A DNA stretch of 64,000 bases. Origin: Deltaproteobacteria bacterium. GTDB lineage: Bacteria > Desulfobacterota > Syntrophobacteria > BM002. Where the stretch lies: NCBI GenBank assembly GCA_019309045.1, contig JAFDGZ010000009.1, positions 1 to 64,000 of the forward strand. The letters are read 5' to 3'. The position numbers were made by a program, and so were the translations under genes. Position 1 is the first letter of the stretch. Each line of letters opens with the position of its first letter. The notes under the pieces were generated by a model. It was not told where the DNA came from. It was given only the letters and a program-made list of their open reading frames with translations, and made no database searches. Positions 1 to 64,000 of the stretch are shown in pieces.

Positions 1-447
1 ATCAACCCCTTCTTCCTCGAGAAACTCCTGCCAGGCCCGCTGAATGGTCTGCGGCAGCCGAAATGGGCTTGTGGGCCGCAGTATGCTGAAACAGTCGTAT
101 TGCCGCTCTTGTTGCCTGAACTGCTCCAGGGTATACTGGACCCATTCGATATCAGGCGACAGATCTTGAGCCAGAGCAGCCGGACGCAGGAAGGGTACCT
201 CTGCGCCATAGTGTCTGGCGATATCTGCATATTGCTCTGAATCGGTGGAGACAACGACGGCAGCAAAGATGCCGCTGTGCAGAGCGGCTGCAATGGTGTA
301 GGCAATGAGAGGATGGCCCAACAGGGGGCGAATGTTCTTGTGGACGAGACGCTTCGAACCTGACCTGCCAGCAGTGGAGGCTGAATGGTATTGCCACAAC
401 AGCGCACCTTTACAAACTGCTCGATAAAGTAGCAGCCAGCCAGGCAT
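1..447 (-). CDS. neuA: Acylneuraminate (nonulosonic acid) cytidylyltransferase, C-terminus cut by window edge
   Basis: This is the N-terminal part of a CMP-nonulosonic acid synthetase, the enzyme that activates sialic-acid-like sugars with CTP in the cytoplasm. The nucleotide-binding signature [12 protein letters not shown] is followed by [22 protein letters not shown] and [12 protein letters not shown], all in the order usual for NeuA/LegF/PseF proteins. The reading frame is open to the left edge, so the C-terminus is missing. The ATG at 447 is 14 bases after the aldehyde dehydrogenase stop; it gives about 15 more residues before the signature than most NeuA proteins have, and its RBS is weak, so an internal start is possible. 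It is the last visible gene of the minus-strand row that includes neuB, which supports a nonulosonic acid pathway. Which sugar is activated cannot be told. Confidence 0.8.
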
Positions 448-461
448 CCTGCATAACCAGC

Positions 462-1934
462 TCATAACATTGCCGGATCGACATTGAGGTAGACGTCTTT
501 GAGTTCCGAGTAGACGTCAAGAGCCTCAGTGCCCGGCTCTCGCCAACCATTGCCTGACTGCCGCAGACCGCCGAAGGGCATATGTGGTTCGCTGCCATAG
601 GTTCCCGCATTGACCACTGCCACACCTGCTTGAATTTTCTGGGTAAATTCAATGGCGCGGTGAAAACTCCTGGTGTGGATGCAGGCAGTGAGACCGTAGG
701 GTGAATCGTTTGCCATGGCCAGAGCATGCTCAAAGTCCTTGGCCCGGTACAGGCAGGTGATGGGGCCGAACAGTTCTGTTGTGGAAATCTCGTCGTGAGG
801 ATCGACATCTTCTATCAGGGTTGGTGCCATGTAAAAGCCGTTCACATGGGCAGGATCGGTCAATCTGTGCCCGCCGGTGATGACGGTGGCTCCATTCTGG
901 ACTGCTCGGTCCACTGCAGCAAGCATGTTGTGCAGCTGTTCTTCATTGATGACCGGACCAAAGTCATCCTCGTCCGTGGGCCCCACCTTGAGTCTTGCCG
1001 TCCGTTCCACGAGCATATGGCGAAACTGCTCGTAGATCGTCTCGAAGATGATGATACGACTGCCGGCTGCACAGCGCTGCCCTGCATTGCTGAAAGCAGA
1101 GAGCAGCACCCATTTGGCTGCGTTGTCCAGATCAGCATCGTCACAGACAATCAGGGGATTCTTGCCGCCGAGTTCCAGTGAAACCTTGGCCAGTCTTCGG
1201 CCGGCTATTGCGGCAATCTGGCGGCCAACCTCAGTGGAGCCGGTGAAACTTATGAGCGCCACCTCAGGATCAGCAACCAGAGGGGCGCCTGCTTCCTCGC
1301 CGTAGCCCTGGACAATATTGAGAACTCCCGGGGGCAACCCTGCCTCATGGGCAAGTCTGCCGAAAAACCAGGCAGTAGCAGGGGTGTCCTCCGCTGCCTT
1401 GAGCACAGCGCTGTTGCCGCAGATCAGGGCGGGGAACACCTTCCAGGCCACATTGGCAATAGGGGTGTTGGCTGCAATTATGAGACCTGCCACCCCTAGA
1501 GGCTGCCGAATGGTCATGGCATATTTGTCCGGCACTGCACTGGTGGTGGTGCGGCCATAGAGCCTTCTTCCTTCGCCGGCCATGAACTCACCCTGGGCAA
1601 TGGCACCCCCAGTTTCACCGAGGGCAGCCTGCAGGGACATGCCGGTTTCCGCTGCTACGATGGCGGCGATCTCATGTTGATGCTGCCGCATGAGCTGGGC
1701 AATGTCGTACAGCAGATCGCCGCGTTGTACAGGTGTAAGAGAACCCCACGCTGGCTGCGCTGCCTGCGCCGCCAGCACGGCCCTGCGCACGTCCTCCTTC
1801 CTGGAGCGCACTACCCTGCCCAATTGTTGCCCATTGACAGGGGATAACTTGGCAAAGGTTTCCCCAGCTGCAGCCTCACACTCTTGGCCGTCTATCCAAT
1901 TGAGAACTGTGTCAGGAATCTGTGCCTGCTTCAT
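462..1934 (-). CDS. NAD(P)-dependent aldehyde dehydrogenase
   Basis: A full-length (490 aa) aldehyde dehydrogenase superfamily protein, oxidising an aldehyde to an acid in the cytoplasm. The cofactor-site motif FTGSTEVG, the glutamate motif LELGGKNPL and the nucleophile motif [11 protein letters not shown] (catalytic Cys) are present in normal order. I place the start at the ATG of MKQAQIP because GAGG lies six bases upstream; the ORF could begin 15 codons earlier, but that would overlap the SDR gene. It sits 22 bases after the SDR gene and 14 bases before neuA, so it is almost certainly co-transcribed with the nonulosonate and sphingolipid genes. Its substrate is unknown; a sugar aldehyde or a fatty aldehyde from long-chain-base turnover are both possible in this context. 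Confidence 0.9.
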
Positions 1935-1956
1935 CTGTGCCTCGTTCTTTCCTATG

Positions 1957-2769
1957 TTACCAAGCGGTGAAACCTCCATCCACCAGAAGCTCTGTGCCTG
2001 TTACGTATGATGAAGCCCTCGAGGCCAGGAAGAGGAGGGGTCCCCGAAGATCCTCAGCTGTGGCCATTCTGCCGAGAGGCACCCGCTCACAGAACTTGCG
2101 TTTGAAGTCAGCGTCCTGATCTCCCAGCACCCCGCCGGGAGAGAGCACATTGACGCGGACGCCGTATGGGGCCCACAGGGTTGCCAGATAGCGGCTAAAA
2201 TTAACCACAGCAGCCTTTGAAGCGCCATATGCCGGCGGCTTCAAGAAAGGCGGCTCGCAGTCAAGGTGATCGTAGAACCTGCTGTCCGGGGCAACGCTGG
2301 CGTAGAGCGAACCGATGTTCACAATGGAACCGCGCCGGGCCGCCACCATGTAGCGGCCCACAACCTGGGTAACCTGAAACAGGCCGAGACTGTTTACCTC
2401 GAAGATCTGGCGGTTTATGTCCAGGGGGATGTCTTCCAGCAGATAACCTCTAGAGGAACTGCCTGGCGGTTGATCTATGCCCGCGTTATTTACCAATATG
2501 GAGGGAGTGCCAAAGAGCTCCAGACATCTCTGCACAGCTTCCTCCAGAGCCCCCCTGTCCCTCACATCAGCTTCGAGAAGCTGTAGCCGGCTGCTGCCAA
2601 ACCTTTCTGCCAGTTGGGCGAAGTTTTCACAGATCTCCTGAGCCGGCCTGTCCAGGCCGCACACTCGTGCCCCCGCATCGAGCAAGGTCTCTGTCCATAT
2701 GGGGCCCAGCTTTCCCAGTGCCCCGGTGACAATGGCAACTTCACCCTCCAGACTGAAGATATCACTCAA
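1957..2769 (-). CDS. Short-chain dehydrogenase/reductase (SDR)
   Basis: A classical SDR of about 270 aa. Seen in the sequence: the Rossmann motif TGALGKLG near the N-terminus, LVNNAGID, the catalytic Ser region NIGSLYAS, and the YGASK catalytic Tyr/Lys pair; the C-terminal VTGTELLVDGGF is typical of the family. The likeliest start is a TTG at 2769 that overlaps the neuB TGA stop (TTGA) and has GGAGG seven bases upstream; an ATG at 2787 is the alternative. The overlap suggests translational coupling to neuB. SDRs in nonulosonic acid loci reduce or epimerise sugar precursors, but the substrate here is not known. Confidence 0.88.
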   Translation of the reverse strand: MSDIFSLEGEVAIVTGALGKLGPIWTETLLDAGARVCGLDRPAQEICENFAQLAERFGSSRLQLLEADVRDRGALEEAVQRCLELFGTPSILVNNAGIDQPPGSSSRGYLLEDIPLDINRQIFEVNSLGLFQVTQVVGRYMVAARRGSIVNIGSLYASVAPDSRFYDHLDCEPPFLKPPAYGASKAAVVNFSRYLATLWAPYGVRVNVLSPGGVLGDQDADFKRKFCERVPLGRMATAEDLRGPLLFLASRASSYVTGTELLVDGGFTAW

Positions 2770-3842
2770 GATGCCGCCTCCGCCCAACTTTCCGAGCCAT
2801 TCAACACTTCTAGAGTGATGTCCTCGTCTGCCTTGAGAGCCCGTCTGGTCACTCGACCAACAACTTTATCCAATTCATAGGGGGCCAGACCGTCGCCGGG
2901 AGACTTGATGGCAATATCTTCGGCACGAATGGCATAGCCTGCCGGCAGATCACGGGAGGCCACCAGCTTCTTGCCCATTTTTATCATGGGATTCACTTCG
3001 CTGTCGTACACCTTCTTGATGCCGTCACCCATGGCGACTCTGAGGCGCCGCAGGTCGCGCACCATCTTTCTGAAGCCGATGGGCTCCAGGGAAAAGGCAT
3101 GGTCGGTTCCCTTCCAGGTGTGATTCAAGGTGAAGTGTTTCTCGATTACTCTGGCTCCCAGCATGTAACCGGCTACCGCCATAGCAATGCCGTTGTCATG
3201 CGACGACAGTCCTATGATGATATCCGGAAATCTTTCACGATAGGTGCTGATTACCCGCAGGTTGAGTTCTTCGAATGCCGCTGGATAGCCGGAGGTGCAC
3301 TGCAGCAGACAGAGTTGTTTGTTAATGGGCATGATGGCGTCGTAGGCTCGATGGACATCCTCCATGGTCCCACCGCCAGTGCTGACAATCATGGGTTTCT
3401 GGAATTTGGCTATGTAGGTGAGTAGCGGTATGTTTTTCAGGTCACCGGAGGCTATCTTGAAGGCCGGCACATCCAGTTTGGCCAGAAAGTCAGCACTGGG
3501 AAAGTCAAATGCCGTGGCGAACATGATTATGCCGAGCTCGTTGGCATATTCCTGCAAGGTCTTGTATTCATACCAGCCGAATTCCAGAGCCTCTCTGTGT
3601 TCACCGTAGGTAAGACCAAAGCTGTTTTCGTGATCGTATGGTTTGTCATACATTGCCTGGGTGTAGAGTTTGCGGTTGTCGCGTTTCTGCAGTTTGACTG
3701 CATCAGCGCCGCATTCCTTGGCCACCTTGAACATTTCTTTCGCCGTCTCCAGGTTTCCCTGATGGTTGTGGCCAATTTCTGCAATGACGAAGCAGTCGCC
3801 GTCATCAACGATGTGTTTGCCATCTATGGTCAATTCTCTCAT
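2766..3842 (-). CDS. neuB: N-acetylneuraminate / nonulosonic acid synthase
   Basis: NeuB-type synthase of 358 aa that condenses phosphoenolpyruvate with a six-carbon N-acyl-amino sugar to give a nine-carbon nonulosonic acid. The N-terminal TIM-barrel carries FVIAEIGHNHQGN, DAVKLQKR, FKIASGDL, LLQCTSGYP, GLSSHD and ARVIEKHFTL; the C-terminus is an SAF (antifreeze-like) domain with ASRDLPAGYAI. The ATG at 3842 is chosen over the TTG two codons upstream because GGGAGG sits at the right distance. It lies 63 bases after the serine-palmitoyltransferase-like gene and overlaps the SDR. Whether the product is neuraminic, legionaminic or another acid cannot be told; the amino-sugar precursor enzymes are not in the window. 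Confidence 0.93.
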   Translation of the reverse strand: MRELTIDGKHIVDDGDCFVIAEIGHNHQGNLETAKEMFKVAKECGADAVKLQKRDNRKLYTQAMYDKPYDHENSFGLTYGEHREALEFGWYEYKTLQEYANELGIIMFATAFDFPSADFLAKLDVPAFKIASGDLKNIPLLTYIAKFQKPMIVSTGGGTMEDVHRAYDAIMPINKQLCLLQCTSGYPAAFEELNLRVISTYRERFPDIIIGLSSHDNGIAMAVAGYMLGARVIEKHFTLNHTWKGTDHAFSLEPIGFRKMVRDLRRLRVAMGDGIKKVYDSEVNPMIKMGKKLVASRDLPAGYAIRAEDIAIKSPGDGLAPYELDKVVGRVTRRALKADEDITLEVLNGSESWAEAAS

Positions 3843-3905
3843 CTGCAACCTCCCTCGTCTCGAGTTTCGAGATACTTATGATAGAAAGTTTCATGTCTAT
3901 GCCTT

Positions 3906-5108
3906 TTAATTGCTATCTGTTTCACTCCTGATAGATTCGCGCAGAGAAGCAAAGGCCTGGCTGATATGCTCCACCTGCTGCCGAGTGTGACCGGCGCTGA
4001 CGCTGCACCTGAGCAGGGCATTGCCATCAGGTGTAGCTGGGGGCAGCACCAGGTTCACATACACTCCGCGCTCCAGCAGCCCACTCCAGAGGAAAAGCGC
4101 CTCTTCTGTCCTGGCAAGCCGCACTGCAATAATTGGACTTACTTCTGGGCCGAGAAGGAAATCCATCTCTTTGAGACTCTGGTACAGATAGTGGGCATTG
4201 TCCCACAAGCGATGACGCAGCTCCGGTTGGCTGCGCAGAATCTTCAAAGCTGTACGGGTAGAAGCCACGATGGAGGGAGAGGGCGAAGCAGTGAAAATAT
4301 ATGGCCGGCTGGCATAACGGACCAACTCCAGTTCTGGATGGTTGCTGACGCAATATCCCCCGATGGCGCCCAGACTCTTGCTAAAGGTGCCTACTATGAA
4401 GTCCACTTGATCTTCCACGCCAGCCTCTTCCGCCAGGCCCCTGCCGTGCTCGCCCAATACGCCCACGGAATGCGCCTCGTCTACCAGAAGATAAGCACCG
4501 TAGTCGCTCTTCACCTGGGCTATCTCTTTGAGAGGTGCCCGGTCCCCCAGCATGCTGTAAATGCCTTCCACCAGGATCAGGCTGTTTTCTGTTCGGGATC
4601 CCAGACGTCGCAGCCTCTTGGCCAGGTCCGCCGGATTGTTGTGTCGAAAGCGAATAATCTCTGCACCGCTCAGGCGGCAGCCGTCATAAATACTGGCGTG
4701 ACAGTCGGCGTCGAGCAAAATGACGTCTCCAGGTCCTGCCAGCGCCGAGAGCATCCCCAGATTGGCCACATAACCGGTAGAGAAGACTATAGCACCGTGA
4801 CAGCCAAAGAAGTCAGCGAGTTCGTGCTCGAGAGCAACGTGTCCATGAAAGGTGCCGTTGGCCATTCGCGATCCCGTGGTCCCTGTGCCTTCTTCGCGGA
4901 CCGCCCTGCAGGCCGCCTCGATGCAGTCGGGATCAAAAGTGAGGCCCAGATAGTTGTTGGTTCCCACCAGAATGGTACGGCGTCCATTGACAATGGCTTC
5001 GGTCGGCGACAGCACCTGCGACATGGTGACATTGATGGAGTCTACGCCACTGTCGGCCAGCGCCTTTCTGCCCTCGGCAAGTGGTCTGAACTTGTCAAAG
5101 ATAGCCAT
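3906..5108 (-). CDS. spt: Serine palmitoyltransferase-like PLP enzyme (alpha-oxoamine synthase family)
   Basis: A 400-aa alpha-oxoamine synthase, which decarboxylatively condenses an amino acid with an acyl thioester. PLP features are visible: DCHASIYDG (His about 137), LVDEAHSVG (Asp 210, His 213) and TFSKSLGAIGG with the Schiff-base Lys 244. The family also includes 8-amino-7-oxononanoate synthase and 2-amino-3-ketobutyrate ligase. Serine palmitoyltransferase is preferred because the gene overlaps a dedicated acyl carrier protein by one base (TAATG) and is preceded by a reductase and an acyl-activating enzyme, the same set and order as in the Caulobacter ceramide locus. No biotin genes are near. 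The product would be a 3-oxo long-chain base. Confidence 0.82.
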   Translation of the reverse strand: MAIFDKFRPLAEGRKALADSGVDSINVTMSQVLSPTEAIVNGRRTILVGTNNYLGLTFDPDCIEAACRAVREEGTGTTGSRMANGTFHGHVALEHELADFFGCHGAIVFSTGYVANLGMLSALAGPGDVILLDADCHASIYDGCRLSGAEIIRFRHNNPADLAKRLRRLGSRTENSLILVEGIYSMLGDRAPLKEIAQVKSDYGAYLLVDEAHSVGVLGEHGRGLAEEAGVEDQVDFIVGTFSKSLGAIGGYCVSNHPELELVRYASRPYIFTASPSPSIVASTRTALKILRSQPELRHRLWDNAHYLYQSLKEMDFLLGPEVSPIIAVRLARTEEALFLWSGLLERGVYVNLVLPPATPDGNALLRCSVSAGHTRQQVEHISQAFASLRESIRSETDSN

Positions 5109-5359
5109 TACGCTCCTTCCTTGATTATTTCCTGCAGTTGCAGGGCAAAATCTTTCACTGTGCGTACTGTGGGAAGGATATTGAGAGGTATAGATATGTC
5201 AAATCTGTCTTCCACCTGGACGAGCAGCTTCATGACCTGCAGGGAATCCAGGCCAAGATCGTCAATGAGATCAGTCTCTTCCGTGAGGGTGCGCCCGTCT
5301 TTGACAAAGGGCTGCAGTATTTCACACAGTTGCTCACGTATATCTTGGTAGCTATACAT
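5108..5359 (-). CDS. Dedicated acyl carrier protein for long-chain-base synthesis
   Basis: An 83-aa acyl carrier protein. The phosphopantetheine site is DDLGLDSLQVMK, with Ser about 39, preceded by LTEETDLI. The start at ATG 5359 is set by GGAGG just upstream; a longer frame exists but is not protein-like. Its stop codon shares a base with the start of the serine-palmitoyltransferase-like gene, so the two are translationally coupled. It probably receives the acyl chain from the upstream acyl-AMP ligase and hands it to the PLP enzyme, as proposed for the extra ACP in the Caulobacter sphingolipid cluster. It is too short and specialised to be assumed to be the housekeeping fatty acid ACP. Confidence 0.9.
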   Translation of the reverse strand: MYSYQDIREQLCEILQPFVKDGRTLTEETDLIDDLGLDSLQVMKLLVQVEDRFDISIPLNILPTVRTVKDFALQLQEIIKEGA

Positions 5360-5433
5360 GGGGATCCTCCACTTCCTCGGCATATTCCGGGCAGCAGTGC
5401 AGATGCTGCTATCCAAAATATTCTAGCACGGAC

Positions 5434-6384
5434 TCAAGAGGAACACATCCATCTGTTGCCATGTTCGAAGGTTCGCCGCAGACCTTCCTCCAGGGTGACC
5501 TGTGGTTGCCAACCGTACATTCGGCTGCAAGCATCATCCTTACACACCCAATTCAAATGGCACAACTCACGTACTTTGTCTGGGGTCAACATGGGGGCGT
5601 ATCCCAGGAGCCGCGCCATAGACAAGTTGACCAGAGCAGCTGTTCGAAGCAGTGGCTCCGGCACTGAGAAGCAACGGATCCTCCTGTGGCACAAGCGGCC
5701 GACAGTGTCCACTACTTCCTGCCAGGTATAGCCGCTGGTCTTGCCGTCATGCAGTTCAATTGCAGCTGCCACACTTTTGCTGCTCCTCAACCAGTGCAGG
5801 ACTGCCTCAGCAAGGTCTTCCACAAAGAGCAAAGAAAAGCGAGCTTCGGGCGGCCCCAGAACAGGAGCAATGCCCCTGGCCATCAAACGAAAAAGAGGCA
5901 ACAGTTCCCGATCTTCCGGACCGTATACGGCTGGAGGCCGAAATGCCGTCCAGGCCATTTCCCCTGCCAGCTGTTCCACCATGATCTCACCCTGGCGTTT
6001 ACTGGCGGCATACATGGACAGCTGAGGCTCTCTGGCAGCCAAAGAAGATATCAACAAAAAACGCGGCACCGGGTGCTGCCTTGTCACAGCCTGCACCAGC
6101 CGCGCCACGCCCTCAACGTTTACCCGCTCGAAATCTGTCTTCCAGGCCCCTCGAATCACTCCGGCACAATGGACTACGAAATCTGCTCCCTCTACCAGGC
6201 GGCACAAGCTATCGGTATCAGAGAGATCGCCGGGGACGAATTCAATGGAATAGCCTGCAAGAGGGCTGGCCGAAAAGGATGAGCGGAGCAGGGCTTTCAC
6301 TCGGTACCCTTCGGCCTGCAATCGGCGGGCAATCGCCCTGCCAATAAAACCCGTGCCCCCCGTTAATGCCACAATACGGGTCAT
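5434..6384 (-). CDS. cerR: NAD(P)-dependent epimerase/dehydratase, CerR-like ceramide (3-oxo-sphinganine) reductase
   Basis: An extended SDR of 316 aa. The cofactor loop TGGTGFIG is at residues 8-15, the catalytic Ser is in LLISSLAA (about 113) and the YAASK pair at Tyr 125/Lys 129. The protein matches the NAD-dependent epimerase/dehydratase group rather than classical SDRs. In Caulobacter a protein of this type, next to the serine palmitoyltransferase and its ACP, reduces the 3-oxo group of the sphingoid intermediate; the same neighbours here suggest that role. It starts 23 bases after the acyl-AMP ligase gene. A sugar epimerase role is the alternative, given the nonulosonate genes downstream. 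Confidence 0.78.
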   Translation of the reverse strand: MTRIVALTGGTGFIGRAIARRLQAEGYRVKALLRSSFSASPLAGYSIEFVPGDLSDTDSLCRLVEGADFVVHCAGVIRGAWKTDFERVNVEGVARLVQAVTRQHPVPRFLLISSLAAREPQLSMYAASKRQGEIMVEQLAGEMAWTAFRPPAVYGPEDRELLPLFRLMARGIAPVLGPPEARFSLLFVEDLAEAVLHWLRSSKSVAAAIELHDGKTSGYTWQEVVDTVGRLCHRRIRCFSVPEPLLRTAALVNLSMARLLGYAPMLTPDKVRELCHLNWVCKDDACSRMYGWQPQVTLEEGLRRTFEHGNRWMCSS

Positions 6385-6407
6385 AAAACCGTTGCCGGTA
6401 ACCTTGG

Positions 6408-8189
6408 TTACACTGCACGCTTGCTATCAGCAGCATAAAATGCTGCCGGCTGGGAACCCAGAAATTGTTCTCGCGGCACCCTTCTCAAAAAGTCCTGCCG
6501 GGCTCCCGACCTAGACAACTTGCCCGAGGAGGTGCGGGGCAATGTGTGAGGGGGCACTAATTCAATAAAGCATTCTATACCCAGCTCGGTTCTGATCAAT
6601 CCTCGCAAGCGGTCTACCAGTTCATTACGTTTGCCAGGGTCTGTCTGGCGACATTGAATTACCAGAACTGCTTCTTCCTCGCCATTAGAGCCTGGCACTG
6701 AAAAAGCTGAAGCATCTCCTGTGCGGAGTTCCGGCTGTTTTTCGGCCAGATATTCCAGATCCTGCGGCCAGATATTGCGGCCATTGATAATGATCAGATC
6801 CTTTGCCCTGCCCGTGATAATAATGCTGTCCTGACTGCTGTAGCCGATATCGCCGGTGTTCAACCAGCCCTCTGGTGACAACACTTCTGCCGTTGCCCGG
6901 GGATCGTCGAAATAGCCGGCCATGACGCTTGGTCCTCGCACAAAAATTGTGCCGCAGTGCCGTTCCGGCAGAGGTCGGCCCAGATCGTCGCGGATTTCAA
7001 CCTGGAATCCGGGCAGGGCACAGCCACAGTTGACGTAAGTGTTGGTACGGATGCCCCGCTCCTCGTTGTTGCCGGCAACAGGCAAAGCTACGCCGGTTTC
7101 GGACAGGTGATCGCCATCCACACAATCAACCTGCAGTCCCTGGCTGAGTGGTGCGAAGGTCACGGCCAGGGAACACTCTGCCATGCCGTAGCAGGCAACA
7201 AAAGCATTGCTGTTGAAACCGCAAGGCTGAAGAGCCGCAGCAAACTGTTCAAGGGGTTCAGAACGAATTGTCTCGGCTCCTACACCGGCGACTCGCCAGC
7301 AATTTAGATCCAATTCCTCCGTATCCCTTTGGCGCAGTCGCCGTCCGCAAAGCTCGTAGCCGAAGGGAGGGCTGAAAGAAATAGTGCCCCGGTTATTACT
7401 TATAAGCGTTAGCCACTGCCTCGGGCGCATGGCAAAATCGCGGGTACTCAAATAATCGACGCTCAACTGGCAGGCCACCGGTCCCAACACAAGGCCTACC
7501 AGACCCATATCATGATAATATGGCAGCCAGGACACCGCCCGATCACCCGGCCGCACCTGGAGGCCATACTTGGTGATGCCGCTCAGATTGCTCATGAGCG
7601 CCTTTTGGGTGATCATCACACCTCGTGGAAAGCGCGTGCTTCCGGAAGTATACTGCAGATAGGCGATTTCAGTAGCCTGCAGCGGCTGCAGTTCCTTGTC
7701 GGCCTTCGGCAGCACGCTGAATTCGGCGGGACTACCATAAAATTTCAGATCCAGCCCGTTGGCAGCTTCTGACAAAAAGGGAAGGAATCCTGACGGTGCC
7801 ATGGCCACAGATGATTTTGAGATCTGCAGCAATCGCCGCAATCGAGAGACAAAGGCCTTGTGGCCCCCCAGGTGGATGGCAGCGGGAAGCGGCACTGGTA
7901 CCAGGCCTGCATACTGGCAGGCGAAAAAGAACACCAGGAATTCTGGAGCAGTATCTGCCACCAGTGACACTCGCGCCCCGCGAGGCAAATCGAGGCTGAG
8001 AAGCTGTAAAGCCACAAGCCTGGCCTCTTGCCGAAGCTTGGCGTAGGGGAGAACGCTCTGCAGTTTTCCTGCGCCGGTATAAAAATTACAGCCGGTTTCA
8101 CCCTGAGCTGCATAGTCAAGCGCCTCGGCCAATGTGGAGAAATCCGCGACTCTCAAGGGTAGCTTATTTCCAGTTGGCGTAGCCTTCAT
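6408..8189 (-). CDS. Fatty acyl-AMP ligase / acyl-ACP synthetase
   Basis: A 593-aa member of the ANL adenylating family, activating a fatty acid as acyl-AMP, most likely for transfer to the ACP encoded two genes downstream. Motifs: YLQYTSGSTRFPRG (about residue 178-190), WLPYYHDMGL, ACYGMAE, GWLNTGDIGY and the terminal LPRTSSGKLSR with the catalytic Lys. YYHDMGL and the general organisation resemble fatty acyl-AMP ligases more than acyl-CoA synthetases. The start at ATG 8189 has GGGAGG about ten bases upstream; a GTG eight codons earlier is possible. It is the first gene of the minus-strand row, preceded by a long intergenic region with a candidate promoter. Confidence 0.85.
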   Translation of the reverse strand: MKATPTGNKLPLRVADFSTLAEALDYAAQGETGCNFYTGAGKLQSVLPYAKLRQEARLVALQLLSLDLPRGARVSLVADTAPEFLVFFFACQYAGLVPVPLPAAIHLGGHKAFVSRLRRLLQISKSSVAMAPSGFLPFLSEAANGLDLKFYGSPAEFSVLPKADKELQPLQATEIAYLQYTSGSTRFPRGVMITQKALMSNLSGITKYGLQVRPGDRAVSWLPYYHDMGLVGLVLGPVACQLSVDYLSTRDFAMRPRQWLTLISNNRGTISFSPPFGYELCGRRLRQRDTEELDLNCWRVAGVGAETIRSEPLEQFAAALQPCGFNSNAFVACYGMAECSLAVTFAPLSQGLQVDCVDGDHLSETGVALPVAGNNEERGIRTNTYVNCGCALPGFQVEIRDDLGRPLPERHCGTIFVRGPSVMAGYFDDPRATAEVLSPEGWLNTGDIGYSSQDSIIITGRAKDLIIINGRNIWPQDLEYLAEKQPELRTGDASAFSVPGSNGEEEAVLVIQCRQTDPGKRNELVDRLRGLIRTELGIECFIELVPPHTLPRTSSGKLSRSGARQDFLRRVPREQFLGSQPAAFYAADSKRAV

Positions 8190-8213
8190 AGTACTGTCTG
8201 CCTCCCTGTTCAC

Positions 8214-9238
8214 TGCAACCCTCTTTTCCTTGACAATCTGAAGGCTCGAACAAAACGATTATGTAGTAAGCCGCTGTTTTCTTTATAATAGTTTCCTGTT
8301 AGACTTGGGCGTCTCTTATATTTTCTGCAATAACACATGTCGTTTCTACATGATCTGTTGGAGAATGTCAAATTTCGCCCTCGAAGGACGAGGTGACTGT
8401 AACTTGATTCCACCTAATTGGTTGACCACAGCAAGGTATTCTTTGTCGATATCCTTTGCTGGGTGAAAAACTGCCTCCTGCGGAGCAGCTTTCTTTCATT
8501 CACTCTCAGGGAGGTCCTTCTTGCGGTGCACAAAGATAGACACCTGAGACCTCCATGTAGATGCACATAACTATCTCTTCTCTTGGCTGCCTGCAATAAG
8601 GTAGTGTCTTTGGTATATATCTAAAGGAAACTGGGTGCGCTCGCCAGTCAGCAGGGGCTCGGTATGCCAGAACATATATACACTACAACTCATCTTGCTT
8701 GCTGAAGAGGAATCCTCATCTCTTTCACAAGCAAGCCTGGTTCTGCTTTTTTTGCCTGGTAGGGTGAGCTTCATTCTTTTCTGAATGCTCGCCTGTTAAT
8801 GCAAGCAGGTACTTGCGATAGGTCTCAAAAGATTACCACCGGCCCAAACCTTGAAACGCACGCTCAAGAAAAATTTCCTCTACCCATTTTTCACTTTGGT
8901 TTATGCTCACCCTCGTCTTCGCAATATTTTTATGCAAGTAGACGCCTAAAGATAAGCAATAAATATGCCTAGCACAAGTAAGGACCGCCAGGGCAAATGT
9001 CGGCAGTCAGGGCCATGTCGGTCACGTGCTTGAAATAAAGGAGTAATTGGCATAAAAGCATCTAAACAAGGGAATTTTGTTTCCAGATCTCGCCAGGGAG
9101 CCAGCACTGGAGTCTTTCTAAACTGTGGGGAAAAACGCACAATAAGGACTTTGACTATGTAGTTTTTGCCACGGTCTCACCGACCATACCAGGAGGCATC
9201 GAACGTCGGTGCCCGCCGCGTCGACAAGAGGTGTTCGC
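8214..9238. other. Long AT-richer intergenic region between divergent operons
   Basis: About one kilobase separates the acyl-AMP ligase gene from the divergent GNAT-fold acyltransferase gene. Apart from the candidate minus-strand promoter near 8345-8371 I see only short frames with no protein-like composition, RBS or recognisable motif. Such a long spacer between two compact operons may hold regulatory sites or a small RNA, but nothing specific can be supported. Confidence 0.5.
8343..8371 (-). promoter_or_regulatory. Candidate sigma-70 promoter for the acyl-AMP ligase / spt / neuB row
   Basis: On the minus strand a perfect -35 TTGACA (8371-8366) is followed after 17 bases by TAGAAA (8348-8343), four of six matches to the -10 consensus. 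It lies about 155 bases upstream of the acyl-AMP ligase start. Transcription start has not been shown. Confidence 0.4.
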
Positions 9239-10360
9239 ATGAGAATTGTGCCAGTAGAGAACCGCCGTCAGCAACAGCAGTTCATCAGACTGCCCTGGAG
9301 CATCTATGCAGATGATCCTGCCTGGATCCCTCCTCTGCTGCTGGAACGGCGGCAGCAACTCTCTCCAAAGAATCCCTATTTTGACCATGCTAGATACTGT
9401 TCCTGGCTGGCCTACTCGGGTGACAGGCCGGTGGGCCGCATCAGCGCTCAGGTTGACCACCTGTACCAGGAGCGCTACGGAGATGCCACCGGGTTTTTTG
9501 GCCTGCTGGAGGCAGAGGACCGGGAGGAACTTTTCCAGAATCTGCTGGACACCGCGGCACGGTGGCTGCGAGAACAGGGGATGCATCGTGTGCTTGGTCC
9601 GTTCAATCTTTCCATAAACCAGGAATGTGGCCTGCTGGTAAGTGGCTTCCATCTGCCCCCTTCGATAATGATGGGGCATGCGAAACCTTACTATGCGGTT
9701 AGAATTGAGGAGCAAGGCTACCAGGGAGTGAAAGATTTGTTGGCTTACCGCATCGGCATTGACTTCCAGATGTCTTCCTCCATGCGGGCCGTCATGAACA
9801 GAGCGGCAAAACGGGTGCAGATCAGGAAATTGGATAGAGCCAATTTCCATCGAGATCTACGCATCATCCAGGACATATTTGAAGACGCCTGGTCGCAAAA
9901 CTGGGGTTTTGTGCCATTTACTGAGGAGGAGTTCAATCACCTGGGACAGCTGCTGCGGTTTCTGGTGTACGATGATTTCGTACAAATTGCCGAAGTGGAC
10001 GGCTCCCCTGCCGCCATGATTGTGGGATTTCCAAATTTTAATGAAATCATCTATGATCTGAACGGCAAACTCCTGCCATGGGGCTGGCTCAAATTGTTGT
10101 ATCGTTTAAAAAGGCGTCCCCCAGTAACCGCACGTGTTGCTCTCATGGGGGTGCGTCGCAGGTACCACAAGAGTTTGTTGGGAGGGGCACTAGCTTTGCT
10201 GGTTATAGATGCTGTCAGAACAGTGGGTTTGCGGCGGGGCATAAAAGAGGTGGAACTGTCCTGGATTCTGGAGGATAATACCAATACGCGCAGCGTGATC
10301 GAGGCATTGGGAGGTACGGTGTACAAGAGGTACCGTATTTATGGAAAAGAGATAGATTGA
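9239..10360 (+). CDS. bcerS: GNAT-fold N-acyltransferase resembling bacterial ceramide synthase
   Basis: A 373-aa protein of the large GNAT-like family with the conserved run DPAWIPPLLLERR, NPYFDHA, PVGRISAQVDHLY, GFFGLLEAED, GPFNLSINQECG, MMGHAKPYY and a C-terminal GNAT-like half. In Caulobacter the enzyme that N-acylates the sphingoid base is a GNAT-fold protein encoded by the sphingolipid cluster, and this gene stands divergently beside spt, ACP, cerR and the acyl-AMP ligase, so a ceramide synthase role is likely. That assignment rests on family resemblance plus context; the same fold occurs in proteins of unknown function elsewhere. The start at ATG 9239 has GAGGT seven bases upstream. 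Confidence 0.65.
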   Translation: MRIVPVENRRQQQQFIRLPWSIYADDPAWIPPLLLERRQQLSPKNPYFDHARYCSWLAYSGDRPVGRISAQVDHLYQERYGDATGFFGLLEAEDREELFQNLLDTAARWLREQGMHRVLGPFNLSINQECGLLVSGFHLPPSIMMGHAKPYYAVRIEEQGYQGVKDLLAYRIGIDFQMSSSMRAVMNRAAKRVQIRKLDRANFHRDLRIIQDIFEDAWSQNWGFVPFTEEEFNHLGQLLRFLVYDDFVQIAEVDGSPAAMIVGFPNFNEIIYDLNGKLLPWGWLKLLYRLKRRPPVTARVALMGVRRRYHKSLLGGALALLVIDAVRTVGLRRGIKEVELSWILEDNTNTRSVIEALGGTVYKRYRIYGKEID

Positions 10361-10505
10361 TGTCGCTATTGCCAGGCTCTCGGATGACACCTCCATCACT
10401 GCCTTGACGCCGTACAGTTCCACATGATATTGGCGGCAAAGTTTGCCGCCTGTACCTGGCCAAAGAAAGACTGCCACAACAATCTGGCATGGAGATCATG
10501 AGACC

Positions 10506-11327
10506 ATGAGCAGGAAGACAGACACAGGGGCCATGGCTTGTTCACGGTTTACGGCAGTGGTACTCGCGGCCGACCGTGGGGCAGACGATCCTGTGGCCAG
10601 GGCTGCTGGCGTATGTTGCAAGTCCTTGACGCCCATAGGCGACAGGGCAATGGTGCTGCATGTTGTCGATGCCCTGCGGGCTGCGCGGGAGGTGCGGCAG
10701 ATAATTTTGTGCGGCCCACCTCGAGAGACCATTGCCAGAGACAGAGAGTTGTCAACCCTGGTCTCCTCAGGAGAGGTGAGATGGATTGCCAACCGGGAGA
10801 CGCCGAGTACGAGCACGCACCATGTGCTGGCCACGCTGTCTGATGATCTTCCCGTGCTGGTCACCACCTCCGACCACGCCCTGTTGAACTCTCATATGGT
10901 GGACCACTTCTGTACTGAAGCACGCAGATCTGGGTGTGATGTGGTTGCCGGTGTAGCCGCACACCATGAGGTCCAGGCAGCCTATCCTGAGACAAAGAGA
11001 ACGGCCATCAGGCTGCAGGATGGGGCCTATTGCGGCTGCAATCTCTTTGCCTTTCTTACTGGTGTCGGCCGCAGGGCAGCCTCTCATTGGAAGACCGTGG
11101 AAAAGAAACGGAAGAAGCCCCTACATCTTGTGAGTAGTTTTGGCCCGCTGACCCTGCTCCGATTTGCCCTGGGAAAACTCACCTCACAAGAAGCGCTCAG
11201 CAGGGTTTCCCGGAAGTTTGGTCTCAGAGCAGGAATAGTGCTGCTGCCCTTCCCAGAGGCGGCAATCGATGTGGATACTCCCAGTGATTGGCAGCTAGTG
11301 CAGAGGATTGTCGCCGGCCGCTCATGA
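10506..11327 (+). CDS. MobA-like nucleotidyltransferase (NTP transferase domain)
   Basis: A 273-aa protein with a MobA/GlmU-type nucleotide transferase fold: FTAVVLAADRGADDP at the N-terminus, KSLTPIGDRAMVLHVVDAL with the usual Lys, VLVTTSDHALL in the metal/NTP region, and a C-terminal IDVDTPSDW motif typical of sugar or alcohol nucleotidyltransferases. The glycine-rich G-x-G loop is altered (AADRGADDP). It follows the ceramide-synthase-like gene on the same strand and is near the lipid kinase, so it may activate a head-group precursor as an NDP or CDP derivative. It is not likely to serve molybdenum cofactor synthesis, because no Mo-cofactor genes are near. The exact substrate is unknown. 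Confidence 0.7.
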   Translation: MSRKTDTGAMACSRFTAVVLAADRGADDPVARAAGVCCKSLTPIGDRAMVLHVVDALRAAREVRQIILCGPPRETIARDRELSTLVSSGEVRWIANRETPSTSTHHVLATLSDDLPVLVTTSDHALLNSHMVDHFCTEARRSGCDVVAGVAAHHEVQAAYPETKRTAIRLQDGAYCGCNLFAFLTGVGRRAASHWKTVEKKRKKPLHLVSSFGPLTLLRFALGKLTSQEALSRVSRKFGLRAGIVLLPFPEAAIDVDTPSDWQLVQRIVAGRS

Positions 11328-11419
11328 ACAAGGGCAAACTCTTTATATCTTATCCTGCCGGGGGAAAATCTGCGCAGAAAATATCCACTGCTTCACCAAC
11401 AAGGGCCGCTGCGGCAACA

Positions 11420-12430
11420 CTACAGGCGGCAGATATGGAAACACCTTTCGCCGGCGCTGGAGAAGCGTCCTGTATCCGGGCGGTAGCTTCGGCTGGAAAC
11501 TTTCACTTGCCAACCGGCTGGTAATTGTCTGAGGTAAATTACATGGTATTCTGCCTGTCGCCTGGGTTTGTTGCTGACTGCAGAAGCCGAAGAAACGCCG
11601 ACGACTGGCAGTTCACCCACATCTGTCTCTATGGAGGTAGCTACCGTACGGTGAACATGGCCATGCAGGAGCAGTTCGGCTCCTCCTTGGCAGAGCACGC
11701 CAAGCAGGGCCGCCCCGTCCGTGAGTCGCTTGCGCCAGCCCACCAGATGCTGCAGAGGTGGGTGATGAATCAAGACTATTCTAAATAAACCAGCCTTGCC
11801 AGTGTCCTGCAAAATATCTTTCAATCTTGCCAGCTGCCTGCCCCCAACACTACCGGTGGCCAGAAAGGGACGACTCGGGCACGCCGTGGAAACTCCAATC
11901 AAAGCGACGCTGCCTCGCAGGCGGAGGCTGGGGAAAAATTCATCACCAGCCTCGTTGTTGTTCTGCCTGCTGGGGGTTGCTGCGGCATCAGAGACCATAT
12001 ACTCCTGCCAACAGGCAAGACTCTGTGGCCAGGCAGTGGAGACGTAACAGTCGTGGTTGCCGGGAACAACAGTGACATCTGCGGGTGCTCCCAGTGAGCA
12101 GAGCCACTGTCTGGCCTGCTCGAATTCATGCGGTAGAGCCAGATTGGTCAGGTCTCCGGTAATTGCCACATGGTCTGGTCTGATCATCTGGAGATCCTGG
12201 CGCATGGCCAGAAGCACCTCTCGTCTGTGTTCAAAACGTCTGCGTCGCCACCAGCTCAAGTAGCCCAGCAGCCGCTTGTTCAACAGTTGTTTGAGATGCA
12301 GCCCTTCAGGTGAAGACAGGTGAGGATCAGAGAGATGTGCCAGCACAAAAGCGTGCTGGTCCGCCACAGAGGCATCTGCTGAGTTGCAATACATGGACTT
12401 GCTTGACTGCAGGTGCTTTACAGAAGCCAT
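11420..12430 (-). CDS. Calcineurin-type metallophosphoesterase
   Basis: A protein of about 336 aa with the full dimetal phosphoesterase signature: SDPHL (Asp 35, His 37), GDLTN (Asp 93), GNHD (about 124-127), IHHPPLQH and GHVHR. Such enzymes hydrolyse phosphomonoesters or diesters, including lipid-linked substrates such as UDP-diacylglucosamine. It converges with the nucleotidyltransferase gene and diverges from the lipid kinase gene, with only about 86 bases to the latter start, so a role in trimming a phosphorylated lipid or head group is plausible. There is no signal peptide. The start is uncertain; the ATG at 12430 lacks a clear RBS, and an ATG 12 codons later or a TTG at 12478 are alternatives. 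Confidence 0.8.
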   Translation of the reverse strand: MASVKHLQSSKSMYCNSADASVADQHAFVLAHLSDPHLSSPEGLHLKQLLNKRLLGYLSWWRRRRFEHRREVLLAMRQDLQMIRPDHVAITGDLTNLALPHEFEQARQWLCSLGAPADVTVVPGNHDCYVSTAWPQSLACWQEYMVSDAAATPSRQNNNEAGDEFFPSLRLRGSVALIGVSTACPSRPFLATGSVGGRQLARLKDILQDTGKAGLFRIVLIHHPPLQHLVGWRKRLTDGAALLGVLCQGGAELLLHGHVHRTVATSIETDVGELPVVGVSSASAVSNKPRRQAEYHVIYLRQLPAGWQVKVSSRSYRPDTGRFSSAGERCFHICRL

Positions 12431-12516
12431 GGTGGCACTATACAATAGCTGCCACTGTTTGGCTATCCGTGCTTTCAAAATGGCTATGCCGACCCAGGGC
12501 CACAGAGGGCATTTTC

Positions 12517-13653
12517 ATGCCGAGGGCGGACCGCATCAGAGGCAGTTGCCGCTGGCATCTCAGTGATGCGAACCGGTATGCCTGCAAGGTTGACAACGTG
12601 ACGAATAGACCCGGGACGATCGACGCTGTAGACAGGGTCGCAACTTTGGCCGCGCCAGTTGAAGCTGCTGTCTCTCCGCAGCTGGCAAAAGGGCCACTGA
12701 GGGTGGGAGTTCTCAGTAATCCTCTCAGTGGGGGCAACAGCGGGGGGCTAGAAAAGGTACAGCGAATTCTGGCAGAATGTCCGCATGCTGTTCACCGGAC
12801 AGCACACTCGCCTGTTGGCATTGCTGCTGCCCTGGCCGAGTTGTCTCGAGAACAGGTGGACATGGTGGCCATCAATGGTGGAGACGGCACCATCCAGGCG
12901 GTTCTGACCGCGCTTTTCAACCAGCAATTGTTTGACCACTTTCCTCTCCTGGCAGTTTTGCGTGCGGGTACCGACAGCATCATTGCCAGAGACGTGGGTT
13001 TGAGAGGTTCACGTGATCGGGCCCTGAAAGTACTTCTCAACTGGGCCAATACCAGGGCTGGCCATGCCGAGCTCATCCAGCGGACGGTCATGCGGCTGGA
13101 TGGTACAGGCAAGAGATCACCTCTATATGGCTTCATCTTTGGCGCAGCCTCCATATACCAGGGCATCTTGTTTTGTCACCGGCAGGTATATCGGCTGGGA
13201 CTTCATGGCGAGATTGCTCCCAGCCTGACGCTGGTTCGCTTTCTCTTGGCACTTGCCAGCAGAGGCAGAAATTATCTGGCTGCGGAACCCATGCGCTTGC
13301 GGCTCGACAGAGGCCCTGCCACGGAGCAAGATTACGTCTTTCTGCTGGTAACCACGCTGGAACGGCTGTTTTTGGGCATGCGGCCCTTCTGGGGCGAGGA
13401 AAAGGCGCCGCTTCACTATACTGCTGTTGCCTCCCAGTACCGTCACCTTGCCTCTGCCCTGCCAGCAATCATTCGGGGCAGGAAAGGCCGGTATGGCAGG
13501 GCAGATTGCGGCTATTTCAGCCACAATGTCCATGAGATAGAATTATGTTTCGCCGGAGGGTTTACCGTTGATGGCGAACTTTATCAACCGGCTTGCAGCC
13601 GCAGATCTATAGTCATTAAAGAGGGCGGCCAGGTGTTTTTCCTGCAGTTATGA
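12517..13653 (+). CDS. Diacylglycerol-kinase-family lipid kinase (candidate ceramide or sphingoid-base kinase)
   Basis: A 378-aa protein whose residues from about 60 onward form a diacylglycerol kinase catalytic domain: VGVLSNPLSGGNSGG, the nucleotide loop INGGDGTIQAVL (about 119-130), and a C-terminal half with FTVDGELY. Family members phosphorylate diacylglycerol, ceramide or long-chain bases. The sphingolipid neighbours suggest ceramide or sphinganine as the substrate; a kinase of this family makes ceramide phosphate in Caulobacter. One departure is AGTDSII where many members have GTxND (Asn replaced by Ser). The start at ATG 12517 has GAGGG eight bases upstream. Its stop overlaps the next start by four bases (ATGA), so the two are coupled. 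Confidence 0.82.
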   Translation: MPRADRIRGSCRWHLSDANRYACKVDNVTNRPGTIDAVDRVATLAAPVEAAVSPQLAKGPLRVGVLSNPLSGGNSGGLEKVQRILAECPHAVHRTAHSPVGIAAALAELSREQVDMVAINGGDGTIQAVLTALFNQQLFDHFPLLAVLRAGTDSIIARDVGLRGSRDRALKVLLNWANTRAGHAELIQRTVMRLDGTGKRSPLYGFIFGAASIYQGILFCHRQVYRLGLHGEIAPSLTLVRFLLALASRGRNYLAAEPMRLRLDRGPATEQDYVFLLVTTLERLFLGMRPFWGEEKAPLHYTAVASQYRHLASALPAIIRGRKGRYGRADCGYFSHNVHEIELCFAGGFTVDGELYQPACSRRSIVIKEGGQVFFLQL

Positions 13654-14609
13654 ATACGGCAATCACTGGTCAACTTGTCTCTGTCATCGAAGGACATTCT
13701 CTTCGAGAGGTTCCACCTGGGACTGCTGTTCTTGCCAGCAAGCTGCTCGAGCGCTATGGTGCAACTGTTCAGGCAATTCTTTTTTACGGCTCTTCTCTGC
13801 GTACTGGCGACGAAACAGACAGTATTGTCGACCTGTACGTCCTGGTTGATGACTACTACAGCGCCTATGGGAGCTGGCTGCAAGCCACGCTGAACAGGCT
13901 GCTTCCTCCGAACGTCTTCTATATGCAGGCATGTACGGAAAGAGGAGTAGTTCGAGCCAAATACGGCGTTCTCTCCCTGGAAGATTTCCGGCGCGGCACC
14001 TCATTTGCCTGGTTTCACTCCTATATATGGGGCAGGTTTGCCCAGCCTGCAGCCATCCTCTACAGCAAGAATCAAGAGGTCATGGCAGAGATCCATGCTG
14101 CCCAGGCACAGGCTGTGGTTACCTTCATTAATCGGGTAGTGCCACAGATGGGCCAACACTTCACTGCGAGGCAACTGTGGGTTTGGGGACTGTCCCTGAG
14201 TTATGGGGCGGAGCTGCGGGCAGAGAAACCGCAGAGTCTAGGACGGCTGTATGATTGTGCTCCGGACTACTATGAGACAATTACCCATATCGTGTTGAGC
14301 TCACTGCCTTACGCCGTGGAAGCGAGAAACACGAACACCACTGTCGACTATGCCGCCCTGGTGCCGCCCTGGATGCAGCGTCGGAATCGACTTGCCTGGA
14401 TTCTGCGAACTTTTCAGGGGAAGATTCTCTCTGTACTGCGGCTATTGAAAGCAGCGTTTACATTTGAGGATGGACTCGAATACGTCTTGTGGAAGATTGA
14501 GAGGCATTCCGGAGTGAAGGTGGAAGTCTCCCGGAGGCTGCAGCAGCATCCCCTGCTGGCGGCGGCAGTTCTTTCCTGGCGCCTCTATCGTCGCAAAGCT
14601 TTTCGTTAG
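13650..14609 (+). CDS. Tam41/Mmp37-like phosphatidate (lipid phosphate) cytidylyltransferase
   Basis: A 319-aa protein with nucleotidyltransferase features of the Tam41 family of CDP-diacylglycerol synthases: AILFYGSSLR (residues 42-51), the acidic metal motif DSIVDLYVLVDD (57-68), and further on RAKYGVLSLEDF and WGRFAQPAAIL, which parallel the conserved KYG and GR-x-QKP segments of mitochondrial Tam41. Tam41 is unrelated to the integral-membrane CdsA enzyme. It overlaps the lipid kinase gene by four bases, so the likely substrate is the lipid phosphate made by that kinase; the product would then be a CDP-activated lipid. If the kinase acts on ceramide this would be CDP-ceramide, which is an inference. 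No transmembrane segment is evident. Confidence 0.72.
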   Translation: MNTAITGQLVSVIEGHSLREVPPGTAVLASKLLERYGATVQAILFYGSSLRTGDETDSIVDLYVLVDDYYSAYGSWLQATLNRLLPPNVFYMQACTERGVVRAKYGVLSLEDFRRGTSFAWFHSYIWGRFAQPAAILYSKNQEVMAEIHAAQAQAVVTFINRVVPQMGQHFTARQLWVWGLSLSYGAELRAEKPQSLGRLYDCAPDYYETITHIVLSSLPYAVEARNTNTTVDYAALVPPWMQRRNRLAWILRTFQGKILSVLRLLKAAFTFEDGLEYVLWKIERHSGVKVEVSRRLQQHPLLAAAVLSWRLYRRKAFR

Positions 14610-14808
14610 GGTGCGCCAGCAGGCGGAGATCTGCGCCCGCCAAGGCCACACGATACTGTGCACCACCAGGGGGTCTCAGAGAGCAGGACTCAAAAGGCTG
14701 CTGCTGGCACCTGCCAACAAGGCCGGCACAAGGAGCCTCGACCGGTAGGTGGCCCGCTTCCCAGAGAGCCCTCACCTTTCCATCCAGGTAAGCAATTTTG
14801 CGATCAGG

Positions 14809-15990
14809 CTATTTGCCGGTCTTTGGCACGGTATTGACAAAGGTGCCGTAGTTGTTCATCTCTTCCAAGCGGCAGCTCCACACCAATTTACCATCGTGCA
14901 CCGTGATGTCTGGACAGCCGTCGCACATGTCCATGCTCTGCACATAGGCAGTACGCCAGAAGTTCAGGGGATTGCCAAGCATTTTTGCCAACACCCTGTG
15001 CATACTGTCTCTCATTTGCTTGTCGAGCAAACCGCCTACAATTGCGGCCAGCTTTCCATGAGACATACTCTTTGGCCTGGCATAGGAGAGGTATCTGCCG
15101 GTGAACAGATGGTTCATTGTCTGGACCAATTCGATGAATCTGGGTGAGACGTAGCCCAGTGTCTCGCCATTGAGAACTATTCTGTTGGCAAGAAGCCACT
15201 TGAAGGAATTGGGGTTTGCCGTGCCGTTCAAATAGGCGCACGGGCTGTAGAGGGGATCTGCCTCCCTGATTTTTTCAACTACATCTGCTGCCTTTAGAGG
15301 TCTGGCGCCGCCCCAGGCGGTTTCCTTGTAAGTTGCTTCGAGAGGAATTTTCTTGCCGTGAGCATAGAAGTCAAAATCCACGGCAAATTCCGGTGATCGA
15401 TAGAGAATAAACACTATAGTCTGGACGATATCCGCATGTTGTTCCGCCCAGGACACCATGCTCGGGACTTCATGCACCGTATTTTCTGACACCGTGGCAT
15501 TGAATGAACAGGCAAGTCCTCCCACCCGGGCTAACATCCGGGCATAGTGCAGCCGCAGATCATTGAGTTCCGTCTCTGTGGTGGCTGCCGTATCTGGCCG
15601 TCTCTGGCTGGTATCGATATGGAAAGTAAAGCCAAAGACGCCCGCCTCTTTGAGCTCCTTTAACAGGCTCTCATTGAGTGCCAGACCATTGGTATTGACA
15701 ATGGGCTTCCAGCCCATGTCTCTTACCATTCTTACCAGCTCCACAATGTGAGGATAGACCAGAGGATCTCCTCCTGCAATGCTCATACAGTCGCTCTTCC
15801 TGAGGCTCCTGAATACTTCGAGATCGGCACGCACTTCTGCCAGCGTCTTGTGGCCATGGCTGCCCGTATCCCGGTAGCAGCCCTCGCAACGCAGATTGCA
15901 CAATGTGGTCGGCTCCAGCCAGGAAATGCCATTATCGGCATAGTTCCAGGGTAACCGATAGTAGTCCAGATGATTGAGTTGAACGGCCAT
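14809..15990 (-). CDS. Radical SAM protein of unknown substrate
   Basis: A 393-aa radical SAM enzyme with the CNLRCEGC motif (Cys 31, 35, 38), MSIAGGDPLVYP and NTNGLALN, the usual 4Fe-4S/SAM core. The C-terminal part has several Cys, including MCDGCPD, but I cannot show a full SPASM auxiliary-cluster pattern. The ATG at 15990 has GAGGG in the stop region of the preceding 58-aa reading frame. It ends an apparent operon with KAS III, a YkgJ-like protein and a ferredoxin; the ferredoxin could supply its electrons. It converges on the lipid kinase/Tam41 operon. The substrate is unknown; a lipid or a small peptide are both possible. Confidence 0.85.
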   Translation of the reverse strand: MAVQLNHLDYYRLPWNYADNGISWLEPTTLCNLRCEGCYRDTGSHGHKTLAEVRADLEVFRSLRKSDCMSIAGGDPLVYPHIVELVRMVRDMGWKPIVNTNGLALNESLLKELKEAGVFGFTFHIDTSQRRPDTAATTETELNDLRLHYARMLARVGGLACSFNATVSENTVHEVPSMVSWAEQHADIVQTIVFILYRSPEFAVDFDFYAHGKKIPLEATYKETAWGGARPLKAADVVEKIREADPLYSPCAYLNGTANPNSFKWLLANRIVLNGETLGYVSPRFIELVQTMNHLFTGRYLSYARPKSMSHGKLAAIVGGLLDKQMRDSMHRVLAKMLGNPLNFWRTAYVQSMDMCDGCPDITVHDGKLVWSCRLEEMNNYGTFVNTVPKTGK

Positions 15991-16001
15991 TGCTTTATCC
16001 C

Positions 16002-16178
16002 TCACTGATCTATAGTGGGCTCGAGCAGATGCCCAGCAGCTCGAATTTTATAAGCAGCAGCAAGGCAGGCGCAATATGAGCATCCACTGGGCAGCGCACC
16101 GGTTGCCTGGCTGTCATTCTGCTTCACCATGGCACTAGCGGCTTGTGGGCAATGAACCTCCGATGTATCTGAGACCAT
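16002..16178 (-). CDS. Small Cys-containing peptide (58 aa) ahead of radical SAM gene
   Basis: A short frame with ATG at 16178, GAGG six bases upstream, and a stop 11 bases before the radical SAM start, so that the downstream RBS overlaps its stop codon. The predicted product has a single Cys near the N-terminus and a cluster GCSYCAC around residues 33-39, followed by an AAAYKIRAAGHL stretch. I do not recognise the family. Spacing and RBS support a real gene; length and lack of homology knowledge argue for caution. Being beside a radical SAM enzyme and a ferredoxin, it might be a small accessory protein or a peptide substrate. Confidence 0.45.
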   Translation of the reverse strand: MVSDTSEVHCPQAASAMVKQNDSQATGALPSGCSYCACLAAAYKIRAAGHLLEPTIDQ

Positions 16179-16305
16179 GATGTCCTCGAGCTGCCAGAGC
16201 CAGAACCTGGTATTAATCCAGGTCAAAAGGCAGCTATTTTGACCTACTGCCAGTTTCCTGTCAAGGCAAGAGTGACTATGATCAGGCCATAATGGGCGGA
16301 GCAGC

Positions 16306-16575
16306 CTATTTTTCTTGCCAGCATATGCAGTCTTCCGGGCAGATGTTGATTGCTTCCTGAACCTTCTCTTCCGGGTATTCTGCCAGCTGCACAACCTCTA
16401 TGTAGCCAGCACACTCGTGTAGATGAAATACTTCGGGACACACCGAGATGCAGCCGCCACAATAGCTGCAGTCGCTGAGATCTATGGCAGGCACTTTGGC
16501 CATTGGCTCTGCCCCGTACGCTGAAAGTTCTGCTTGTGGGCCGTGCAGGGCCTCAATCCAGTCGAGATATCTCAA
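16306..16575 (-). CDS. Single-cluster ferredoxin
   Basis: A ferredoxin-like protein of up to 89 aa. It has the motif CSYCGGCISVCPEVF and a distal INICPEDCI, which fits one 4Fe-4S cluster with leftover Cys residues. The frame opens at a TTG overlapping the TGA stop of the upstream gene (TTGA), consistent with coupling; an internal ATG at 16503 before KVPAIDLSDC is an alternative and would give a 65-aa ferredoxin of the usual length. The likely partner is the radical SAM enzyme encoded 300 bases downstream. Confidence 0.85.
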   Translation of the reverse strand: MRYLDWIEALHGPQAELSAYGAEPMAKVPAIDLSDCSYCGGCISVCPEVFHLHECAGYIEVVQLAEYPEEKVQEAINICPEDCICWQEK

Positions 16576-17330
16576 GAAATAGCCGCCTCGTCTATCCAGA
16601 GGTCAGGTAGAGTGTTGACCAGGCGGGCAACCCCAGACCTGTCTCCAGTGGCCACGACCTGCTGTACCAGAAGAAGCTTCTGCTGTACAGCCTCTGCGAA
16701 ACCCATGACCAGGGAGGTGCAGAGAAAACTGAAGTCGGCAAAGTAGCTGTTTCTGAACACCTGGTGCCATGGATTGAGCTGGCAGGAAAGTGCACCTACC
16801 AGTTCAGCTGTCTGGAGCAGCATTTCGTCTTCCACCACAGCGCCTCCCTCTGTTTCTACATTGGTACAGTATGGCAGCTGAAAGTCAATGACCTGTCTAG
16901 GCAGTGAAACTCCCAGAGAATGCCACTGGTGGCGCAAAAGGGATTTGGCTTGTCTGTCACTCGCCAGCTGCTGCTGATAGCATTGTTGAGACCACAGGCC
17001 GTAGGAGCGGCAGCCAAAAAACCTGTCTTCATAAATGACGCATTCCACCTCTTCCAGAAAGGGGCAGCTGGTGACTTCGAGAGGATTCATGAAAAAATAG
17101 CGATAGATCTTCCGGCAGATATCTCTTCTGCGCGGAGGTGCCAATTGCTCGAGCCGTTGCAGCACTTTCAGGGCCTCCACCAGGCTCACCTCTGGAAGCA
17201 AAGAACAGCACAAAGTTCGCCGCTTGCACCGCGTTCTAGGCAGCAAGGCGTAAACTTCGGCCAGGCCTCTCTGCTGCTCTCGAGAGTGTTCTCGCAAATA
17301 GTTCAATACCCTGTAAGATATTATCTGCAT
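16572..17330 (-). CDS. YkgJ-type cysteine-cluster protein
   Basis: About 252 aa, not assigned to a characterised function. The N-terminal half carries a spaced cysteine pattern: TRCKRRTLCCSL, then CPFLEEVECVIYEDRFFGCRSYG, which matches the YkgJ family pattern of a Cys pair, CPFL, C-x-IY and CR-x-Y, thought to bind zinc or an iron-sulphur cluster. A further Cys is in LPYCTNVE. The ATG at 17330 is preferred over a TTG four codons upstream. It lies between KAS III and the ferredoxin and overlaps the latter. A redox or metal role linked to the radical SAM enzyme is an inference from position only. Confidence 0.65.
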   Translation of the reverse strand: MQIISYRVLNYLREHSREQQRGLAEVYALLPRTRCKRRTLCCSLLPEVSLVEALKVLQRLEQLAPPRRRDICRKIYRYFFMNPLEVTSCPFLEEVECVIYEDRFFGCRSYGLWSQQCYQQQLASDRQAKSLLRHQWHSLGVSLPRQVIDFQLPYCTNVETEGGAVVEDEMLLQTAELVGALSCQLNPWHQVFRNSYFADFSFLCTSLVMGFAEAVQQKLLLVQQVVATGDRSGVARLVNTLPDLWIDEAAIS

Positions 17331-17412
17331 AATTCCAGCCAATCTGAGGCCTCCGGTCGAGCGCCTCTAGGGCTTGCGGCGGCCGGCCATAACCCATTTG
17401 ACGAAGCTTCTC

Positions 17413-18402
17413 TCACCAGCGCAGCAGACAACTGCCCCAGGTGAGTCCTCCACCAAAGCCGCAGAGCAGCACATAATCGCCCTTGCTGATCTGTCCCTGG
17501 CGCACCGCCTCATCCAGGGCAACCGCCATGCTGGCCGAGGACATGTTGCCGTACCTGTCGATATTGACAAAGATCTTCTCCATAGGGATTTTCAGTTTTT
17601 TTGCCATGGCCTGCATAATTCGCAGGTTTGCCTGATGGGGTATGATGAGGGAGATCTCTTCGAGGCTGAGGCCGTTTCTCTCCACGGCTTCCTCGCAGGC
17701 CTGTGTGAAGTGTGCCACCGCCACTTTGAATGTCGAGGGAGCATCTAGCAGTCGCAGATAGTGGAGACCCTGGTCCACACTTTCATGGCTGATGGGAGTA
17801 GTCTTAGATCCGCCGCCGGGCATGAGGAGATTTGCCCCGCCTGAGCCGTCTGTATGGAGAATTGTGGAGATGATTTCAGCGCCATTGTTGACCTCGCTTT
17901 CAAGTACTGCGGCGCCAGCACCGTCTCCCCAGAGGATGCATGAACTGCGATCCTGCCAATTGACCGTGCGGCTCATTACCTCGGCGGCAACCACCAGAGC
18001 CGTATGATAGGTGCCATTCTTGAGATATTGTTCGGCTACAGACAGTGCAAAAATGAAACCGCAACACGCTGCTGTCACGTCGAAGGAAACTGCCTTGGCA
18101 GCCTTGATCTTGCTTTCCAGCCAATTTGCCCCCGACGGACAACAGGTATCAGGAGTTATGGTTGCCATGACAATAAGATCCAGGTCAGCTGCCCTTCTGC
18201 CCGCCTGCGACAAAGCCTGCAGGGCAGCTTCTCTTGCTAGATCAGAGCTGCTTTGCTCAGTAGAGGCCACTCTTCTCTCCTTAATACCTGTACGCTTTCG
18301 AATCCACTCATCGGAGGTCTCCACCATGCCTTCGAGGTCAAAATTAGTCAGAACGGCTTTTGGCAAGTAGGATCCGGTGCCTGTAATTCTTATGGATTTC
18401 AT
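17413..18402 (-). CDS. Beta-ketoacyl-ACP synthase III (FabH-like)
   Basis: A 329-aa thiolase-fold condensing enzyme of the KAS III group. The catalytic triad is visible as FDVTAACCGF (Cys 113), IIPHQANLRI (His 256) and YGNMSSAS (Asn 286); GFGGGLTWGS closes the protein. The residue after the catalytic Cys is another Cys where Ser is usual. The start at ATG 18402 has GAGGAG upstream. It heads a minus-strand operon with the YkgJ-like, ferredoxin and radical SAM genes and is not near the usual fab genes, so it may start a special acyl chain rather than serve bulk fatty acid synthesis. Branched-chain or other unusual primers cannot be judged from sequence alone. Confidence 0.88.
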   Translation of the reverse strand: MKSIRITGTGSYLPKAVLTNFDLEGMVETSDEWIRKRTGIKERRVASTEQSSSDLAREAALQALSQAGRRAADLDLIVMATITPDTCCPSGANWLESKIKAAKAVSFDVTAACCGFIFALSVAEQYLKNGTYHTALVVAAEVMSRTVNWQDRSSCILWGDGAGAAVLESEVNNGAEIISTILHTDGSGGANLLMPGGGSKTTPISHESVDQGLHYLRLLDAPSTFKVAVAHFTQACEEAVERNGLSLEEISLIIPHQANLRIMQAMAKKLKIPMEKIFVNIDRYGNMSSASMAVALDEAVRQGQISKGDYVLLCGFGGGLTWGSCLLRW

Positions 18403-18882
18403 GGGGCTCCTCTCGCTGGCCAGCATCCCTCTGCAACCCTTTGTCAAAGTCAGCGGGCGGTCTCCGCTCTGCTATGCTGCTGGTCATCATGGCATGCTCA
18501 TTGGTGGGGACTGCCCCCGCCCAGGTGCCCAGCGCCATATGATTGCCACCACTGCCTGCCTGGAGTCTATTGCAGAATCTTAAACAGACTGTACTCATTC
18601 GTCCAGTGAGAAAAAGAAAAAGGATTTTTTTCAAATGCCTTCATTTTGTTGTTGAGAATTTGGCAAAAATCTTTTAGACTGCGTGCCTAGAATTTTTCGC
18701 CGGCAGATTGCCCAGGCTGACATTGCGAGACCGCCATAAAATGGCGCCACAGCCCTCGGAATGGATCTGTGGAGTGAACAGCCTGAAAAGGCCGCAATGG
18801 CAGACAGCTGTGGGTATTGTTTAGGTGAGACCAACGGGCTTGCCAAGGCAGGGCACACCCGGTAGATGAATACGGCGCGGGG
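18403..18882. other. Intergenic region between divergent KAS III and histidine kinase genes
   Basis: About 480 bases without a supported gene. A minus-strand frame starting MKKILFLFL (18634) runs into the KAS III start in another frame and is not protein-like beyond its first residues. A and T runs near 18608-18680 may be part of divergent promoters, but no clear -35/-10 pair stands out. Confidence 0.4.
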
Positions 18883-20001
18883 ATGTGTTTGATGCGTTCT
18901 TCTCCTCACTGCTCAACCGCCCTTGCTGACTTTGCTGGTGCACAACAAATAGAGAGGTACCGGCGATTATTGGAAAACGGCCCAGTGGTTACCTATACCC
19001 TGGACAGCAAGCTGCAAACTCTCTACATCAGCCCCTATTGCCAGCATATATTCGGTTGCAGCCATCAAGAAATCATAAACGACTTTTCCTTCTGGGACCA
19101 CCACATTCATCCCGAGGACAGAGGTCGCGTCTGCCGCCGCCGGCAGCGGCATCTCGAGGAGGGTGGCCCTTTTACCCTCGAGTATCGGGCAATTCATCGC
19201 GACAGCACCACCCGTCACATTATAAACCACTGCCTGCCAGTTTCTGACAACGGCAGTCTCCAGTATATCGATGGTTTTGTGTACGACATTACCGCTAGGA
19301 AGCACCTGGAAGAACAGCTGGCTCTGGCAGAAAAGATCAAACTTCTCAACGAGCTCTCCCTCAGCGTGGCCCACGAGATTCGCAACCCGCTCACTTCGAT
19401 AGGCGGCTTTGCCCGCTTGCTCTACAGGCGGATGACGGCAGATGACAAGAACCGCCATCATTTGGAAATAATATTAAAGGAAGTAGCTCGCCTGGAAGAC
19501 ACCGTCAATAGAGTTCTAGATAATCTCAAACAGATACGCTTGAGACCTGTGATGAGTGATATCAATGAGGTTGTCACCACTGTACTGGACTGCTTCCAGC
19601 AGGAGTTGCAGCACAGGGGCATCAGCATGCGGCTGCGGTTGAGTCGCGAGGTGCCGCTGCTGAGGATAGATCCCCATCTCATGGAGCAAGCCTTGAGCTC
19701 CGTTATTCACCGTATGCTGAGAACTACTCAGAGCAGCGGCGATCTATGTATTGCCACCTTCAAAGACAAGCTCGAGGCAGTGATCGAGATACAGAGCTCA
19801 GGTTGGAACTCGGCTCCTGCAACAGAGAGCCAACTGTTCTTCCCATTCTATCGGGAGGCCACCTTTGCCAACGACAGCGTTGCACTGTCCCTAGCGCAGC
19901 AGATAATCGCTGAACACGGTGGCCATATGGTGCTGAGAAACGGCTCCACATCGCCGCCTGTTCTCGTTGTCACTTTGCCAATTCCTGACTCGACGCACTG
20001 A
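18883..20001 (+). CDS. PAS-domain histidine-kinase-like protein with degenerate ATPase domain
   Basis: A 372-aa cytoplasmic sensor protein. Residues about 25-140 form a PAS/PAC domain (VVTYTLDSKLQTLYIS ... YIDGFVYDITARK). The phosphoacceptor box SVAHEIRNPLTS (His 164) is intact. The C-terminal ATPase region is degraded: the N-box reads ALSSVIHRMLRTT without the key Asn, the DxGxG motif is not recognisable, and the usual GLGL motif is replaced by DSVALSLAQQII, although FFPFYREA is kept. It may thus be phosphorylated by another kinase or have lost kinase activity. The next sensor gene follows 325 bases downstream on the same strand; no response regulator is adjacent. Confidence 0.82.
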   Translation: MCLMRSSPHCSTALADFAGAQQIERYRRLLENGPVVTYTLDSKLQTLYISPYCQHIFGCSHQEIINDFSFWDHHIHPEDRGRVCRRRQRHLEEGGPFTLEYRAIHRDSTTRHIINHCLPVSDNGSLQYIDGFVYDITARKHLEEQLALAEKIKLLNELSLSVAHEIRNPLTSIGGFARLLYRRMTADDKNRHHLEIILKEVARLEDTVNRVLDNLKQIRLRPVMSDINEVVTTVLDCFQQELQHRGISMRLRLSREVPLLRIDPHLMEQALSSVIHRMLRTTQSSGDLCIATFKDKLEAVIEIQSSGWNSAPATESQLFFPFYREATFANDSVALSLAQQIIAEHGGHMVLRNGSTSPPVLVVTLPIPDSTH

Positions 20002-20180
20002 CAAGCTTTCAGGTCAGCCAATCGCCAGCCAGCCAGGATCCCCGCCACTCACCTGCACGCCAGCTTCTTTAGCTTTCATCAGCACATTTTATGAGGCGCA
20101 TTCCAGTTGCCACTGTTTGCCTTCCCCTGCCACAAGAGTTGCCCTTTTGGCTTCAAGAAATGGGAAAATGCTGAAGGCCC

Positions 20181-20208
20181 TTGCATTGGAGGCTGCGGAC
20201 CTTATAAG
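20181..20208 (+). promoter_or_regulatory. Candidate promoter for the second sensor gene
   Basis: TTGCAT (20181-20186), a 16-base spacer and TATAAG (20203-20208) stand about 120 bases upstream of the sensor start, followed by an alternating AT stretch. Four or five of six bases match each consensus box. This would give the second sensor gene its own transcript. Confidence 0.33.
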
Positions 20209-20326
20209 ATATATATAATATTTGCTGACCACAGGAGGGAGCAGCCAGGCGCCACTGAGCTGCACGGACATGCCGGTGCTGCCGAGCACTGCCAGCCGCA
20301 TTAAATAGAGGCTTATAGGGGTACTC

Positions 20327-21727
20327 ATGGTTCAGAGTCAACTGGAAAATGTCCGGGAAAAGATCAGGAAAAAGAAAGAGAATTATACAAACTACAATTT
20401 CAAGCGGCTCCAGGAAGAGGCCTTTGCCACTTTTTTTGACCTGGCGCAAGAATATACCTCTCTGGACAACTTGTATCTGGTGTGCACCCTGGTCCCCAAA
20501 GAATTTTTCGGGGTAGATTCACGGCTATACCTGGTAGATGACGAAAACGACACTTTGCGGATTGTCTGCTCCAGCATCAAGGGCCTGGATGATGCGTGTA
20601 AGCCAGATGCCCCTGAAATCAAGATTCACAATGAACCATATTTCATTGGGGAATCCTATGTTATTCCCATCCGGGGAAACAAAGCGCTGAGTGATCTGCT
20701 GCCGATACAGCAATTCAAGCAGATTATAGGGATGTTCGAACTTTTCCCCAGCGATAAAATCAGCGACCAGGAAAGATTTTTTCTAGAAAAGTTCACCAAT
20801 CGCATAGGCTACAATCTGCACCAGAAGCAGCTTATTCATCAGAACCTGCACCACATAAAATTTATAAATCAACTGGTAGCTGATATTGAACATAATGTTA
20901 TTTCTCCCAATATTTACTATCGGCTGTTCCTGAAAAAATTACAGAAATGTATTGACGAAAATCGTAGGATTAAAGAAAAAGTACACGAATTAGTGTCATT
21001 TTGCCCAGAAATAGATAATAAAACGTGCGCAAAATTAAGAGACATTTATAATTCAATCGGAGATAATACTGAAGCTTTACTAGATGCAGCTAAAGAAATG
21101 GAAAGACACTACGAGCATACCAGTCTCTACCTCGAAACACTGCTGAGAAGAGAGCACTTTCGTCGAGGCACTTATGTGCTCCGTAAACAGAGATGTAACT
21201 TTAAAACTGAAATTATTGAACCAATACTTGCGCGATATCGTCACCGTCTCGAACAGAAGAATATCAAAATTGACAATCGCTTAGAGGATGTCCCCGATGA
21301 ATTGCTTGAACTGGTGGTGGACAAAGGGTTATTGGCCCAAGTCTATGACAACTTTTTTTCCAACGCAGCCAAATACACTCAAGAAATTGTCGACAACTAT
21401 GGTTCGCGCGTCAAATTTGTCTCGTACGGCAAGAGGATTCTGAAAGATTACTTTGGCAGAGGGGTTGATGGTATAAAGTTTAGTGTGTTTACCACGGGAA
21501 AGCCCATACCAGCCGCCGAGGTGGCCAGACTTTTTGATGAAGGGTATCGGCGGCCGGGCAGTGATCTCGAGGTGGGCAGCGGGCACGGACTTCATTTTGT
21601 CCGGCACATTATTGAGATCCATGGAGGAGAGGTGGGGGTCGATCCTCAAAAGTACGGCAACTCCTTTTTCTTCATCTTACCCTTACGCCGCAACCAAATA
21701 GGTATGTCTGCAGGGGTGGCAGTATAA
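20327..21727 (+). CDS. Sensor histidine-kinase-like protein with GAF-like N-terminus
   Basis: A 466-aa soluble protein. The first 170 residues look like a GAF-type input domain. A possible phosphoacceptor segment is LVADIEHNVIS (His about 189), followed by a helical region. The last 130 residues are an HATPase domain with a good N-box (YDNFFSNAAKY), VFTTGKPIPAAEVARLFDEGY in place of the usual DxGxG, and GSGHGLHFVRHIIEIHGG. The middle of the gene (about 20860-21240) is clearly richer in A and T than its surroundings. The ATG at 20327 follows AGGGG. It is the stronger kinase candidate of the two sensors here, although its H-box is not canonical. Confidence 0.78.
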   Translation: MVQSQLENVREKIRKKKENYTNYNFKRLQEEAFATFFDLAQEYTSLDNLYLVCTLVPKEFFGVDSRLYLVDDENDTLRIVCSSIKGLDDACKPDAPEIKIHNEPYFIGESYVIPIRGNKALSDLLPIQQFKQIIGMFELFPSDKISDQERFFLEKFTNRIGYNLHQKQLIHQNLHHIKFINQLVADIEHNVISPNIYYRLFLKKLQKCIDENRRIKEKVHELVSFCPEIDNKTCAKLRDIYNSIGDNTEALLDAAKEMERHYEHTSLYLETLLRREHFRRGTYVLRKQRCNFKTEIIEPILARYRHRLEQKNIKIDNRLEDVPDELLELVVDKGLLAQVYDNFFSNAAKYTQEIVDNYGSRVKFVSYGKRILKDYFGRGVDGIKFSVFTTGKPIPAAEVARLFDEGYRRPGSDLEVGSGHGLHFVRHIIEIHGGEVGVDPQKYGNSFFFILPLRRNQIGMSAGVAV

Positions 21728-21740
21728 AGAGTGTGTCAAG

Positions 21741-22004
21741 GTGAAAACTCTTGTCTGGTGGCTATTGCGCAGTGCAAGCGCGCTGCTTTCCCTCTTTTTT
21801 CTCTTTTTTGGCATAGAGTTGTGCCGAGCCGCCTTTCGTCTCGAGCAGCCTCACGAGTTTATTCTCACCTTTTTTGCCTCAAGTTTCATCATCCTGATCA
21901 GTGCAGTACTCCTAGTTGGAGCAGCGGTGCGCATGATCAACCGTTTGCGACAGCCGCAAACGCCAGCTGATTTTTCTAGAGATGATCCTCCTGATTCGTC
22001 CTAG
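21741..22004 (+). CDS. Small two-helix membrane protein (87 aa)
   Basis: An unrecognised protein with two hydrophobic segments: residues about 5-27 (LVWWLLRSASALLSLFFLFF) and about 42-65, followed by a basic, then Pro/Asp-rich tail. It probably lies in the inner membrane with both ends in the cytoplasm. It starts with GTG at 21741, 13 bases after the sensor gene, with AAGG-like bases just upstream, so it is likely co-transcribed with that sensor and might be its membrane partner. Confidence 0.6.
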   Translation: MKTLVWWLLRSASALLSLFFLFFGIELCRAAFRLEQPHEFILTFFASSFIILISAVLLVGAAVRMINRLRQPQTPADFSRDDPPDSS

Positions 22005-22117
22005 GCCCGGGCCCTGAAGTTATAGGAAGCACACCAGGGTGGAGGCCACAAAACAGCAGGGTTGTTGTGACTGGCGGAACATGACGAGCACCAGAGAAAG
22101 CTGAGCTTTACAGTGGC

Positions 22118-23053
22118 ATGAATTGCCTGCAACCTGAAATTGTCAACAAGGTGGCTGAGCTCTTTGCTGCCTACCAGGGAATTATTCCCGACTATGCGGC
22201 CTTTTGCCGCCGGGTCTGTCAACCTCTGCCGCTCTATCTTCGCATCAATACTCTAAAGACTACTGTTGGAGCAGCCAGGTCCAGACTGGAGCAACGGGGA
22301 GTCTTGTTGGAGCCTGTGGCAGAGTTGGCTTTTCTCTTCAAGGCTGCTGGAGTTGAGCAGCCTGGCCACCTTTTCGAGTTTGCCCTTGGTCATATCCACA
22401 GCCAGACCTACACTTCGGCGCTGGCAGCCGTTGTCTTGGAAGCTGCTGCAGGTCATGTGGTGCTCGACCTGTGCGCCTCGCCGGGCAGCAAGACCACTCT
22501 TCTTGCCCAGCTCATGGGAAACCGTGGCCTTATCGTGGCCAATGACAAGAGCACCGCCCGTCTCGTTGCTCTGAGGTCGAATCTGAAAAGACTTGGGGTC
22601 GCCAATACCATCACCACCCGATATGGTGGGCAGCACTTTCCCGGCCGCTGCAAGTTCGACCGAATACTGGTGGATGTGCCGTGTTCCGCGGAGGGCTCGC
22701 TACGGCTGACATCGACTGGCAAGCTCCCCAGAAGGCAGAGGAGGATTTCCAGGTTGCCCTCGCTGCAGAAACAGCTGCTTGTGCGAGCCTTCGATCTTCT
22801 CAAGCCGCAAGGAATTTTGCTATATTCAACCTGCACCTACAACCCTGATGAAAATGAAAGTGTGGTCCAGTTTCTTCTGGAAAACAGGCCGGCTGTTATT
22901 CTACCCATACGGCTAGCTGTGCCTCATGCGCCGGGTCTATCTTGCTGGCGAGCGCTAAACTATGAAACTTCCCTCAAAGAGTGCTGGCGATTCTATCCGC
23001 ACCAGGTCGACAGTGTGGGATTCTTCATGGCCAAGATTGCTCCAAGGTGCTGA
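22118..23053 (+). CDS. RsmB/RsmF-type RNA cytosine-C5 methyltransferase, catalytic domain
   Basis: A 311-aa SAM-dependent NOL1/NOP2/Sun-family methyltransferase, modifying cytosine in rRNA or tRNA. Motifs: PLYLRINTLK at the N-terminus, SAM loop DLCASPGSKTT (117-127), DRILVDVPCSAEGS (Cys 189) and LLYSTCTYNPDENE (nucleophile Cys 239). The protein ends right after the usual FFMAKI motif, without the C-terminal PUA-like domain that RsmF-type proteins carry. That domain is found immediately afterwards in another reading frame, overlapping this stop. Either the gene is split into two proteins or there is a frameshift near 23037-23053. Confidence 0.9.
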   Translation: MNCLQPEIVNKVAELFAAYQGIIPDYAAFCRRVCQPLPLYLRINTLKTTVGAARSRLEQRGVLLEPVAELAFLFKAAGVEQPGHLFEFALGHIHSQTYTSALAAVVLEAAAGHVVLDLCASPGSKTTLLAQLMGNRGLIVANDKSTARLVALRSNLKRLGVANTITTRYGGQHFPGRCKFDRILVDVPCSAEGSLRLTSTGKLPRRQRRISRLPSLQKQLLVRAFDLLKPQGILLYSTCTYNPDENESVVQFLLENRPAVILPIRLAVPHAPGLSCWRALNYETSLKECWRFYPHQVDSVGFFMAKIAPRC

Positions 23054-23501
23054 CAGGGAGCAGCTGCTCGAATTTCTCTGGCAGCGCTTTGGCATGTCCC
23101 CAGTTATTTTCGAGCACTACTCACTCTGGCAAAAAGGTGCGTCTGTCTGGCTACTCGCCGCAGATGTGCCTTTGAAGATGCTGAGCACACTACGGATAGA
23201 ATCTGTTGGCCTCCTCTTTCTCAGGAGGGTGGCAGACCGTCTCAAGCCCACCTCAGCAGCTCTGCAGCTCTTTGGCGCTTACGCCAGCAGGAATGTGATC
23301 ACTTTGACAGCGGAGGAATTGCAGGAATTGTGGGCCAACAGGAAGTTGCCCCAGAAATTTCCGGTAAGTCCCGGCTATGTGATTGTCCGTCTGCAAGAGG
23401 AAATTGTTGGTTGCGGGCTCTATCTGGGCGATTGTCTCTTCAGTCAATTTTCAAAAAATCTCTTCATGCCACAAACATGGGAATGTCTCGAGAGAGGCTG
23501 A
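23037..23501 (+). CDS. C-terminal RsmF-like (PUA-type) domain in a separate frame
   Basis: About 154 aa starting from a possible TTG at 23037; no good RBS is seen. It reads like the C-terminal extension of RsmF-type methyltransferases: REQLLEFLWQRFGM, WLLAADVPLKML, RRVADRLKPTSAALQLFG, and a terminal GYVIVRLQEEIVGCGLYLG. The frame is open upstream into the methyltransferase gene and overlaps its last 17 bases. With the catalytic part the total is about 465 aa, the normal size of a one-piece RsmF protein. It is most simply read as the second half of one gene, separated by a real or assembly frameshift, or as a genuinely split subunit. Confidence 0.65.
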   Translation: MLQGADREQLLEFLWQRFGMSPVIFEHYSLWQKGASVWLLAADVPLKMLSTLRIESVGLLFLRRVADRLKPTSAALQLFGAYASRNVITLTAEELQELWANRKLPQKFPVSPGYVIVRLQEEIVGCGLYLGDCLFSQFSKNLFMPQTWECLERG

Positions 23502-23625
23502 GGCGGGTATGGCAAAGGCCAGGTTCAGACACGGCCGGAGCCCGGGTGATATATCTTTGTCTTTTTCCAGCCCACTGGCAAGTGGAGTCGAAGAACATCT
23601 GCTGCAGTGGGGGCTGCAAACCGGC

Positions 23626-23651
23626 AAAAGAAAAAAGGCCTCAAAAGGCCT
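23626..23651 (-). terminator. Intrinsic terminator after the FmdB gene
   Basis: On the minus strand the palindrome AGGCCT is repeated with a four-base loop (23651-23636) and followed by a T-rich run TTTTTCTTTT (23635-23626). It stands about 50 bases downstream of the FmdB-family stop codon. Confidence 0.75.
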
Positions 23652-23703
23652 CTTCGGTGAAATGCTGTTCAACTCCTCGAGCACGTGTCAGCTCAAGGGC
23701 AGA

Positions 23704-23982
23704 TCAGTTGTCTGTTTTTGTCTCTTTGTTAGCCTTTGCAGTAGTTGAGCTCCCTGCAGACTCTTGGCTGCTGCTTTCTTTGCTGGCGCGATTTCCTGCA
23801 TTTTTGCCGGCATAATCAGTGACATACCAGCCCGTGCCTTTGAGATGGAAAGTGCTCAGTGAAACGAGCTTGTGCATCTTTCCATGGCAATGAGGGCAGT
23901 CAGTCAAAGGGGAGTCGGAAAACTTTTGTAACGCCTCTGTAATCCTGCCGCAATTGGTGCATTCATATTCATAGATAGGCAC
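23704..23982 (-). CDS. FmdB-family zinc ribbon protein
   Basis: A 92-aa protein beginning MPIYEYECTNCG with the first Cys pair at 8 and 11 and the second, DCPHC, at 29 and 32, the zinc ribbon of the FmdB family of putative regulators. The tail after residue 60 is Ser/Lys/Glu-rich and probably disordered. It stands alone between convergent and divergent neighbours and has its own terminator. The molecular role of the family is not settled; it was first noted near formamidase genes. Confidence 0.9.
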   Translation of the reverse strand: MPIYEYECTNCGRITEALQKFSDSPLTDCPHCHGKMHKLVSLSTFHLKGTGWYVTDYAGKNAGNRASKESSSQESAGSSTTAKANKETKTDN

Positions 23983-24068
23983 GCAGACTCACCTCCCACC
24001 TACTGTGTGATTGCCATACTTATAGGATCGACAAGTTCGGCTAAAATATAAAGCAAATATTCATTTTG

Positions 24069-24629
24069 TCAAGATGGATTCCTCAGGTCCCTGAATTCCT
24101 CCATGTGGGCATAGTTGCGGTACGCTGCCAACACATAGTCAAGGTGGGACAACCTCAATGGACTCAAGGCTGCTGAGGTAATTGCATGGACCCTGGCCTC
24201 TTCCTTCTGGCGCTCCTCGGGTCCCGTATCGAACCTCTGCAGGAATTTACAGAAGCGAACCACGTGGACCAGTTCGTGGGTAACCACATACACAGCCAGG
24301 GGCAATAGATGGAGTTTCTCATCCCTCTCGGCAGCAGCTATCATGTTGTGGTCTTGCAAACAGATCTTGAAATAGTCGTACTGCCTGCCAGTGCGAGGCT
24401 GACTGATGGGATAACGGCTGTATCGAGTAATCTGGGCGAAAGCCCCTTTGACTATCTCTTCAAATCTGAGATCAGCCAGGGTGCGAATATCGTAGCGCAC
24501 ATGTTTCCACTGGCTGGTGGAAATCTTGAAATAGTTGGCAGTTACATCTTCTGCAATCTCGACTGCCTGCGCTACTATTTGCAACTCGGCAGTACTGAAC
24601 GATTTTATCTCTCCGAATTGTTCCACCAC
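24069..24629 (-). CDS. Unassigned protein with HExxH metallopeptidase-like motif
   Basis: About 186 aa. I do not recognise a named family. It contains VVTHELVHVVRF (HELVH at about 118-122), the zinc-binding HExxH signature, followed by FLQRFDTGPEERQKEEARVHAI, where a downstream Glu or His could be the third ligand. There is no signal peptide and no transmembrane segment. The GTG at 24629 has AGGA six bases upstream; a TTG at 24671 extends the frame by 14 codons. It follows the CMD-family gene on the same strand after about 90 bases. Confidence 0.65.
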   Translation of the reverse strand: MVEQFGEIKSFSTAELQIVAQAVEIAEDVTANYFKISTSQWKHVRYDIRTLADLRFEEIVKGAFAQITRYSRYPISQPRTGRQYDYFKICLQDHNMIAAAERDEKLHLLPLAVYVVTHELVHVVRFCKFLQRFDTGPEERQKEEARVHAITSAALSPLRLSHLDYVLAAYRNYAHMEEFRDLRNPS

Positions 24630-24718
24630 ATGATATCCTGGCCACGGATGGCTGCGCCCCTCGTGCCACAAAGATAAAGATATGCCACTGCAGCTGAAAC
24701 TCCTTCAGCAGATTACCG

Positions 24719-25036
24719 TCAAGAACTACTTGCGGCAAACACTTCTTCCACCCAGCCAATGGCGGCAATCATGGCAGGGAAGCCTACGGTCGTAAGTGCC
24801 AACAAGAGGGCATGATAGATCTCCTCTCTTGTAGCGCCTTGCTCCAGTGCCTTGCGAGCATGAGACTTGACTGCTCCTGGCGAGCCGGCGCCAACAGCCA
24901 CCCCAAGGTTCACCAGGTAGCGCACCTTGCCTTCCAGAGGACCAGCTGACTGGCAGCTAACCCCGAGCTCCTCATAAAGTCTGGCTACTTCCGGATATTG
25001 ACTCTTGAATTGCTGATATGGTTTTGGCAAATACAT
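24719..25036 (-). CDS. Carboxymuconolactone decarboxylase (CMD) family protein
   Basis: A 105-aa CMD/AhpD-fold protein: VRYLVNLGVAVG, SHARKALEQGATREEIYHALLLA and GFPAMIAAI. The CxxC pair of peroxidatic AhpD proteins is absent (KSHARK), so a redox role is unlikely; many such proteins have no known reaction. The start at ATG 25036 follows GGGGGA; a longer frame overlaps the enoyl-CoA hydratase gene and is not favoured. It is 77 bases downstream of that gene, so they may share a transcript. Confidence 0.85.
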   Translation of the reverse strand: MYLPKPYQQFKSQYPEVARLYEELGVSCQSAGPLEGKVRYLVNLGVAVGAGSPGAVKSHARKALEQGATREEIYHALLLALTTVGFPAMIAAIGWVEEVFAASSS

Positions 25037-25113
25037 GGTTCCCCCTTTCGCCTTTGCAGGTTCAGTGACTAGTTGCAACGCCGGGATGTCTTCTCTTTCC
25101 TTTCTCTGCCATG

Positions 25114-25887
25114 CTACTCGGGCCACACTGGTTGGCGCTTTTCTAGAAAGGCTGCCATTCCCTCCCGGGCTACTGGCATGGTGCCATTGGCTGCTATTAC
25201 TTCACTGGCATAGGCGTAGGCTAGCTGCTCCGTCATTTCTATTTGCCTGTAAAATGCCTCTTTGCCCATGGCAATTACTGTACGACTGAACTGGCATATC
25301 TGTTCGGCCAGCTCGAGGACCGCAGCGTCCAGCTGCGAAGGCTCCACAACGCGGTTGAGCAAGCCGAATTGCAGTGCTTGTTCGGCAGAAATAAACTCGC
25401 CGGTAAACAGCATTTCCAATGATCTCTTACGTCCTATGGCGCGGCTCAAGGGCACCATCGGCGTGGTACAAAAGAAACCTATCTTTACCCCCGGGGTGGC
25501 GAAGCGGGCATCAGCGGAGGCAACAGCAAGATCGCAAGCGGCGACCAGTTGACAGCCAGCAGCAGTGGCTACGCCATGCACCTTGGCAATAACGGGCTGG
25601 GGCACCTGGTGGAGGAGAAGCATCATGTTCATACAGGCGGCAAAGATTCGGCGATACTCCAGAATGGAGCTTGGCATAAGTTCGCCGAGGTCATGGCCAG
25701 CAGAAAAGACCGGCCCTTTGCCGGCAAGGACAATTACCCTGACTTGGCGTTGGCGGGCAAGGTCCTCCAGGGCATGGCGCATCTCCTCCAGAAGATTGAG
25801 ACAAAGGGCATTTCGTTTTGCTGCCCTATTCATGGTCAGGGTGGCAATTGGCCCCTCTTTGTCCACCAAGACGTCCTGATAACTCAT
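25114..25887 (-). CDS. Enoyl-CoA hydratase/isomerase family protein
   Basis: A 257-aa crotonase-fold enzyme acting on acyl-CoA thioesters. The oxyanion-hole segments are GPVFSAGHDL and GVATAAGCQLVAACDLAV; ARFATPGVKIGFFCTTPMVPL carries the second conserved region. In hydratases the two catalytic Glu would lie in that part; here the positions are not clearly Glu, so the reaction may be an isomerase or other crotonase reaction. The start at ATG 25887 has GGGAG upstream. It is not in the main beta-oxidation operon at 39-44 kb. Confidence 0.88.
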   Translation of the reverse strand: MSYQDVLVDKEGPIATLTMNRAAKRNALCLNLLEEMRHALEDLARQRQVRVIVLAGKGPVFSAGHDLGELMPSSILEYRRIFAACMNMMLLLHQVPQPVIAKVHGVATAAGCQLVAACDLAVASADARFATPGVKIGFFCTTPMVPLSRAIGRKRSLEMLFTGEFISAEQALQFGLLNRVVEPSQLDAAVLELAEQICQFSRTVIAMGKEAFYRQIEMTEQLAYAYASEVIAANGTMPVAREGMAAFLEKRQPVWPE

Positions 25888-25961
25888 GGTTGCTCCCAGT
25901 GTTTGCGGTTTATTGCATTTGAGGGCCAGCGGCAAACTCGGTCAAAATAAGTCAGCCGATC

Positions 25962-26240
25962 CTAACTGCCTCGAATTTCAGTAAGGTATTTGATGATGAG
26001 CTCGGCCTCAGCATCAGTAATGCTGCCTCCCGAGTGGTGTTGCATGCGAGAGACCGTTTCCTGCCAGCCCGCTGCACTCTTGCGTTTAGACAATGTCCTG
26101 TTGAGATCATGACATTGAGAGCATTTGGCTTCAAAAATTGCTTGCGGCTGACTGCCCCCTGCCTTGACCGCAGCACCGGCCGCTGCCATAGCTGCCACTA
26201 GAAACATGCCCACTGCAACAATTACTAGCAATTTGTTCAT
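25962..26240 (-). CDS. Periplasmic monohaem cytochrome c
   Basis: A 92-aa precursor: a signal peptide (MNKLLVIVAVGMFLVAAMAAAGAA), one haem-binding motif CSQCH at about residues 40-44, and a possible distal Met in SRMQHHSGG, followed by EAELIIKYLTEI as in class I cytochromes c. It would carry single electrons in the periplasm. The ATG at 26240 has GGAGG five bases before it. It stands between the enoyl-CoA hydratase and glpB genes on the same strand; its redox partner is not evident. Confidence 0.85.
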   Translation of the reverse strand: MNKLLVIVAVGMFLVAAMAAAGAAVKAGGSQPQAIFEAKCSQCHDLNRTLSKRKSAAGWQETVSRMQHHSGGSITDAEAELIIKYLTEIRGS

Positions 26241-26326
26241 GATTGCCTCCATGTATGATTGGTGTTAAAAGACAACCTCCGTGTTCAACAGATGACAGGG
26301 CGCCCCTGCACCTAGAACATAATACT

Positions 26327-27601
26327 TCATTGACTGTCGATAAACGAAGTGACAGCAGCGTATGCCGTGGCCAGGGCAAGTCCTGCGCCACATTTCATTC
26401 TCATCCAATCCTGATGGGCAAGCAGGGAGCCAACTGCAAAGAGATTTTCATAAGCGCAGTGTCCGTCGCAGCCGATTGGTCGCATGAAGCGGTCTACTGC
26501 CAGGCCTGCCTGATTTATAGGATGACCTCTGGGGTCCAGAAACCGCTGTCGGTGCCATTGTTCCCGTGTTTGCGGTTGATAAACGGGCAGGCCTAGAATG
26601 GCTTCACAGAGCCGCCCTCTTTCAGCCCGCAGCCCTCCGCCGAGAAAGCGGCCGCTTGCCAGCAAGACTCCCCTGGTTGTCAAAACCTTTTCATAATGTT
26701 CGCCTCGCACTATGACACTCTGGCAATGCCTCTGCCTGGTCTGCACTGCCACAGCGCGTCTGCCTGTAAGAAAGCGAACGCCGCGGCTCGTGAGCCGACC
26801 CTCCAGGGTCTCTTTGAGACGAAGCCCCGGCACTGAAGGCGGCATGGCGGGAATCTCGAAAAAAGGAACTCCCACTTGCTCTGCAAGTTCAGCGAGCAGT
26901 TTTTCAGCGCGCTGGAGACCCACAATCGAAGGCACGCCAATCAGTTCTGCCTGGCCAACCAGTGGACGGATCGACGATGCCAGTCTTGTCAGGACTTCTG
27001 GAGATTGAAGCGCCTGCGCCATGGCAACATTGTGGCGTTCCGCACCCGGAAAGCCGAAGGGGAAACTCAGGGTTACCGCCCGCAGCGAGGGCCAGACAGG
27101 CCTGGCGTTTTCTACTATCTGCGAGGCCCTGAACTCCTTCATGCCTTTGAAATCGACAATCAGGGCGTCCTTTTTCTCCAGCAGCCCGAGCACACCAGGC
27201 CACATGGTCCGAGGCACCCTGAAGGTGGTCTTCAGAGTACCGAAGCCGGTGATCAGGGTGACATTGTGATTTGTGCGGCCCTGGTAGTGGAGGCCACCTT
27301 GGGCCAGGAACTGCAGAAATTCCTGCCAACTTGCTGCCAGATCACTGTCGGCCACGAGGGCATACGGGTGTTTGGGACAGTCTCGCCGCAGGGCAGCGAT
27401 TCCCTGCCAGGGATTGGTCCAGCAGCGTTGTTCGCCTATGGGATGAATGCCGAGCAAGTCGAGGACCCCACTGGCAAACAGCAGGCCACCCGCTGTGGAG
27501 GCTACCACTGCTGTTTGCAGCTTTCTTTGCGAGGCAAAGAAGGCTGCAGCCATGCCAGCAAGGCCGCCGCCAATTATTACCAGGTCATATTTTTCAGACA
27601 T
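26327..27601 (-). CDS. glpB: Anaerobic glycerol-3-phosphate dehydrogenase subunit B
   Basis: A 424-aa flavoprotein with an N-terminal dinucleotide-binding motif LVIIGGGLAGMAAA, VASTAGGLLFASGVLDLLG, and the C-terminal ENLFAVGSLL typical of GlpB. With GlpA it oxidises glycerol-3-phosphate to dihydroxyacetone phosphate and delivers electrons to the membrane. It follows glpA by 42 bases on the same strand. The usual third subunit, the iron-sulphur protein GlpC, is not next to it, so the membrane link must be encoded elsewhere or be different. Confidence 0.9.
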   Translation of the reverse strand: MSEKYDLVIIGGGLAGMAAAFFASQRKLQTAVVASTAGGLLFASGVLDLLGIHPIGEQRCWTNPWQGIAALRRDCPKHPYALVADSDLAASWQEFLQFLAQGGLHYQGRTNHNVTLITGFGTLKTTFRVPRTMWPGVLGLLEKKDALIVDFKGMKEFRASQIVENARPVWPSLRAVTLSFPFGFPGAERHNVAMAQALQSPEVLTRLASSIRPLVGQAELIGVPSIVGLQRAEKLLAELAEQVGVPFFEIPAMPPSVPGLRLKETLEGRLTSRGVRFLTGRRAVAVQTRQRHCQSVIVRGEHYEKVLTTRGVLLASGRFLGGGLRAERGRLCEAILGLPVYQPQTREQWHRQRFLDPRGHPINQAGLAVDRFMRPIGCDGHCAYENLFAVGSLLAHQDWMRMKCGAGLALATAYAAVTSFIDSQ

Positions 27602-27643
27602 AGCTTTGGGTACAGCAGCAAATAATAGGGGCCTGACTTCAGC

Positions 27644-29194
27644 TCAAGGAGACTCCAGTTCCAGTCCAAAAAGGCCACAGTGGAGTGCTTCCTGGAGCTC
27701 TTCCTGAGCCAGTTGAGTTCCCCAGAGAACCGGCCGCAAACCATGCCAGCGTTCCTCGAGAAATCTACTGAGCAATTCCGTGCTGCGGAAATCCGCTACC
27801 TTTTTTTCGCTGAGGTAGGCAGCCAGGCGCAAGCCGCAAAAAGCTCCCTGGCAACTTCCTTTGCCCACCCTGCTTCGCAGAGCTATATCACTCAGGTCAA
27901 AGGGAACTCCCTGCGCAACCAGATCTGCCAGAATCTGGTCCACGGCACTCCTGGGAACCATCTCACACTCACAGAGCAGCAGGTCGTTTGAGTCGCCCCC
28001 CTGCAGCCATTTTCGCGCTGGCTTGCCCGCCTCGGTCCACTGTCTCGCTTTTCTGGGTTGAAGAGGAACCTTCTTGGTGATGCACGGAGCAGATACACCC
28101 AGCCGCTCGCAGACAAGATCGGCAGTCTTTTCAGCCATCAAACGAAAAGTGGTGAGTTTTCCCCCTGTGACCGTGACAAAATTGTTCACCCCTTCTGCGG
28201 CATGGTCCAGGACCAAGAAACCCCGGCTGAGTTGGCGGTCTTTTTCGGCTGCCTCCCCTTGAAAGAGCAGAGGCCGTACACCTGCAAAGGCTCTGATGTA
28301 GCGGGCCTCCGCCAGACTGGGAATGATCCTGGCTGCCTCGCTCACCAGGAAGTCCACCTCATTTATTGTAGGATCACAGGGTTCCGGTTCGGCCAGTCTT
28401 ACCGAAGTTGTGCCAATGAGGGAGACTGTTCCTGCTGGCGTTACAATGTCTCCATCAGCAGGAGGTCTGAGTCTGTTGATGACTCGCCTGGTGATACGAG
28501 GTTGACTTACCAGCAGTGTGCCTTTGGAACACACTAGAGGAAGGTCCAGGCCAGCCAGAGCCGCTATATTCTTTGCCCAGGCGCCGGTAGCATTTATGAC
28601 CTGTTCGGCTTTGACGGCAACATCGTGCTCTACTCCCCTCTGGCGGAGAAGCACGCGGCTGATCCGCCCGCCGCGGAGCTCAAATCGTACGACTCTGGTG
28701 TGCCGCAGCAGGCGAGCACCGAGTGCTTCTGCTTGATCAAGGTTTTCCAGAGTCAGGCGAAATGGATTGATGGCAGCATCCTTAACAAGATATGCCGCAA
28801 TAATGTCTTTTGTTAGCGATGGTTCGAGGTCCAAGGCTTCCTGCGGCTGAAGTTCTCGGATCCGAATGCCCTGCTCGGCGCATAACCCGGGGAACTCTGC
28901 CAGATAATTTTCATCGTCACCAGCGATTGCTACAAACAGGCCGCCAGTATCCTCTATGCACTCGGGTGCCAGTCGTTTGAGCAGGCGAGACTCGTCTTTA
29001 CACTGACGGGCCGAAACAGGATCATTTGACACATAGCGGGCGCCGCTGTGAAGAAGTCCATGATTGGCCCCTGATGCCCCGGCATTTATATCTGCCTGTT
29101 CCACCACCAGATTGGCGACTCCCCGCAGCGCCAGGTCGCGGGACAAGCCAGCCCCTGTTACTCCAGCACCGATAATGAGAACTTGTGTTTCCAC
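27644..29194 (-). CDS. glpA: Anaerobic glycerol-3-phosphate dehydrogenase subunit A
   Basis: A 516-aa FAD enzyme. The N-terminus has VLIIGAGVTGAGLSRDLALRG and HGLLHSGARYVSND; VTVTGGKLTTFRLMAE is the conserved GlpA/GlpD segment. The C-terminus adds a BFD-like cluster-binding domain with CECEM and GSCQGAFCG (four Cys), as in GlpA-type enzymes. I start at GTG 29194, directly before ETQVLIIGAG, with AGGA upstream; the frame is open for another 60 codons that are not protein-like. It leads the glpA-glpB pair and is divergent from the ABC importer. Confidence 0.9.
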   Translation of the reverse strand: METQVLIIGAGVTGAGLSRDLALRGVANLVVEQADINAGASGANHGLLHSGARYVSNDPVSARQCKDESRLLKRLAPECIEDTGGLFVAIAGDDENYLAEFPGLCAEQGIRIRELQPQEALDLEPSLTKDIIAAYLVKDAAINPFRLTLENLDQAEALGARLLRHTRVVRFELRGGRISRVLLRQRGVEHDVAVKAEQVINATGAWAKNIAALAGLDLPLVCSKGTLLVSQPRITRRVINRLRPPADGDIVTPAGTVSLIGTTSVRLAEPEPCDPTINEVDFLVSEAARIIPSLAEARYIRAFAGVRPLLFQGEAAEKDRQLSRGFLVLDHAAEGVNNFVTVTGGKLTTFRLMAEKTADLVCERLGVSAPCITKKVPLQPRKARQWTEAGKPARKWLQGGDSNDLLLCECEMVPRSAVDQILADLVAQGVPFDLSDIALRSRVGKGSCQGAFCGLRLAAYLSEKKVADFRSTELLSRFLEERWHGLRPVLWGTQLAQEELQEALHCGLFGLELESP

Positions 29195-29873
29195 TCTAAC
29201 CGTTCCTTTTCTCCGGAGAGATTTGCCTGTGGTCAGGTAACTTGTTCGGAAGGCACCTTGACGACAGCGACACAGTTGATCTGTCGAAGGCTGTCTATAT
29301 GATGCTGCAGCCTTCAACAATTTCGCTTTTGCAAAATAGCCCGATAATTCCCTGGAGCCTGTCATATACAGCAAACATTAAACTTACAGCACTCTCCAAC
29401 GGCATGCCAGCTTATCATAACCCAGTTTCACTGCTCAAGAATAGCTCAAAGTGAATATGGTCGTGAAGTTCCAATGGCGGGACTGGCTTCACTGGAGGTG
29501 CGTTATTATCACAGGCGGTTGTCGAGAGTGAACCATGGGGCCAGATTCTGTGGATGCAATTTTTAGCTCTGCAAACGGTCTCTGGAGCAGTACGTCATTT
29601 GCTGCTTGCAAATTCCATTGACCGCAAAACCTCAGTTCTGCTATTTTACAGTCATCAACTTCTTTTGACCTCACCCACAGCAGCCCGAGATGAAAAAGAG
29701 TTATTTCGTGGATGCCTCGAGAATAGTGATGTGACGAAGACAAAAGCGCTATGTCGTGGCCCACCAAGAACCATACACATAAGCACCAGCAAATGGCAGA
29801 AAGAAGGGGGTGATCGGCAATAGAATGGAAGGTAGTTTCTTTACTCGGCAAAACCATGAGAAAGGAGGCTGAA
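29195..29873. other. Intergenic region between divergent glpA and ABC importer
   Basis: About 680 bases. Short frames here lack RBS and recognisable motifs. Near 29262-29305 there is an interrupted inverted repeat (GACAGC ... GCTGTC) that could be an operator for glpA, but this is weak. Nothing else can be supported. Confidence 0.4.
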
Positions 29874-31175
29874 ATGAGAAAGAGAATCTTGACGACAACA
29901 CTCCTTGCAGTCGTTGCGACTGCGCTGGTGCTTCTGCCAATCTTTTCGATGCAGGCAGAAGCTGCGGACAAACTGGGTTGGGTCGGACCCGTGTACAAGG
30001 AGTTATCAGAGAGTTTGACCAAGGGGTTCAAACAGTACTACCAAAAAACTTATGGCAAAGATGTGGAGATAACCTTCATCCGGCCGGGTGGCTGGCCCGT
30101 GTGTTTGGACAAAGTGAGAGCCTGGGGAGGCAAACCGGATGCCGATGTCTTCCTGGGGGCAGGCGCTCCTGCGCACGAAGTTTTGAAGCAAGAAAAACTG
30201 ATCGTTCCTTACAGACCAAAGGGCTGGGACAAAGTCCCCGCTGAATGGCACGGCATGAAGGTAAAAGATAAAGCTGATTACTGGACCTGTTTCGCGCCCT
30301 GGATCGTTACCAATCTGTATAACGAAAAGGTGCTGAAAAAGCTAAGGCTCCCGCCACCCAAGACCTGGAAGGAACTGATCAACCCCATCTACAGAGGTAA
30401 TGTGGTACACACCCTGCCCTATGCCTCGGGTACAATGCATGAAACCACAGAGATCATTTTGCAGACATTCGGTGAAAAGGAGGGCTGGAAGTATCTCAGG
30501 TTGCTGGCGGCGCAGTTGCCCCGCTTTTCTACGGGCAGCACAGATACTACCCATATAGTTAGTCGAGGCGAAATCCCCATAGGCGTGGCGCAGCCGCAAA
30601 TGAATGCGATGGTTGCGCGTCGGGACGGTTATCCTGTGCGTGATTTGCTTCCTGACAAAACGATCCTGGTTCCCGAGGCAGTGGCTCTGCTGAAAAATGC
30701 ACCCCACGAAAAAATCGGCAAGATCTTCCTAGACTGGCTGTTCAGCATGGAGGGACAGAAATACGTGCTTGAGGGTGGCTACTTTGCAGCGAGGACGGAT
30801 ATTAGCTTCTCTCAGTGGGAAAAAGAAGGCGTCACCATGGCCAAACATGCCAAGAAGGCGCTGGGAGTTGATAATTTTTGGGATCTGAAAGTCGGCTTCA
30901 TTGAGTACGACTTGGATCTTGCCACCAAAAGGTGGGACGAAGTCAATAAATTTTATGAATACAATATCTACAGAAAGTGGGGTGAGTTAAAAAGCAGCCT
31001 GTTTCTCATAGAAGAGGTGGAGGGAGAGATTAAAGCTGCGAAAGAGCAGAACATGAACGTGACAAAGGCTGAGGCGAAAATAAAAGAAGCCAGAAAGTTT
31101 TTTGAGATGGACGGAAACTATGCGGCGGCGCGGTTGGCTGCTTCAAAAGCACGCTCACTGCTGGTAGCGCCGTGA
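29874..31175 (+). CDS. ABC transporter periplasmic substrate-binding protein (family 1, iron/other)
   Basis: A 433-aa precursor with a signal peptide ending near QAEAADK. The body resembles extracellular solute-binding proteins of the ferric iron/polyamine/phosphonate group: PDADVFLGAGAP, APWIVTNLYNEKVL, PKTWKELINPIYRGNVV, RGEIPIGVAQPQMNAM, PEAVALLKNAPH and IFLDWLFSMEGQKYV. About 90 extra C-terminal residues are charged and helical, beyond the usual binding-protein length. ATG 29874 has AGGAGG at the right distance; an ATG six codons upstream is less likely. It is the first gene of an importer operon. The ligand is not identifiable; ferric ion is only one option. Confidence 0.85.
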   Translation: MRKRILTTTLLAVVATALVLLPIFSMQAEAADKLGWVGPVYKELSESLTKGFKQYYQKTYGKDVEITFIRPGGWPVCLDKVRAWGGKPDADVFLGAGAPAHEVLKQEKLIVPYRPKGWDKVPAEWHGMKVKDKADYWTCFAPWIVTNLYNEKVLKKLRLPPPKTWKELINPIYRGNVVHTLPYASGTMHETTEIILQTFGEKEGWKYLRLLAAQLPRFSTGSTDTTHIVSRGEIPIGVAQPQMNAMVARRDGYPVRDLLPDKTILVPEAVALLKNAPHEKIGKIFLDWLFSMEGQKYVLEGGYFAARTDISFSQWEKEGVTMAKHAKKALGVDNFWDLKVGFIEYDLDLATKRWDEVNKFYEYNIYRKWGELKSSLFLIEEVEGEIKAAKEQNMNVTKAEAKIKEARKFFEMDGNYAAARLAASKARSLLVAP

Positions 31176-31239
31176 TAGCAGGTGGGCTCTAAGTTTGCCG
31201 AAAATGTTTCTAACCCATCTTGCATTATTAGCTTTAGGA

Positions 31240-31287
31240 TCCCCCTCTCCTTTGCTAAGATCTCAGGATCTTCACTGGGGAGGGGGA
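31240..31287 (+). repeat. Imperfect inverted repeat in the binding-protein/permease gap
   Basis: TCCCCCTCTCC (31240-31250) and GGGGAGGGGGA (31277-31287) can pair with one mismatch around a loop of about 26 bases. No T-run follows, so it is not a standard terminator. Such structures between binding-protein and permease genes often lower expression of the distal genes or protect the upstream mRNA. The gap is about 295 bases and holds no gene. Confidence 0.45.
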
Positions 31288-31470
31288 CGCAGTAGCGTTC
31301 TCAATTTTCCTACCCCTTGTCAAAACCCCTGCTTTTCAGGGATGATGAGATTGACAACAAATGCACCTGAACCCGGGGCGAGCGGTTGTGCTGCGCCTCT
31401 ACTGAATTACCCACACATTGTGTCCAGGGAGTCACGCATCGAAGCTCCCAGCTAATGTAAAGGAGGTGAG

Positions 31471-33147
31471 ATGTCTCGCGGCAATTTCTTTCTGGCAGCA
31501 CTCCTGTGGCTGGTTATTGCCTTCCTGGTAATTTATCCTTTGTCATTCCTGATAGTAGAAAGTTTCAAGATTGCCGAGACTAATAGCTGGGGCATAACTA
31601 ACTACCTTAAATTTTTTCGTGACTCTTATTATCTCAAGACCTTTGCCAATACCCTTCTATTGAGCACCCTGGTGCTGGCCACAACCACCTTGTTCGGAAT
31701 ACCCCTCTCCTACATCCTGGCTAGGTACAGACAGCGGGGCAAAACGGTGTTCACCGCCCTCATTCTGCTGCCCATTGTTTTGCCTGCCTACGCTGGTGTT
31801 TTTGCCTTCATCATTTTTTTCGGCAGATATGGAACTCTTAATCTGCTGCTTACGGACAGCGGCCTGCTCAAGGCACCTATAAATTTCATTTACGGCCTTC
31901 ATGGGTTGGTGTTTGTTCAATCCTTGCACATGCTTCCATTTATCGTCCTGAGTCTTTCCGCCGGCTTCACCAACATAGACCCTTCCTTCGAGGAAGCTGC
32001 CGAGGTCGAGGGGGCGAGCGGCTTCAAGAGATTTCTCACCGTCACTCTGCCTTTGTGCACGCCGAGTTATCTCGCGGGTGCAGTCATCGTCTTCCTCTGG
32101 CCTTTCACAGACTGGCTCACGCCGTTGATTCTGGGTCAGGTAGACTATCTTCCCTCGGTTGCTTACATCAACATCGCCTATCATTTTACTGATATGCATC
32201 GCAAGTATATGGGGATCGTGGCAGTGGTGATTTCTTCCACAGTGTGCATCGGCATCTTTCTGCTCGCCCGCTATTGGGTGGAAAGGAAAAAGTATACTGG
32301 TCTCTCAAAGGGGACCACTTCGGAGGGTAGAGTAATCGAGCCGGGCCCTTTGTTGAAATCGGCAGCCTACCTGTATATGTGTTTTATCGCTGCTCTGGTA
32401 CTGCTTATCCCTGTCGTGCTGGGGCTGGCCGCTTTTTCTCGAAGATGGGTCCTCGAGCCCCTACCCACCTACTGGACCCTGGAAAATTTCAGGGTAATTC
32501 TTCTGGAAACCCCGCTCTTGATCAAGAACTCTTTCCTTTTCAGTGGGGTAGCCCTGATTTTTGGAGTCGCCTTCGGGCTGCCGGCTGCCTATCTCATCGT
32601 CCGCACCCGCGTTCCCGGCAGAGACGCCCTCGATTTTGTAATTACTCTGATGCTGGCTTTCCCAGGGATTGCGGTCGGGGTGAGTTACCTGCTGGCATTC
32701 TGGCAAGATATTCCTCTGGCCCAGTATTGGATCATCATGCCTCTGGCCTTGTTTGCCAGGAGGCTGCCATACTTTCTACGGATGGCCCACTCTTCCTACT
32801 TGCAGTTAGACGTGTCACTCGAAGAGGCCTCGGAAGTATCAGGTGCGGGGAAGCTCAGAACCTTTCTCAATATATCACTGCCCCTCCTGGTGAAGGGAGT
32901 GCTCGTTGGAGTGGTGATGTTTTTCATCATGGCATTTCAGGAAATCTCAACCGCCATATTTCTCTATCGTGGGGGATGGGAGACCCTGCCCATAGGTATC
33001 TTTCTCAACTGGCACCGCGGTATGGAGTTCGGCATTGCTGCTGCCATGGCCTTTTTGATGATTGTGATTGCCTTCATCTTGCTGTTGATCATATCGAGAA
33101 TAGCCGGCGGCATACTCAAAGCTGCCTGGGGCCCAGGGGGGGCGTAA
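31471..33147 (+). CDS. ABC transporter permease, two-domain (FbpB/ThiP-like)
   Basis: A 558-aa inner-membrane protein with about twelve transmembrane segments in two homologous halves. Each half has an EAA loop that docks the ATPase: EEAAEVEGASGFKRFL (first) and EEASEVSGAGKLRTFL (second). The fused layout is typical of ferric iron, thiamine and related importers. ATG 31471 follows AAGGAGGTGAG. It is followed after 44 bases by the ATPase gene. Confidence 0.92.
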   Translation: MSRGNFFLAALLWLVIAFLVIYPLSFLIVESFKIAETNSWGITNYLKFFRDSYYLKTFANTLLLSTLVLATTTLFGIPLSYILARYRQRGKTVFTALILLPIVLPAYAGVFAFIIFFGRYGTLNLLLTDSGLLKAPINFIYGLHGLVFVQSLHMLPFIVLSLSAGFTNIDPSFEEAAEVEGASGFKRFLTVTLPLCTPSYLAGAVIVFLWPFTDWLTPLILGQVDYLPSVAYINIAYHFTDMHRKYMGIVAVVISSTVCIGIFLLARYWVERKKYTGLSKGTTSEGRVIEPGPLLKSAAYLYMCFIAALVLLIPVVLGLAAFSRRWVLEPLPTYWTLENFRVILLETPLLIKNSFLFSGVALIFGVAFGLPAAYLIVRTRVPGRDALDFVITLMLAFPGIAVGVSYLLAFWQDIPLAQYWIIMPLALFARRLPYFLRMAHSSYLQLDVSLEEASEVSGAGKLRTFLNISLPLLVKGVLVGVVMFFIMAFQEISTAIFLYRGGWETLPIGIFLNWHRGMEFGIAAAMAFLMIVIAFILLLIISRIAGGILKAAWGPGGA

Positions 33148-33191
33148 GGAGAACGGCGGAACTGCCCCACTTAACCAAGGAGAACCAGTCA

Positions 33192-34274
33192 ATGGCATTT
33201 ATTGAAATAAAGAACTTGTTTAAACGTTTCAAGAACGTGGTGGCAGTAAATCACATTCATCTCGAGGTGAACAAGGGGGAGATGTTAACACTTCTGGGAC
33301 CCAGCGGATGTGGGAAGACCACTACTTTACGCTGCATAGCGGGCCTGGAGAGACCGGAAGAAGGGGACATAATTATTGACGGCAAATCTATGCTGTCGCC
33401 AGGATTTGTGCCGCCGGCGAAAAGGGGCATTGGCATGGTGTTTCAGAATTATGCTGTCTGGCCCCATATGAAAGTGTACAAAAATGTCATCTACGGTTTG
33501 AAGTTACAGAAGCTTCCCAGGAAGGAGATCCAAAAAAGGGCACAACAGGTATTGGAACTGGTGGGTTTGGCGGGTCTGGAAGAAAGATATCCTTCACAGT
33601 TGAGCGGGGGACAGCAACAACGAGTGGCGCTGGCGCGCGCTCTGGTGAGCAATCCGAAGGTTCTGCTCCTGGATGAGCCACTCAGTAACCTGGATGCCAA
33701 GCTCAGAGAAGAATTGCGATTTGAAATCAAAAGCCTGGTGAGACGTATGGGAATTACATCAGTATATGTCACCCACGATCAGGCGGAGGCCATGGTGATC
33801 TCTGATCGAATTGCGGTGATGGAAGCCGGGAACGTGGTGCAAGTGGGCACAGCGGAGGAGATATATGAAAGGCCAGCCAACAAATTCGTAGCCGATTTTA
33901 TCGGGACCATGAACTTTATTTCCGGAGAGATAGTTCGGGTTGAGCAGGACTCAGATGTGGTCCAAGTGCGCACAGGTTTCAGTGATCACCTGCTGTGCAG
34001 GACTTCGGGCACTGCAGCGGCCAGCCCCGGACAGACCGTGTATGCTTCAATACGGCCAGAAGATGTGGAAGTCTTCTCTGACCCCCCCCAGGCCAATGAC
34101 AACCTCTTCAAGGGCACTATCGTCCACAAGGCCTATCTGGGAAACTTTCTCTACTTCTTTGTCAGCGTCAACGGCAACATGATAAGAGTGCAGGTCTCCC
34201 ACCACCTGCCATATGAAGAAGGCCAAGAACTCTACCTTTTCTTGAATCCACAGAAGTGTATGATTTTGTATTGA
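33192..34274 (+). CDS. ABC transporter ATPase (CUT1/iron-type)
   Basis: A 360-aa ATPase. Walker A is GPSGCGKTT, the Q-loop is VFQNYAVWPHM, the signature is LSGGQQQRVALARAL, Walker B is LLLDEPLSNLD and the H-loop VYVTHDQAEAM. The C-terminal 120 residues form a TOBE/MOP-type regulatory domain (YASIRPEDVEV). MAFIEIKNLFKRF with ATG at 33192 and AAGGAGA upstream is the start; the open frame extends far upstream through the permease gene and is not coding there. It powers the importer encoded with the two preceding genes. Confidence 0.93.
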   Translation: MAFIEIKNLFKRFKNVVAVNHIHLEVNKGEMLTLLGPSGCGKTTTLRCIAGLERPEEGDIIIDGKSMLSPGFVPPAKRGIGMVFQNYAVWPHMKVYKNVIYGLKLQKLPRKEIQKRAQQVLELVGLAGLEERYPSQLSGGQQQRVALARALVSNPKVLLLDEPLSNLDAKLREELRFEIKSLVRRMGITSVYVTHDQAEAMVISDRIAVMEAGNVVQVGTAEEIYERPANKFVADFIGTMNFISGEIVRVEQDSDVVQVRTGFSDHLLCRTSGTAAASPGQTVYASIRPEDVEVFSDPPQANDNLFKGTIVHKAYLGNFLYFFVSVNGNMIRVQVSHHLPYEEGQELYLFLNPQKCMILY

Positions 34275-34371
34275 TGCTCCACTGCCCAAATACTTTGGCC
34301 CATGGTCAGTGAACTGCCAACCGAATTCCAGGGCATTCATGCCTTGGACAACCCAGTTGCAGCAGCTGCAG

Positions 34372-35193
34372 TCAGGAGTTTCGCCGGGAAAGAAGGTGGC
34401 GGGCAAACTCGGCAAATCCCTCGCCTCCCTTTTGAGAGGTAAGGTAGGTTGGCAGTGACTGCATCTGGCCTATGAAACGCATGACGTTTTGCACCGCCAC
34501 GCTGATGGGGAAGTAGGCAAACATCGGCTCATCATTGAGGGAATCGCCGCAGTAGACGAAGCGCTCTCTCGTTTCATCCAGATCCATGCCCAGGCGCTCT
34601 GCAATGAACAGCCTGGCCATGTCCAATTTGTTGTAAGCGCCGAACCAGCCATTGACGTGGATAGAGGAAACTTTGCAGGTGGCTCCATGGCTGGCAAAGA
34701 TATGGCAGATTTTCCTGACAGCTCTATCATTCAGGGGTGGCACATCTTCACAGTAGTCGATTGCCAGGTCAGCTTCGCGGTAGCGCTGGTCGCTGGCTAC
34801 ACTACAGCCAGGTACAGTTATGAGAATTTCATCCCGTATGGCCTCGAGGCGTTGCCGCTTTTCAGCGCGAACTGAGTGGCTGTCCAAAAAACGCTTTTTC
34901 AGCTTCCTCTCTTTTTCATCAAACCAGAAGTAAAAGGCGCCGTTTTCACCAATTACGCCGTCAACCGGCCACATCCGAGCAATATGATCGCACCAGCCAG
35001 CAGGCCTGCCAGTGACGACAACGAGCCTGAGACCTGATTCCTTCAATTCCCAGAGTGCCTCGAATGAGGAGGAAGGTATCTTGCCCTGGGAGGTAAAGGT
35101 ATCATCCAGGTCGAACAAGATGGTGTGCAGGGAGCGCAGGGTGGCCACCGGCATGTTCTCCAGGGGGAGAAGGGTTTTGGTTGGCGTACTCAT
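34372..35193 (-). CDS. HAD-IIB family phosphatase
   Basis: A 273-aa haloacid dehalogenase-type hydrolase. Motif I is FDLDDTFT, motif II VVVTGRPAGW and motif IV CGDSLNDEPMF; Lys of motif III lies in the cap-proximal segment AYNKLDMA. The large cap between motifs II and III marks the IIB (Cof-type) group, which includes mannosyl-phosphoglycerate and sucrose-phosphate phosphatases. It converges with the ABC ATPase gene and is 66 bases downstream of serA. The substrate is not known. Confidence 0.85.
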   Translation of the reverse strand: MSTPTKTLLPLENMPVATLRSLHTILFDLDDTFTSQGKIPSSSFEALWELKESGLRLVVVTGRPAGWCDHIARMWPVDGVIGENGAFYFWFDEKERKLKKRFLDSHSVRAEKRQRLEAIRDEILITVPGCSVASDQRYREADLAIDYCEDVPPLNDRAVRKICHIFASHGATCKVSSIHVNGWFGAYNKLDMARLFIAERLGMDLDETRERFVYCGDSLNDEPMFAYFPISVAVQNVMRFIGQMQSLPTYLTSQKGGEGFAEFARHLLSRRNS

Positions 35194-35259
35194 AGAAATG
35201 GACCTGTGATCACCGTCAGCACTGGTTTCTGTTCCTCTCTTTTCCAGGAGACACTGAAC

Positions 35260-36843
35260 TCAATTGATAGACAACAGCTGCACTGAATTGACATTCGGCA
35301 GCTCTATCAAATCCTCCATGGCTTTTTCCTCCACCGGACTGTCCACCCTGAGGAGGAGAACATTTTCACCTGTCTCGATAATCTGGCCGGCCTTCCACAT
35401 GGAGATATTGATGTTGTGCTTGCCCATGCAGGTACCGATGCTGCCGAAAGTGCCTGGAACATCACGATTGTAGATCAAGACCAGATTGCCGTGAATGTCG
35501 GCTTCCAACCTGGTGGTGTTGAAGCGCACCAGCCGCGGCTCCTTCTTGCCGAAAAGGGTCCCCGAGACCTGCGTCTCCTCCGCTGTGGTCTTTACTCGTA
35601 CAGTGATAAGATTGAGATAGTCCTCTGCATCCTTGCTGGTTGTATCTTTCACTACGATGCCGCGTTCTTTGGCAAGCACCGGAGCATTGACATAGTTCAC
35701 TTCGTGCTGAAGAATCGGCTCCAGCAGCCCCTTGAGAACTGCCAGGGTTATTGGCGCAGTGTCCAGTTCGGCTACCGTCCCCTTGTATTCGATGGTCACT
35801 TCCTGCATTGCCCCCTGGGTCACCTGGCCGAGAAAGCTTCCCAGCCTTTCTGCCAGGGTGAGGTAGTGACAGATGTTGCTCAGCAATTCACAGGTAAGCT
35901 GCGGTACATTGACGGCGTTGCGGATAGCTCCAGTGAGCAGGAACTCTTTGATCTGCTGGGCGATTCCCACGGCAACGTTTTCCTGGGCTTCGCCTGTTGA
36001 AGCTCCCAGGTGAGGCGTACAGATGACCTGGTCCAATTTGAGCAGTGGATTGTCGCCTGGAGGTTCTTTCTCGTAAACGTCCAGGGCTGCGCCAGCCACT
36101 TTTCCGGAAACTATGGCATCATAGAGGTCCTTCTCGTTGACAATATGACCTCTGGCGCAATTGATAATCATCACCCCGTCCTTCATCTTGCTGAAGGCCG
36201 TACGATCTAGCAGTCCTCTGGTCTGTCTGGTGAGCGGAGTGTGCACAGTGATGTAGTCAGACCTGGCGAACAATTCTTCCAGAGATACCGGTTCAACCCC
36301 CAATCTGGCTATGCTTTCCGGTTCGAGATGAGGATCATAGGCGATTACATTCATGGCCAGGCCAATGGCCCGATCCGCTACAATGCGCCCTATTCTCCCG
36401 ATACCGATTATGCCGAGAGTCTTGTGGTAGACTTCAATGCCAGTGAATTTTTTCTTGTCCCACTTGCCGGCTTTCATGGAATTGGTGGCCAGGTAAATGT
36501 TCCTGGAGAGTGCCATGAGCATGGCAATGGTATGTTCGGCAGTGGTGATGATATTGCCCTCGGGGTTGTTCATCACCACTATGCCGCGTCTGCTGGCAGC
36601 CATTATGTCCACATTGTCCAGGCCAATGCCAGCGCGGCCAATTACTCTCAGTCGAGGCGCTGCCTCAATGAGATCTGCAGTTACCTTGGTTGCACTCCTG
36701 ATGATGAGGGCATCAGCGTCAGCAATTGCCTCTTTGAGCTCCTGCGGCGAAAGATCTGGCTGGAATGCCACCTCAAAATCGGGCACGCTGCGCAGCAAAT
36801 CAACGCCTGTGGCAGCAATACTGTCTGAGATAAGAATTTTCAT
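35260..36843 (-). CDS. serA: D-3-phosphoglycerate dehydrogenase
   Basis: A 527-aa long-form SerA, first step of serine synthesis from 3-phosphoglycerate. NAD motif: LGIIGIGRIGRIVADRA; active-site segments INCARGHIVNE and TPHLGASTGEAQEN with the catalytic His. An intervening substrate-binding-like domain and a C-terminal ACT domain (VPGTFGSIGTCMGKHNINI) follow, the latter commonly for serine feedback. Serine is also the amino acid substrate of serine palmitoyltransferase, but the genes are 30 kb apart. It may form a unit with the downstream HAD phosphatase gene. Confidence 0.95.
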   Translation of the reverse strand: MKILISDSIAATGVDLLRSVPDFEVAFQPDLSPQELKEAIADADALIIRSATKVTADLIEAAPRLRVIGRAGIGLDNVDIMAASRRGIVVMNNPEGNIITTAEHTIAMLMALSRNIYLATNSMKAGKWDKKKFTGIEVYHKTLGIIGIGRIGRIVADRAIGLAMNVIAYDPHLEPESIARLGVEPVSLEELFARSDYITVHTPLTRQTRGLLDRTAFSKMKDGVMIINCARGHIVNEKDLYDAIVSGKVAGAALDVYEKEPPGDNPLLKLDQVICTPHLGASTGEAQENVAVGIAQQIKEFLLTGAIRNAVNVPQLTCELLSNICHYLTLAERLGSFLGQVTQGAMQEVTIEYKGTVAELDTAPITLAVLKGLLEPILQHEVNYVNAPVLAKERGIVVKDTTSKDAEDYLNLITVRVKTTAEETQVSGTLFGKKEPRLVRFNTTRLEADIHGNLVLIYNRDVPGTFGSIGTCMGKHNINISMWKAGQIIETGENVLLLRVDSPVEEKAMEDLIELPNVNSVQLLSIN

Positions 36844-36985
36844 TGTCAGCTAACCTCCTGGTCACACTTGCTAAAGTCTGGTAATTACCCCTGTCGCCTC
36901 GGCCGCCTTCTCGAGGTACAGACAGGCATACCCGAAAGGTTGCATTATGCTATAGATTGCCGAGAGCGCAAGCAGAAAATGATCC

Positions 36986-37633
36986 TCACGATGACCAGCC
37001 CCTGCTGTTCGCCAGTGATAAACGCTTCAACAAATGGACCCCCAGGTAAATGAAGGGGGTGTCCAAAATGGCTATGAGCACCTTTATCAACCACTGCCCG
37101 AAAATGAGAGGTTTCAGAGGCATACTGCCGTAAAAGGCAATTGTGATGAACACCACGCTGTCGAGCAGTTGGGAGACAATGGTAGAGGCATTGTTTCTCA
37201 ACCAGAGATAGCGCGCACCCGTTATCTTTTTCCACAAGGCGAAGGCCCAGACATCGTGGTACTGGCTGAGCAGGTAGGCTGCAAGGCTTGCCACCATTAT
37301 TCTGGCGCTGCTTCCCAGAATGGTCCTGTAGGCCTCCTGATGAGGCCAGAACGGGGCAGCAGGCCAGATGATGGTCACACTGGTGAAGGCAAAGGCGACT
37401 ACCAGGGTGACAAAACCGCCCATGACAATTGCTTGCGCCCTCTCTTTGCCCCAAATTTCGCCCACCACATCTGTGATCATGAATGTGACACAGTAGGTGA
37501 GCACTCCAGCTGGCACGCTGATCGGTCCCAGGGAGATGATCTTGCTGGCGAGTACCGCGGCAAGCACCAGGCAGCCTGAAAAAATACAACCGCAGACGAT
37601 GAGGTAGCTGTCAAGTCGATTCTGGTTGGCCAC
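36986..37633 (-). CDS. yhhQ: Queuosine precursor transporter (YhhQ/QPTR)
   Basis: A 215-aa inner-membrane protein with about six hydrophobic segments. ITDVVGEIWGKERA and FGQWLIKVLIAILDTPFIY are characteristic of the YhhQ (ECF-independent) queuosine-precursor transporters that import preQ0/preQ1 or queuine. It overlaps queF by 23 bases, which fits a joint role in supplying and reducing preQ0. Start ATG 37633. Confidence 0.9.
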   Translation of the reverse strand: MANQNRLDSYLIVCGCIFSGCLVLAAVLASKIISLGPISVPAGVLTYCVTFMITDVVGEIWGKERAQAIVMGGFVTLVVAFAFTSVTIIWPAAPFWPHQEAYRTILGSSARIMVASLAAYLLSQYHDVWAFALWKKITGARYLWLRNNASTIVSQLLDSVVFITIAFYGSMPLKPLIFGQWLIKVLIAILDTPFIYLGVHLLKRLSLANSRGWSS

Positions 37634-38036
37634 GCTTTTCTTCCCTGTATTCCACCTCGACCTTGAGCTCGATTCCGCCCCTGGGATTCATAATACTCAC
37701 CACCCGCATCCAGCGGGGACGACACACCTTGACAAGGTCGTTGAGAATGCGATTGGTCATCTCTTCAGCGAACATGCCGCTCTGGCGGAAGCTGAACAGA
37801 TAAAGCTTCAAGGACTTGGACTCGAGACAGAAAAGGTCAGGAGTATAGCAAATGGTGATCTGATAGAAGTCGGGCTGACCTGTGATTGGACAGAGGCTGG
37901 TCAGCTCCCGGGTGCTGAAAGTGACCCGATAGTCAGACTTGGGATGGGGATTGGCAAAGGTCTCCAGCAGCGTGTGGTCCACGGTGTAGCGATATTCGGT
38001 CTTGCCCGAGCCGAGATGGCTGAGATCATTGCTCAT
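37611..38036 (-). CDS. queF: NADPH-dependent 7-cyano-7-deazaguanine reductase
   Basis: A 141-aa unimodular QueF that reduces preQ0 to preQ1 in queuosine biosynthesis. ELTSLCPITGQPDFY holds the catalytic Cys, and LESKSLKLYLFSFR is the family's NADPH motif; both are complete. The ATG at 38036 (MSNDLSHLG) follows GGGAG and is preferred over a TTG six codons earlier. It overlaps the transporter gene and has a strongly structured leader upstream. Confidence 0.95.
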   Translation of the reverse strand: MSNDLSHLGSGKTEYRYTVDHTLLETFANPHPKSDYRVTFSTRELTSLCPITGQPDFYQITICYTPDLFCLESKSLKLYLFSFRQSGMFAEEMTNRILNDLVKVCRPRWMRVVSIMNPRGGIELKVEVEYREEKRGQPEST

Positions 38037-38082
38037 TGCGTCCACTCCCAACAATGCCGATTGTGAACGGCTCGAATTTTAG

Positions 38083-38134
38083 ACCCTTTTGCACTGCCGT
38101 GCAAGTGTTTCGAGGAACAGCCGAGCAAAAGGGT
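38083..38134 (-). promoter_or_regulatory. Structured leader upstream of queF: 10-bp inverted repeat with inner hairpins
   Basis: ACCCTTTTGC (38083-38092) and its perfect complement GCAAAAGGGT (38125-38134) enclose 32 bases. Within, GCAC-TGCC-GTGC (38091-38102) and TGTTTC-GA-GGAACA (about 38107-38120) can form two small hairpins, giving a multibranched fold about 50 bases before the queF start. It does not match the preQ1-I consensus that I know. It may be an RNA element, a terminator-like structure without T-run, or a protein site. Confidence 0.5.
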
Positions 38135-38253
38135 GACATCTCCACTGGAGGTTAATGAATAATAATTCAGTACCCATTTGGGGAGGACGTTTGTTGACTG
38201 GTATCTTCAGCTTGGTATATTTTACTAAAATCATAGCTTTTTCAAAATTCATG

Positions 38254-38282
38254 TTGACAATTTTTTTCTGTAATTATATAGT
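38254..38282 (+). promoter_or_regulatory. Strong sigma-70-like promoter for the tetR/beta-oxidation operon
   Basis: TTGACA (38254-38259), a 17-base T-rich spacer, then TATAGT (38277-38282): a perfect -35 and five-of-six -10 at ideal spacing, about 75 bases before the TetR gene. Operator-like repeats begin immediately at the -10. Confidence 0.7.
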
Positions 38283-38304
38283 TCAGATAATGAATGTTGG
38301 TTCA
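38282..38304. promoter_or_regulatory. Operator-like alternating TTCA/TGAA repeats
   Basis: The stretch reads TTCA-GATAA-TGAA-TGTTGG-TTCA. TGAATGTTGGTTCA (38291-38304) and TTCAGATAATGAA (38282-38294) are two overlapping inverted repeats covering the probable transcription start. The TGAA...TTCA type resembles sites of acyl-CoA-responsive TetR regulators such as Bacillus FadR. The TetR protein encoded just downstream is the natural candidate to bind here and repress its own operon. Confidence 0.5.
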
Positions 38305-38356
38305 GTAAGGTGATAAGGTTTCAGCCAGCATCAGGCTGGGAGTCACCTGCAGATAT

Positions 38357-39016
38357 ATGAGATGTTCCTTGATGGCCAGGCAGCAAAGTCTCTATCCCGA
38401 CAGCAAAAGAGATCCCATGCAGCAGGCGCGCCAAGCCAATGACAAACGCCAGCTCATTCTGGAGGCAGCCATTCGCGCCTTTGCCCGAGCAGGCTATCAT
38501 CAGTCGAGAATGGCGGATGTGGCCCGGGAGGCGGGGGTGGCAACCGGCACCATTTATCTCTATTTCAAGAGCAAGGAAGAGCTTCTCATCAGCATTTTTG
38601 CGGAAAGGGTGCAGCTATTTATCTCTGAGTTCGGCCGGGAGCTCCAGCAGGGTGCCAACGCAGAGATCAAGTTGAGAAAGCTCATCGAGCTGCACCTGAC
38701 CGCTATGCAGCAGTATCCCGAACTGGCAGCTGTCTTGCAGCTGGAATTGCGCCAGAGCAGACACTTTATGAGCGCTTACCCGAAGGTTGACTTGAAGCCC
38801 TACTTCGATCTCATTGGCGAAATTATCGAAGAAGGCCAGCAGCAGGGGCTGTTTCGCCAGGATCTCTACCTGGGTGTGGTAAAGAGAGCTCTATTTGGCG
38901 CCCTTGACGAGACAGTCACCTCCTGGCTGCTTGCTGGCAGCAGTTTTGATCTGGTTCGCATGGCCATGCCGCTAGCCGATCTTTTCATTAATGGACTGGC
39001 CGAGCCTTCGGCGTAA
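38357..39016 (+). CDS. TetR-family regulator of the beta-oxidation operon
   Basis: Up to 219 aa. The DNA-binding domain is clear: ILEAAIRAFARAGYHQSRMADVAREAGVATGTIYLYFKSKEELL with the usual helix-turn-helix. The C-terminal domain is the ligand-binding part. Three candidate ATGs (38357, 38372, 38417) precede the helix-turn-helix and none has a strong RBS, so the start is uncertain. It is 99 bases before the acyl-CoA dehydrogenase gene on the same strand; a long-chain acyl-CoA effector and autorepression through the upstream repeats are likely by analogy with FadR/PsrA-like regulators. Confidence 0.88.
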   Translation: MRCSLMARQQSLYPDSKRDPMQQARQANDKRQLILEAAIRAFARAGYHQSRMADVAREAGVATGTIYLYFKSKEELLISIFAERVQLFISEFGRELQQGANAEIKLRKLIELHLTAMQQYPELAAVLQLELRQSRHFMSAYPKVDLKPYFDLIGEIIEEGQQQGLFRQDLYLGVVKRALFGALDETVTSWLLAGSSFDLVRMAMPLADLFINGLAEPSA

Positions 39017-39115
39017 CGGCCAGGCAGTAGCGCAAAGTCCTCTGGGCGTGCGGCCAGAGCCGCGGCACGGCCGCGATTTTTCGGCAAACATCCGGTACAG
39101 CGGAAGGAGAAAATC

Positions 39116-40972
39116 ATGGCGGTTCTTGTGGATGAAAGAGACGTCAAGTTTGTACTCTATGAACAGCTTGATATTGAGCAGCTCACCAAGACGCCTCTGT
39201 ACGGCGAGTATTCCAGAGACATGTTCGATATGGTGTTGGAGCAGGCCTGGAAGCTAGCGGAGAACGAACTGGAGCCTGCCAATCGTCAAGGTGACCTACA
39301 AGGGTGCCTCTGGGAGGAGGGCAGAGTGAAGGTGCCGGAATGCTACCACCACGCCTATCAGGTGTACCGCCAGGGTGGCTGGCTTGCCATCAATGAAAGT
39401 CTGGAGTCAGGGGGCCAGGGTTTTCCTGTTGCCCTTGGTCTGGCGGTCATCGAGGCCTTTGCTGCCTCGAACTGGTCGCTCATTATGTTTCCGGGGCTGA
39501 CCCACGGTGCTGCCAGACTGCTGGAAATCTTTGGCACCGAGGAACAGAAGCGCACCTATATGGACAAGATGTACAGCGGCGAGTGGTGCGGCACCATGTG
39601 CCTTACGGAACCTCAGGCTGGCAGCGACGTGGGAGCCCTGCGCACCAAGGCCGTCAGGAACGAAGATGGCACCTATCGCATTACGGGAACCAAAATATTT
39701 ATTTCCTGTGGTGAGCACGATCTCACTGAAAACATAGTGCATCTGGTGCTGGCCCGCATCGAAGGAGCGCCGCCGGGAACTAGAGGCATATCGATTTTCA
39801 TAGTTCCCAAACTGCGTCCCGAGGGAGGTAGTCTGGTGGACAACGATGTGGCCTGTGCCGGCATTGAAGATAAACTGGGCATCCACGGCTCACCTACCTG
39901 TGTGCTCAATTTTGGTGAGAACGACAACTGCATCGGCTACCTGGTGGGAGAAGAGCACCGGGGAATGCGGATCATGTTCCATATGATGAACGAAGCGCGG
40001 TTGTTTGTAGGTATGCAGGGTCTGGGCCATGCCAGCGCAGCCTATATGCAGGCGCTGCGCTTTGCCAAAGAGAGAATACAGGGCCCGCCGGCGAGCCGCA
40101 TCAAGGACCCGACGGCGCCAAAAGTCCCCATAATCGAGCATCCCGATGTGCGCCGCATGCTCATGTTCATGAAATCGGTTAGCGAAGGCCTGCGGGCTCT
40201 CATTTACTATGCCGGTTTTTGCCAGGACATGATCCGCTGCAGCGAAGATGCCGAGGAAAGGGAGAAGTATCAGGATTTTCTCGACATACTCATCCCTGTG
40301 TGCAAGGCCTACGGCAGTGACATGGGCTTCAGGGTCTGTGAGACTGCCATTCAGGTGTTTGGCGGCTATGGCTACTGCAAGGAATATCCGGTTGAGCAGC
40401 ACTTGCGGGACTGCAAGATTGCCTCCATTTACGAGGGCACCAACGGCATCCAGGCCCTCGATCTGGTGGGCAGGAAACTGGCCCTGAAAAGAGGAGCCTT
40501 GTTCAAAAGACTGATAGCTGAGACCGAAGATTTTCTGGTCTGGGCAAAGAGGAACTTTGAGTTGCGGGAACTGGTGGCAACTTTCGAAGCTGCACGAAAT
40601 CAGCTCATCCAGGTTACCAAGTATTTCGGTCTCAAGGGCATGACAGAAGACTATCTGGAAACTCTCCTCTACGCTTCTCCTTACCTTGAGCTGTTCGGGG
40701 ATGTGGCAGTGGGGTTCATGCTTCTCTGGCAGGCACTCATTGCCCATCGGCGTCTTGCTGAGATCTATGAGGATGCAGATGCTATTGATGAGGAAGGCAA
40801 GAAAAAGCTGCTTGCCTCCAATCGGAGTGCAGCCTTCTACCGGGGCAAGATCGCTTCGGCCGAGTTTTTTGTAACCAATGTCCTTTCTCTGGCGCAAGGC
40901 AAGGCGAGAGCGATTATGAGCGGCCAGCGCGCAGCCCTGGACATTCCGGAGGAGTCTCTGGCTCTCGCCTGA
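39116..40972 (+). CDS. Acyl-CoA dehydrogenase (long, DmdC/FadE-like form)
   Basis: A 618-aa FAD-dependent dehydrogenase that introduces the trans-2 double bond in acyl-CoA. GTMCLTEPQAGSDVG and ITGTKIFISCGEHD are FAD/substrate motifs; FGGYGYCKEYPVEQHLRD and IYEGTNGIQALDLVG give the flavin-binding and catalytic Glu segments. The extra C-terminal domain of about 150 residues marks the longer subfamily that includes DmdC. ATG 39116 follows AAGGAGA. First enzyme gene of the operon. Confidence 0.93.
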   Translation: MAVLVDERDVKFVLYEQLDIEQLTKTPLYGEYSRDMFDMVLEQAWKLAENELEPANRQGDLQGCLWEEGRVKVPECYHHAYQVYRQGGWLAINESLESGGQGFPVALGLAVIEAFAASNWSLIMFPGLTHGAARLLEIFGTEEQKRTYMDKMYSGEWCGTMCLTEPQAGSDVGALRTKAVRNEDGTYRITGTKIFISCGEHDLTENIVHLVLARIEGAPPGTRGISIFIVPKLRPEGGSLVDNDVACAGIEDKLGIHGSPTCVLNFGENDNCIGYLVGEEHRGMRIMFHMMNEARLFVGMQGLGHASAAYMQALRFAKERIQGPPASRIKDPTAPKVPIIEHPDVRRMLMFMKSVSEGLRALIYYAGFCQDMIRCSEDAEEREKYQDFLDILIPVCKAYGSDMGFRVCETAIQVFGGYGYCKEYPVEQHLRDCKIASIYEGTNGIQALDLVGRKLALKRGALFKRLIAETEDFLVWAKRNFELRELVATFEAARNQLIQVTKYFGLKGMTEDYLETLLYASPYLELFGDVAVGFMLLWQALIAHRRLAEIYEDADAIDEEGKKKLLASNRSAAFYRGKIASAEFFVTNVLSLAQGKARAIMSGQRAALDIPEESLALA

Positions 40973-41063
40973 GCTTCAGGGCCGGCAGTGAAAAATAATT
41001 GGTATGGACAATTCATGGACAGAATTGGCAGCAAGAATTTTTTAGCCGAAAGGAGTGATAAGT

Positions 41064-42299
41064 ATGAAGGCACGGGATGTAGTGCTCGTTGACGGAATTC
41101 GCACCGCTTTCGGCAGGGCTGGAGAGCAGGGATTTTTCTGGCATACACGCGCCGACGATATGGTGGTCAAGGTCATTCGGGAGCTCTTGCGCCGCAATCC
41201 ACAGGTTACCCCGGATATGGTGGAAGAGAACATCTGGGGAGCCACCACCCAAGAAAAAGACCAGGGCCTCACCCTGGGCAGATCTGCAGCCCTGCTGGCT
41301 GGACTTTCTGAAAAGTGCGCCGGGGCCTCGGTTGATCGAATGTGCGCCGGCGGCATGACGGCGGTTACTACTGCCGCCTCTGAAATTGCTCTCGGTGCCT
41401 TCGACATTGTCATTGCCGGAGGGGTGGAGCACATGGGCCATCATCCCATGGGAGCTACTGCAGATCCCAACCCTCGTTTCCTCGTTGATCGGCTGGTCTC
41501 CGAGGATGCTCTGGTCATGGGAAAGACTGCCGAGAATCTCCACGATCTCTTCCCAGAGATCACCAAAGAGATGGCTGATGAATATGCTGTACTGTCCCAG
41601 CAGAAGACGGCAAAGGCGTATGAACAGGGCAAGATCAGCAGGACCATTGTGCCCATGACGGTCTATACCACCGAAGGTTGGCTGGTGGCGGATCGAGATC
41701 AGCAGCCCCGTCCGGATACCACCCTCGAGGCGCTGCGGGAGCTGCGTACTCCCTTTCGCCCCCTGGGAAAAGTGACGGCCGGCAATTCTTCTGGTCTCAA
41801 TGACGGCGCCTGTGGGGTGCTGCTCATGGCTGCAGACAAGGCAAAAGAACTCGGCATCGAGCCAAAGATGAAGATGGTTGCCTTTACCTATGCCGGGGTG
41901 AAGCCTGAACTGATGGGTCTTGGACCAATACCTGCCACCCATAAGATCCTGCAGATAACCGGACTTACTATGGATGACCTGGGCATTATTGAATTGAACG
42001 AGGCCTTTGCTGTGCAGTGCCTTGTCTTTATGAAAGAATTTGGCCTGAAAATTCCAGACGAACCTCGCGTCAATCCTTGGGGCGGAGCAATTGCCCTGGG
42101 CCATCCCCTGGCCTCTTCCGGGCCGAGATTGATGATTCACCTCATGCACGAATTTGCCGAACAGCCCGGGGTAAAATATGGTCTCACCACCATGTGTGTG
42201 GGCCTGGGGCAGGGAGGTGCGGTTGTCTGGGAAAATTTGCAGCACAACGGCGCCAAACCACGGCGGAAAAAGGCCGCCTCCAAAAGGAAAAAGAAATGA
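41064..42299 (+). CDS. fadA: Acetyl-CoA acyltransferase (3-ketoacyl-CoA thiolase)
   Basis: A 411-aa thiolase completing beta-oxidation. Catalytic residues: SVDRMCAGGMTAV (Cys about 93), ALGHPLASSGPRL (His) and TTMCVGLGQGGA (second Cys). The C-terminal tail is Lys/Arg-rich (RRKKAASKRKKK). The ATG at 41064 has AAGGAG upstream. It stands between the acyl-CoA dehydrogenase and the FadB/FadJ-like gene on one strand. Confidence 0.93.
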   Translation: MKARDVVLVDGIRTAFGRAGEQGFFWHTRADDMVVKVIRELLRRNPQVTPDMVEENIWGATTQEKDQGLTLGRSAALLAGLSEKCAGASVDRMCAGGMTAVTTAASEIALGAFDIVIAGGVEHMGHHPMGATADPNPRFLVDRLVSEDALVMGKTAENLHDLFPEITKEMADEYAVLSQQKTAKAYEQGKISRTIVPMTVYTTEGWLVADRDQQPRPDTTLEALRELRTPFRPLGKVTAGNSSGLNDGACGVLLMAADKAKELGIEPKMKMVAFTYAGVKPELMGLGPIPATHKILQITGLTMDDLGIIELNEAFAVQCLVFMKEFGLKIPDEPRVNPWGGAIALGHPLASSGPRLMIHLMHEFAEQPGVKYGLTTMCVGLGQGGAVVWENLQHNGAKPRRKKAASKRKKK

Positions 42300-42387
42300 G
42301 GTCCTTACAGCTTCCCAACAATGAAAACCTTTGCTGGTGGGTGATCAACAGAGCCCACTCCTTTCTTTTGCAAGAGGAGAAGAGATC

Positions 42388-44433
42388 ATGGCCAAAGTCG
42401 TGACCAGATTCTATCCAAGGTTTTATTCGTCCAGAGTGGGAAAGATTGCTCTTCTTACTATGGACAACGGGGCTGATTACAAGAAGCCAACCACCTTCGG
42501 TCAGCAGGCTCTGGAGTCTCTGAACGAAGCGCTGGATGTAATTGTCAAAGAACCGGAGGTCAAAGGACTGCTCCTCACAGGCAAGCCCTATATTTTTGCT
42601 GCCGGTGCTGACCTCACAGAGATTCCCTTCATCAATACCTTCGAGCAGGGAAGAGACATCGGTCGTTTCGGTCACGCCTCTTTCAAACGGTTAATGGATC
42701 TGCCCTATCCCACTGTGGCTGCCATAAATGGTGCCGCCCTGGGTGGTGGTCTGGAGATTTCTCTCTACTGCGACTATCGCACTGTTGCCAAGACAGCCTT
42801 TCCTATTGGCTTTCCTGAGTGTTTCCTGGGATTGGTTCCGGGTTGGGGTGGCTGCACTCTCACCCCCCGCCTGATTGGCCTGGAAAAGGCGCTGGAAATC
42901 ATCATCTACAATCCCTTGAAGCAGAATCGTTTCATCAGCGGTCCGGCGGCCTTCGAGATGGGTCTTGCTGACCGGTTGTTCGACTCTGCTGAATTCCTGG
43001 ACGAATCCCTCCTCTTCCTGGAGGGGATCATCTCCGGCAGGGAAAAGGTGGAGCGCGCCCAGGTCAGTTCTGCTAATCTCAAGGCGCTGCTGACCGAGGC
43101 CAAGAAATTTGTGGACAGCAAAGTCCATGGAGCTGCTGTTGCCCCGTACCGGGCCCTGGAATTGTTGGAGGGCGCCTTTTCCTGGGATGTGGAGCAGGGA
43201 TTTGCCGAGGAAGACAAGGCTCTGGGAGATCTGATCAAGAGCAGGCAGTGCAAGGCCTCGATCTATTCCTTCGATCTGGTCCAGCGGCGCGCCAAACGTC
43301 CCGAGGGTGTACCCGAGGTCCCGCCGCAAAAGATAACCAAGGTGGGCATTGTGGGCGCCGGCCTCATGGCCTCCCAACTCGCTCTGCTTTTCATCCAGCG
43401 CTATGGAGTGCCAGTGGTGATGAAAGACATCAAACAGGAATTCGTAGACAAGGGGCTGAAGTATGTTCACGATGAACTGGGCAAGCTGGTAGAAAAAGGT
43501 AAATTGACACAGGCCAAGGCTCGTTACCTCGGATCTCTCGTCCAGGGCACCCTGGAGTGGGACAGCTTCGCGGACTGCGACTTTGTCATCGAGGCGGTAT
43601 TCGAAGATATGCAGGTAAAAAAGCAGGTCTTTGCTGAGGCCGAAAAGGTGGTGTCAGAGAGCTGCATTCTGGCCTCCAATACCTCCAGCCTGTCCGTTTC
43701 CGAGATGGCCTCTGATCTGAAGTACGGTGACCGGGTAGTGGGTTTTCATTTTTTTAATCCTGTGGCAATCTTGCCGCTGGTGGAAATCATCCGGGGTCAG
43801 CACACCAGTGACGCTGCTGTGGCCACCAGTTTTGCTGCTGCCAGGAAACTGAAAAAGAACGGCATCCTGGTAAAAGATTCTCCGGCATTTCTGGTAAATC
43901 GCCTGTTGACCAAGATGATGGTCGATTGCCTGGAGCTTGTTGATGAGGGGGCCGGCTTTGAACAGGTGGATGAGGCCATGCTGAGCCTTGGGCTGCCCAT
44001 GGCTCCCTTCGAGCTCCTGGGCCTGGTGGGTCCGGCAGTGGCGCTCCACGTGCTGGGCACCTTGAATCAGGCCTTCGGCCCGCAACGCTTTCCAATGAAT
44101 ACCAACCTGCAGCGGCTGGTGGAGGCAAACAAGAAAGGTATCTATCAAGGCGAGCCGCCGAATCGCCGAGTGGATGCAACAGTTGAGGCTTTATGGCAGA
44201 AAAAGGGTGACAAAGAGTTTCGCCGGGAAGAGATTATCGAGCGCGTTCTCGTCAATCTCACCAGGGAGATCGATCTGATCCTCCAGGAGGGCGTGGTCAC
44301 AGACAGCAGGGATGTTGATCTGGCCATGCTGCTCGGGGCCGGCTGGCCTTTCTTTATGGGCGGCATCACCATGTATCTGGACATGGCCGGCTATACTCCC
44401 AAGGTGCTGCAGAAGGTGTTTTTCACTTTTTAG
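42388..44433 (+). CDS. fadJ: Bifunctional enoyl-CoA hydratase / 3-hydroxyacyl-CoA dehydrogenase
   Basis: A 681-aa two-domain multifunctional protein. Residues about 1-200 form a crotonase hydratase domain (FAAGADLTEIPF, AAINGAALGGGLEISLYCDYR, FPECFLGLVPGWGG with two Glu). From about residue 320 the NAD-binding hydroxyacyl-CoA dehydrogenase follows: VGIVGAGLMASQLALLF, SNTSSLSVSEMA, VGFHFFNPVAILPLVEII with the catalytic His, and a C-terminal dimerisation part. ATG 42388 has GAGGAGAAGAG upstream. It resembles FadJ/FadB; the choice of symbol is by convention only. Confidence 0.92.
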   Translation: MAKVVTRFYPRFYSSRVGKIALLTMDNGADYKKPTTFGQQALESLNEALDVIVKEPEVKGLLLTGKPYIFAAGADLTEIPFINTFEQGRDIGRFGHASFKRLMDLPYPTVAAINGAALGGGLEISLYCDYRTVAKTAFPIGFPECFLGLVPGWGGCTLTPRLIGLEKALEIIIYNPLKQNRFISGPAAFEMGLADRLFDSAEFLDESLLFLEGIISGREKVERAQVSSANLKALLTEAKKFVDSKVHGAAVAPYRALELLEGAFSWDVEQGFAEEDKALGDLIKSRQCKASIYSFDLVQRRAKRPEGVPEVPPQKITKVGIVGAGLMASQLALLFIQRYGVPVVMKDIKQEFVDKGLKYVHDELGKLVEKGKLTQAKARYLGSLVQGTLEWDSFADCDFVIEAVFEDMQVKKQVFAEAEKVVSESCILASNTSSLSVSEMASDLKYGDRVVGFHFFNPVAILPLVEIIRGQHTSDAAVATSFAAARKLKKNGILVKDSPAFLVNRLLTKMMVDCLELVDEGAGFEQVDEAMLSLGLPMAPFELLGLVGPAVALHVLGTLNQAFGPQRFPMNTNLQRLVEANKKGIYQGEPPNRRVDATVEALWQKKGDKEFRREEIIERVLVNLTREIDLILQEGVVTDSRDVDLAMLLGAGWPFFMGGITMYLDMAGYTPKVLQKVFFTF

Positions 44434-44517
44434 CCTGGATATGGAACACTGCAACACGGAGGCAGGCGGGATTTTCTGCCCGAGCGCCTGCAGCCAGTAC
44501 AGGTGACAGCTGACGTT

Positions 44518-45801
44518 TCAGCTTACCCAGTGTGGCCGCTCATCCATCCAGGTGCGGACGGTTTCGGGTAACCACTGCTCCAGTCCTTTGACGAGATAGA
44601 ATCGTGGCTGGAGCAGATCATCATCTGCAGCGAGCATCCCTTCTGCAAGTGCAGCTCTTGCCAGCGAAGTGTAGGGATAAATTCGAATGCCGCAGGTCAC
44701 CTTTATCAACTCGAGATTGAGAGAATCAGCGAAGACTAGACTTTCTTCGGCAGTCCGTCTCGTTTCTCCCGGATGACCCAGCAGGAGAAAACCCAGGCGA
44801 TAGATCCCGTACGCCCCGAGGATCCCTGAGATTGTGCGGACATCATCAAGCGTGAACCGCTTGTTCATGGCCCGCAGGATTCTTTCGCTGCCACTTTCAA
44901 AGCCTAGGGCAACCTCCTTGCACCCGGCTCGCGCCATCCACTTCACCAGCTCTTCATCCACCTTCCATGGATAGACGATTCCTCGCCAAGCAATGTCCAG
45001 CTCTGCCGCCGCCAACCTGCCGCAAAGGTCTGCAGCATAGGAGTAGGGCAGGTTGAAAGTATTGTCCACAAAATGGAAGCGTTTGAAGCCCGTGGCGACC
45101 AGTTCAGAGATTTCCTCGACCACCCTCTCTGGCGAGCGCTTCCGAATGATCTTGCCCTCTATAGTAGGTGTTGAACAATAGCTGCAGTTCAAAGGACAAC
45201 CCCGTCTGGTCTGCAAGGGCAGCCAGAAGTCCTGATCTTCAAGGTAGGAAGATGAAGCGGACCAGAGGTGATCCTGGGGAGAGGGGAGGGCATCCAGATC
45301 CTTGCAGTACCGCCTCTTCGTCTGCAGGACGCCGCCGGGAAGATAGAGTCCGGGAGTGCCGTTAACATCCTGTCCTCTTTGCAATTTTTCCACCAAGATG
45401 GGAAAGGCTATTTCTCCTTCTCCCTGAATTCCCATATCAGCACCCAGGTAGGCCAGGGCTTCCTGGGGGTAGATGCTATAGCCGGCACCGCCCAGCACGA
45501 TTGGGGCGTCAGTCAAGCTGCGGCATTTGTTGATGACTTCTCTTACCTGTTCCAGCAGAAATTGCGGGGCTGCCATGTTCTGGTCGTCAATGTTTCTCAC
45601 CGAGACGCCGACCACCTCTGGCTTGAAGTTTTCTGCGGCCTCCTCGAGGACTCCGTAGGTATACTCTTCGGGCATGAGGTCAACAAAGGCTACCTGGTGT
45701 CCAGCCAACCGTGTAGCCGCTGCCACGCAGGCCAGCCCTAGGGGTAAGATGGGCATGTTGATCTTTTCAGTATTTGCCGATATGAGGAGTACTCTCATCA
45801 T
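44518..45801 (-). CDS. B12-binding-type radical SAM protein
   Basis: A 427-aa protein with an N-terminal cobalamin-binding-like Rossmann domain (LLISANTEKINMPILPLGLACVAAA; VVGVSVRNIDDQN; LGGAGYSIYP) followed by a radical SAM core with TRRGCPLNCSYCSTP (CxxxCxxC) and ALGFESGSERILRAMNKRF. This layout is typical of methyltransferases and ring-forming enzymes such as those for hopanoids, lipids or antibiotics; the substrate here is unknown. The B12 domain lacks the His of the base-on motif. It converges with fadJ and is followed on the same strand by a TetR gene upstream. Confidence 0.82.
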   Translation of the reverse strand: MMRVLLISANTEKINMPILPLGLACVAAATRLAGHQVAFVDLMPEEYTYGVLEEAAENFKPEVVGVSVRNIDDQNMAAPQFLLEQVREVINKCRSLTDAPIVLGGAGYSIYPQEALAYLGADMGIQGEGEIAFPILVEKLQRGQDVNGTPGLYLPGGVLQTKRRYCKDLDALPSPQDHLWSASSSYLEDQDFWLPLQTRRGCPLNCSYCSTPTIEGKIIRKRSPERVVEEISELVATGFKRFHFVDNTFNLPYSYAADLCGRLAAAELDIAWRGIVYPWKVDEELVKWMARAGCKEVALGFESGSERILRAMNKRFTLDDVRTISGILGAYGIYRLGFLLLGHPGETRRTAEESLVFADSLNLELIKVTCGIRIYPYTSLARAALAEGMLAADDDLLQPRFYLVKGLEQWLPETVRTWMDERPHWVS

Positions 45802-45828
45802 ACCTCGCTTGGCGTAATCAGTCTTTGA

Positions 45829-46461
45829 TTAGTCCGGATATTTCCCAACCGCCTTGATCCCCGCGAGAGAAAATCGACTGACGTGGTCGGCAAAACGCTT
45901 GATCAAATCAGTAGAAAGGGGCTGACCTAGTAAATACTCCAGATCGCTGCGCCTGATGGTATGAAGGGTGCGGCACTGATTGATAATACTCATTTCGCAG
46001 AACAACACCATTTCATCACTCACTTTAGTCCCCATAATCTTGCGGATGATCCCCAGCAGTACCCGTCGCCGAGGTTCGATCAGCTCGTGCCAAATGTCCT
46101 GTATTAGTCCGGTGGGATTGGCCAATTCCATAAGATATAGGCGAGTGAACTCCCCCTCAGCGCTCTGGTCTGTGAAGTATTGTATGAGGGAATGAATGTA
46201 GATTCGCAGTTGCTCCTCTGGAGAAGAGCTACCAGAATCAGGCAATACAGGTCCGCCGCTCTTTTTAAAGGCATGAATCCAGGCCTGGCTGTACAGAGCA
46301 GCCTTGTCGCCAAAGTGATAGTTGACGGCAGCCACGTTGGCCCCGGCCTGCCGGCAGATGTCGGCCACCCTGGCGCCCTGGTAGCCCTTTTCAGCAAACA
46401 CCTGACAGCCGGCCTCCAGAAGTCGCTTGCGTGTTTCCTTGCCATCCTCTCGTACGGCCAT
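45829..46461 (-). CDS. TetR-family regulator divergent from RND efflux operon (CecR/AcrR-like)
   Basis: A 210-aa TetR protein. Helix-turn-helix: RLLEAGCQVFAEKGYQGARVADICRQAGANVAAVNYHFGDKAALY. The C-terminal domain (FADHVSRFSLAGIKAV) resembles the CecR type that controls efflux genes. The ATG at 46461 (MAVREDGKE) follows AAGGAGA. It is read divergently from the RND operon, with an inverted repeat between them, so it is probably an autoregulated repressor of that pump. Confidence 0.9.
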   Translation of the reverse strand: MAVREDGKETRKRLLEAGCQVFAEKGYQGARVADICRQAGANVAAVNYHFGDKAALYSQAWIHAFKKSGGPVLPDSGSSSPEEQLRIYIHSLIQYFTDQSAEGEFTRLYLMELANPTGLIQDIWHELIEPRRRVLLGIIRKIMGTKVSDEMVLFCEMSIINQCRTLHTIRRSDLEYLLGQPLSTDLIKRFADHVSRFSLAGIKAVGKYPD

Positions 46462-46533
46462 AAAGGATCTCCTTGTCGCATTGTTCAGAGATGCCGGTCT
46501 CAAGAAAATAAAATGATAATTTCAAATCCTTGC

Positions 46534-46562
46534 TTGACATTAATGGGGAAAACCTTTAGATT
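46534..46562 (+). promoter_or_regulatory. Candidate promoter of the RND efflux operon
   Basis: TTGACA (46534-46539), 17-base spacer, TAGATT (46557-46562), about 90 bases before the adaptor gene. The -35 is perfect and the -10 matches four of six bases. The operator-like repeat at 46590-46606 lies just downstream, within the early transcribed region. Confidence 0.5.
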
Positions 46563-46576
46563 CGCAGTTAATTTAT

Positions 46577-46604
46577 ATTTTAAATATCCATTTGAAATTG
46601 TCAA
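46577..46604 (-). promoter_or_regulatory. Promoter of the divergent tetR gene
   Basis: On the minus strand TTGACA (46604-46599), 16-base spacer, TAAAAT (46582-46577). Both boxes are near consensus. The -35 box lies inside the inverted repeat 46590-46606, so a bound repressor would block it. Confidence 0.55.
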
Positions 46605-46606
46605 AT
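46590..46606. promoter_or_regulatory. Operator-like inverted repeat for the efflux TetR regulator
   Basis: ATTTGA-AATTG-TCAAAT is a perfect six-base inverted repeat with a five-base spacer (17 bases in all), typical in size for a TetR dimer site. It covers the -35 of the tetR promoter and lies downstream of the RND promoter, so one site could control both directions. Confidence 0.6.
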
Positions 46607-46654
46607 AAATTTCGTCCTTGCATCTGAATTAAATTCACAGGAGTCGAATAAGAA

Positions 46655-47887
46655 ATGAAATACTATGTTCGCTCAATGTGCACGCCGTCGACTTTCGCGG
46701 CAGGGGTTGCCTGTTGGAGATATCTGTATCATAGGGTGGCGAAAAGCGGCCGCCTCAAAGTATATGTGTTGCTACTGCTGGTTATTTTTTTGTCGACGAT
46801 CTTTTCGAGTGGTCTTGCCGCTGCACCTCCAGGTCCAGGAGGTGGACCACCGCCGTTGGTGAGGATTGTTCGCGTCACGCTGCAAGATGTCAACCCTCCG
46901 GCGGAATATGTAGGACATGTGGAGGCTATCCAGGCGGTGGACCTGCGAGCGCGGGTGGAGGGTTTTCTGGAACAAGTCAACTTCAGAGAAGGCGATTTCG
47001 TCCACGCCGGAGGTCTCCTTTACCTTATCGAACAGGCGCCTTACCAAGCCAGGGTTGCCGCCGACAAGGCCAGGGTGGCCCAGGCTGAAGCAGAGCTCGA
47101 CCGGGCCTCCCGGCATCTGAAGCGGTTGCGGGCGGCGCGACCAGAAAGCATCCGGGCAACCGACATGGACGACGCCGTGGCCGCTGAGCTCCGGGCGCAG
47201 GCACAGCTTGCCGAAGCCCGGGCCACATTGACTCGTTCTCTGCTGGACCTCGGCTACACTACCATCAAGGCACCCATCAGCGGCCGTCTCGGCCGTACTG
47301 CTTACACCAGGGGCAATCTGGTGAATCAGGCTTCTGGACCACTGGCCCGAATTGTCCAGATGGATCCCATCCGGGTGGTCTATTCCGTCAGCGAAAATGA
47401 AGTGGCAGCCATCCAAATGGCCCTTAAAGATTCTTCCCCGCGTAGCAAGAAACCAATTCTGGTGCCCCGCATCAGACTGCCGAACGGCGAATTATATGAG
47501 CCTCCTGGGCGCCTGGACTTCGTGGACAACGAGGTAGATAAAGGCACTGGAACCATAGCTGTGTGGGCGGTATTCGAGAATCATGACAATTTACTGCTGC
47601 CAGGACAATACGTTACCGTTCTGGTCAGCCGGAGCAAACCACGAATGCTGCCAGTGGTACCACAGTCTGCCATACAGGAAGATCGTCAAGGACGCTACGT
47701 GCTGGTTGTAGATGGCAGCAACCGGGTGCTCCAGCGTCGGGTCAAGACCGGGCCTGTTGTCGGCGCCATGTGGGCCATCGAATCAGGCCTGGCGCCTGAA
47801 GACAAGGTCATCGTCCAGGGAGTGCAGAAGGTCCGTCCCGGCCAGATAGTGAAAACTACAATCACTGGCAAAGGACAGGAGAGGTAA
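46655..47887 (+). CDS. RND efflux periplasmic adaptor (membrane fusion protein)
   Basis: A 410-aa adaptor of the AcrA/MexA type. A long N-terminal stretch with a hydrophobic segment (VYVLLLLVIFLSTIF) acts as signal or anchor. Then come the beta-barrel/lipoyl segments (EYVGHVEAIQAVDLRARVEGFLEQVNF, LYLIEQAPYQA), a coiled-coil hairpin and SPISGRLGRTAY-like lipoyl return (APISGRLGRTAYTRGNLV). RBS AGGAG at the start. It overlaps nothing, and the pump gene follows after three bases. Confidence 0.92.
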   Translation: MKYYVRSMCTPSTFAAGVACWRYLYHRVAKSGRLKVYVLLLLVIFLSTIFSSGLAAAPPGPGGGPPPLVRIVRVTLQDVNPPAEYVGHVEAIQAVDLRARVEGFLEQVNFREGDFVHAGGLLYLIEQAPYQARVAADKARVAQAEAELDRASRHLKRLRAARPESIRATDMDDAVAAELRAQAQLAEARATLTRSLLDLGYTTIKAPISGRLGRTAYTRGNLVNQASGPLARIVQMDPIRVVYSVSENEVAAIQMALKDSSPRSKKPILVPRIRLPNGELYEPPGRLDFVDNEVDKGTGTIAVWAVFENHDNLLLPGQYVTVLVSRSKPRMLPVVPQSAIQEDRQGRYVLVVDGSNRVLQRRVKTGPVVGAMWAIESGLAPEDKVIVQGVQKVRPGQIVKTTITGKGQER

Positions 47888-47890
47888 TAC

Positions 47891-50800
47891 ATGTTTTCAC
47901 AGATCTTTATAGAGCGGCCACGTTTGGCCATGGTGGTCTCGATCATCATCACCCTGGCCGGCCTGATCGCCCTGTTCAACATTCCCGTGGCCCAGTATCC
48001 AGAGATCACCCCGCCGGTAATTCGGGTGACGGCAATCTATCCGGGGGCCAATGCCCAGGTGGTGGCGGACACTGTAGCCGCACCCATTGAGAAAGAGGTG
48101 AACGGCGTCGACAATATGCTTTATATGTCCTCCACCGCTTCCAACGACGGCCGATATGAGCTGAGCGTCACTTTCGCGGTGGGTACAGATCCTGACATTG
48201 ACCAGGTCAATCTGCAGAACAGGGTACAGTTGGCAACTTCCAAATTACCCAAGGAGGTGGTTGATCAGGGGATAGATGTCCGCAAACGTTCTGCCAGCAT
48301 GATGGCAGTGGTCTGTTTTTACTCGCCCAAGAGCAGTCGGGACAGACTTTTCTTGAGCAATTACGTGAGCAAAAACATCAAGGACACTCTGGTGCGTTTG
48401 AAGGGCGTCAGCGATGCCTTTATTTTCGGAGAATTGGAATACAGCATGCGGATCTGGATGGACCCGGACCGTTTGACCGCGCTGGGCCTCACCGCTGATG
48501 ATGTTACCACCGCCATCCGGCAGCAGAATATCCAGGCGGCTGTTGGATCTGTGGGCTCAGAGCCGGTGGCGGACAGCCAGCAGGTCCAGTACACTTTACG
48601 GACAAGGGGACGTCTTGAGGATGTGCGAGATTTCGAAAATATTGTGGTGCGTACCAATGCTCGAGGGGGCCTATTGCGCCTCGGCGATATTGCCAGGGTG
48701 GAGTTGGGGGCAAGAACCTATGGCCACCGCTCCATCCTCAATGGCGGTCCCACTGTGGCGTTGGCACTCTACCGATCCCCGGGAGCCAATGCTCTGGACA
48801 CCATGAAGGAAGTGAGAAGCGAGCTCGATCGTCTGGCACAACGACAGCCAAGTGATGTGGAATATCGGATCATACTCGACACTACCAAGTATGTCTCCGC
48901 CGCCATCCACGAGATAGAATTTACACTGGTTTTGACCTTTGTGCTGGTGGTGGCGGTGATATTCATTTTCTTGCAGGACTGGCGGGCCAGCCTGATACCG
49001 ACTGTAACTGTACCGGTTTCACTGATAGGCACCTTCGGAGTGTTGCTGGCCCTGGGCTACAACGCCAACACCGTTTCCCTGTTCGCCCTGATCATGGCCA
49101 TCGGCCTGGTAGTGGACGACGCCATCGTGGTGGTGGAGAACGTCCATCGGGTCATGCAGGAGGAAGATCTAGATGCCAAGGCGGCGGCTATCAAGGCTAT
49201 GGGCCAGGTGATCGGACCCATTATCGCTACTACCCTTGTATTGCTGGCTGTCTTTGTGCCGGTGGGATTCATGCCCGGCATCAGCGGCCAACTCTACAGG
49301 CAGTTTGCCGTGACCATCTGCACCTCGGTGGTCATTTCAGCCATAAATGCTCTGACCCTGAGTCCTGCGCTCTGTGCTACCTTGCTGAGGCCGCCCCGGG
49401 CCATTCGGCGAGGACCACTGGCATGGTTCAACCGCGCACTTGCCGCTTCGCGCAGGGGATATGTGACAGGGACCAGCTGGCTGATCAGGAGACTGCTGGT
49501 CGTGCTGCTGCTTCTGACTGGCATCTTCGCTAGCAGCTATTTTCTGTTCACAAGCCGTCCCACCAGTTTTCTGCCCAAAGAGGACCAGGGATACTTCTTT
49601 GTGAACGTTCAACTGCCGGAGGCCGCTTCACTTGCCCGCACCAGCGAGGTTTTGCAGCTGGTCACCAGAGAACTCCAGAGCATCAAAGGAGTTGATAATG
49701 TCATTGGCGTAAGCGGCTTCAGCCTGCTGAGCGGCAATGCCGACAATGTGGGGTTTGGCATCGGCATTCTTGCCCCCTGGGATAAACGCACTCGGCCCGA
49801 CTTGCAGCTTGGTGCCATCATGGGGCAGGCACAGAGAAAAGTGGCTGCCATATTCTCGGCCAACATATTTGCCTTCACTCCTCCAGCGATCCTGGGCCTC
49901 GGCACAACAGGCGGCTTTGACTTCCGACTGCAAGCTCTGGAGGATCAGAGCCCAATGGAAATTGCCGCCACAACCCGGGCACTGGTCATTGCTGCCAATC
50001 AGGATCCGGTACTCATGGGGGTTTTCAGCACCTATACGGCAAATACCCCTCAGCTTTTCGTCAATCTTGACCGCACCAGAGCTGAATATCTCAAAGTTCC
50101 AGTCAGCAGGGTCTTCTCCACCCTGCAGGCCCAGCTTGGCTCGCGGTATGTGAATGACTTTAATCTCTATAAGCGTGTCTATCAGGTCAAGGTGCAGGCC
50201 GATGCGCTGCACCGTGATTCTGAAGAAGACATAGCTCTTCTCTATGTACGCAGCAACGACGGCAACATGGTGCCTATGAGGAGCCTGCTCTCTCTGTCGA
50301 CTGTGCTGGCCCCCCAGATTGTAAAGCGCTATAACCAGTTCGCCAGTGTCCAGATCAATGGCAATGCTGCCCCTGGCTTCAGTTCGGGGAATGCCATGGC
50401 AGCCATGGAGCGGTTGGCTGCAAAGACCTTACCACAAGGATACGGCTATGACTGGTCCTCCATGTCCTTTCAGGAGCGCAAGGCGGGAGGGAAAGTCTCG
50501 TTCCTTTTCGGTCTGGCTTTGCTTTTTGGTTACCTTTTCCTGGTGGGGCAATATGAGAGCTGGACCATCCCTCTACCCATCATTGTCTATATCCCGGTTG
50601 CTACCCTGGGGGCTCTTATCGGGTTGTGGGTTGCAGGGCTGAGCCTCAGCATCTACGCCCAGATCGGTCTGGTGCTGCTGGTGGGCCTGGCCAGCAAAAA
50701 TGCGATCCTTATAGTGGAGTTTTCCAGGGACCGCCGTCAAGAAGGTCTGTCCGTAGAAAAGGCTGCGGTGGAAGGGGCACGGATTCGTTTCCGACCTGTG

Positions 50801-51025
50801 TTGATGACAGCCTTTACCTTCATTCTGGGGGTGACGCCAATGCTTATTGCTACTGGTGCCGGTGCCAATAGTCGCCGGCACATCGGCACCACAGTATTTT
50901 CTGGCATGCTGATGGCCACCTTGGTCGGTATTTTCCTCATACCACCGCTATACTTCGCCTTTCAATCATTTCGTGAAAAAGGACACGCCTGGCGTATACG
51001 GCGCCGCAAGGAAGCAGCAAACTGA
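47891..51025 (+). CDS. RND multidrug efflux pump (HAE1/AcrB family)
   Basis: A 1044-aa inner-membrane proton-driven exporter. The N-terminus FIERPRLAMVVSIIITLAG, proton-relay motif GLVVDDAIVVVENV in TM4, and the pore/docking parts are of usual length for HAE1 pumps. Second-half motif LVGLASKNAILIVEF is present. It exports hydrophobic compounds from the inner membrane and periplasm across the outer membrane, together with the adaptor and the outer membrane factor on both sides. Substrates cannot be judged. Confidence 0.96.
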   Translation: MFSQIFIERPRLAMVVSIIITLAGLIALFNIPVAQYPEITPPVIRVTAIYPGANAQVVADTVAAPIEKEVNGVDNMLYMSSTASNDGRYELSVTFAVGTDPDIDQVNLQNRVQLATSKLPKEVVDQGIDVRKRSASMMAVVCFYSPKSSRDRLFLSNYVSKNIKDTLVRLKGVSDAFIFGELEYSMRIWMDPDRLTALGLTADDVTTAIRQQNIQAAVGSVGSEPVADSQQVQYTLRTRGRLEDVRDFENIVVRTNARGGLLRLGDIARVELGARTYGHRSILNGGPTVALALYRSPGANALDTMKEVRSELDRLAQRQPSDVEYRIILDTTKYVSAAIHEIEFTLVLTFVLVVAVIFIFLQDWRASLIPTVTVPVSLIGTFGVLLALGYNANTVSLFALIMAIGLVVDDAIVVVENVHRVMQEEDLDAKAAAIKAMGQVIGPIIATTLVLLAVFVPVGFMPGISGQLYRQFAVTICTSVVISAINALTLSPALCATLLRPPRAIRRGPLAWFNRALAASRRGYVTGTSWLIRRLLVVLLLLTGIFASSYFLFTSRPTSFLPKEDQGYFFVNVQLPEAASLARTSEVLQLVTRELQSIKGVDNVIGVSGFSLLSGNADNVGFGIGILAPWDKRTRPDLQLGAIMGQAQRKVAAIFSANIFAFTPPAILGLGTTGGFDFRLQALEDQSPMEIAATTRALVIAANQDPVLMGVFSTYTANTPQLFVNLDRTRAEYLKVPVSRVFSTLQAQLGSRYVNDFNLYKRVYQVKVQADALHRDSEEDIALLYVRSNDGNMVPMRSLLSLSTVLAPQIVKRYNQFASVQINGNAAPGFSSGNAMAAMERLAAKTLPQGYGYDWSSMSFQERKAGGKVSFLFGLALLFGYLFLVGQYESWTIPLPIIVYIPVATLGALIGLWVAGLSLSIYAQIGLVLLVGLASKNAILIVEFSRDRRQEGLSVEKAAVEGARIRFRPVLMTAFTFILGVTPMLIATGAGANSRRHIGTTVFSGMLMATLVGIFLIPPLYFAFQSFREKGHAWRIRRRKEAAN

Positions 51026-51069
51026 GGTTTCCCGTTCAGATATTGATGATGTTCCAGAGCGAGACAACT

Positions 51070-52647
51070 ATGAAAACGATCAACTTCATCGGGAAAGGTC
51101 GTGCACAGAATAGGTGGTGCTGTCTACGGGCCATTTTGCTGGGCACACTGATGGTTGTGACTCTACCTGGATGCGCGGCGGTCGGCCCCGATTATGTTCC
51201 TGTGGAGCCTGAGGCACCGGCAAAATGGCATGCCGAACTCCAGGGTGGTTTGACGGCCGAACAGCTGAATCCCCAAACTCTGGCGCATTGGTGGACGACT
51301 CTCCATGATCCGCAGCTTTCCAGCCTTGAGAAACGCGCTGTCGAGGGCAATCTTGATCTGAAAGAGGCAAGGGCCCGAATCAGGGAAGCCCGCGCCCTCC
51401 GCGGCATCAGCAAGGCTAATCTTTTCCCTACTGTGGACGCAGTCGGCTCCATCACAGATCACCGCAACAGTGAAAATAGTGGACCGGGAACGGGGCAACG
51501 CAGGAGCGAAAGCAACGGCACAGGAACGGACCGGGCCGGCAGCAAAAGTGCCCCAGGGCTTGAGAACAAACTCTATTCCGCCGGCTTTGACGCCAGCTGG
51601 GAATTGGATGTATTTGGCGGCGTTCGTCGGTCGGTGGAAGCGGCCGAAGCGAACCTGCAAGCCGCCCAAGAGGATCTGCACGACGTCCTGGTCAGCCTGC
51701 TGGCTGAAGTGGCCCTGAACTATGTGGAGGTGAGAGCATTCCAGGCTCGCTTGGCGGTGACCGAAGCCAATACCAAGACTCAGCAAGAAAGCTATGATCT
51801 CAATAAGTCGCGCTACCAGGCAGGGCTTATCGACGAACTTGCCGTGCAAGAATCTCTCCGAATTCTAGAGGCATCGCGTTCGCAAATACCGGCGCTGGAG
51901 ACGGGGCTGGAAGCGGCCAAAAATCGATTGGCGGTGCTGCTGGGGGAGCAGCCCGGCACACTTCATCGAGAACTGGCCGCAAAACGACCTATCCCGGTAT
52001 TGCCGCCAACTGTGGTTGTCGGAATTCCAGCTGACACCCTGCGCCACCGGCCCGACATCCGGAGAGCCGAACGGTTGGTGGCGGCCAGGACCGCTGAAAT
52101 CGGGGTGGCCACCGCGGATCTCTATCCAAGATTCCGCCTCTTCGGCACCATCGGACTCGAGTCCATATCCAGCGACGATTTTTTTGAATACGGCAGCCGG
52201 ACCTGGACCTTCGGGCCAGCCGTCTCCTGGAACGTCTTTGATGCCGGCGCCATCCGCCAGAACATCAAAGTGCATACCGCCCGCCAGGAGCAGGCCCTGA
52301 TTCAATACGAAGCCACGGTCCTCAGGGCCCAGGAGGAAATAGAAAACGTGCTGGTAGCCTATGCCAAGGAACAGCATCGAAGAGAGTCCCTCGTCAGGGC
52401 TGCGACTGCAGCTAAGCGGGCCGCTCTGCTGGCCCAGGACCAGTACCAGGCTGGTCTAGTGGATTTCAATAATGTGCTGGACGCCCAGCGCTCGCTCCTC
52501 ATCTTGCAGGATCAACTGGCCCAGAGCGACGCTGCTGTGACTGCAAACCTCGTACGTCTCTACAAGGCCCTCGGCGGCGGTTGGAAATCTCTGAAGCCGT
52601 CTGCCGATAAATCGACAGAATTTGTGAAAGATAGCATGGCTCCATGA
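51070..52647 (+). CDS. Outer membrane efflux lipoprotein (NodT/OprM family)
   Basis: A 525-aa outer membrane factor. The signal peptide ends in a lipobox (LMVVTLPGCAAVGPDY), so it is lipid-anchored. Two repeated coiled-coil TolC segments follow, with DASWELDVFGGVRRSVEAA, LRHRPDIRRAERLVAA and GPAVSWNVFDAGAIRQN, hallmarks of NodT-type proteins. A low-complexity Ser/Gly/Glu insertion lies around residues 135-170. ATG 51070 (MKTINF) is preferred over one nine codons earlier. Third gene of the efflux operon, 44 bases after the pump. Confidence 0.93.
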   Translation: MKTINFIGKGRAQNRWCCLRAILLGTLMVVTLPGCAAVGPDYVPVEPEAPAKWHAELQGGLTAEQLNPQTLAHWWTTLHDPQLSSLEKRAVEGNLDLKEARARIREARALRGISKANLFPTVDAVGSITDHRNSENSGPGTGQRRSESNGTGTDRAGSKSAPGLENKLYSAGFDASWELDVFGGVRRSVEAAEANLQAAQEDLHDVLVSLLAEVALNYVEVRAFQARLAVTEANTKTQQESYDLNKSRYQAGLIDELAVQESLRILEASRSQIPALETGLEAAKNRLAVLLGEQPGTLHRELAAKRPIPVLPPTVVVGIPADTLRHRPDIRRAERLVAARTAEIGVATADLYPRFRLFGTIGLESISSDDFFEYGSRTWTFGPAVSWNVFDAGAIRQNIKVHTARQEQALIQYEATVLRAQEEIENVLVAYAKEQHRRESLVRAATAAKRAALLAQDQYQAGLVDFNNVLDAQRSLLILQDQLAQSDAAVTANLVRLYKALGGGWKSLKPSADKSTEFVKDSMAP

Positions 52648-52741
52648 AGTTCAGAGCCCTTGGATTCGTGATAAAGGAGAGCTGAAAGACCACATGCCGC
52701 CCCGGGTATCCCGGCAGGATCAGCAAAGGGGGAAAATAGCC

Positions 52742-54013
52742 ATGGAAGAGATTGACAGGCGGCTGGAGCAAGTCCACCGTCTTATGAAAGTGTTGCAAGC
52801 AAAGCGGGAAGATCTCATCTCTATTGCCATCAAGGACACCGGTTTTACTCGGCGTGAATGCAACATGGAAGTTGACACCGTACTCAGCCGCCTGCGGGGC
52901 TTTGATGACATGGCAGACGTGTTTGCGGACCGGCAGCCCCTTTGTGGACCGGAGGAGGAGGTGGCCCTGGTGCTGCCATATAACGGCAGCGCCTGGCTCA
53001 ACACCGCCATTGTTTCTATCTACCTGGTGGGCAATCGGCTGCGTGTCAAGTTCGCTTCCAGGGATTCCGAGATCGCCCGGTTTACCGAATCTCTCTATCA
53101 GCCCATCTTTGGCGATGTCATCCAGTTCGACTACGCTGAGGGCAGAACCTTTTTGCAAAGGGCTATTACCGCCCCAAATATTCCGGCAATCTGCCTATTT
53201 GGCTCCGATGTCCACGCCTGGCAGTATCTGCAGCAGGTGAAATCCTATGGCAAGAAATTCGTCTTCGAAGGACCAGGTAAAGATCCCTTCATTGTCCTTG
53301 CCGGTGCAGACCTGGACGCTGCCGCCAGGGAGCTGGCCCTGTCAAAGTACCTCTATGCCGGGCAGACCTGCACGGCTCCTGAGCGAGTCTACCTGGAGCA
53401 GTCCATCCATGATGAATTCTTGGAGATGTTTCTCCATTACAGCCGTACCATAAAACTGGGAGACCCCGCAGATCCCGCTACTCAGATGGGACCGGTGGCG
53501 AGTGAAAGGGCGATCACCGCCATCAAGGCTCAATTGCAGGATGCGGTGGCTCGGGGGGCTAGAATCGCTCTGGGCGGCAAGATTGAAGGCAATCTTGTCT
53601 ATCCCACTGTGGTGGTGGGTGCAACTCAGGAGATGCTGGGCATGCAGGAGGAGACCTTTGGCCCGGTTTCATTCATCAGTTCTTTTGACACAGTAGAGCA
53701 AGCCTTGCAGTTGGCCCGGGACAACCGCTACGGCCTGCGGGCTGCTGTCTACGGCGGTGGCGAAGCAAGGCCTCTGGCAGATGAACTTGTGGGCGAGCCT
53801 TATTGTCATCCGGTGGAGGAGATAACCTTCGGCCTCTTTGGCACTGTGGCCGTCAATCAGCCTCGCTCGGAGTCATGGGTAGGGGCGTTTGTTTCCAAGG
53901 CGGTTGGCGGCTATGGGCTTTCGGGCTGGATTTGGGAGACGGCATCCGGTGAGTTCATCCTGAAACAGGGCCCCAAGCTGCTCAGCCTGGAGACCTCAGA
54001 GGCAGTCAAATGA
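52742..54013 (+). CDS. Short aldehyde dehydrogenase family protein
   Basis: A 423-aa member of the aldehyde dehydrogenase superfamily, about 60 residues shorter than usual at the N-terminus. KFVFEGPGKDPFIV holds the Glu-region, YAGQTCTAPERVY the nucleophilic Cys, and MQEETFGPVSFI the C-terminal signature. The usual N-terminal cofactor-binding part is reduced, and FGSDVHAWQYLQQ replaces the common FTGS motif. ATG 52742 (MEEIDRR) follows a purine-rich stretch. It is 94 bases after the efflux operon and may be co-transcribed. The substrate is unknown. Confidence 0.82.
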   Translation: MEEIDRRLEQVHRLMKVLQAKREDLISIAIKDTGFTRRECNMEVDTVLSRLRGFDDMADVFADRQPLCGPEEEVALVLPYNGSAWLNTAIVSIYLVGNRLRVKFASRDSEIARFTESLYQPIFGDVIQFDYAEGRTFLQRAITAPNIPAICLFGSDVHAWQYLQQVKSYGKKFVFEGPGKDPFIVLAGADLDAAARELALSKYLYAGQTCTAPERVYLEQSIHDEFLEMFLHYSRTIKLGDPADPATQMGPVASERAITAIKAQLQDAVARGARIALGGKIEGNLVYPTVVVGATQEMLGMQEETFGPVSFISSFDTVEQALQLARDNRYGLRAAVYGGGEARPLADELVGEPYCHPVEEITFGLFGTVAVNQPRSESWVGAFVSKAVGGYGLSGWIWETASGEFILKQGPKLLSLETSEAVK

Positions 54014-54385
54014 GAGCGGTTGCTTCAAACGTCTATTTGCTCGAAATTCCTCTTCCTTTCCCACTGAGATTGTCAATCTTTGTCTCCCTCTGGGCCATCA
54101 TGGATGAATTTTGCTTGACACTGGATATTGGGAGCGATGTATAGGGATACTATGGATCAGTTCTGGTGATGAGAGGAATATAGGTCGATGGACGAAAGAT
54201 TCAGAGTGGCGATTTTCAAGCATGTCGAGCAGTGGCAAGGGAAGTCAGTCTCACAGCCTGTGCTGCCAGCTATGAAATCGAAGGCATCACCCTGGTCGCG
54301 GACTGTCCGGTTCTGATTTACCGGGTGGAGAAACCTCTTTTTTGAAATGTCCCTCCCACATGGGGAGGATGACTTGAGGATGGGC
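54014..54385. other. Intergenic region upstream of ptb-ptb-buk
   Basis: Around 370 bases. TTGACA at 54115-54120 followed at 17 bases by TGTATA is a weak promoter candidate. From about 54188 a short reading frame (MDERFRVAIFKHV...) and, after a frame change, ACAASYEIEGITLVADCPVL could be remnants of a small Cys-containing protein of about 55 aa, but the reading is broken and not convincing. Confidence 0.3.
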
Positions 54386-55321
54386 ATGGAAATGCTTAGA
54401 AGTTTTGCGGAGGTTAAACCTCTAATATCTGGCTTACCGCCAAAGGTGGTAGCAGTGGTATCTCCTCGAAATCATCAGGTCATGCTGGCACTACGCGATG
54501 CCTGTAACGAAGGAACAGTCATTCCCACATTCATTGGCAGTCAGAAAACTATTTATGAAACTTCTGAAAAATCCGGATTCAACATTCGGGATTTCTTGGT
54601 CATTGACGAAGACGATCCGCAAGACATGGCAGACATTGGGGTAGGATTTTTGGATGATGGTAGGGCCGATTTTTTCCTGAAGGGGCAGATACCCACCTCA
54701 CATATATTCAAAGCCGTGATCAAGAATCAGGCTAGGGCCACCACTAGGAAACGGTTCAGCGTAGTCACTCTGTGGGAGATGCCAGGGCTGAACAGATTGA
54801 TTGCCATCACTGATCCGGGCGTCAACATCAAGCCCGATCTTGATGACAAGATTGAGATCGTTCGAAATGCTGTCTCCCTGATGCACTTGCTTGGCTACAG
54901 CCGTCCCACAGTTCTCCTTTTATCTGCTCACAGGGGTATGAGCATGGACCTGTCCTCCAGAAGTGACGCCGAGAAAATCAGACAGGCGGTGCGAAAAGGT
55001 ATGCTTGAGGGCTGCCGCGTAGTCTCAGATTTTTCCCTTTTCGATCTTTCTCTTAAAGCAAAAGCTGATTTCGATTATCAGAACGGGGTAGAGCAACCCC
55101 AATTCCCGGACATTTTTCTGGTTCCGAACCTGGAGGCTGGGAACATTCTGGTAAAGATGGACTACATCATAAAGCTCACCAGACGATCGGTCATGCTGGG
55201 GGCTTCAGGTCCGCTGCTGCTGCCATCCAGGTCTGACACCTATGATTCCATCAAAGGAGAGATCGAATTTGGCGTCTTGATCTCTCATTGGCTCCGAGGC
55301 GGTACCAGTGAAAAGCTTTGA
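54386..55321 (+). CDS. ptb: Phosphate butyryltransferase-like enzyme, copy 1
   Basis: About 311 aa of the phosphate acetyl/butyryltransferase family, which exchanges CoA for phosphate on a short acyl group. Features: VVAVVSPRNHQVMLALRDA, DFFLKGQIPTSHIFKAVI, TDPGVNIKPDLDDKIEIVRNAV and the C-terminal MLGASGPLLLPSRSD. The start is uncertain; ATG 54386 has GAGG six bases upstream, and the frame extends to 54347. It overlaps copy 2 by 14 bases. Confidence 0.85.
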   Translation: MEMLRSFAEVKPLISGLPPKVVAVVSPRNHQVMLALRDACNEGTVIPTFIGSQKTIYETSEKSGFNIRDFLVIDEDDPQDMADIGVGFLDDGRADFFLKGQIPTSHIFKAVIKNQARATTRKRFSVVTLWEMPGLNRLIAITDPGVNIKPDLDDKIEIVRNAVSLMHLLGYSRPTVLLLSAHRGMSMDLSSRSDAEKIRQAVRKGMLEGCRVVSDFSLFDLSLKAKADFDYQNGVEQPQFPDIFLVPNLEAGNILVKMDYIIKLTRRSVMLGASGPLLLPSRSDTYDSIKGEIEFGVLISHWLRGGTSEKL

Positions 55322-56225
55322 GGATATCCTGCATCAGGCGAAAACAAGGGGAAGAAAGAGAGCCGTGGTCGCCCCCGCGCCGGGCAGTGACATGTCGGCA
55401 GCACTCTCCCGGGCAACTGATCTTGGCCTTATTCATTCTATAATTGTTGATAATGATCCTCGTGGAGGACTTGCGGAGAGAAACCCTGGTCATGTCCAAG
55501 AAGGCACTTACGATCCGAGTACTGATGATTCGCTATGGCAGGCCGTCAGGATGGTGCGCCAGGGGGAGGCAGATATCTTGATTCAGGGGGCGAAGCCCCT
55601 GGGCGATTTCCTGCACATCGTGAAAGACCCGGAGAACGGTCTGGGCACCGCGGCAACTCTCAGCTTTGTCTCTGTATTTGACTCTCTCCAGGCTGGCCGT
55701 CTTAGCCTGGTAACCGACACCCTTATCAATGACTTCCCAACACTTGAGCAAAAGATTGGTATCATCAAGAATCTTGTCAATTTTGCCCATGTTCTGGATA
55801 TTAAGCGACCGAAACTTGCGGTTCTTTCGGCGCTGGAATTGGTAAATCCTGCGATTCCTTCCACCCTGGATGCGGCCATCTTGGCAAAGATGTCCGAGCG
55901 TGGCCAACTGGGAGAGGCCATGGTCGAGGGGCCTTTGGACATAGATTGTGCTGTCTCCACAGAAGCCGCCCACCGCAAAGGAGTGAGCCATCCTAATACA
56001 GGTCAATTCGATGCATTCCTGCTGCCCGATATTGAATCTGCCTATAGTTTTATGCAGTTTTTGCTCCTGTTTGGAGGCTTTCCAATGGCAGGTGTACTCC
56101 TTGGTACCCGCTCGCCCGTGGTCTTAGATCTGGATTTTCAGCGTTCTGCTGCCAGGGTAATTGAACTTGCTATTGCGGTATTAATGGCACCTCGGCTGGA
56201 GGGCGACCATGACCTGCTTCTATAA
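55308..56225 (+). CDS. ptb: Phosphate butyryltransferase-like enzyme, copy 2
   Basis: A 305-aa paralogue of the preceding gene, with the classical N-terminus KSFEDILHQAKTRG and VVAPAPGSDMSAALSRATDLGLI, ADILIQGAKPLGDFLHIV, TDTLINDFPTLEQKIGIIKN and the C-terminal GVLLGTRSPVVLDLDF. It begins with GTG inside the end of copy 1 and its stop lies 17 bases into the butyrate kinase gene, so the three genes are coupled. Two different copies suggest two acyl specificities or a mixed oligomer. Confidence 0.88.
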   Translation: MKSFEDILHQAKTRGRKRAVVAPAPGSDMSAALSRATDLGLIHSIIVDNDPRGGLAERNPGHVQEGTYDPSTDDSLWQAVRMVRQGEADILIQGAKPLGDFLHIVKDPENGLGTAATLSFVSVFDSLQAGRLSLVTDTLINDFPTLEQKIGIIKNLVNFAHVLDIKRPKLAVLSALELVNPAIPSTLDAAILAKMSERGQLGEAMVEGPLDIDCAVSTEAAHRKGVSHPNTGQFDAFLLPDIESAYSFMQFLLLFGGFPMAGVLLGTRSPVVLDLDFQRSAARVIELAIAVLMAPRLEGDHDLLL

Positions 56226-57291
56226 GATTTTGCTATTGAATATTGGCTCTACGAGCACCAAACTTGCCTTTTTTGACAAGGATCACTTGAAGATCCAGGA
56301 GACCATTGCCCACACCCCTCAGCAACTAGGCTCTCTCTCTCACTATATGGAGCAGCTTGTCTTACGCAAGGAATGCATTGAAAAATTCTTGTTGAAAAAC
56401 CGGGTACTGTTTGATCATCTGGACTTGGTCGTAAGTCGCGGCGGTCTTACCGCACCGGTTTCCTCCGGGGTGTATCTCATTGATGTAAGGATGTGTGAGG
56501 ACCTGCGCTCCGGGAAATACGGCCGGCATCCCACCAACCTGGGACCGCTCATCGCCTACGATTTGGCAAAGCAGGCCGGCACCCGGGCCGTGATTGTGGA
56601 CAGCCCCAGCACTGACGAATATCATCCTCTCGCCAGGATCTCCGGCATTCCGGAGATTGAGAGAAAGAGCGCGTTTCACGCCCTCAACCAGAAGGCTGCG
56701 GCGAGAAAGGCTGCAGACGAAATTGGGATTCCTTATGAAGAGAGCAACATGGTCGTGGCCCACCTAGGTGGCGGCATCAGCATCGGTGCTCATCAGAATG
56801 GCAGGGTCATAGACAGCACGATCGGTCTCGGGGAAGGTCCGATGACCCCGGAACGGGCTGGGAGCCTTCCAACTCTGGAGCTCCTTCGGCTTCTAGAGAC
56901 AGAGAAATTTAACCTAACAGAATTGCGTAGGCGTCTCACATCTGCAGGTGGTTTGCTTGGATATCTGGGGACGAATGATCTCAGCAAAATAGAAGAAATG
57001 ATCAGCCAGGGAGATGAGCGGGCGCAATTGTTGCTGCGAGCAGTGGCATATCAAGTTGCCAAAGATGTCGGTGGCATGAGCACGGTGCTGGACGGCGATG
57101 TGGATGCAGTCGTGTTGACTGGTGGTCTGGCCAACTCTAGAATGCTGGTGGAATGGATTAGCGGACGGGTCGAGTTCATCGCGCCGGTTAAAGTGTATCC
57201 TGGAGAGAATGAGATGCTTGCTCTGGCCGAAGGCGCTCTCAGGGTTCTATCCGGAGCAGAAGCAATCAAGCGTTACCACCCTGCAGGGTAA
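56209..57291 (+). CDS. buk: Butyrate kinase
   Basis: A 360-aa acyl kinase of the ASKHA fold, making butyrate and ATP from butyryl phosphate. Motifs: LLNIGSTSTKLAFFD (phosphate 1), VVAHLGGGISIGAHQNGRVID (phosphate 2) and VVLTGGLANSRMLVEWIS (adenosine). With the two transferases it forms a substrate-level phosphorylation route from acyl-CoA, a natural end of the beta-oxidation pathway encoded 10 kb away, or works in reverse to activate butyrate. Confidence 0.93.
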   Translation: MTCFYKILLLNIGSTSTKLAFFDKDHLKIQETIAHTPQQLGSLSHYMEQLVLRKECIEKFLLKNRVLFDHLDLVVSRGGLTAPVSSGVYLIDVRMCEDLRSGKYGRHPTNLGPLIAYDLAKQAGTRAVIVDSPSTDEYHPLARISGIPEIERKSAFHALNQKAAARKAADEIGIPYEESNMVVAHLGGGISIGAHQNGRVIDSTIGLGEGPMTPERAGSLPTLELLRLLETEKFNLTELRRRLTSAGGLLGYLGTNDLSKIEEMISQGDERAQLLLRAVAYQVAKDVGGMSTVLDGDVDAVVLTGGLANSRMLVEWISGRVEFIAPVKVYPGENEMLALAEGALRVLSGAEAIKRYHPAG

Positions 57292-57575
57292 TTTCTTAGC
57301 GTTAGCTTAGTGAGTGCACTCAATGTCTAGAAAAGAACTTTATCTGTATACGGTATGATCTTGAGGCTGAGAAAATGTGGGCTTGCTCCATACCTCAAGC
57401 GCTTCCCACTCAAACTTGTGTAAACCCTCTGTTGATGTACTGGTGCTCATTTCCTGCAGTTCAAAACTTTCTGGGTCTGAGAACTCTGTGACAGATACCC
57501 ATGGCGTTTTCAGATCCAGAAGCAAGGCAAGCTACTTCTGAGCTCGTGACCGGACATGGGCTGACAGCAAAATAT

Positions 57576-58004
57576 TTATAGTATTTTCATGAGAGTGATC
57601 TTGAAAGTGATACTTTGCCCGGCAAGAGGGTCGTTGGCATCAAGAACTATGTTGTCTTCAGTAATGTTTTTCACGACGACAAGAGCAGTGGTGCCGTCGC
57701 GCAACCGTACTTGCAGTCTCTTTCCCAACTCTAAATCCAGGTCTGCGGGAAATTCGGATCTTTCGAATATGAACAGAAGGTCCTTCCTGTAGTCTCCGTA
57801 GGCCTCTTTCGGCGATAGAGTGATTGTCTTTGTGTCCCCTTCGATCATGCCCACTACAGCCTCTTCAAAACCTGGGAGAACGCTCTTTTGTCCTATGATA
57901 AATTCAAAAGGCTCTTCTCCCACAGTAGAACCGAATACGGTCCCATCTTCCAAGGATCCAGTGAAATGCACCCTTACTTTATCCCCTATTCTTGCCACAG
58001 CCAT
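57576..58004 (-). CDS. FKBP-type peptidyl-prolyl isomerase (SlyD-like)
   Basis: A 142-aa SlyD-type protein: KVRVHFTGSLEDGTVFGSTVGEEPFEFIIG, VLPGFEEAVVGMIEGDTKTITLSPKEAYGDY (FKBP core split by an IF chaperone domain), then VLDANDPLAGQSITFKI. The His-rich metal-binding tail of E. coli SlyD is absent. It catalyses prolyl isomerisation and acts as a chaperone in the cytoplasm. ATG 58004 has AAGGAGA upstream; a longer frame extends to 58076. It converges with butyrate kinase. Confidence 0.92.
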   Translation of the reverse strand: MAVARIGDKVRVHFTGSLEDGTVFGSTVGEEPFEFIIGQKSVLPGFEEAVVGMIEGDTKTITLSPKEAYGDYRKDLLFIFERSEFPADLDLELGKRLQVRLRDGTTALVVVKNITEDNIVLDANDPLAGQSITFKITLMKIL

Positions 58005-58198
58005 TCTTTCTCCTTTTCCTTCCCAAGACTGCTGCTCAGAGATGCCAGGATGTTGCGCCAGGTTCGCCGTCAGCAAAACAACCGCGGCCGGCTAAGGCCA
58101 CACAACTCAACAGGCAGCTGAACATCTCCCAACGGGCTAAAGAGAAAATCAGTCTGCCCCGGCTGTTGTTGTCATGAATCGATGCAACAGTTGCCACG

Positions 58199-58363
58199 CT
58201 ATTCTTTTGCTTCAGCCGCTGGTTCTTTGCCAGCGTCCAACTCCTCTGCACTGCCTGCGCCTCTCTTCCTGTTCAGCCGCCGTTCCATCTTTTTCTGCGC
58301 TTTCAACTTTCGTTTGATTTCTTTCTGTCGCTTCTTGAAGCTGTGTGGACTGGGCTTTGCCAA
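58199..58363 (-). CDS. Small basic protein (54 aa), TTG start
   Basis: Below the usual ORF-length cut-off. A TTG at 58363 is preceded by AAAGGAGGAG at ideal distance and reads AKPSPHSFKKRQKEIKRK onward, a run of Lys/Arg with regularly spaced charged residues through KMERRLNRKRG, ending in an acidic-Ala tail. The composition resembles small Lys-rich proteins common in deltaproteobacteria, often beginning MAKP-x-x-x-FxKRQ. Probably RNA- or nucleic-acid-binding, but the function is unknown. A minus-strand terminator lies about 155 bases upstream of it, so it has a separate promoter or is controlled by readthrough. Confidence 0.7.
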   Translation of the reverse strand: MAKPSPHSFKKRQKEIKRKLKAQKKMERRLNRKRGAGSAEELDAGKEPAAEAKE

Positions 58364-58518
58364 ATCTCCTCCTTTTTTTGTGTCGCTTGTCGCTGACCAG
58401 ATGCAGCGCCCTGCCAGCCAACCCTGCGAGCATTCACAGGACTGCTGCTCTGCAATCGTTCACTGCCAGGACAGCCCCAGTGCAAACGAAGCTGCCTGTC
58501 CTGCCTTTTCAGGTCGAC

Positions 58519-58553
58519 AAAAAGACCCCGAGCCTTGCACAGGCTTAGGGGTC
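58519..58553 (-). terminator. Intrinsic terminator with no gene in front of it
   Basis: On the minus strand GACCCC-TA-AGCCT, a five-base loop TGCAC-type, AGGCT-C-GGGGTC form an 11-bp-stem hairpin with a small bulge, directly followed by TTTTT (58523-58519). On the plus strand no T-run follows, so it works for minus-strand transcription. No coding gene on this strand lies between it and asnS, so it ends a non-coding transcript or attenuates the small basic protein gene. Confidence 0.75.
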
Positions 58554-58690
58554 ACTTGCCAGAAGCAATAGGCAACTCCCCTTTAGCTTGGCATCTTTCC
58601 TCAACTATGTCAACCAGTTGTTTGGAGCAACCGCCTCAGCCTCGTGCTGGCGCTCCTGTTTCTCAAAGGACAGCAGGTAGTATACTATCC
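58519..58690 (-). ncRNA. Candidate small RNA or attenuated leader
   Basis: The terminator at 58519-58553 must have a transcript before it. Going upstream on the minus strand, a second hairpin TTGCC ... GGCAA (58557-58576) and the -10-like boxes TATACT and TATAAT near 58680-58697 suggest an RNA of about 160 bases. I cannot match it to 6S, SRP, RNase P or tmRNA. It could be a free small RNA or a leader controlling the downstream basic protein gene. Confidence 0.35.
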
Positions 58691-58868
58691 GATTATATGA
58701 CTTATCTGCTCTGTAGCGGATTTACTTCAGAGGCAATCTATGGTTTATTTTGCTGGGACAGCCTGGCAGGAAAAGCGGTCGCTGCTGCCTGCCTGGAATG
58801 CCCTGCCTGAGAAATGTGCAGGAGTTTTGCAACAGGAGGCAGACACCTCCTTGTGAGGAGAGGTCCTG

Positions 58869-60254
58869 ATGAGAAGAATAAGGGTTGTGGAGGCTATTCA
58901 CTCTGATATTCCTTTGGAGAGCATCCTGATCAAAGGATGGGTTCGCAGCAGAAGAGACGCCAAGGGCTTTTCATTTCTGGATGTAAATGACGGCTCCTGT
59001 CTGAAAAATATCCAGGTGATTGTGGATGCAGCGATTCCGGCCTACCAGATCCTCAAACGAGTCAATACCGGCGCCGCCGTAGAAGTGGCGGGCTCTCTCG
59101 TGGACTCGCCTGGCAAGGGCCAGAGGTGGGAGTTGCAAGCCGATGATCTCAAGCTGATAGGCGCATCTGAGCAGCAGAGTTATCCGTTGCAGAAAAAGCG
59201 CCACACAGATGAGTTTCTCCGGACGATTGCTCATCTCCGACCGAGGACTAACAAGTACGGGGCCCTGTTTCGCATCCGTTCGGAGTGTTCGTTTGCCGTA
59301 CACCAGTTTTTCAGAGAGCGTGGATTCTTTTTGCTCCACTCACCTATCATTACCGGCTCTGACTGCGAAGGAGCCGGAGAACTCTTTAGAGTAACCACTC
59401 TACCGCCTCTGGCCCACTCCCTGCCTGCAGGAGAGAATCCCTTTGCTGAAGATTTTTTTGGCAAAGAGGCGAGTCTCACGGTTTCCGGGCAGTTAGAGGC
59501 AGAAGTATTTGCCTGCTCTCTGGGAAATGTCTACACTTTCGGTCCCACTTTTCGGGCGGAGAATTCCAACACCCCTCGCCATGCGGCCGAGTTCTGGATG
59601 ATCGAGCCGGAGATGGCCTTCGCTGATCTAAATGACAACATGGATCTGGCGGAAGAACTGGTCAAGTATTTGACTACTCACATCATGGAGCACTGCCAGG
59701 AGGACCTGGAGCTGTTCATGAGATTCGTGGACAAGAATCTCCGGACAGCCTTGCAGGTTATTGTGGAAGAATCCTATGCGAGAATTTCCTACTCGGAAGC
59801 GATCCAGGTTTTGCAAGGTTCAGGCAAAGAGTTTGACTTTCCTGTGGAATTCGAAGCGGATCTCCAGACCGAGCACGAAAGATATCTCTGCGAGAAACAT
59901 TTTGGCAAGCCTGTGATCGTCTACAACTATCCAAAGGAAATCAAGCCCTTCTATATGCGGCTCAATGACGATCAGCGAACCGTGGCCGCCATGGATCTGC
60001 TGGTACCCAGGGTGGGAGAGTTGATCGGCGGCAGCCAGCGCGAGGAGCGCTATGAAGTGCTGCGAAGACGTCTAGTGGAAAATGGTATGAATCCTGAGGA
60101 TTACTGGTGGTATCTAGACCTGCGGCGTTTCGGCTCTGTACCCCACTCCGGCTTTGGACTCGGCTTCGAAAGATTTCTCATGATGGTCACCGGGGTGAGC
60201 AACATCCGTGATGTCATCCCCTTTCCTCGAACTCCCAAGCATCTGGAATTTTAA
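58869..60254 (+). CDS. asnS: Asparaginyl-tRNA synthetase
   Basis: A 461-aa class IIb aminoacyl-tRNA synthetase. The N-terminal OB-fold has ILIKGWVRSRRDAKGFSFLDVNDGS; the catalytic domain shows motif 2 FRAENSNTPRHAAEFWMIEPE and motif 3 GFGLGFERFLMMVTG, and the asparagine-specific VYNYPKEIKPFYMR. RBS GAGAGG upstream of ATG 58869. It charges tRNA-Asn directly, so the organism need not rely only on tRNA-dependent amidation of Asp. Confidence 0.96.
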   Translation: MRRIRVVEAIHSDIPLESILIKGWVRSRRDAKGFSFLDVNDGSCLKNIQVIVDAAIPAYQILKRVNTGAAVEVAGSLVDSPGKGQRWELQADDLKLIGASEQQSYPLQKKRHTDEFLRTIAHLRPRTNKYGALFRIRSECSFAVHQFFRERGFFLLHSPIITGSDCEGAGELFRVTTLPPLAHSLPAGENPFAEDFFGKEASLTVSGQLEAEVFACSLGNVYTFGPTFRAENSNTPRHAAEFWMIEPEMAFADLNDNMDLAEELVKYLTTHIMEHCQEDLELFMRFVDKNLRTALQVIVEESYARISYSEAIQVLQGSGKEFDFPVEFEADLQTEHERYLCEKHFGKPVIVYNYPKEIKPFYMRLNDDQRTVAAMDLLVPRVGELIGGSQREERYEVLRRRLVENGMNPEDYWWYLDLRRFGSVPHSGFGLGFERFLMMVTGVSNIRDVIPFPRTPKHLEF

Positions 60255-60317
60255 GATAAAATATTTTTGAACAACAAGTTGCTCTGCTATTGTCGCCAGG
60301 CTGCCAACCCAGAGGCT

Positions 60318-61157
60318 TCATAAGGGCAGTTCGATCACCCCGTGCAACCGTATCTTCTCTGCGGATATATAGCTGGCCCCCATGGCGCGGGCCAGCTGGG
60401 GGCCATAGCCAAAGCTACAGGGATCTTCCTCGGTGTCCACGAAAATGCTCTCGATTCCTGCTGACTTTACCACAGAAGCATAGTGCATGGCTTCGTCGTA
60501 CGGGTCGCTGTATTCGAGGGCCACATTACCTCTGCCGTCGGAAACCACCACCAGAACGGGCCGCAGTTGGGCATTTTTCCGCTGCTGGCGTCGAAGAAGG
60601 ACCACAGCCTCTTTGAGGCCGAGACCTAGAGGCGTCTTGCCGCCGACAGAGAGCTTGCGCAGGTGCTTTCTGGCCACCAGTGGACTTCTGGTAAAGGGGA
60701 GAATGAGCTCGGTCTGGGCAGCCCTGAAGGCGAGCAGCGCCACCTGGTCCCTCTTGTGGTAGGCATCGGTGAGCAGAGAGAAGACAATGCCTTTGGTGAA
60801 GGTCATCCTCCGGTTGGCTCCCATAGAGCCGCTGGCGTCCACCAGAAAGAGTATGGTGGCAGCTGTGGCCTGCAGCCGCACCTTTTCTCGAATGTCCTGG
60901 GTGGCGATCCGTATGAGCCTGCGAGTCTGACGGCTGCACTGGCGCCCGGCAGCAGCTCGCAGGCTGGCGTCCAGGGCAATGCTTTGCGGCCTTCCCAGTG
61001 GAAGCCTGCTCTTGATATAGCGGCCGCCGGCGGTGATGGCCGCCTGGCGCGGTCTGCGACCCCGGGGCAGCCGCTTCTCCTGCCGCCTCGCTCTGCTCTG
61101 GCTCTTGACCACTAGAGGCGGGCCAATATCGAAGCGTCTGCCCCAGTCAAGGGTCAA
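60318..61157 (-). CDS. Magnesium/cobalt chelatase subunit D-like VWA protein
   Basis: A 279-aa protein with a basic N-terminus (RARRQEKRLPRGRR) and a von Willebrand A domain. The metal-ion-dependent adhesion site is complete: DASGSMG (107-113), GGKTPLG and VVSDGRGN. It corresponds to the C-terminal VWA part of BchD/ChlD without the AAA-like half. Its start overlaps the stop of the ATPase gene by four bases (ATGA). With that ATPase it would insert Mg or Co into a tetrapyrrole or act as a MoxR-like chaperone; no BchH/CobN large subunit is in the window. Confidence 0.87.
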   Translation of the reverse strand: MTLDWGRRFDIGPPLVVKSQSRARRQEKRLPRGRRPRQAAITAGGRYIKSRLPLGRPQSIALDASLRAAAGRQCSRQTRRLIRIATQDIREKVRLQATAATILFLVDASGSMGANRRMTFTKGIVFSLLTDAYHKRDQVALLAFRAAQTELILPFTRSPLVARKHLRKLSVGGKTPLGLGLKEAVVLLRRQQRKNAQLRPVLVVVSDGRGNVALEYSDPYDEAMHYASVVKSAGIESIFVDTEEDPCSFGYGPQLARAMGASYISAEKIRLHGVIELPL

Positions 61158-62260
61158 TGAGCCTCTGCCTGGGAGTTTTTTTTTAACCGCACAGAGGCCT
61201 GGGGCTTCTCCAGGGTGCTCTCCTCAACTTCGATTACCTTTTCCAGGACCTGGTCGATTTTTTCGAGAGGCGACTGTTCATCAGCGGGATCTATGCGCAA
61301 CCGGTGCGGCAACACGAGCTGGGCAGCTGTGGCCACCTCCCGCAGGGTGACCTCGTTCAGGCCTGCATAGGCGGCCAGGGCTGTAGCTGTCTTGGCCATG
61401 GCAATGTCGGCCCGGTGACCGTCCGTGCCTGCCATCACGGCCAGACGGCTGATAGCAGCGAGGGATTTGCTGGAGAGCTCCACGCGGGCCACTCTTTCTT
61501 TGGCTTCAAGGATGTGATTTACCAGGGCCTGTTCTTTTTGGCGCCATTGTGAATAGAAGGCTTGCGGGGCACGTTCAAAGCTGAGGCACCTCGCCACCAC
61601 TTCACACCGCAGGTTCTCGTCGTCGATGCCTGTCACCTCGGCACACAGAGAGAAGCGGTCCTGCAACTGGGGCCGCAATTCCCCTTCATCCGGATTCATA
61701 GTACCCACCAGGATGAATTTGCTGGGATGGCTGTAAGAGATTCCTTCCCTTTCCACCACGTTTACCCCCATGGCTGCCACATCCAGAAGTATGTCAACCA
61801 GATGATCAGGCAGGAGGTTGACCTCATCCACGTAGAGAAATCCTCTGTGAGCTCTGGCGAGCAGACCAGGCTGAAAGGCCTTCTCTCCCTGACGCACTGC
61901 CTGCTCGATATCCAGTGTTCCCAGGACCATTTCCTCGGTGGCACCCAGAGGGAGATCCACCACTTTCATCCGTTCCTGAGCAGTGGGCATGCTCTCGTGC
62001 CGTTGGTAGCGTTCCAGGCATCGTTGGCACATCAAACTGGGATCTTTGGGATGACAGCGGAACAGGCAGTCGGCCACCACCGGAACAGGAGGCAGAAGAC
62101 TTGCCAGGGCCCGCACTGCGGTGGATTTGCCGGTGCCGCGCTCGCCGCGGATAAGCACGCCGCCGATCTCTGGATAGATCAGACTGAGAACCAGGGCTTG
62201 CTTCATGCGCTCCTGGCCTACAATTGCCGTGAAGGGAAATGGTAGGCGATAATGTTTCAT
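61154..62260 (-). CDS. Magnesium/cobalt chelatase ATPase (BchI-like)
   Basis: A 368-aa AAA+ protein: Walker A IRGERGTGKST (38-48), Walker B GFLYVDEVNLLPDHLVD, ILVGTMNPDEGELRPQLQDRF (sensor 1) and C-terminal HRLRIDPADEQ. A four-Cys segment CLFRCHPKDPSLMCQRC (about 65-81) is typical of the group. Photosynthesis genes are absent, so a role in cobalamin or another tetrapyrrole is more likely than chlorophyll. Transcribed away from the membrane protein gene at 62.3 kb. Confidence 0.9.
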   Translation of the reverse strand: MKHYRLPFPFTAIVGQERMKQALVLSLIYPEIGGVLIRGERGTGKSTAVRALASLLPPVPVVADCLFRCHPKDPSLMCQRCLERYQRHESMPTAQERMKVVDLPLGATEEMVLGTLDIEQAVRQGEKAFQPGLLARAHRGFLYVDEVNLLPDHLVDILLDVAAMGVNVVEREGISYSHPSKFILVGTMNPDEGELRPQLQDRFSLCAEVTGIDDENLRCEVVARCLSFERAPQAFYSQWRQKEQALVNHILEAKERVARVELSSKSLAAISRLAVMAGTDGHRADIAMAKTATALAAYAGLNEVTLREVATAAQLVLPHRLRIDPADEQSPLEKIDQVLEKVIEVEESTLEKPQASVRLKKNSQAEAH

Positions 62261-62340
62261 AGCTTGACACTTTTAGCAGAATATGGTCAGTGAAGAAAGT
62301 TTTTTTCGCACCTTCGAGCTGCGTTGAAAGAGCGGTTTCT

Positions 62341-63276
62341 ATGGCAGCATTTGCTCTCCCAGAGGATTTTTTCGCAGAAGAGTTCTTGCAGGAGCTGCTG
62401 GAGCTGCTGCTGCGCAAGGCAACGGCCCTCGACCAACTGACAGCTAGAGACTTTGGACCGCGCATACTGCGACAGCAGGAAGCAGAAGCTCTTCTGGCAG
62501 AGGCTATGGAGATCTGCCATGAGCTCCTCCATTGGCAACCAGCTCAAACAGTGAAGCCACGCCTGGTGCTTACTCGGCGGCTCAGTAGATTATGGGGTCG
62601 GACGATGATCCTTTTTTTGCTGTTCGTTCCCCTCTCTATGCTGCTTTTTTTTCTGACAGCCAGAGTGGCAGATTCCTCCTCTGCCTACTGGCTTGTCCGC
62701 GGCGCCATTTTCTTCTTGCTCGCCGTTCCCCTTTTGATCCACAAACGCACCCGCATCAATATCGAACACCAGTGCGGCTATGTGAGAGATGCTAGAGGCC
62801 GCTCAGCTATTGTCATCGACCAGCTGCCCAGAGTCCAGTTGCAATCCTATCTTGCCCATGAGTACGCTCATCACCTCTATGCCGATAGGCAGGCGAGCGA
62901 GAGCCTGGTCTGGCGGCGGCATGGCTGGGCGCGACTGCTGCAGTGGCAGGCAGTCAAACAGCTGGCAGCGCGTTACCAGAACCCGGCTTTTCACTACCAT
63001 GCCCTCGAGCAGGTGGTGGCTGAGTTGAAGTTTGCCTGCGAGTTGATACTGCGCAGCAGGCAGAGAAAGATGCCCAGACCGTTGCAGCGCGTTCCCACTT
63101 TGTATCAAGCGAACCCCTTGCGACGTCTGCTCACCGGAGTGCCGGGATACAATACCAGCCGTCTTATTGAGCACGCCGTTGGTACTGCAAACGTCTTTGT
63201 CCGGGCGAAGCAAAGCGGTTTCGCCAGCGTCCTCAACGAGGAACTACTACAGTCCACAAGCAGCGCAGTCCACTGA
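62341..63276 (+). CDS. Membrane protein with HExxH motif, unknown
   Basis: About 311 aa. I do not recognise the family. Two hydrophobic segments (TMILFLLFVPLSMLLFFLTA and WLVRGAIFFLLAVPLLI) lie at about residues 88-134, and the C-terminal half carries AHEYAHHLYAD with HEYAH at about 173-177, a zinc-peptidase-like signature, plus a downstream stretch with ALEQVVAELKFAC that could supply a Glu ligand. A GTG at 62290 would extend it by 17 residues. It is divergent from the chelatase ATPase gene. Confidence 0.7.
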   Translation: MAAFALPEDFFAEEFLQELLELLLRKATALDQLTARDFGPRILRQQEAEALLAEAMEICHELLHWQPAQTVKPRLVLTRRLSRLWGRTMILFLLFVPLSMLLFFLTARVADSSSAYWLVRGAIFFLLAVPLLIHKRTRINIEHQCGYVRDARGRSAIVIDQLPRVQLQSYLAHEYAHHLYADRQASESLVWRRHGWARLLQWQAVKQLAARYQNPAFHYHALEQVVAELKFACELILRSRQRKMPRPLQRVPTLYQANPLRRLLTGVPGYNTSRLIEHAVGTANVFVRAKQSGFASVLNEELLQSTSSAVH

Positions 63277-63337
63277 CAGCCAGTCATCTTCATGCAAAGA
63301 ACTCCAGTTGGGACATAACTGGCCTCGCAATTAATCA

Positions 63338-63366
63338 TTGAAAAAGAGCAACTGGTGTGCTAAAGA
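63338..63366 (+). promoter_or_regulatory. Candidate promoter of the amino-acid binding protein gene
   Basis: TTGAAA (63338-63343), 17-base spacer, TAAAGA (63361-63366), about 80 bases before the gene. Both boxes are only partly consensus. Confidence 0.3.
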
Positions 63367-63446
63367 ATTGATTTATTTGTTTCCCAGCCAAATCAATATG
63401 CGTACCCAGAAAGCAGGTTGTCACCCAATCAAAAGGGAGGAGAGGA

Positions 63447-64000
63447 ATGAAAAAGAGTTCTATAATTGTTGTGACGTTGCTGGCCGTGGCACTCATTGTG
63501 TCGCCCTCGGTATGGGCAAAGCAAAAGCTTATCAAAATTGGAATCAACGCACCTTTGACCGGAGACATCCCTAAAGTTGGCGAAGGAACCAAGTACGCAG
63601 CTCAAATGTGGCTGGAGGATATCAAAGCCGCAGGTGGCCTGGAGGTGGGCGGCAAGAAGTACCCGGTGGAACTGGTTATCGAGGATAATGAATCCAAGGC
63701 CGAGTCTGCGGTGAAGGCGAACACCAAGATGATCACCGAAGACGAAGTGCTGGCAATCGTTGGGCCGCAGGCCTCCAAACAGGCGGTGCCTGCCGGTGAT
63801 GTGGCCAACAACTACAAGACGCCTATGATCAGTCCGTGGTCCACCAATCCGGATACCACCAAAAATCGACCGTACGTGTTTCGTGGCTGCTTTCTCGATC
63901 CTTTCCAGGGACCGGTGTTGGCCAATTTTATCACCAAAGAATTTGGTTTCAGTAAAGCGGCGGTGCTCTATGATGTGGCCAGCGATTACCCGAAAGGTCT
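63447..64000 (+). CDS. Branched-chain amino-acid-type ABC binding protein, C-terminus cut by window edge
   Basis: The first 184 residues of a periplasmic binding protein of the LivJ type. A signal peptide (MKKSSIIVVTLLAVALIVSPSVWA) is followed by IKIGINAPLTGDIPKVGEGTKYAAQMWLEDI, VEDNESKAE-like IEDNESKAESAVKANTKMI, VGPQASKQAVPAGDVANN and PMISPWSTNPDTTKNRPYVFRG. RBS GGGAGGAGAGG is strong. The gene runs off the right edge; LivHMGF transport genes probably follow outside the window. Related proteins bind branched amino acids, amides or aromatic compounds. Confidence 0.93.
   Translation, partial: MKKSSIIVVTLLAVALIVSPSVWAKQKLIKIGINAPLTGDIPKVGEGTKYAAQMWLEDIKAAGGLEVGGKKYPVELVIEDNESKAESAVKANTKMITEDEVLAIVGPQASKQAVPAGDVANNYKTPMISPWSTNPDTTKNRPYVFRGCFLDPFQGPVLANFITKEFGFSKAAVLYDVASDYPKG

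Follow-up and report, generated by a model that had tools for sequence, protein, structure and literature searches.

We identify a lipid kinase and a Tam41-like nucleotidyltransferase, encoded side by side in a deltaproteobacterial genome, as the CpgB-CpgC pair of the Caulobacter ceramide-phosphoglycerate (CPG) pathway on the basis of gene order and homology. The pair is a reduced-form member of a known pathway, and in our preferred reading, to which we assign a probability of roughly 60%, it would produce CDP-ceramide. The kinase would use ATP to convert (dihydro)ceramide to ceramide-1-phosphate (C1P); the Tam41-like CpgC, a peripheral membrane nucleotidyltransferase, would transfer CMP from CTP onto C1P to give CDP-ceramide; and a separate enzyme would condense CDP-ceramide with a head group (glycerate-type in Caulobacter). 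From our own analysis this reading draws on protein families, gene pairing, predicted fold, conserved sites and co-occurrence, and from the Caulobacter homologue on the demonstrated kinase activity and on genetics that make CpgC a requirement for CPG synthesis. From these we infer CTP as the nucleotide, C1P as the substrate and CDP-ceramide as the product.

A CpgB-CpgC pair in a sphingolipid locus

The window, the whole 64,000-nucleotide stretch of DNA that we analysed, comes from a draft genome of 3.9 Mb, to which MAGs named as deltaproteobacterial or Desulfobacterota are the closest named relatives, and its first 15 kb contain the ceramide locus (Table 1). As judged by profile matches, the sphingolipid setting that the original prediction gave the pair is real: a serine palmitoyltransferase (SPT) well above its equivalog cut-off is accompanied by an acyl carrier protein, CerR, AasR and CerS. 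Beyond spt, on the same strand, the sequence reads as a short-chain dehydrogenase gene and a NeuB-like synthase gene (1957-3848, minus strand), which together resemble a module for an acidic sugar next to the sphingolipid genes. Just downstream of the pair, a radical SAM protein is encoded (14809-16005, minus strand) with weak matches to the NirJ2, tetraether synthase and HpnH families.

Table 1. Features of the ceramide locus, in window coordinates.
Feature	Position	Strand	Basis
spt, serine palmitoyltransferase (SPT)	3906..5108	-	NF047599 643 bits vs equivalog cut-off 500
acpR-like acyl carrier protein	5108..5359	-	PF00550 46 bits; adjoins spt
cerR-like NAD-dependent epimerase/reductase	5434..6384	-	PF01370 101 bits; equivalent position in related clusters
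aasR-like fatty acyl-AMP ligase	6408..8213	-	NF006624 812 bits
cerS-like GNAT-type ceramide synthase	9233..10360	+	PF00583 25.5 bits; related-cluster homologues mostly 54-66% identity
ntp, CC_1153-like nucleotidyltransferase, MobA/IspD-type fold	10509..11327	+	PF12804 53.6 bits; 37-42% to plasmid cluster homologues
mpe, CC_1158-like metallophosphoesterase	11420..12478	-	PF00149 44.6 bits; 38-43% to plasmid cluster homologues
CpgB-type lipid kinase (ceramide kinase by homology), start uncertain	12517..13653	+	PF00781 46.6 bits; homologue alignment
CpgC-type Tam41-like nucleotidyltransferase (putative CTP:ceramide-1-phosphate cytidylyltransferase)	13650..14609	+	PF09139; AF2 model; residue conservation
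ATGA overlap, kinase stop / cpgC start	13650..13653	+	sequence

That a DAG-kinase-family gene overlaps a Tam41-type gene by four bases, as originally predicted, was confirmed: the kinase stop codon, TGA, occupies 13651-13653 and the ATG of the following frame begins at 13650, the kinase exceeds the PF00781 DAGK_cat cut-off of 23.6 bits, and it carries the GGDGT motif, while the eukaryotic CxxxCxxC motif is absent on reading the sequence. The start at 12517 is only one candidate, since the open frame of the kinase extends back to 12310 and the majority of homologues start near 12697. A same-strand kinase lies directly upstream of cpgC in 74 of the 79 loci with room to see it, and the window kinase is 31-33% identical to the kinases that occupy the place of cpgB in plasmid clusters of Pseudomonas and Roseomonas.

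Those plasmid clusters connect the pair to Caulobacter. Homologues of the Tam41-like gene sit there among genes for CDP-alcohol phosphotransferases, phosphocholine-cytidylyltransferase-type proteins, LptF/LptG, a HIT protein, a metallophosphoesterase and a lipid kinase. On the Roseomonas marmotae plasmid the order is cpgD, ntp, a GNAT-like gene, lptG, lptF, HIT, mpe, cpgA, kinase, Tam41-like gene, spt and acp, which follows CC_1152 to CC_1163 (PMC11324152) and thereby equates the kinase with CC_1160 (CpgB) and the Tam41-like gene with CC_1161 (CpgC); one R. marmotae gene there, annotated as dATP pyrophosphohydrolase, we read as CerS. The mapping rests on gene order in the Roseomonas, Pseudomonas and Diaphorobacter plasmid clusters rather than on direct protein comparison.

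In Caulobacter, CpgB is a proven ceramide kinase (PMC10331486). CC_1161, which was noted to carry a CDP-DAG-synthase domain, is needed for both CPG and CPG2, its mutants accumulating ceramide, and an NDP-activated ceramide was proposed as its product in 2024 (PMC11324152); the mechanism of CpgC was still called unidentified in 2025 (PMC12275187) and 2026 (PMC13228409). The protein families, the sphingolipid link and the idea of a kinase followed by CDP activation are all supported here, but the idea is not new, having been anticipated in PMC11324152. The kinase substrate had been left as ceramide or a long-chain base; the CpgB precedent supports ceramide and makes the long-chain base less likely.

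CpgC has the predicted fold and conserved sites of Tam41

The Tam41-like protein (319 aa) narrowly passes the PF09139 Tam41_Mmp37 model, with 26.8 bits against a cut-off of 24, a match that spans residues 72-190 only and is thin by itself; eight of 13 relatives match the model at E<=0.1. A profile of 53 sequences found Schizosaccharomyces pombe Tam41 in the PDB (E=5e-6). The AlphaFold2 model (pLDDT 85.6, pTM 0.83) has a nucleotidyltransferase plus winged-helix fold, for which the top Foldseek matches were the four chains of Tam41, with E values from 1.6e-11 (TM 0.54/0.62) to 2.6e-10, five orders of magnitude ahead of the next family, the aminoglycoside nucleotidyltransferases (E 2.9e-5). This comparison had been set beforehand as the test that could refute the assignment, and it favoured Tam41 over other nucleotidyltransferase families. 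Together with the retained CTP-site residues, it upholds membership of the Tam41 family.

Residues common to the protein and to pieces of yeast (6ig2) and Firmicutes (7ecd) Tam41 are K104-Y105, W121, Y125, R129-F130, Y185, R190 and E192, which take in the CTP-site motifs K-Y and G-R-F; the bacterial enzyme has already been crystallised (7ecd; Kimura 2022, as cited in PMC11646218). Among 65 sequences, D61, K104 and R129 are invariant (65/65 each), and position 63, where a typical DxD motif has its second acid, is never acidic but occupied by Y, F or C. Tam41 is stated to keep one of the three nucleotidyltransferase acids and to have lost the other two (PMC11646218), as the pattern at D61 and position 63 would have it here, the comparison covering these first two positions. 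The last 80 residues (240-319) carry a net charge of +12 and include, at 247-270, the helix with the strongest amphipathic character anywhere in the protein; a search for a membrane span found none.

The protein encoded at 13650-14606 does not match PF01148 CTP_transf_1. PF09139 used as a query against the window genome gave no match, though hmmscan matches, and this is not evidence of absence; for Tam41 fragments, no match turned up among plasmids, phages or viral contigs.

Joint loss of CpgA and CpgD, and the head-group step

Of the 42 loci showing the cluster, 29 have cpgA together with cpgD, 10 have neither, three have cpgA alone and none has cpgD alone. Their joint absence gives a Fisher p of 1.9e-7, which overstates independence, as the tree needs about four changes and forces one. 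Genome-wide, 14 of 18 genomes have both, one has cpgA only and three have neither. CpgA and CpgD were lost together. The window genome, 96.9% complete, has no CpgA at E<=1e-10 and no CpgD at E<=1e-20, and so does not hold the two proteins that the full CPG2 pathway requires. Joint loss fits the split seen in Caulobacter genetics, in which CpgB and CpgC account for CPG, while the second phosphoglycerate is contributed by CpgA and CpgD; the product of the window organism should therefore be a simpler phosphosphingolipid.

If CDP-ceramide is made, some enzyme must join the head group to it, and here the model is at its weakest. The CpgA-less clusters contain no CpgA-type CDP-alcohol phosphotransferase, and no dedicated CDP-ceramide head-group transferase was found in the window cluster or genome. 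Unless a housekeeping enzyme can use CDP-ceramide, the chemistry must be different; CpgA itself is not needed for CPG in Caulobacter. The window genome encodes four CDP-alcohol phosphotransferases, of which PgsA and PssA exceed their equivalog cut-offs. The third, a PI-phosphate-synthase-like protein, was considered as the dedicated transferase and set aside, because 47 of 60 relatives share it and the majority of these lack CpgC. The fourth, an IMPCT/DIPPS-like fusion, joins a nucleotidyltransferase to a CDP-alcohol phosphotransferase and so combines the activity types of CpgD and CpgA in one protein. It adjoins an inositol-3-phosphate synthase gene (locus L106, G000:C121, 652-3088; TIGR03450 452 bits, below the 638 cut-off), and this gene pair could serve an inositol lipid or solute. 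Elsewhere, four loci (L062, L067, L069 and L072) have a second cpgA-like CDP-alcohol phosphotransferase directly 3' of cpgC, which in the species concerned could be the CDP-ceramide transferase that is missing here.

The same gap leaves room for a different chemistry, in which the head group would be nucleotide-activated by ntp and CpgC would act on C1P with another nucleotide or as a transferase. ntp is kept in the window and in all ten CpgA/CpgD-less clusters, though in Caulobacter only CPG2 synthesis depends on its counterpart, and its predicted fold is nearest the Thermus protein 2dpw and then the CTP-using KdsB, IspD and TarI. Caulobacter CC_1153 and cpgD mutants, however, still make CPG (PMC11324152, PMC12275187), and enzymes of the fold predicted for CpgC, in which the CTP-site residues of Tam41 are kept, transfer nucleotides. 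We consider head-group activation unlikely.

CpgC is tied to serine palmitoyltransferase and carries a residue signature

A scan of named genome contigs returned more than 580 relatives. Most of the best 80 belong to Desulfobacterota and Nitrospirota, and the remainder of these include contigs labelled Nitrospinota, Gammaproteobacteria, Methylomirabilis, Rokubacteria and Verrucomicrobiota. Of 297 genomes from the phylum, 22 encode CpgC, 14 a cut-off-level SPT and 13 both, that is, CpgC in 13 of 14 SPT genomes against nine of 283 others (Fisher p 4e-16, not corrected for relatedness). CpgC is strongly tied to SPT. The nine CpgC genomes that lack a cut-off-level SPT are heterogeneous: an SPT-like gene lies inside the cluster in one (G110) and elsewhere in the genome in three (G056, which has a Cpg cluster, G073 and G224), one has a cluster fragment and no SPT hit (G001), and in four no sphingolipid cluster was seen (G066, G103, G138 and G086).

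In those four of the nine, kinase/Tam41-like pairs or lone Tam41-like genes stand outside any sphingolipid cluster. Three loci of genus g36 (L111, L114 and L116) have the Tam41-like gene beside one or two DAG-kinase-family genes, and the fourth (L113, in G086) has it alone; these genes are of the K132/S286 type and score higher with PF09139, at 37-39.5 bits for the two that were scored. These SPT-less genes are possibly a second bacterial CDP-lipid system.

Three positions separate the two kinds of protein. W127, Q132 and H286 occur together in 18 of the 22 profile-found CpgC genomes, including every one with a cut-off-level SPT, whereas the four genomes without a sphingolipid cluster have L or F127, K132 and S286. 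In the two solved Tam41s, which use phosphatidate, the residue equivalent to 132 is K. The contrast suggests, as a prediction from sequence, a change of substrate, with the K132 side represented by four genomes from only two lineages. The signature is also present in 88 of 88 sequences of a larger set, a count that is partly biased because two search patterns included these residues. We rejected the explanation that it is an artefact of the peptide patterns behind the 80 loci, given that it holds in the 22 profile-found genomes, which are free of that bias.

This evidence bears on the possibility that CpgC is a plain bacterial Tam41, a second CDP-DAG synthase for which the kinase would supply phosphatidate from diacylglycerol. 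Its nearest solved relatives are indeed phosphatidate enzymes, and the kinase/Tam41-like pair does occur in a genus without SPT. Set against this are the strong SPT tie, Q132 in place of Tam41's K in all sphingolipid-linked members, and the specific loss of CPG in the Caulobacter CC_1161 mutant (PMC11324152). Moreover, the window genome already has CdsA as a separate gene and a second DAGK-family kinase besides the CpgB-type one, and CdsA is retained in 21 of the 22 CpgC genomes, so CpgC is no replacement CDP-DAG synthase. We regard a plain Tam41 as decidedly improbable. Least probable of all is that the kinase phosphorylates a long-chain base or other lipid whose product CpgC activates: DAG-kinase-family enzymes with other substrates exist (YegS, and P. 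gingivalis dhSphK1, named in PMC10331486), but homologues in the same cluster position match CpgB, and the ceramide that accumulates in cpgC mutants also speaks against it.

Beyond the preferred route through CDP-ceramide, we propose tentatively, at somewhat less than even odds, that CpgC is a CTP:ceramide-1-phosphate cytidylyltransferase, that CDP-ceramide is an unrecognised intermediate across several phyla, and that the K-to-Q change at 132, with W127 and H286, marks a shift from phosphatidate to C1P.

Comparison with known systems

CdsA (PF01148) would share with CpgC the expected type of reaction, from CTP and a lipid phosphate to a CDP-lipid, but it is an unrelated, multi-span membrane protein. 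Tam41 (6ig2/6ig4, 7ecd), a mitochondrial and bacterial CDP-DAG synthase, is far closer, sharing the fold, the Pfam family, the CTP-site residues and the loss of the second catalytic acid; the basic C-terminal part of CpgC, with its amphipathic helix, may correspond to the basic membrane-binding helix at the C-terminus of Tam41. Tam41 restores phospholipids in E. coli depleted of cdsA (review PMC7018664). The two are only 16-17% identical, and CpgC differs in Q132 for K, in W127, in a conserved C-terminal stretch (R264, K267, T271, Y278, K282 and H286), in its link to sphingolipid genes and in its coexistence with CdsA.

The closest counterpart is CpgB-CpgC of Caulobacter crescentus (CC_1160/CC_1161, CCNA_01218/01219). 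The window shares with it the order of the pair beside ceramide genes, the CC_1158-like phosphoesterase, the CC_1153-like nucleotidyltransferase and the protein families, and differs in that its cluster has no LptFG pair and its genome no CpgA or CpgD. In Caulobacter, the anionic sphingolipid from the CPG pathway supports survival without LPS, and the step from ceramide-1-phosphate to ceramide phosphoglycerate is the unexplained one. The Tam41 link, the co-occurrence with SPT and the three-residue signature make this CpgC step directly assayable, and the window organism, naturally without CpgA and CpgD, displays the CpgB-CpgC core alone.
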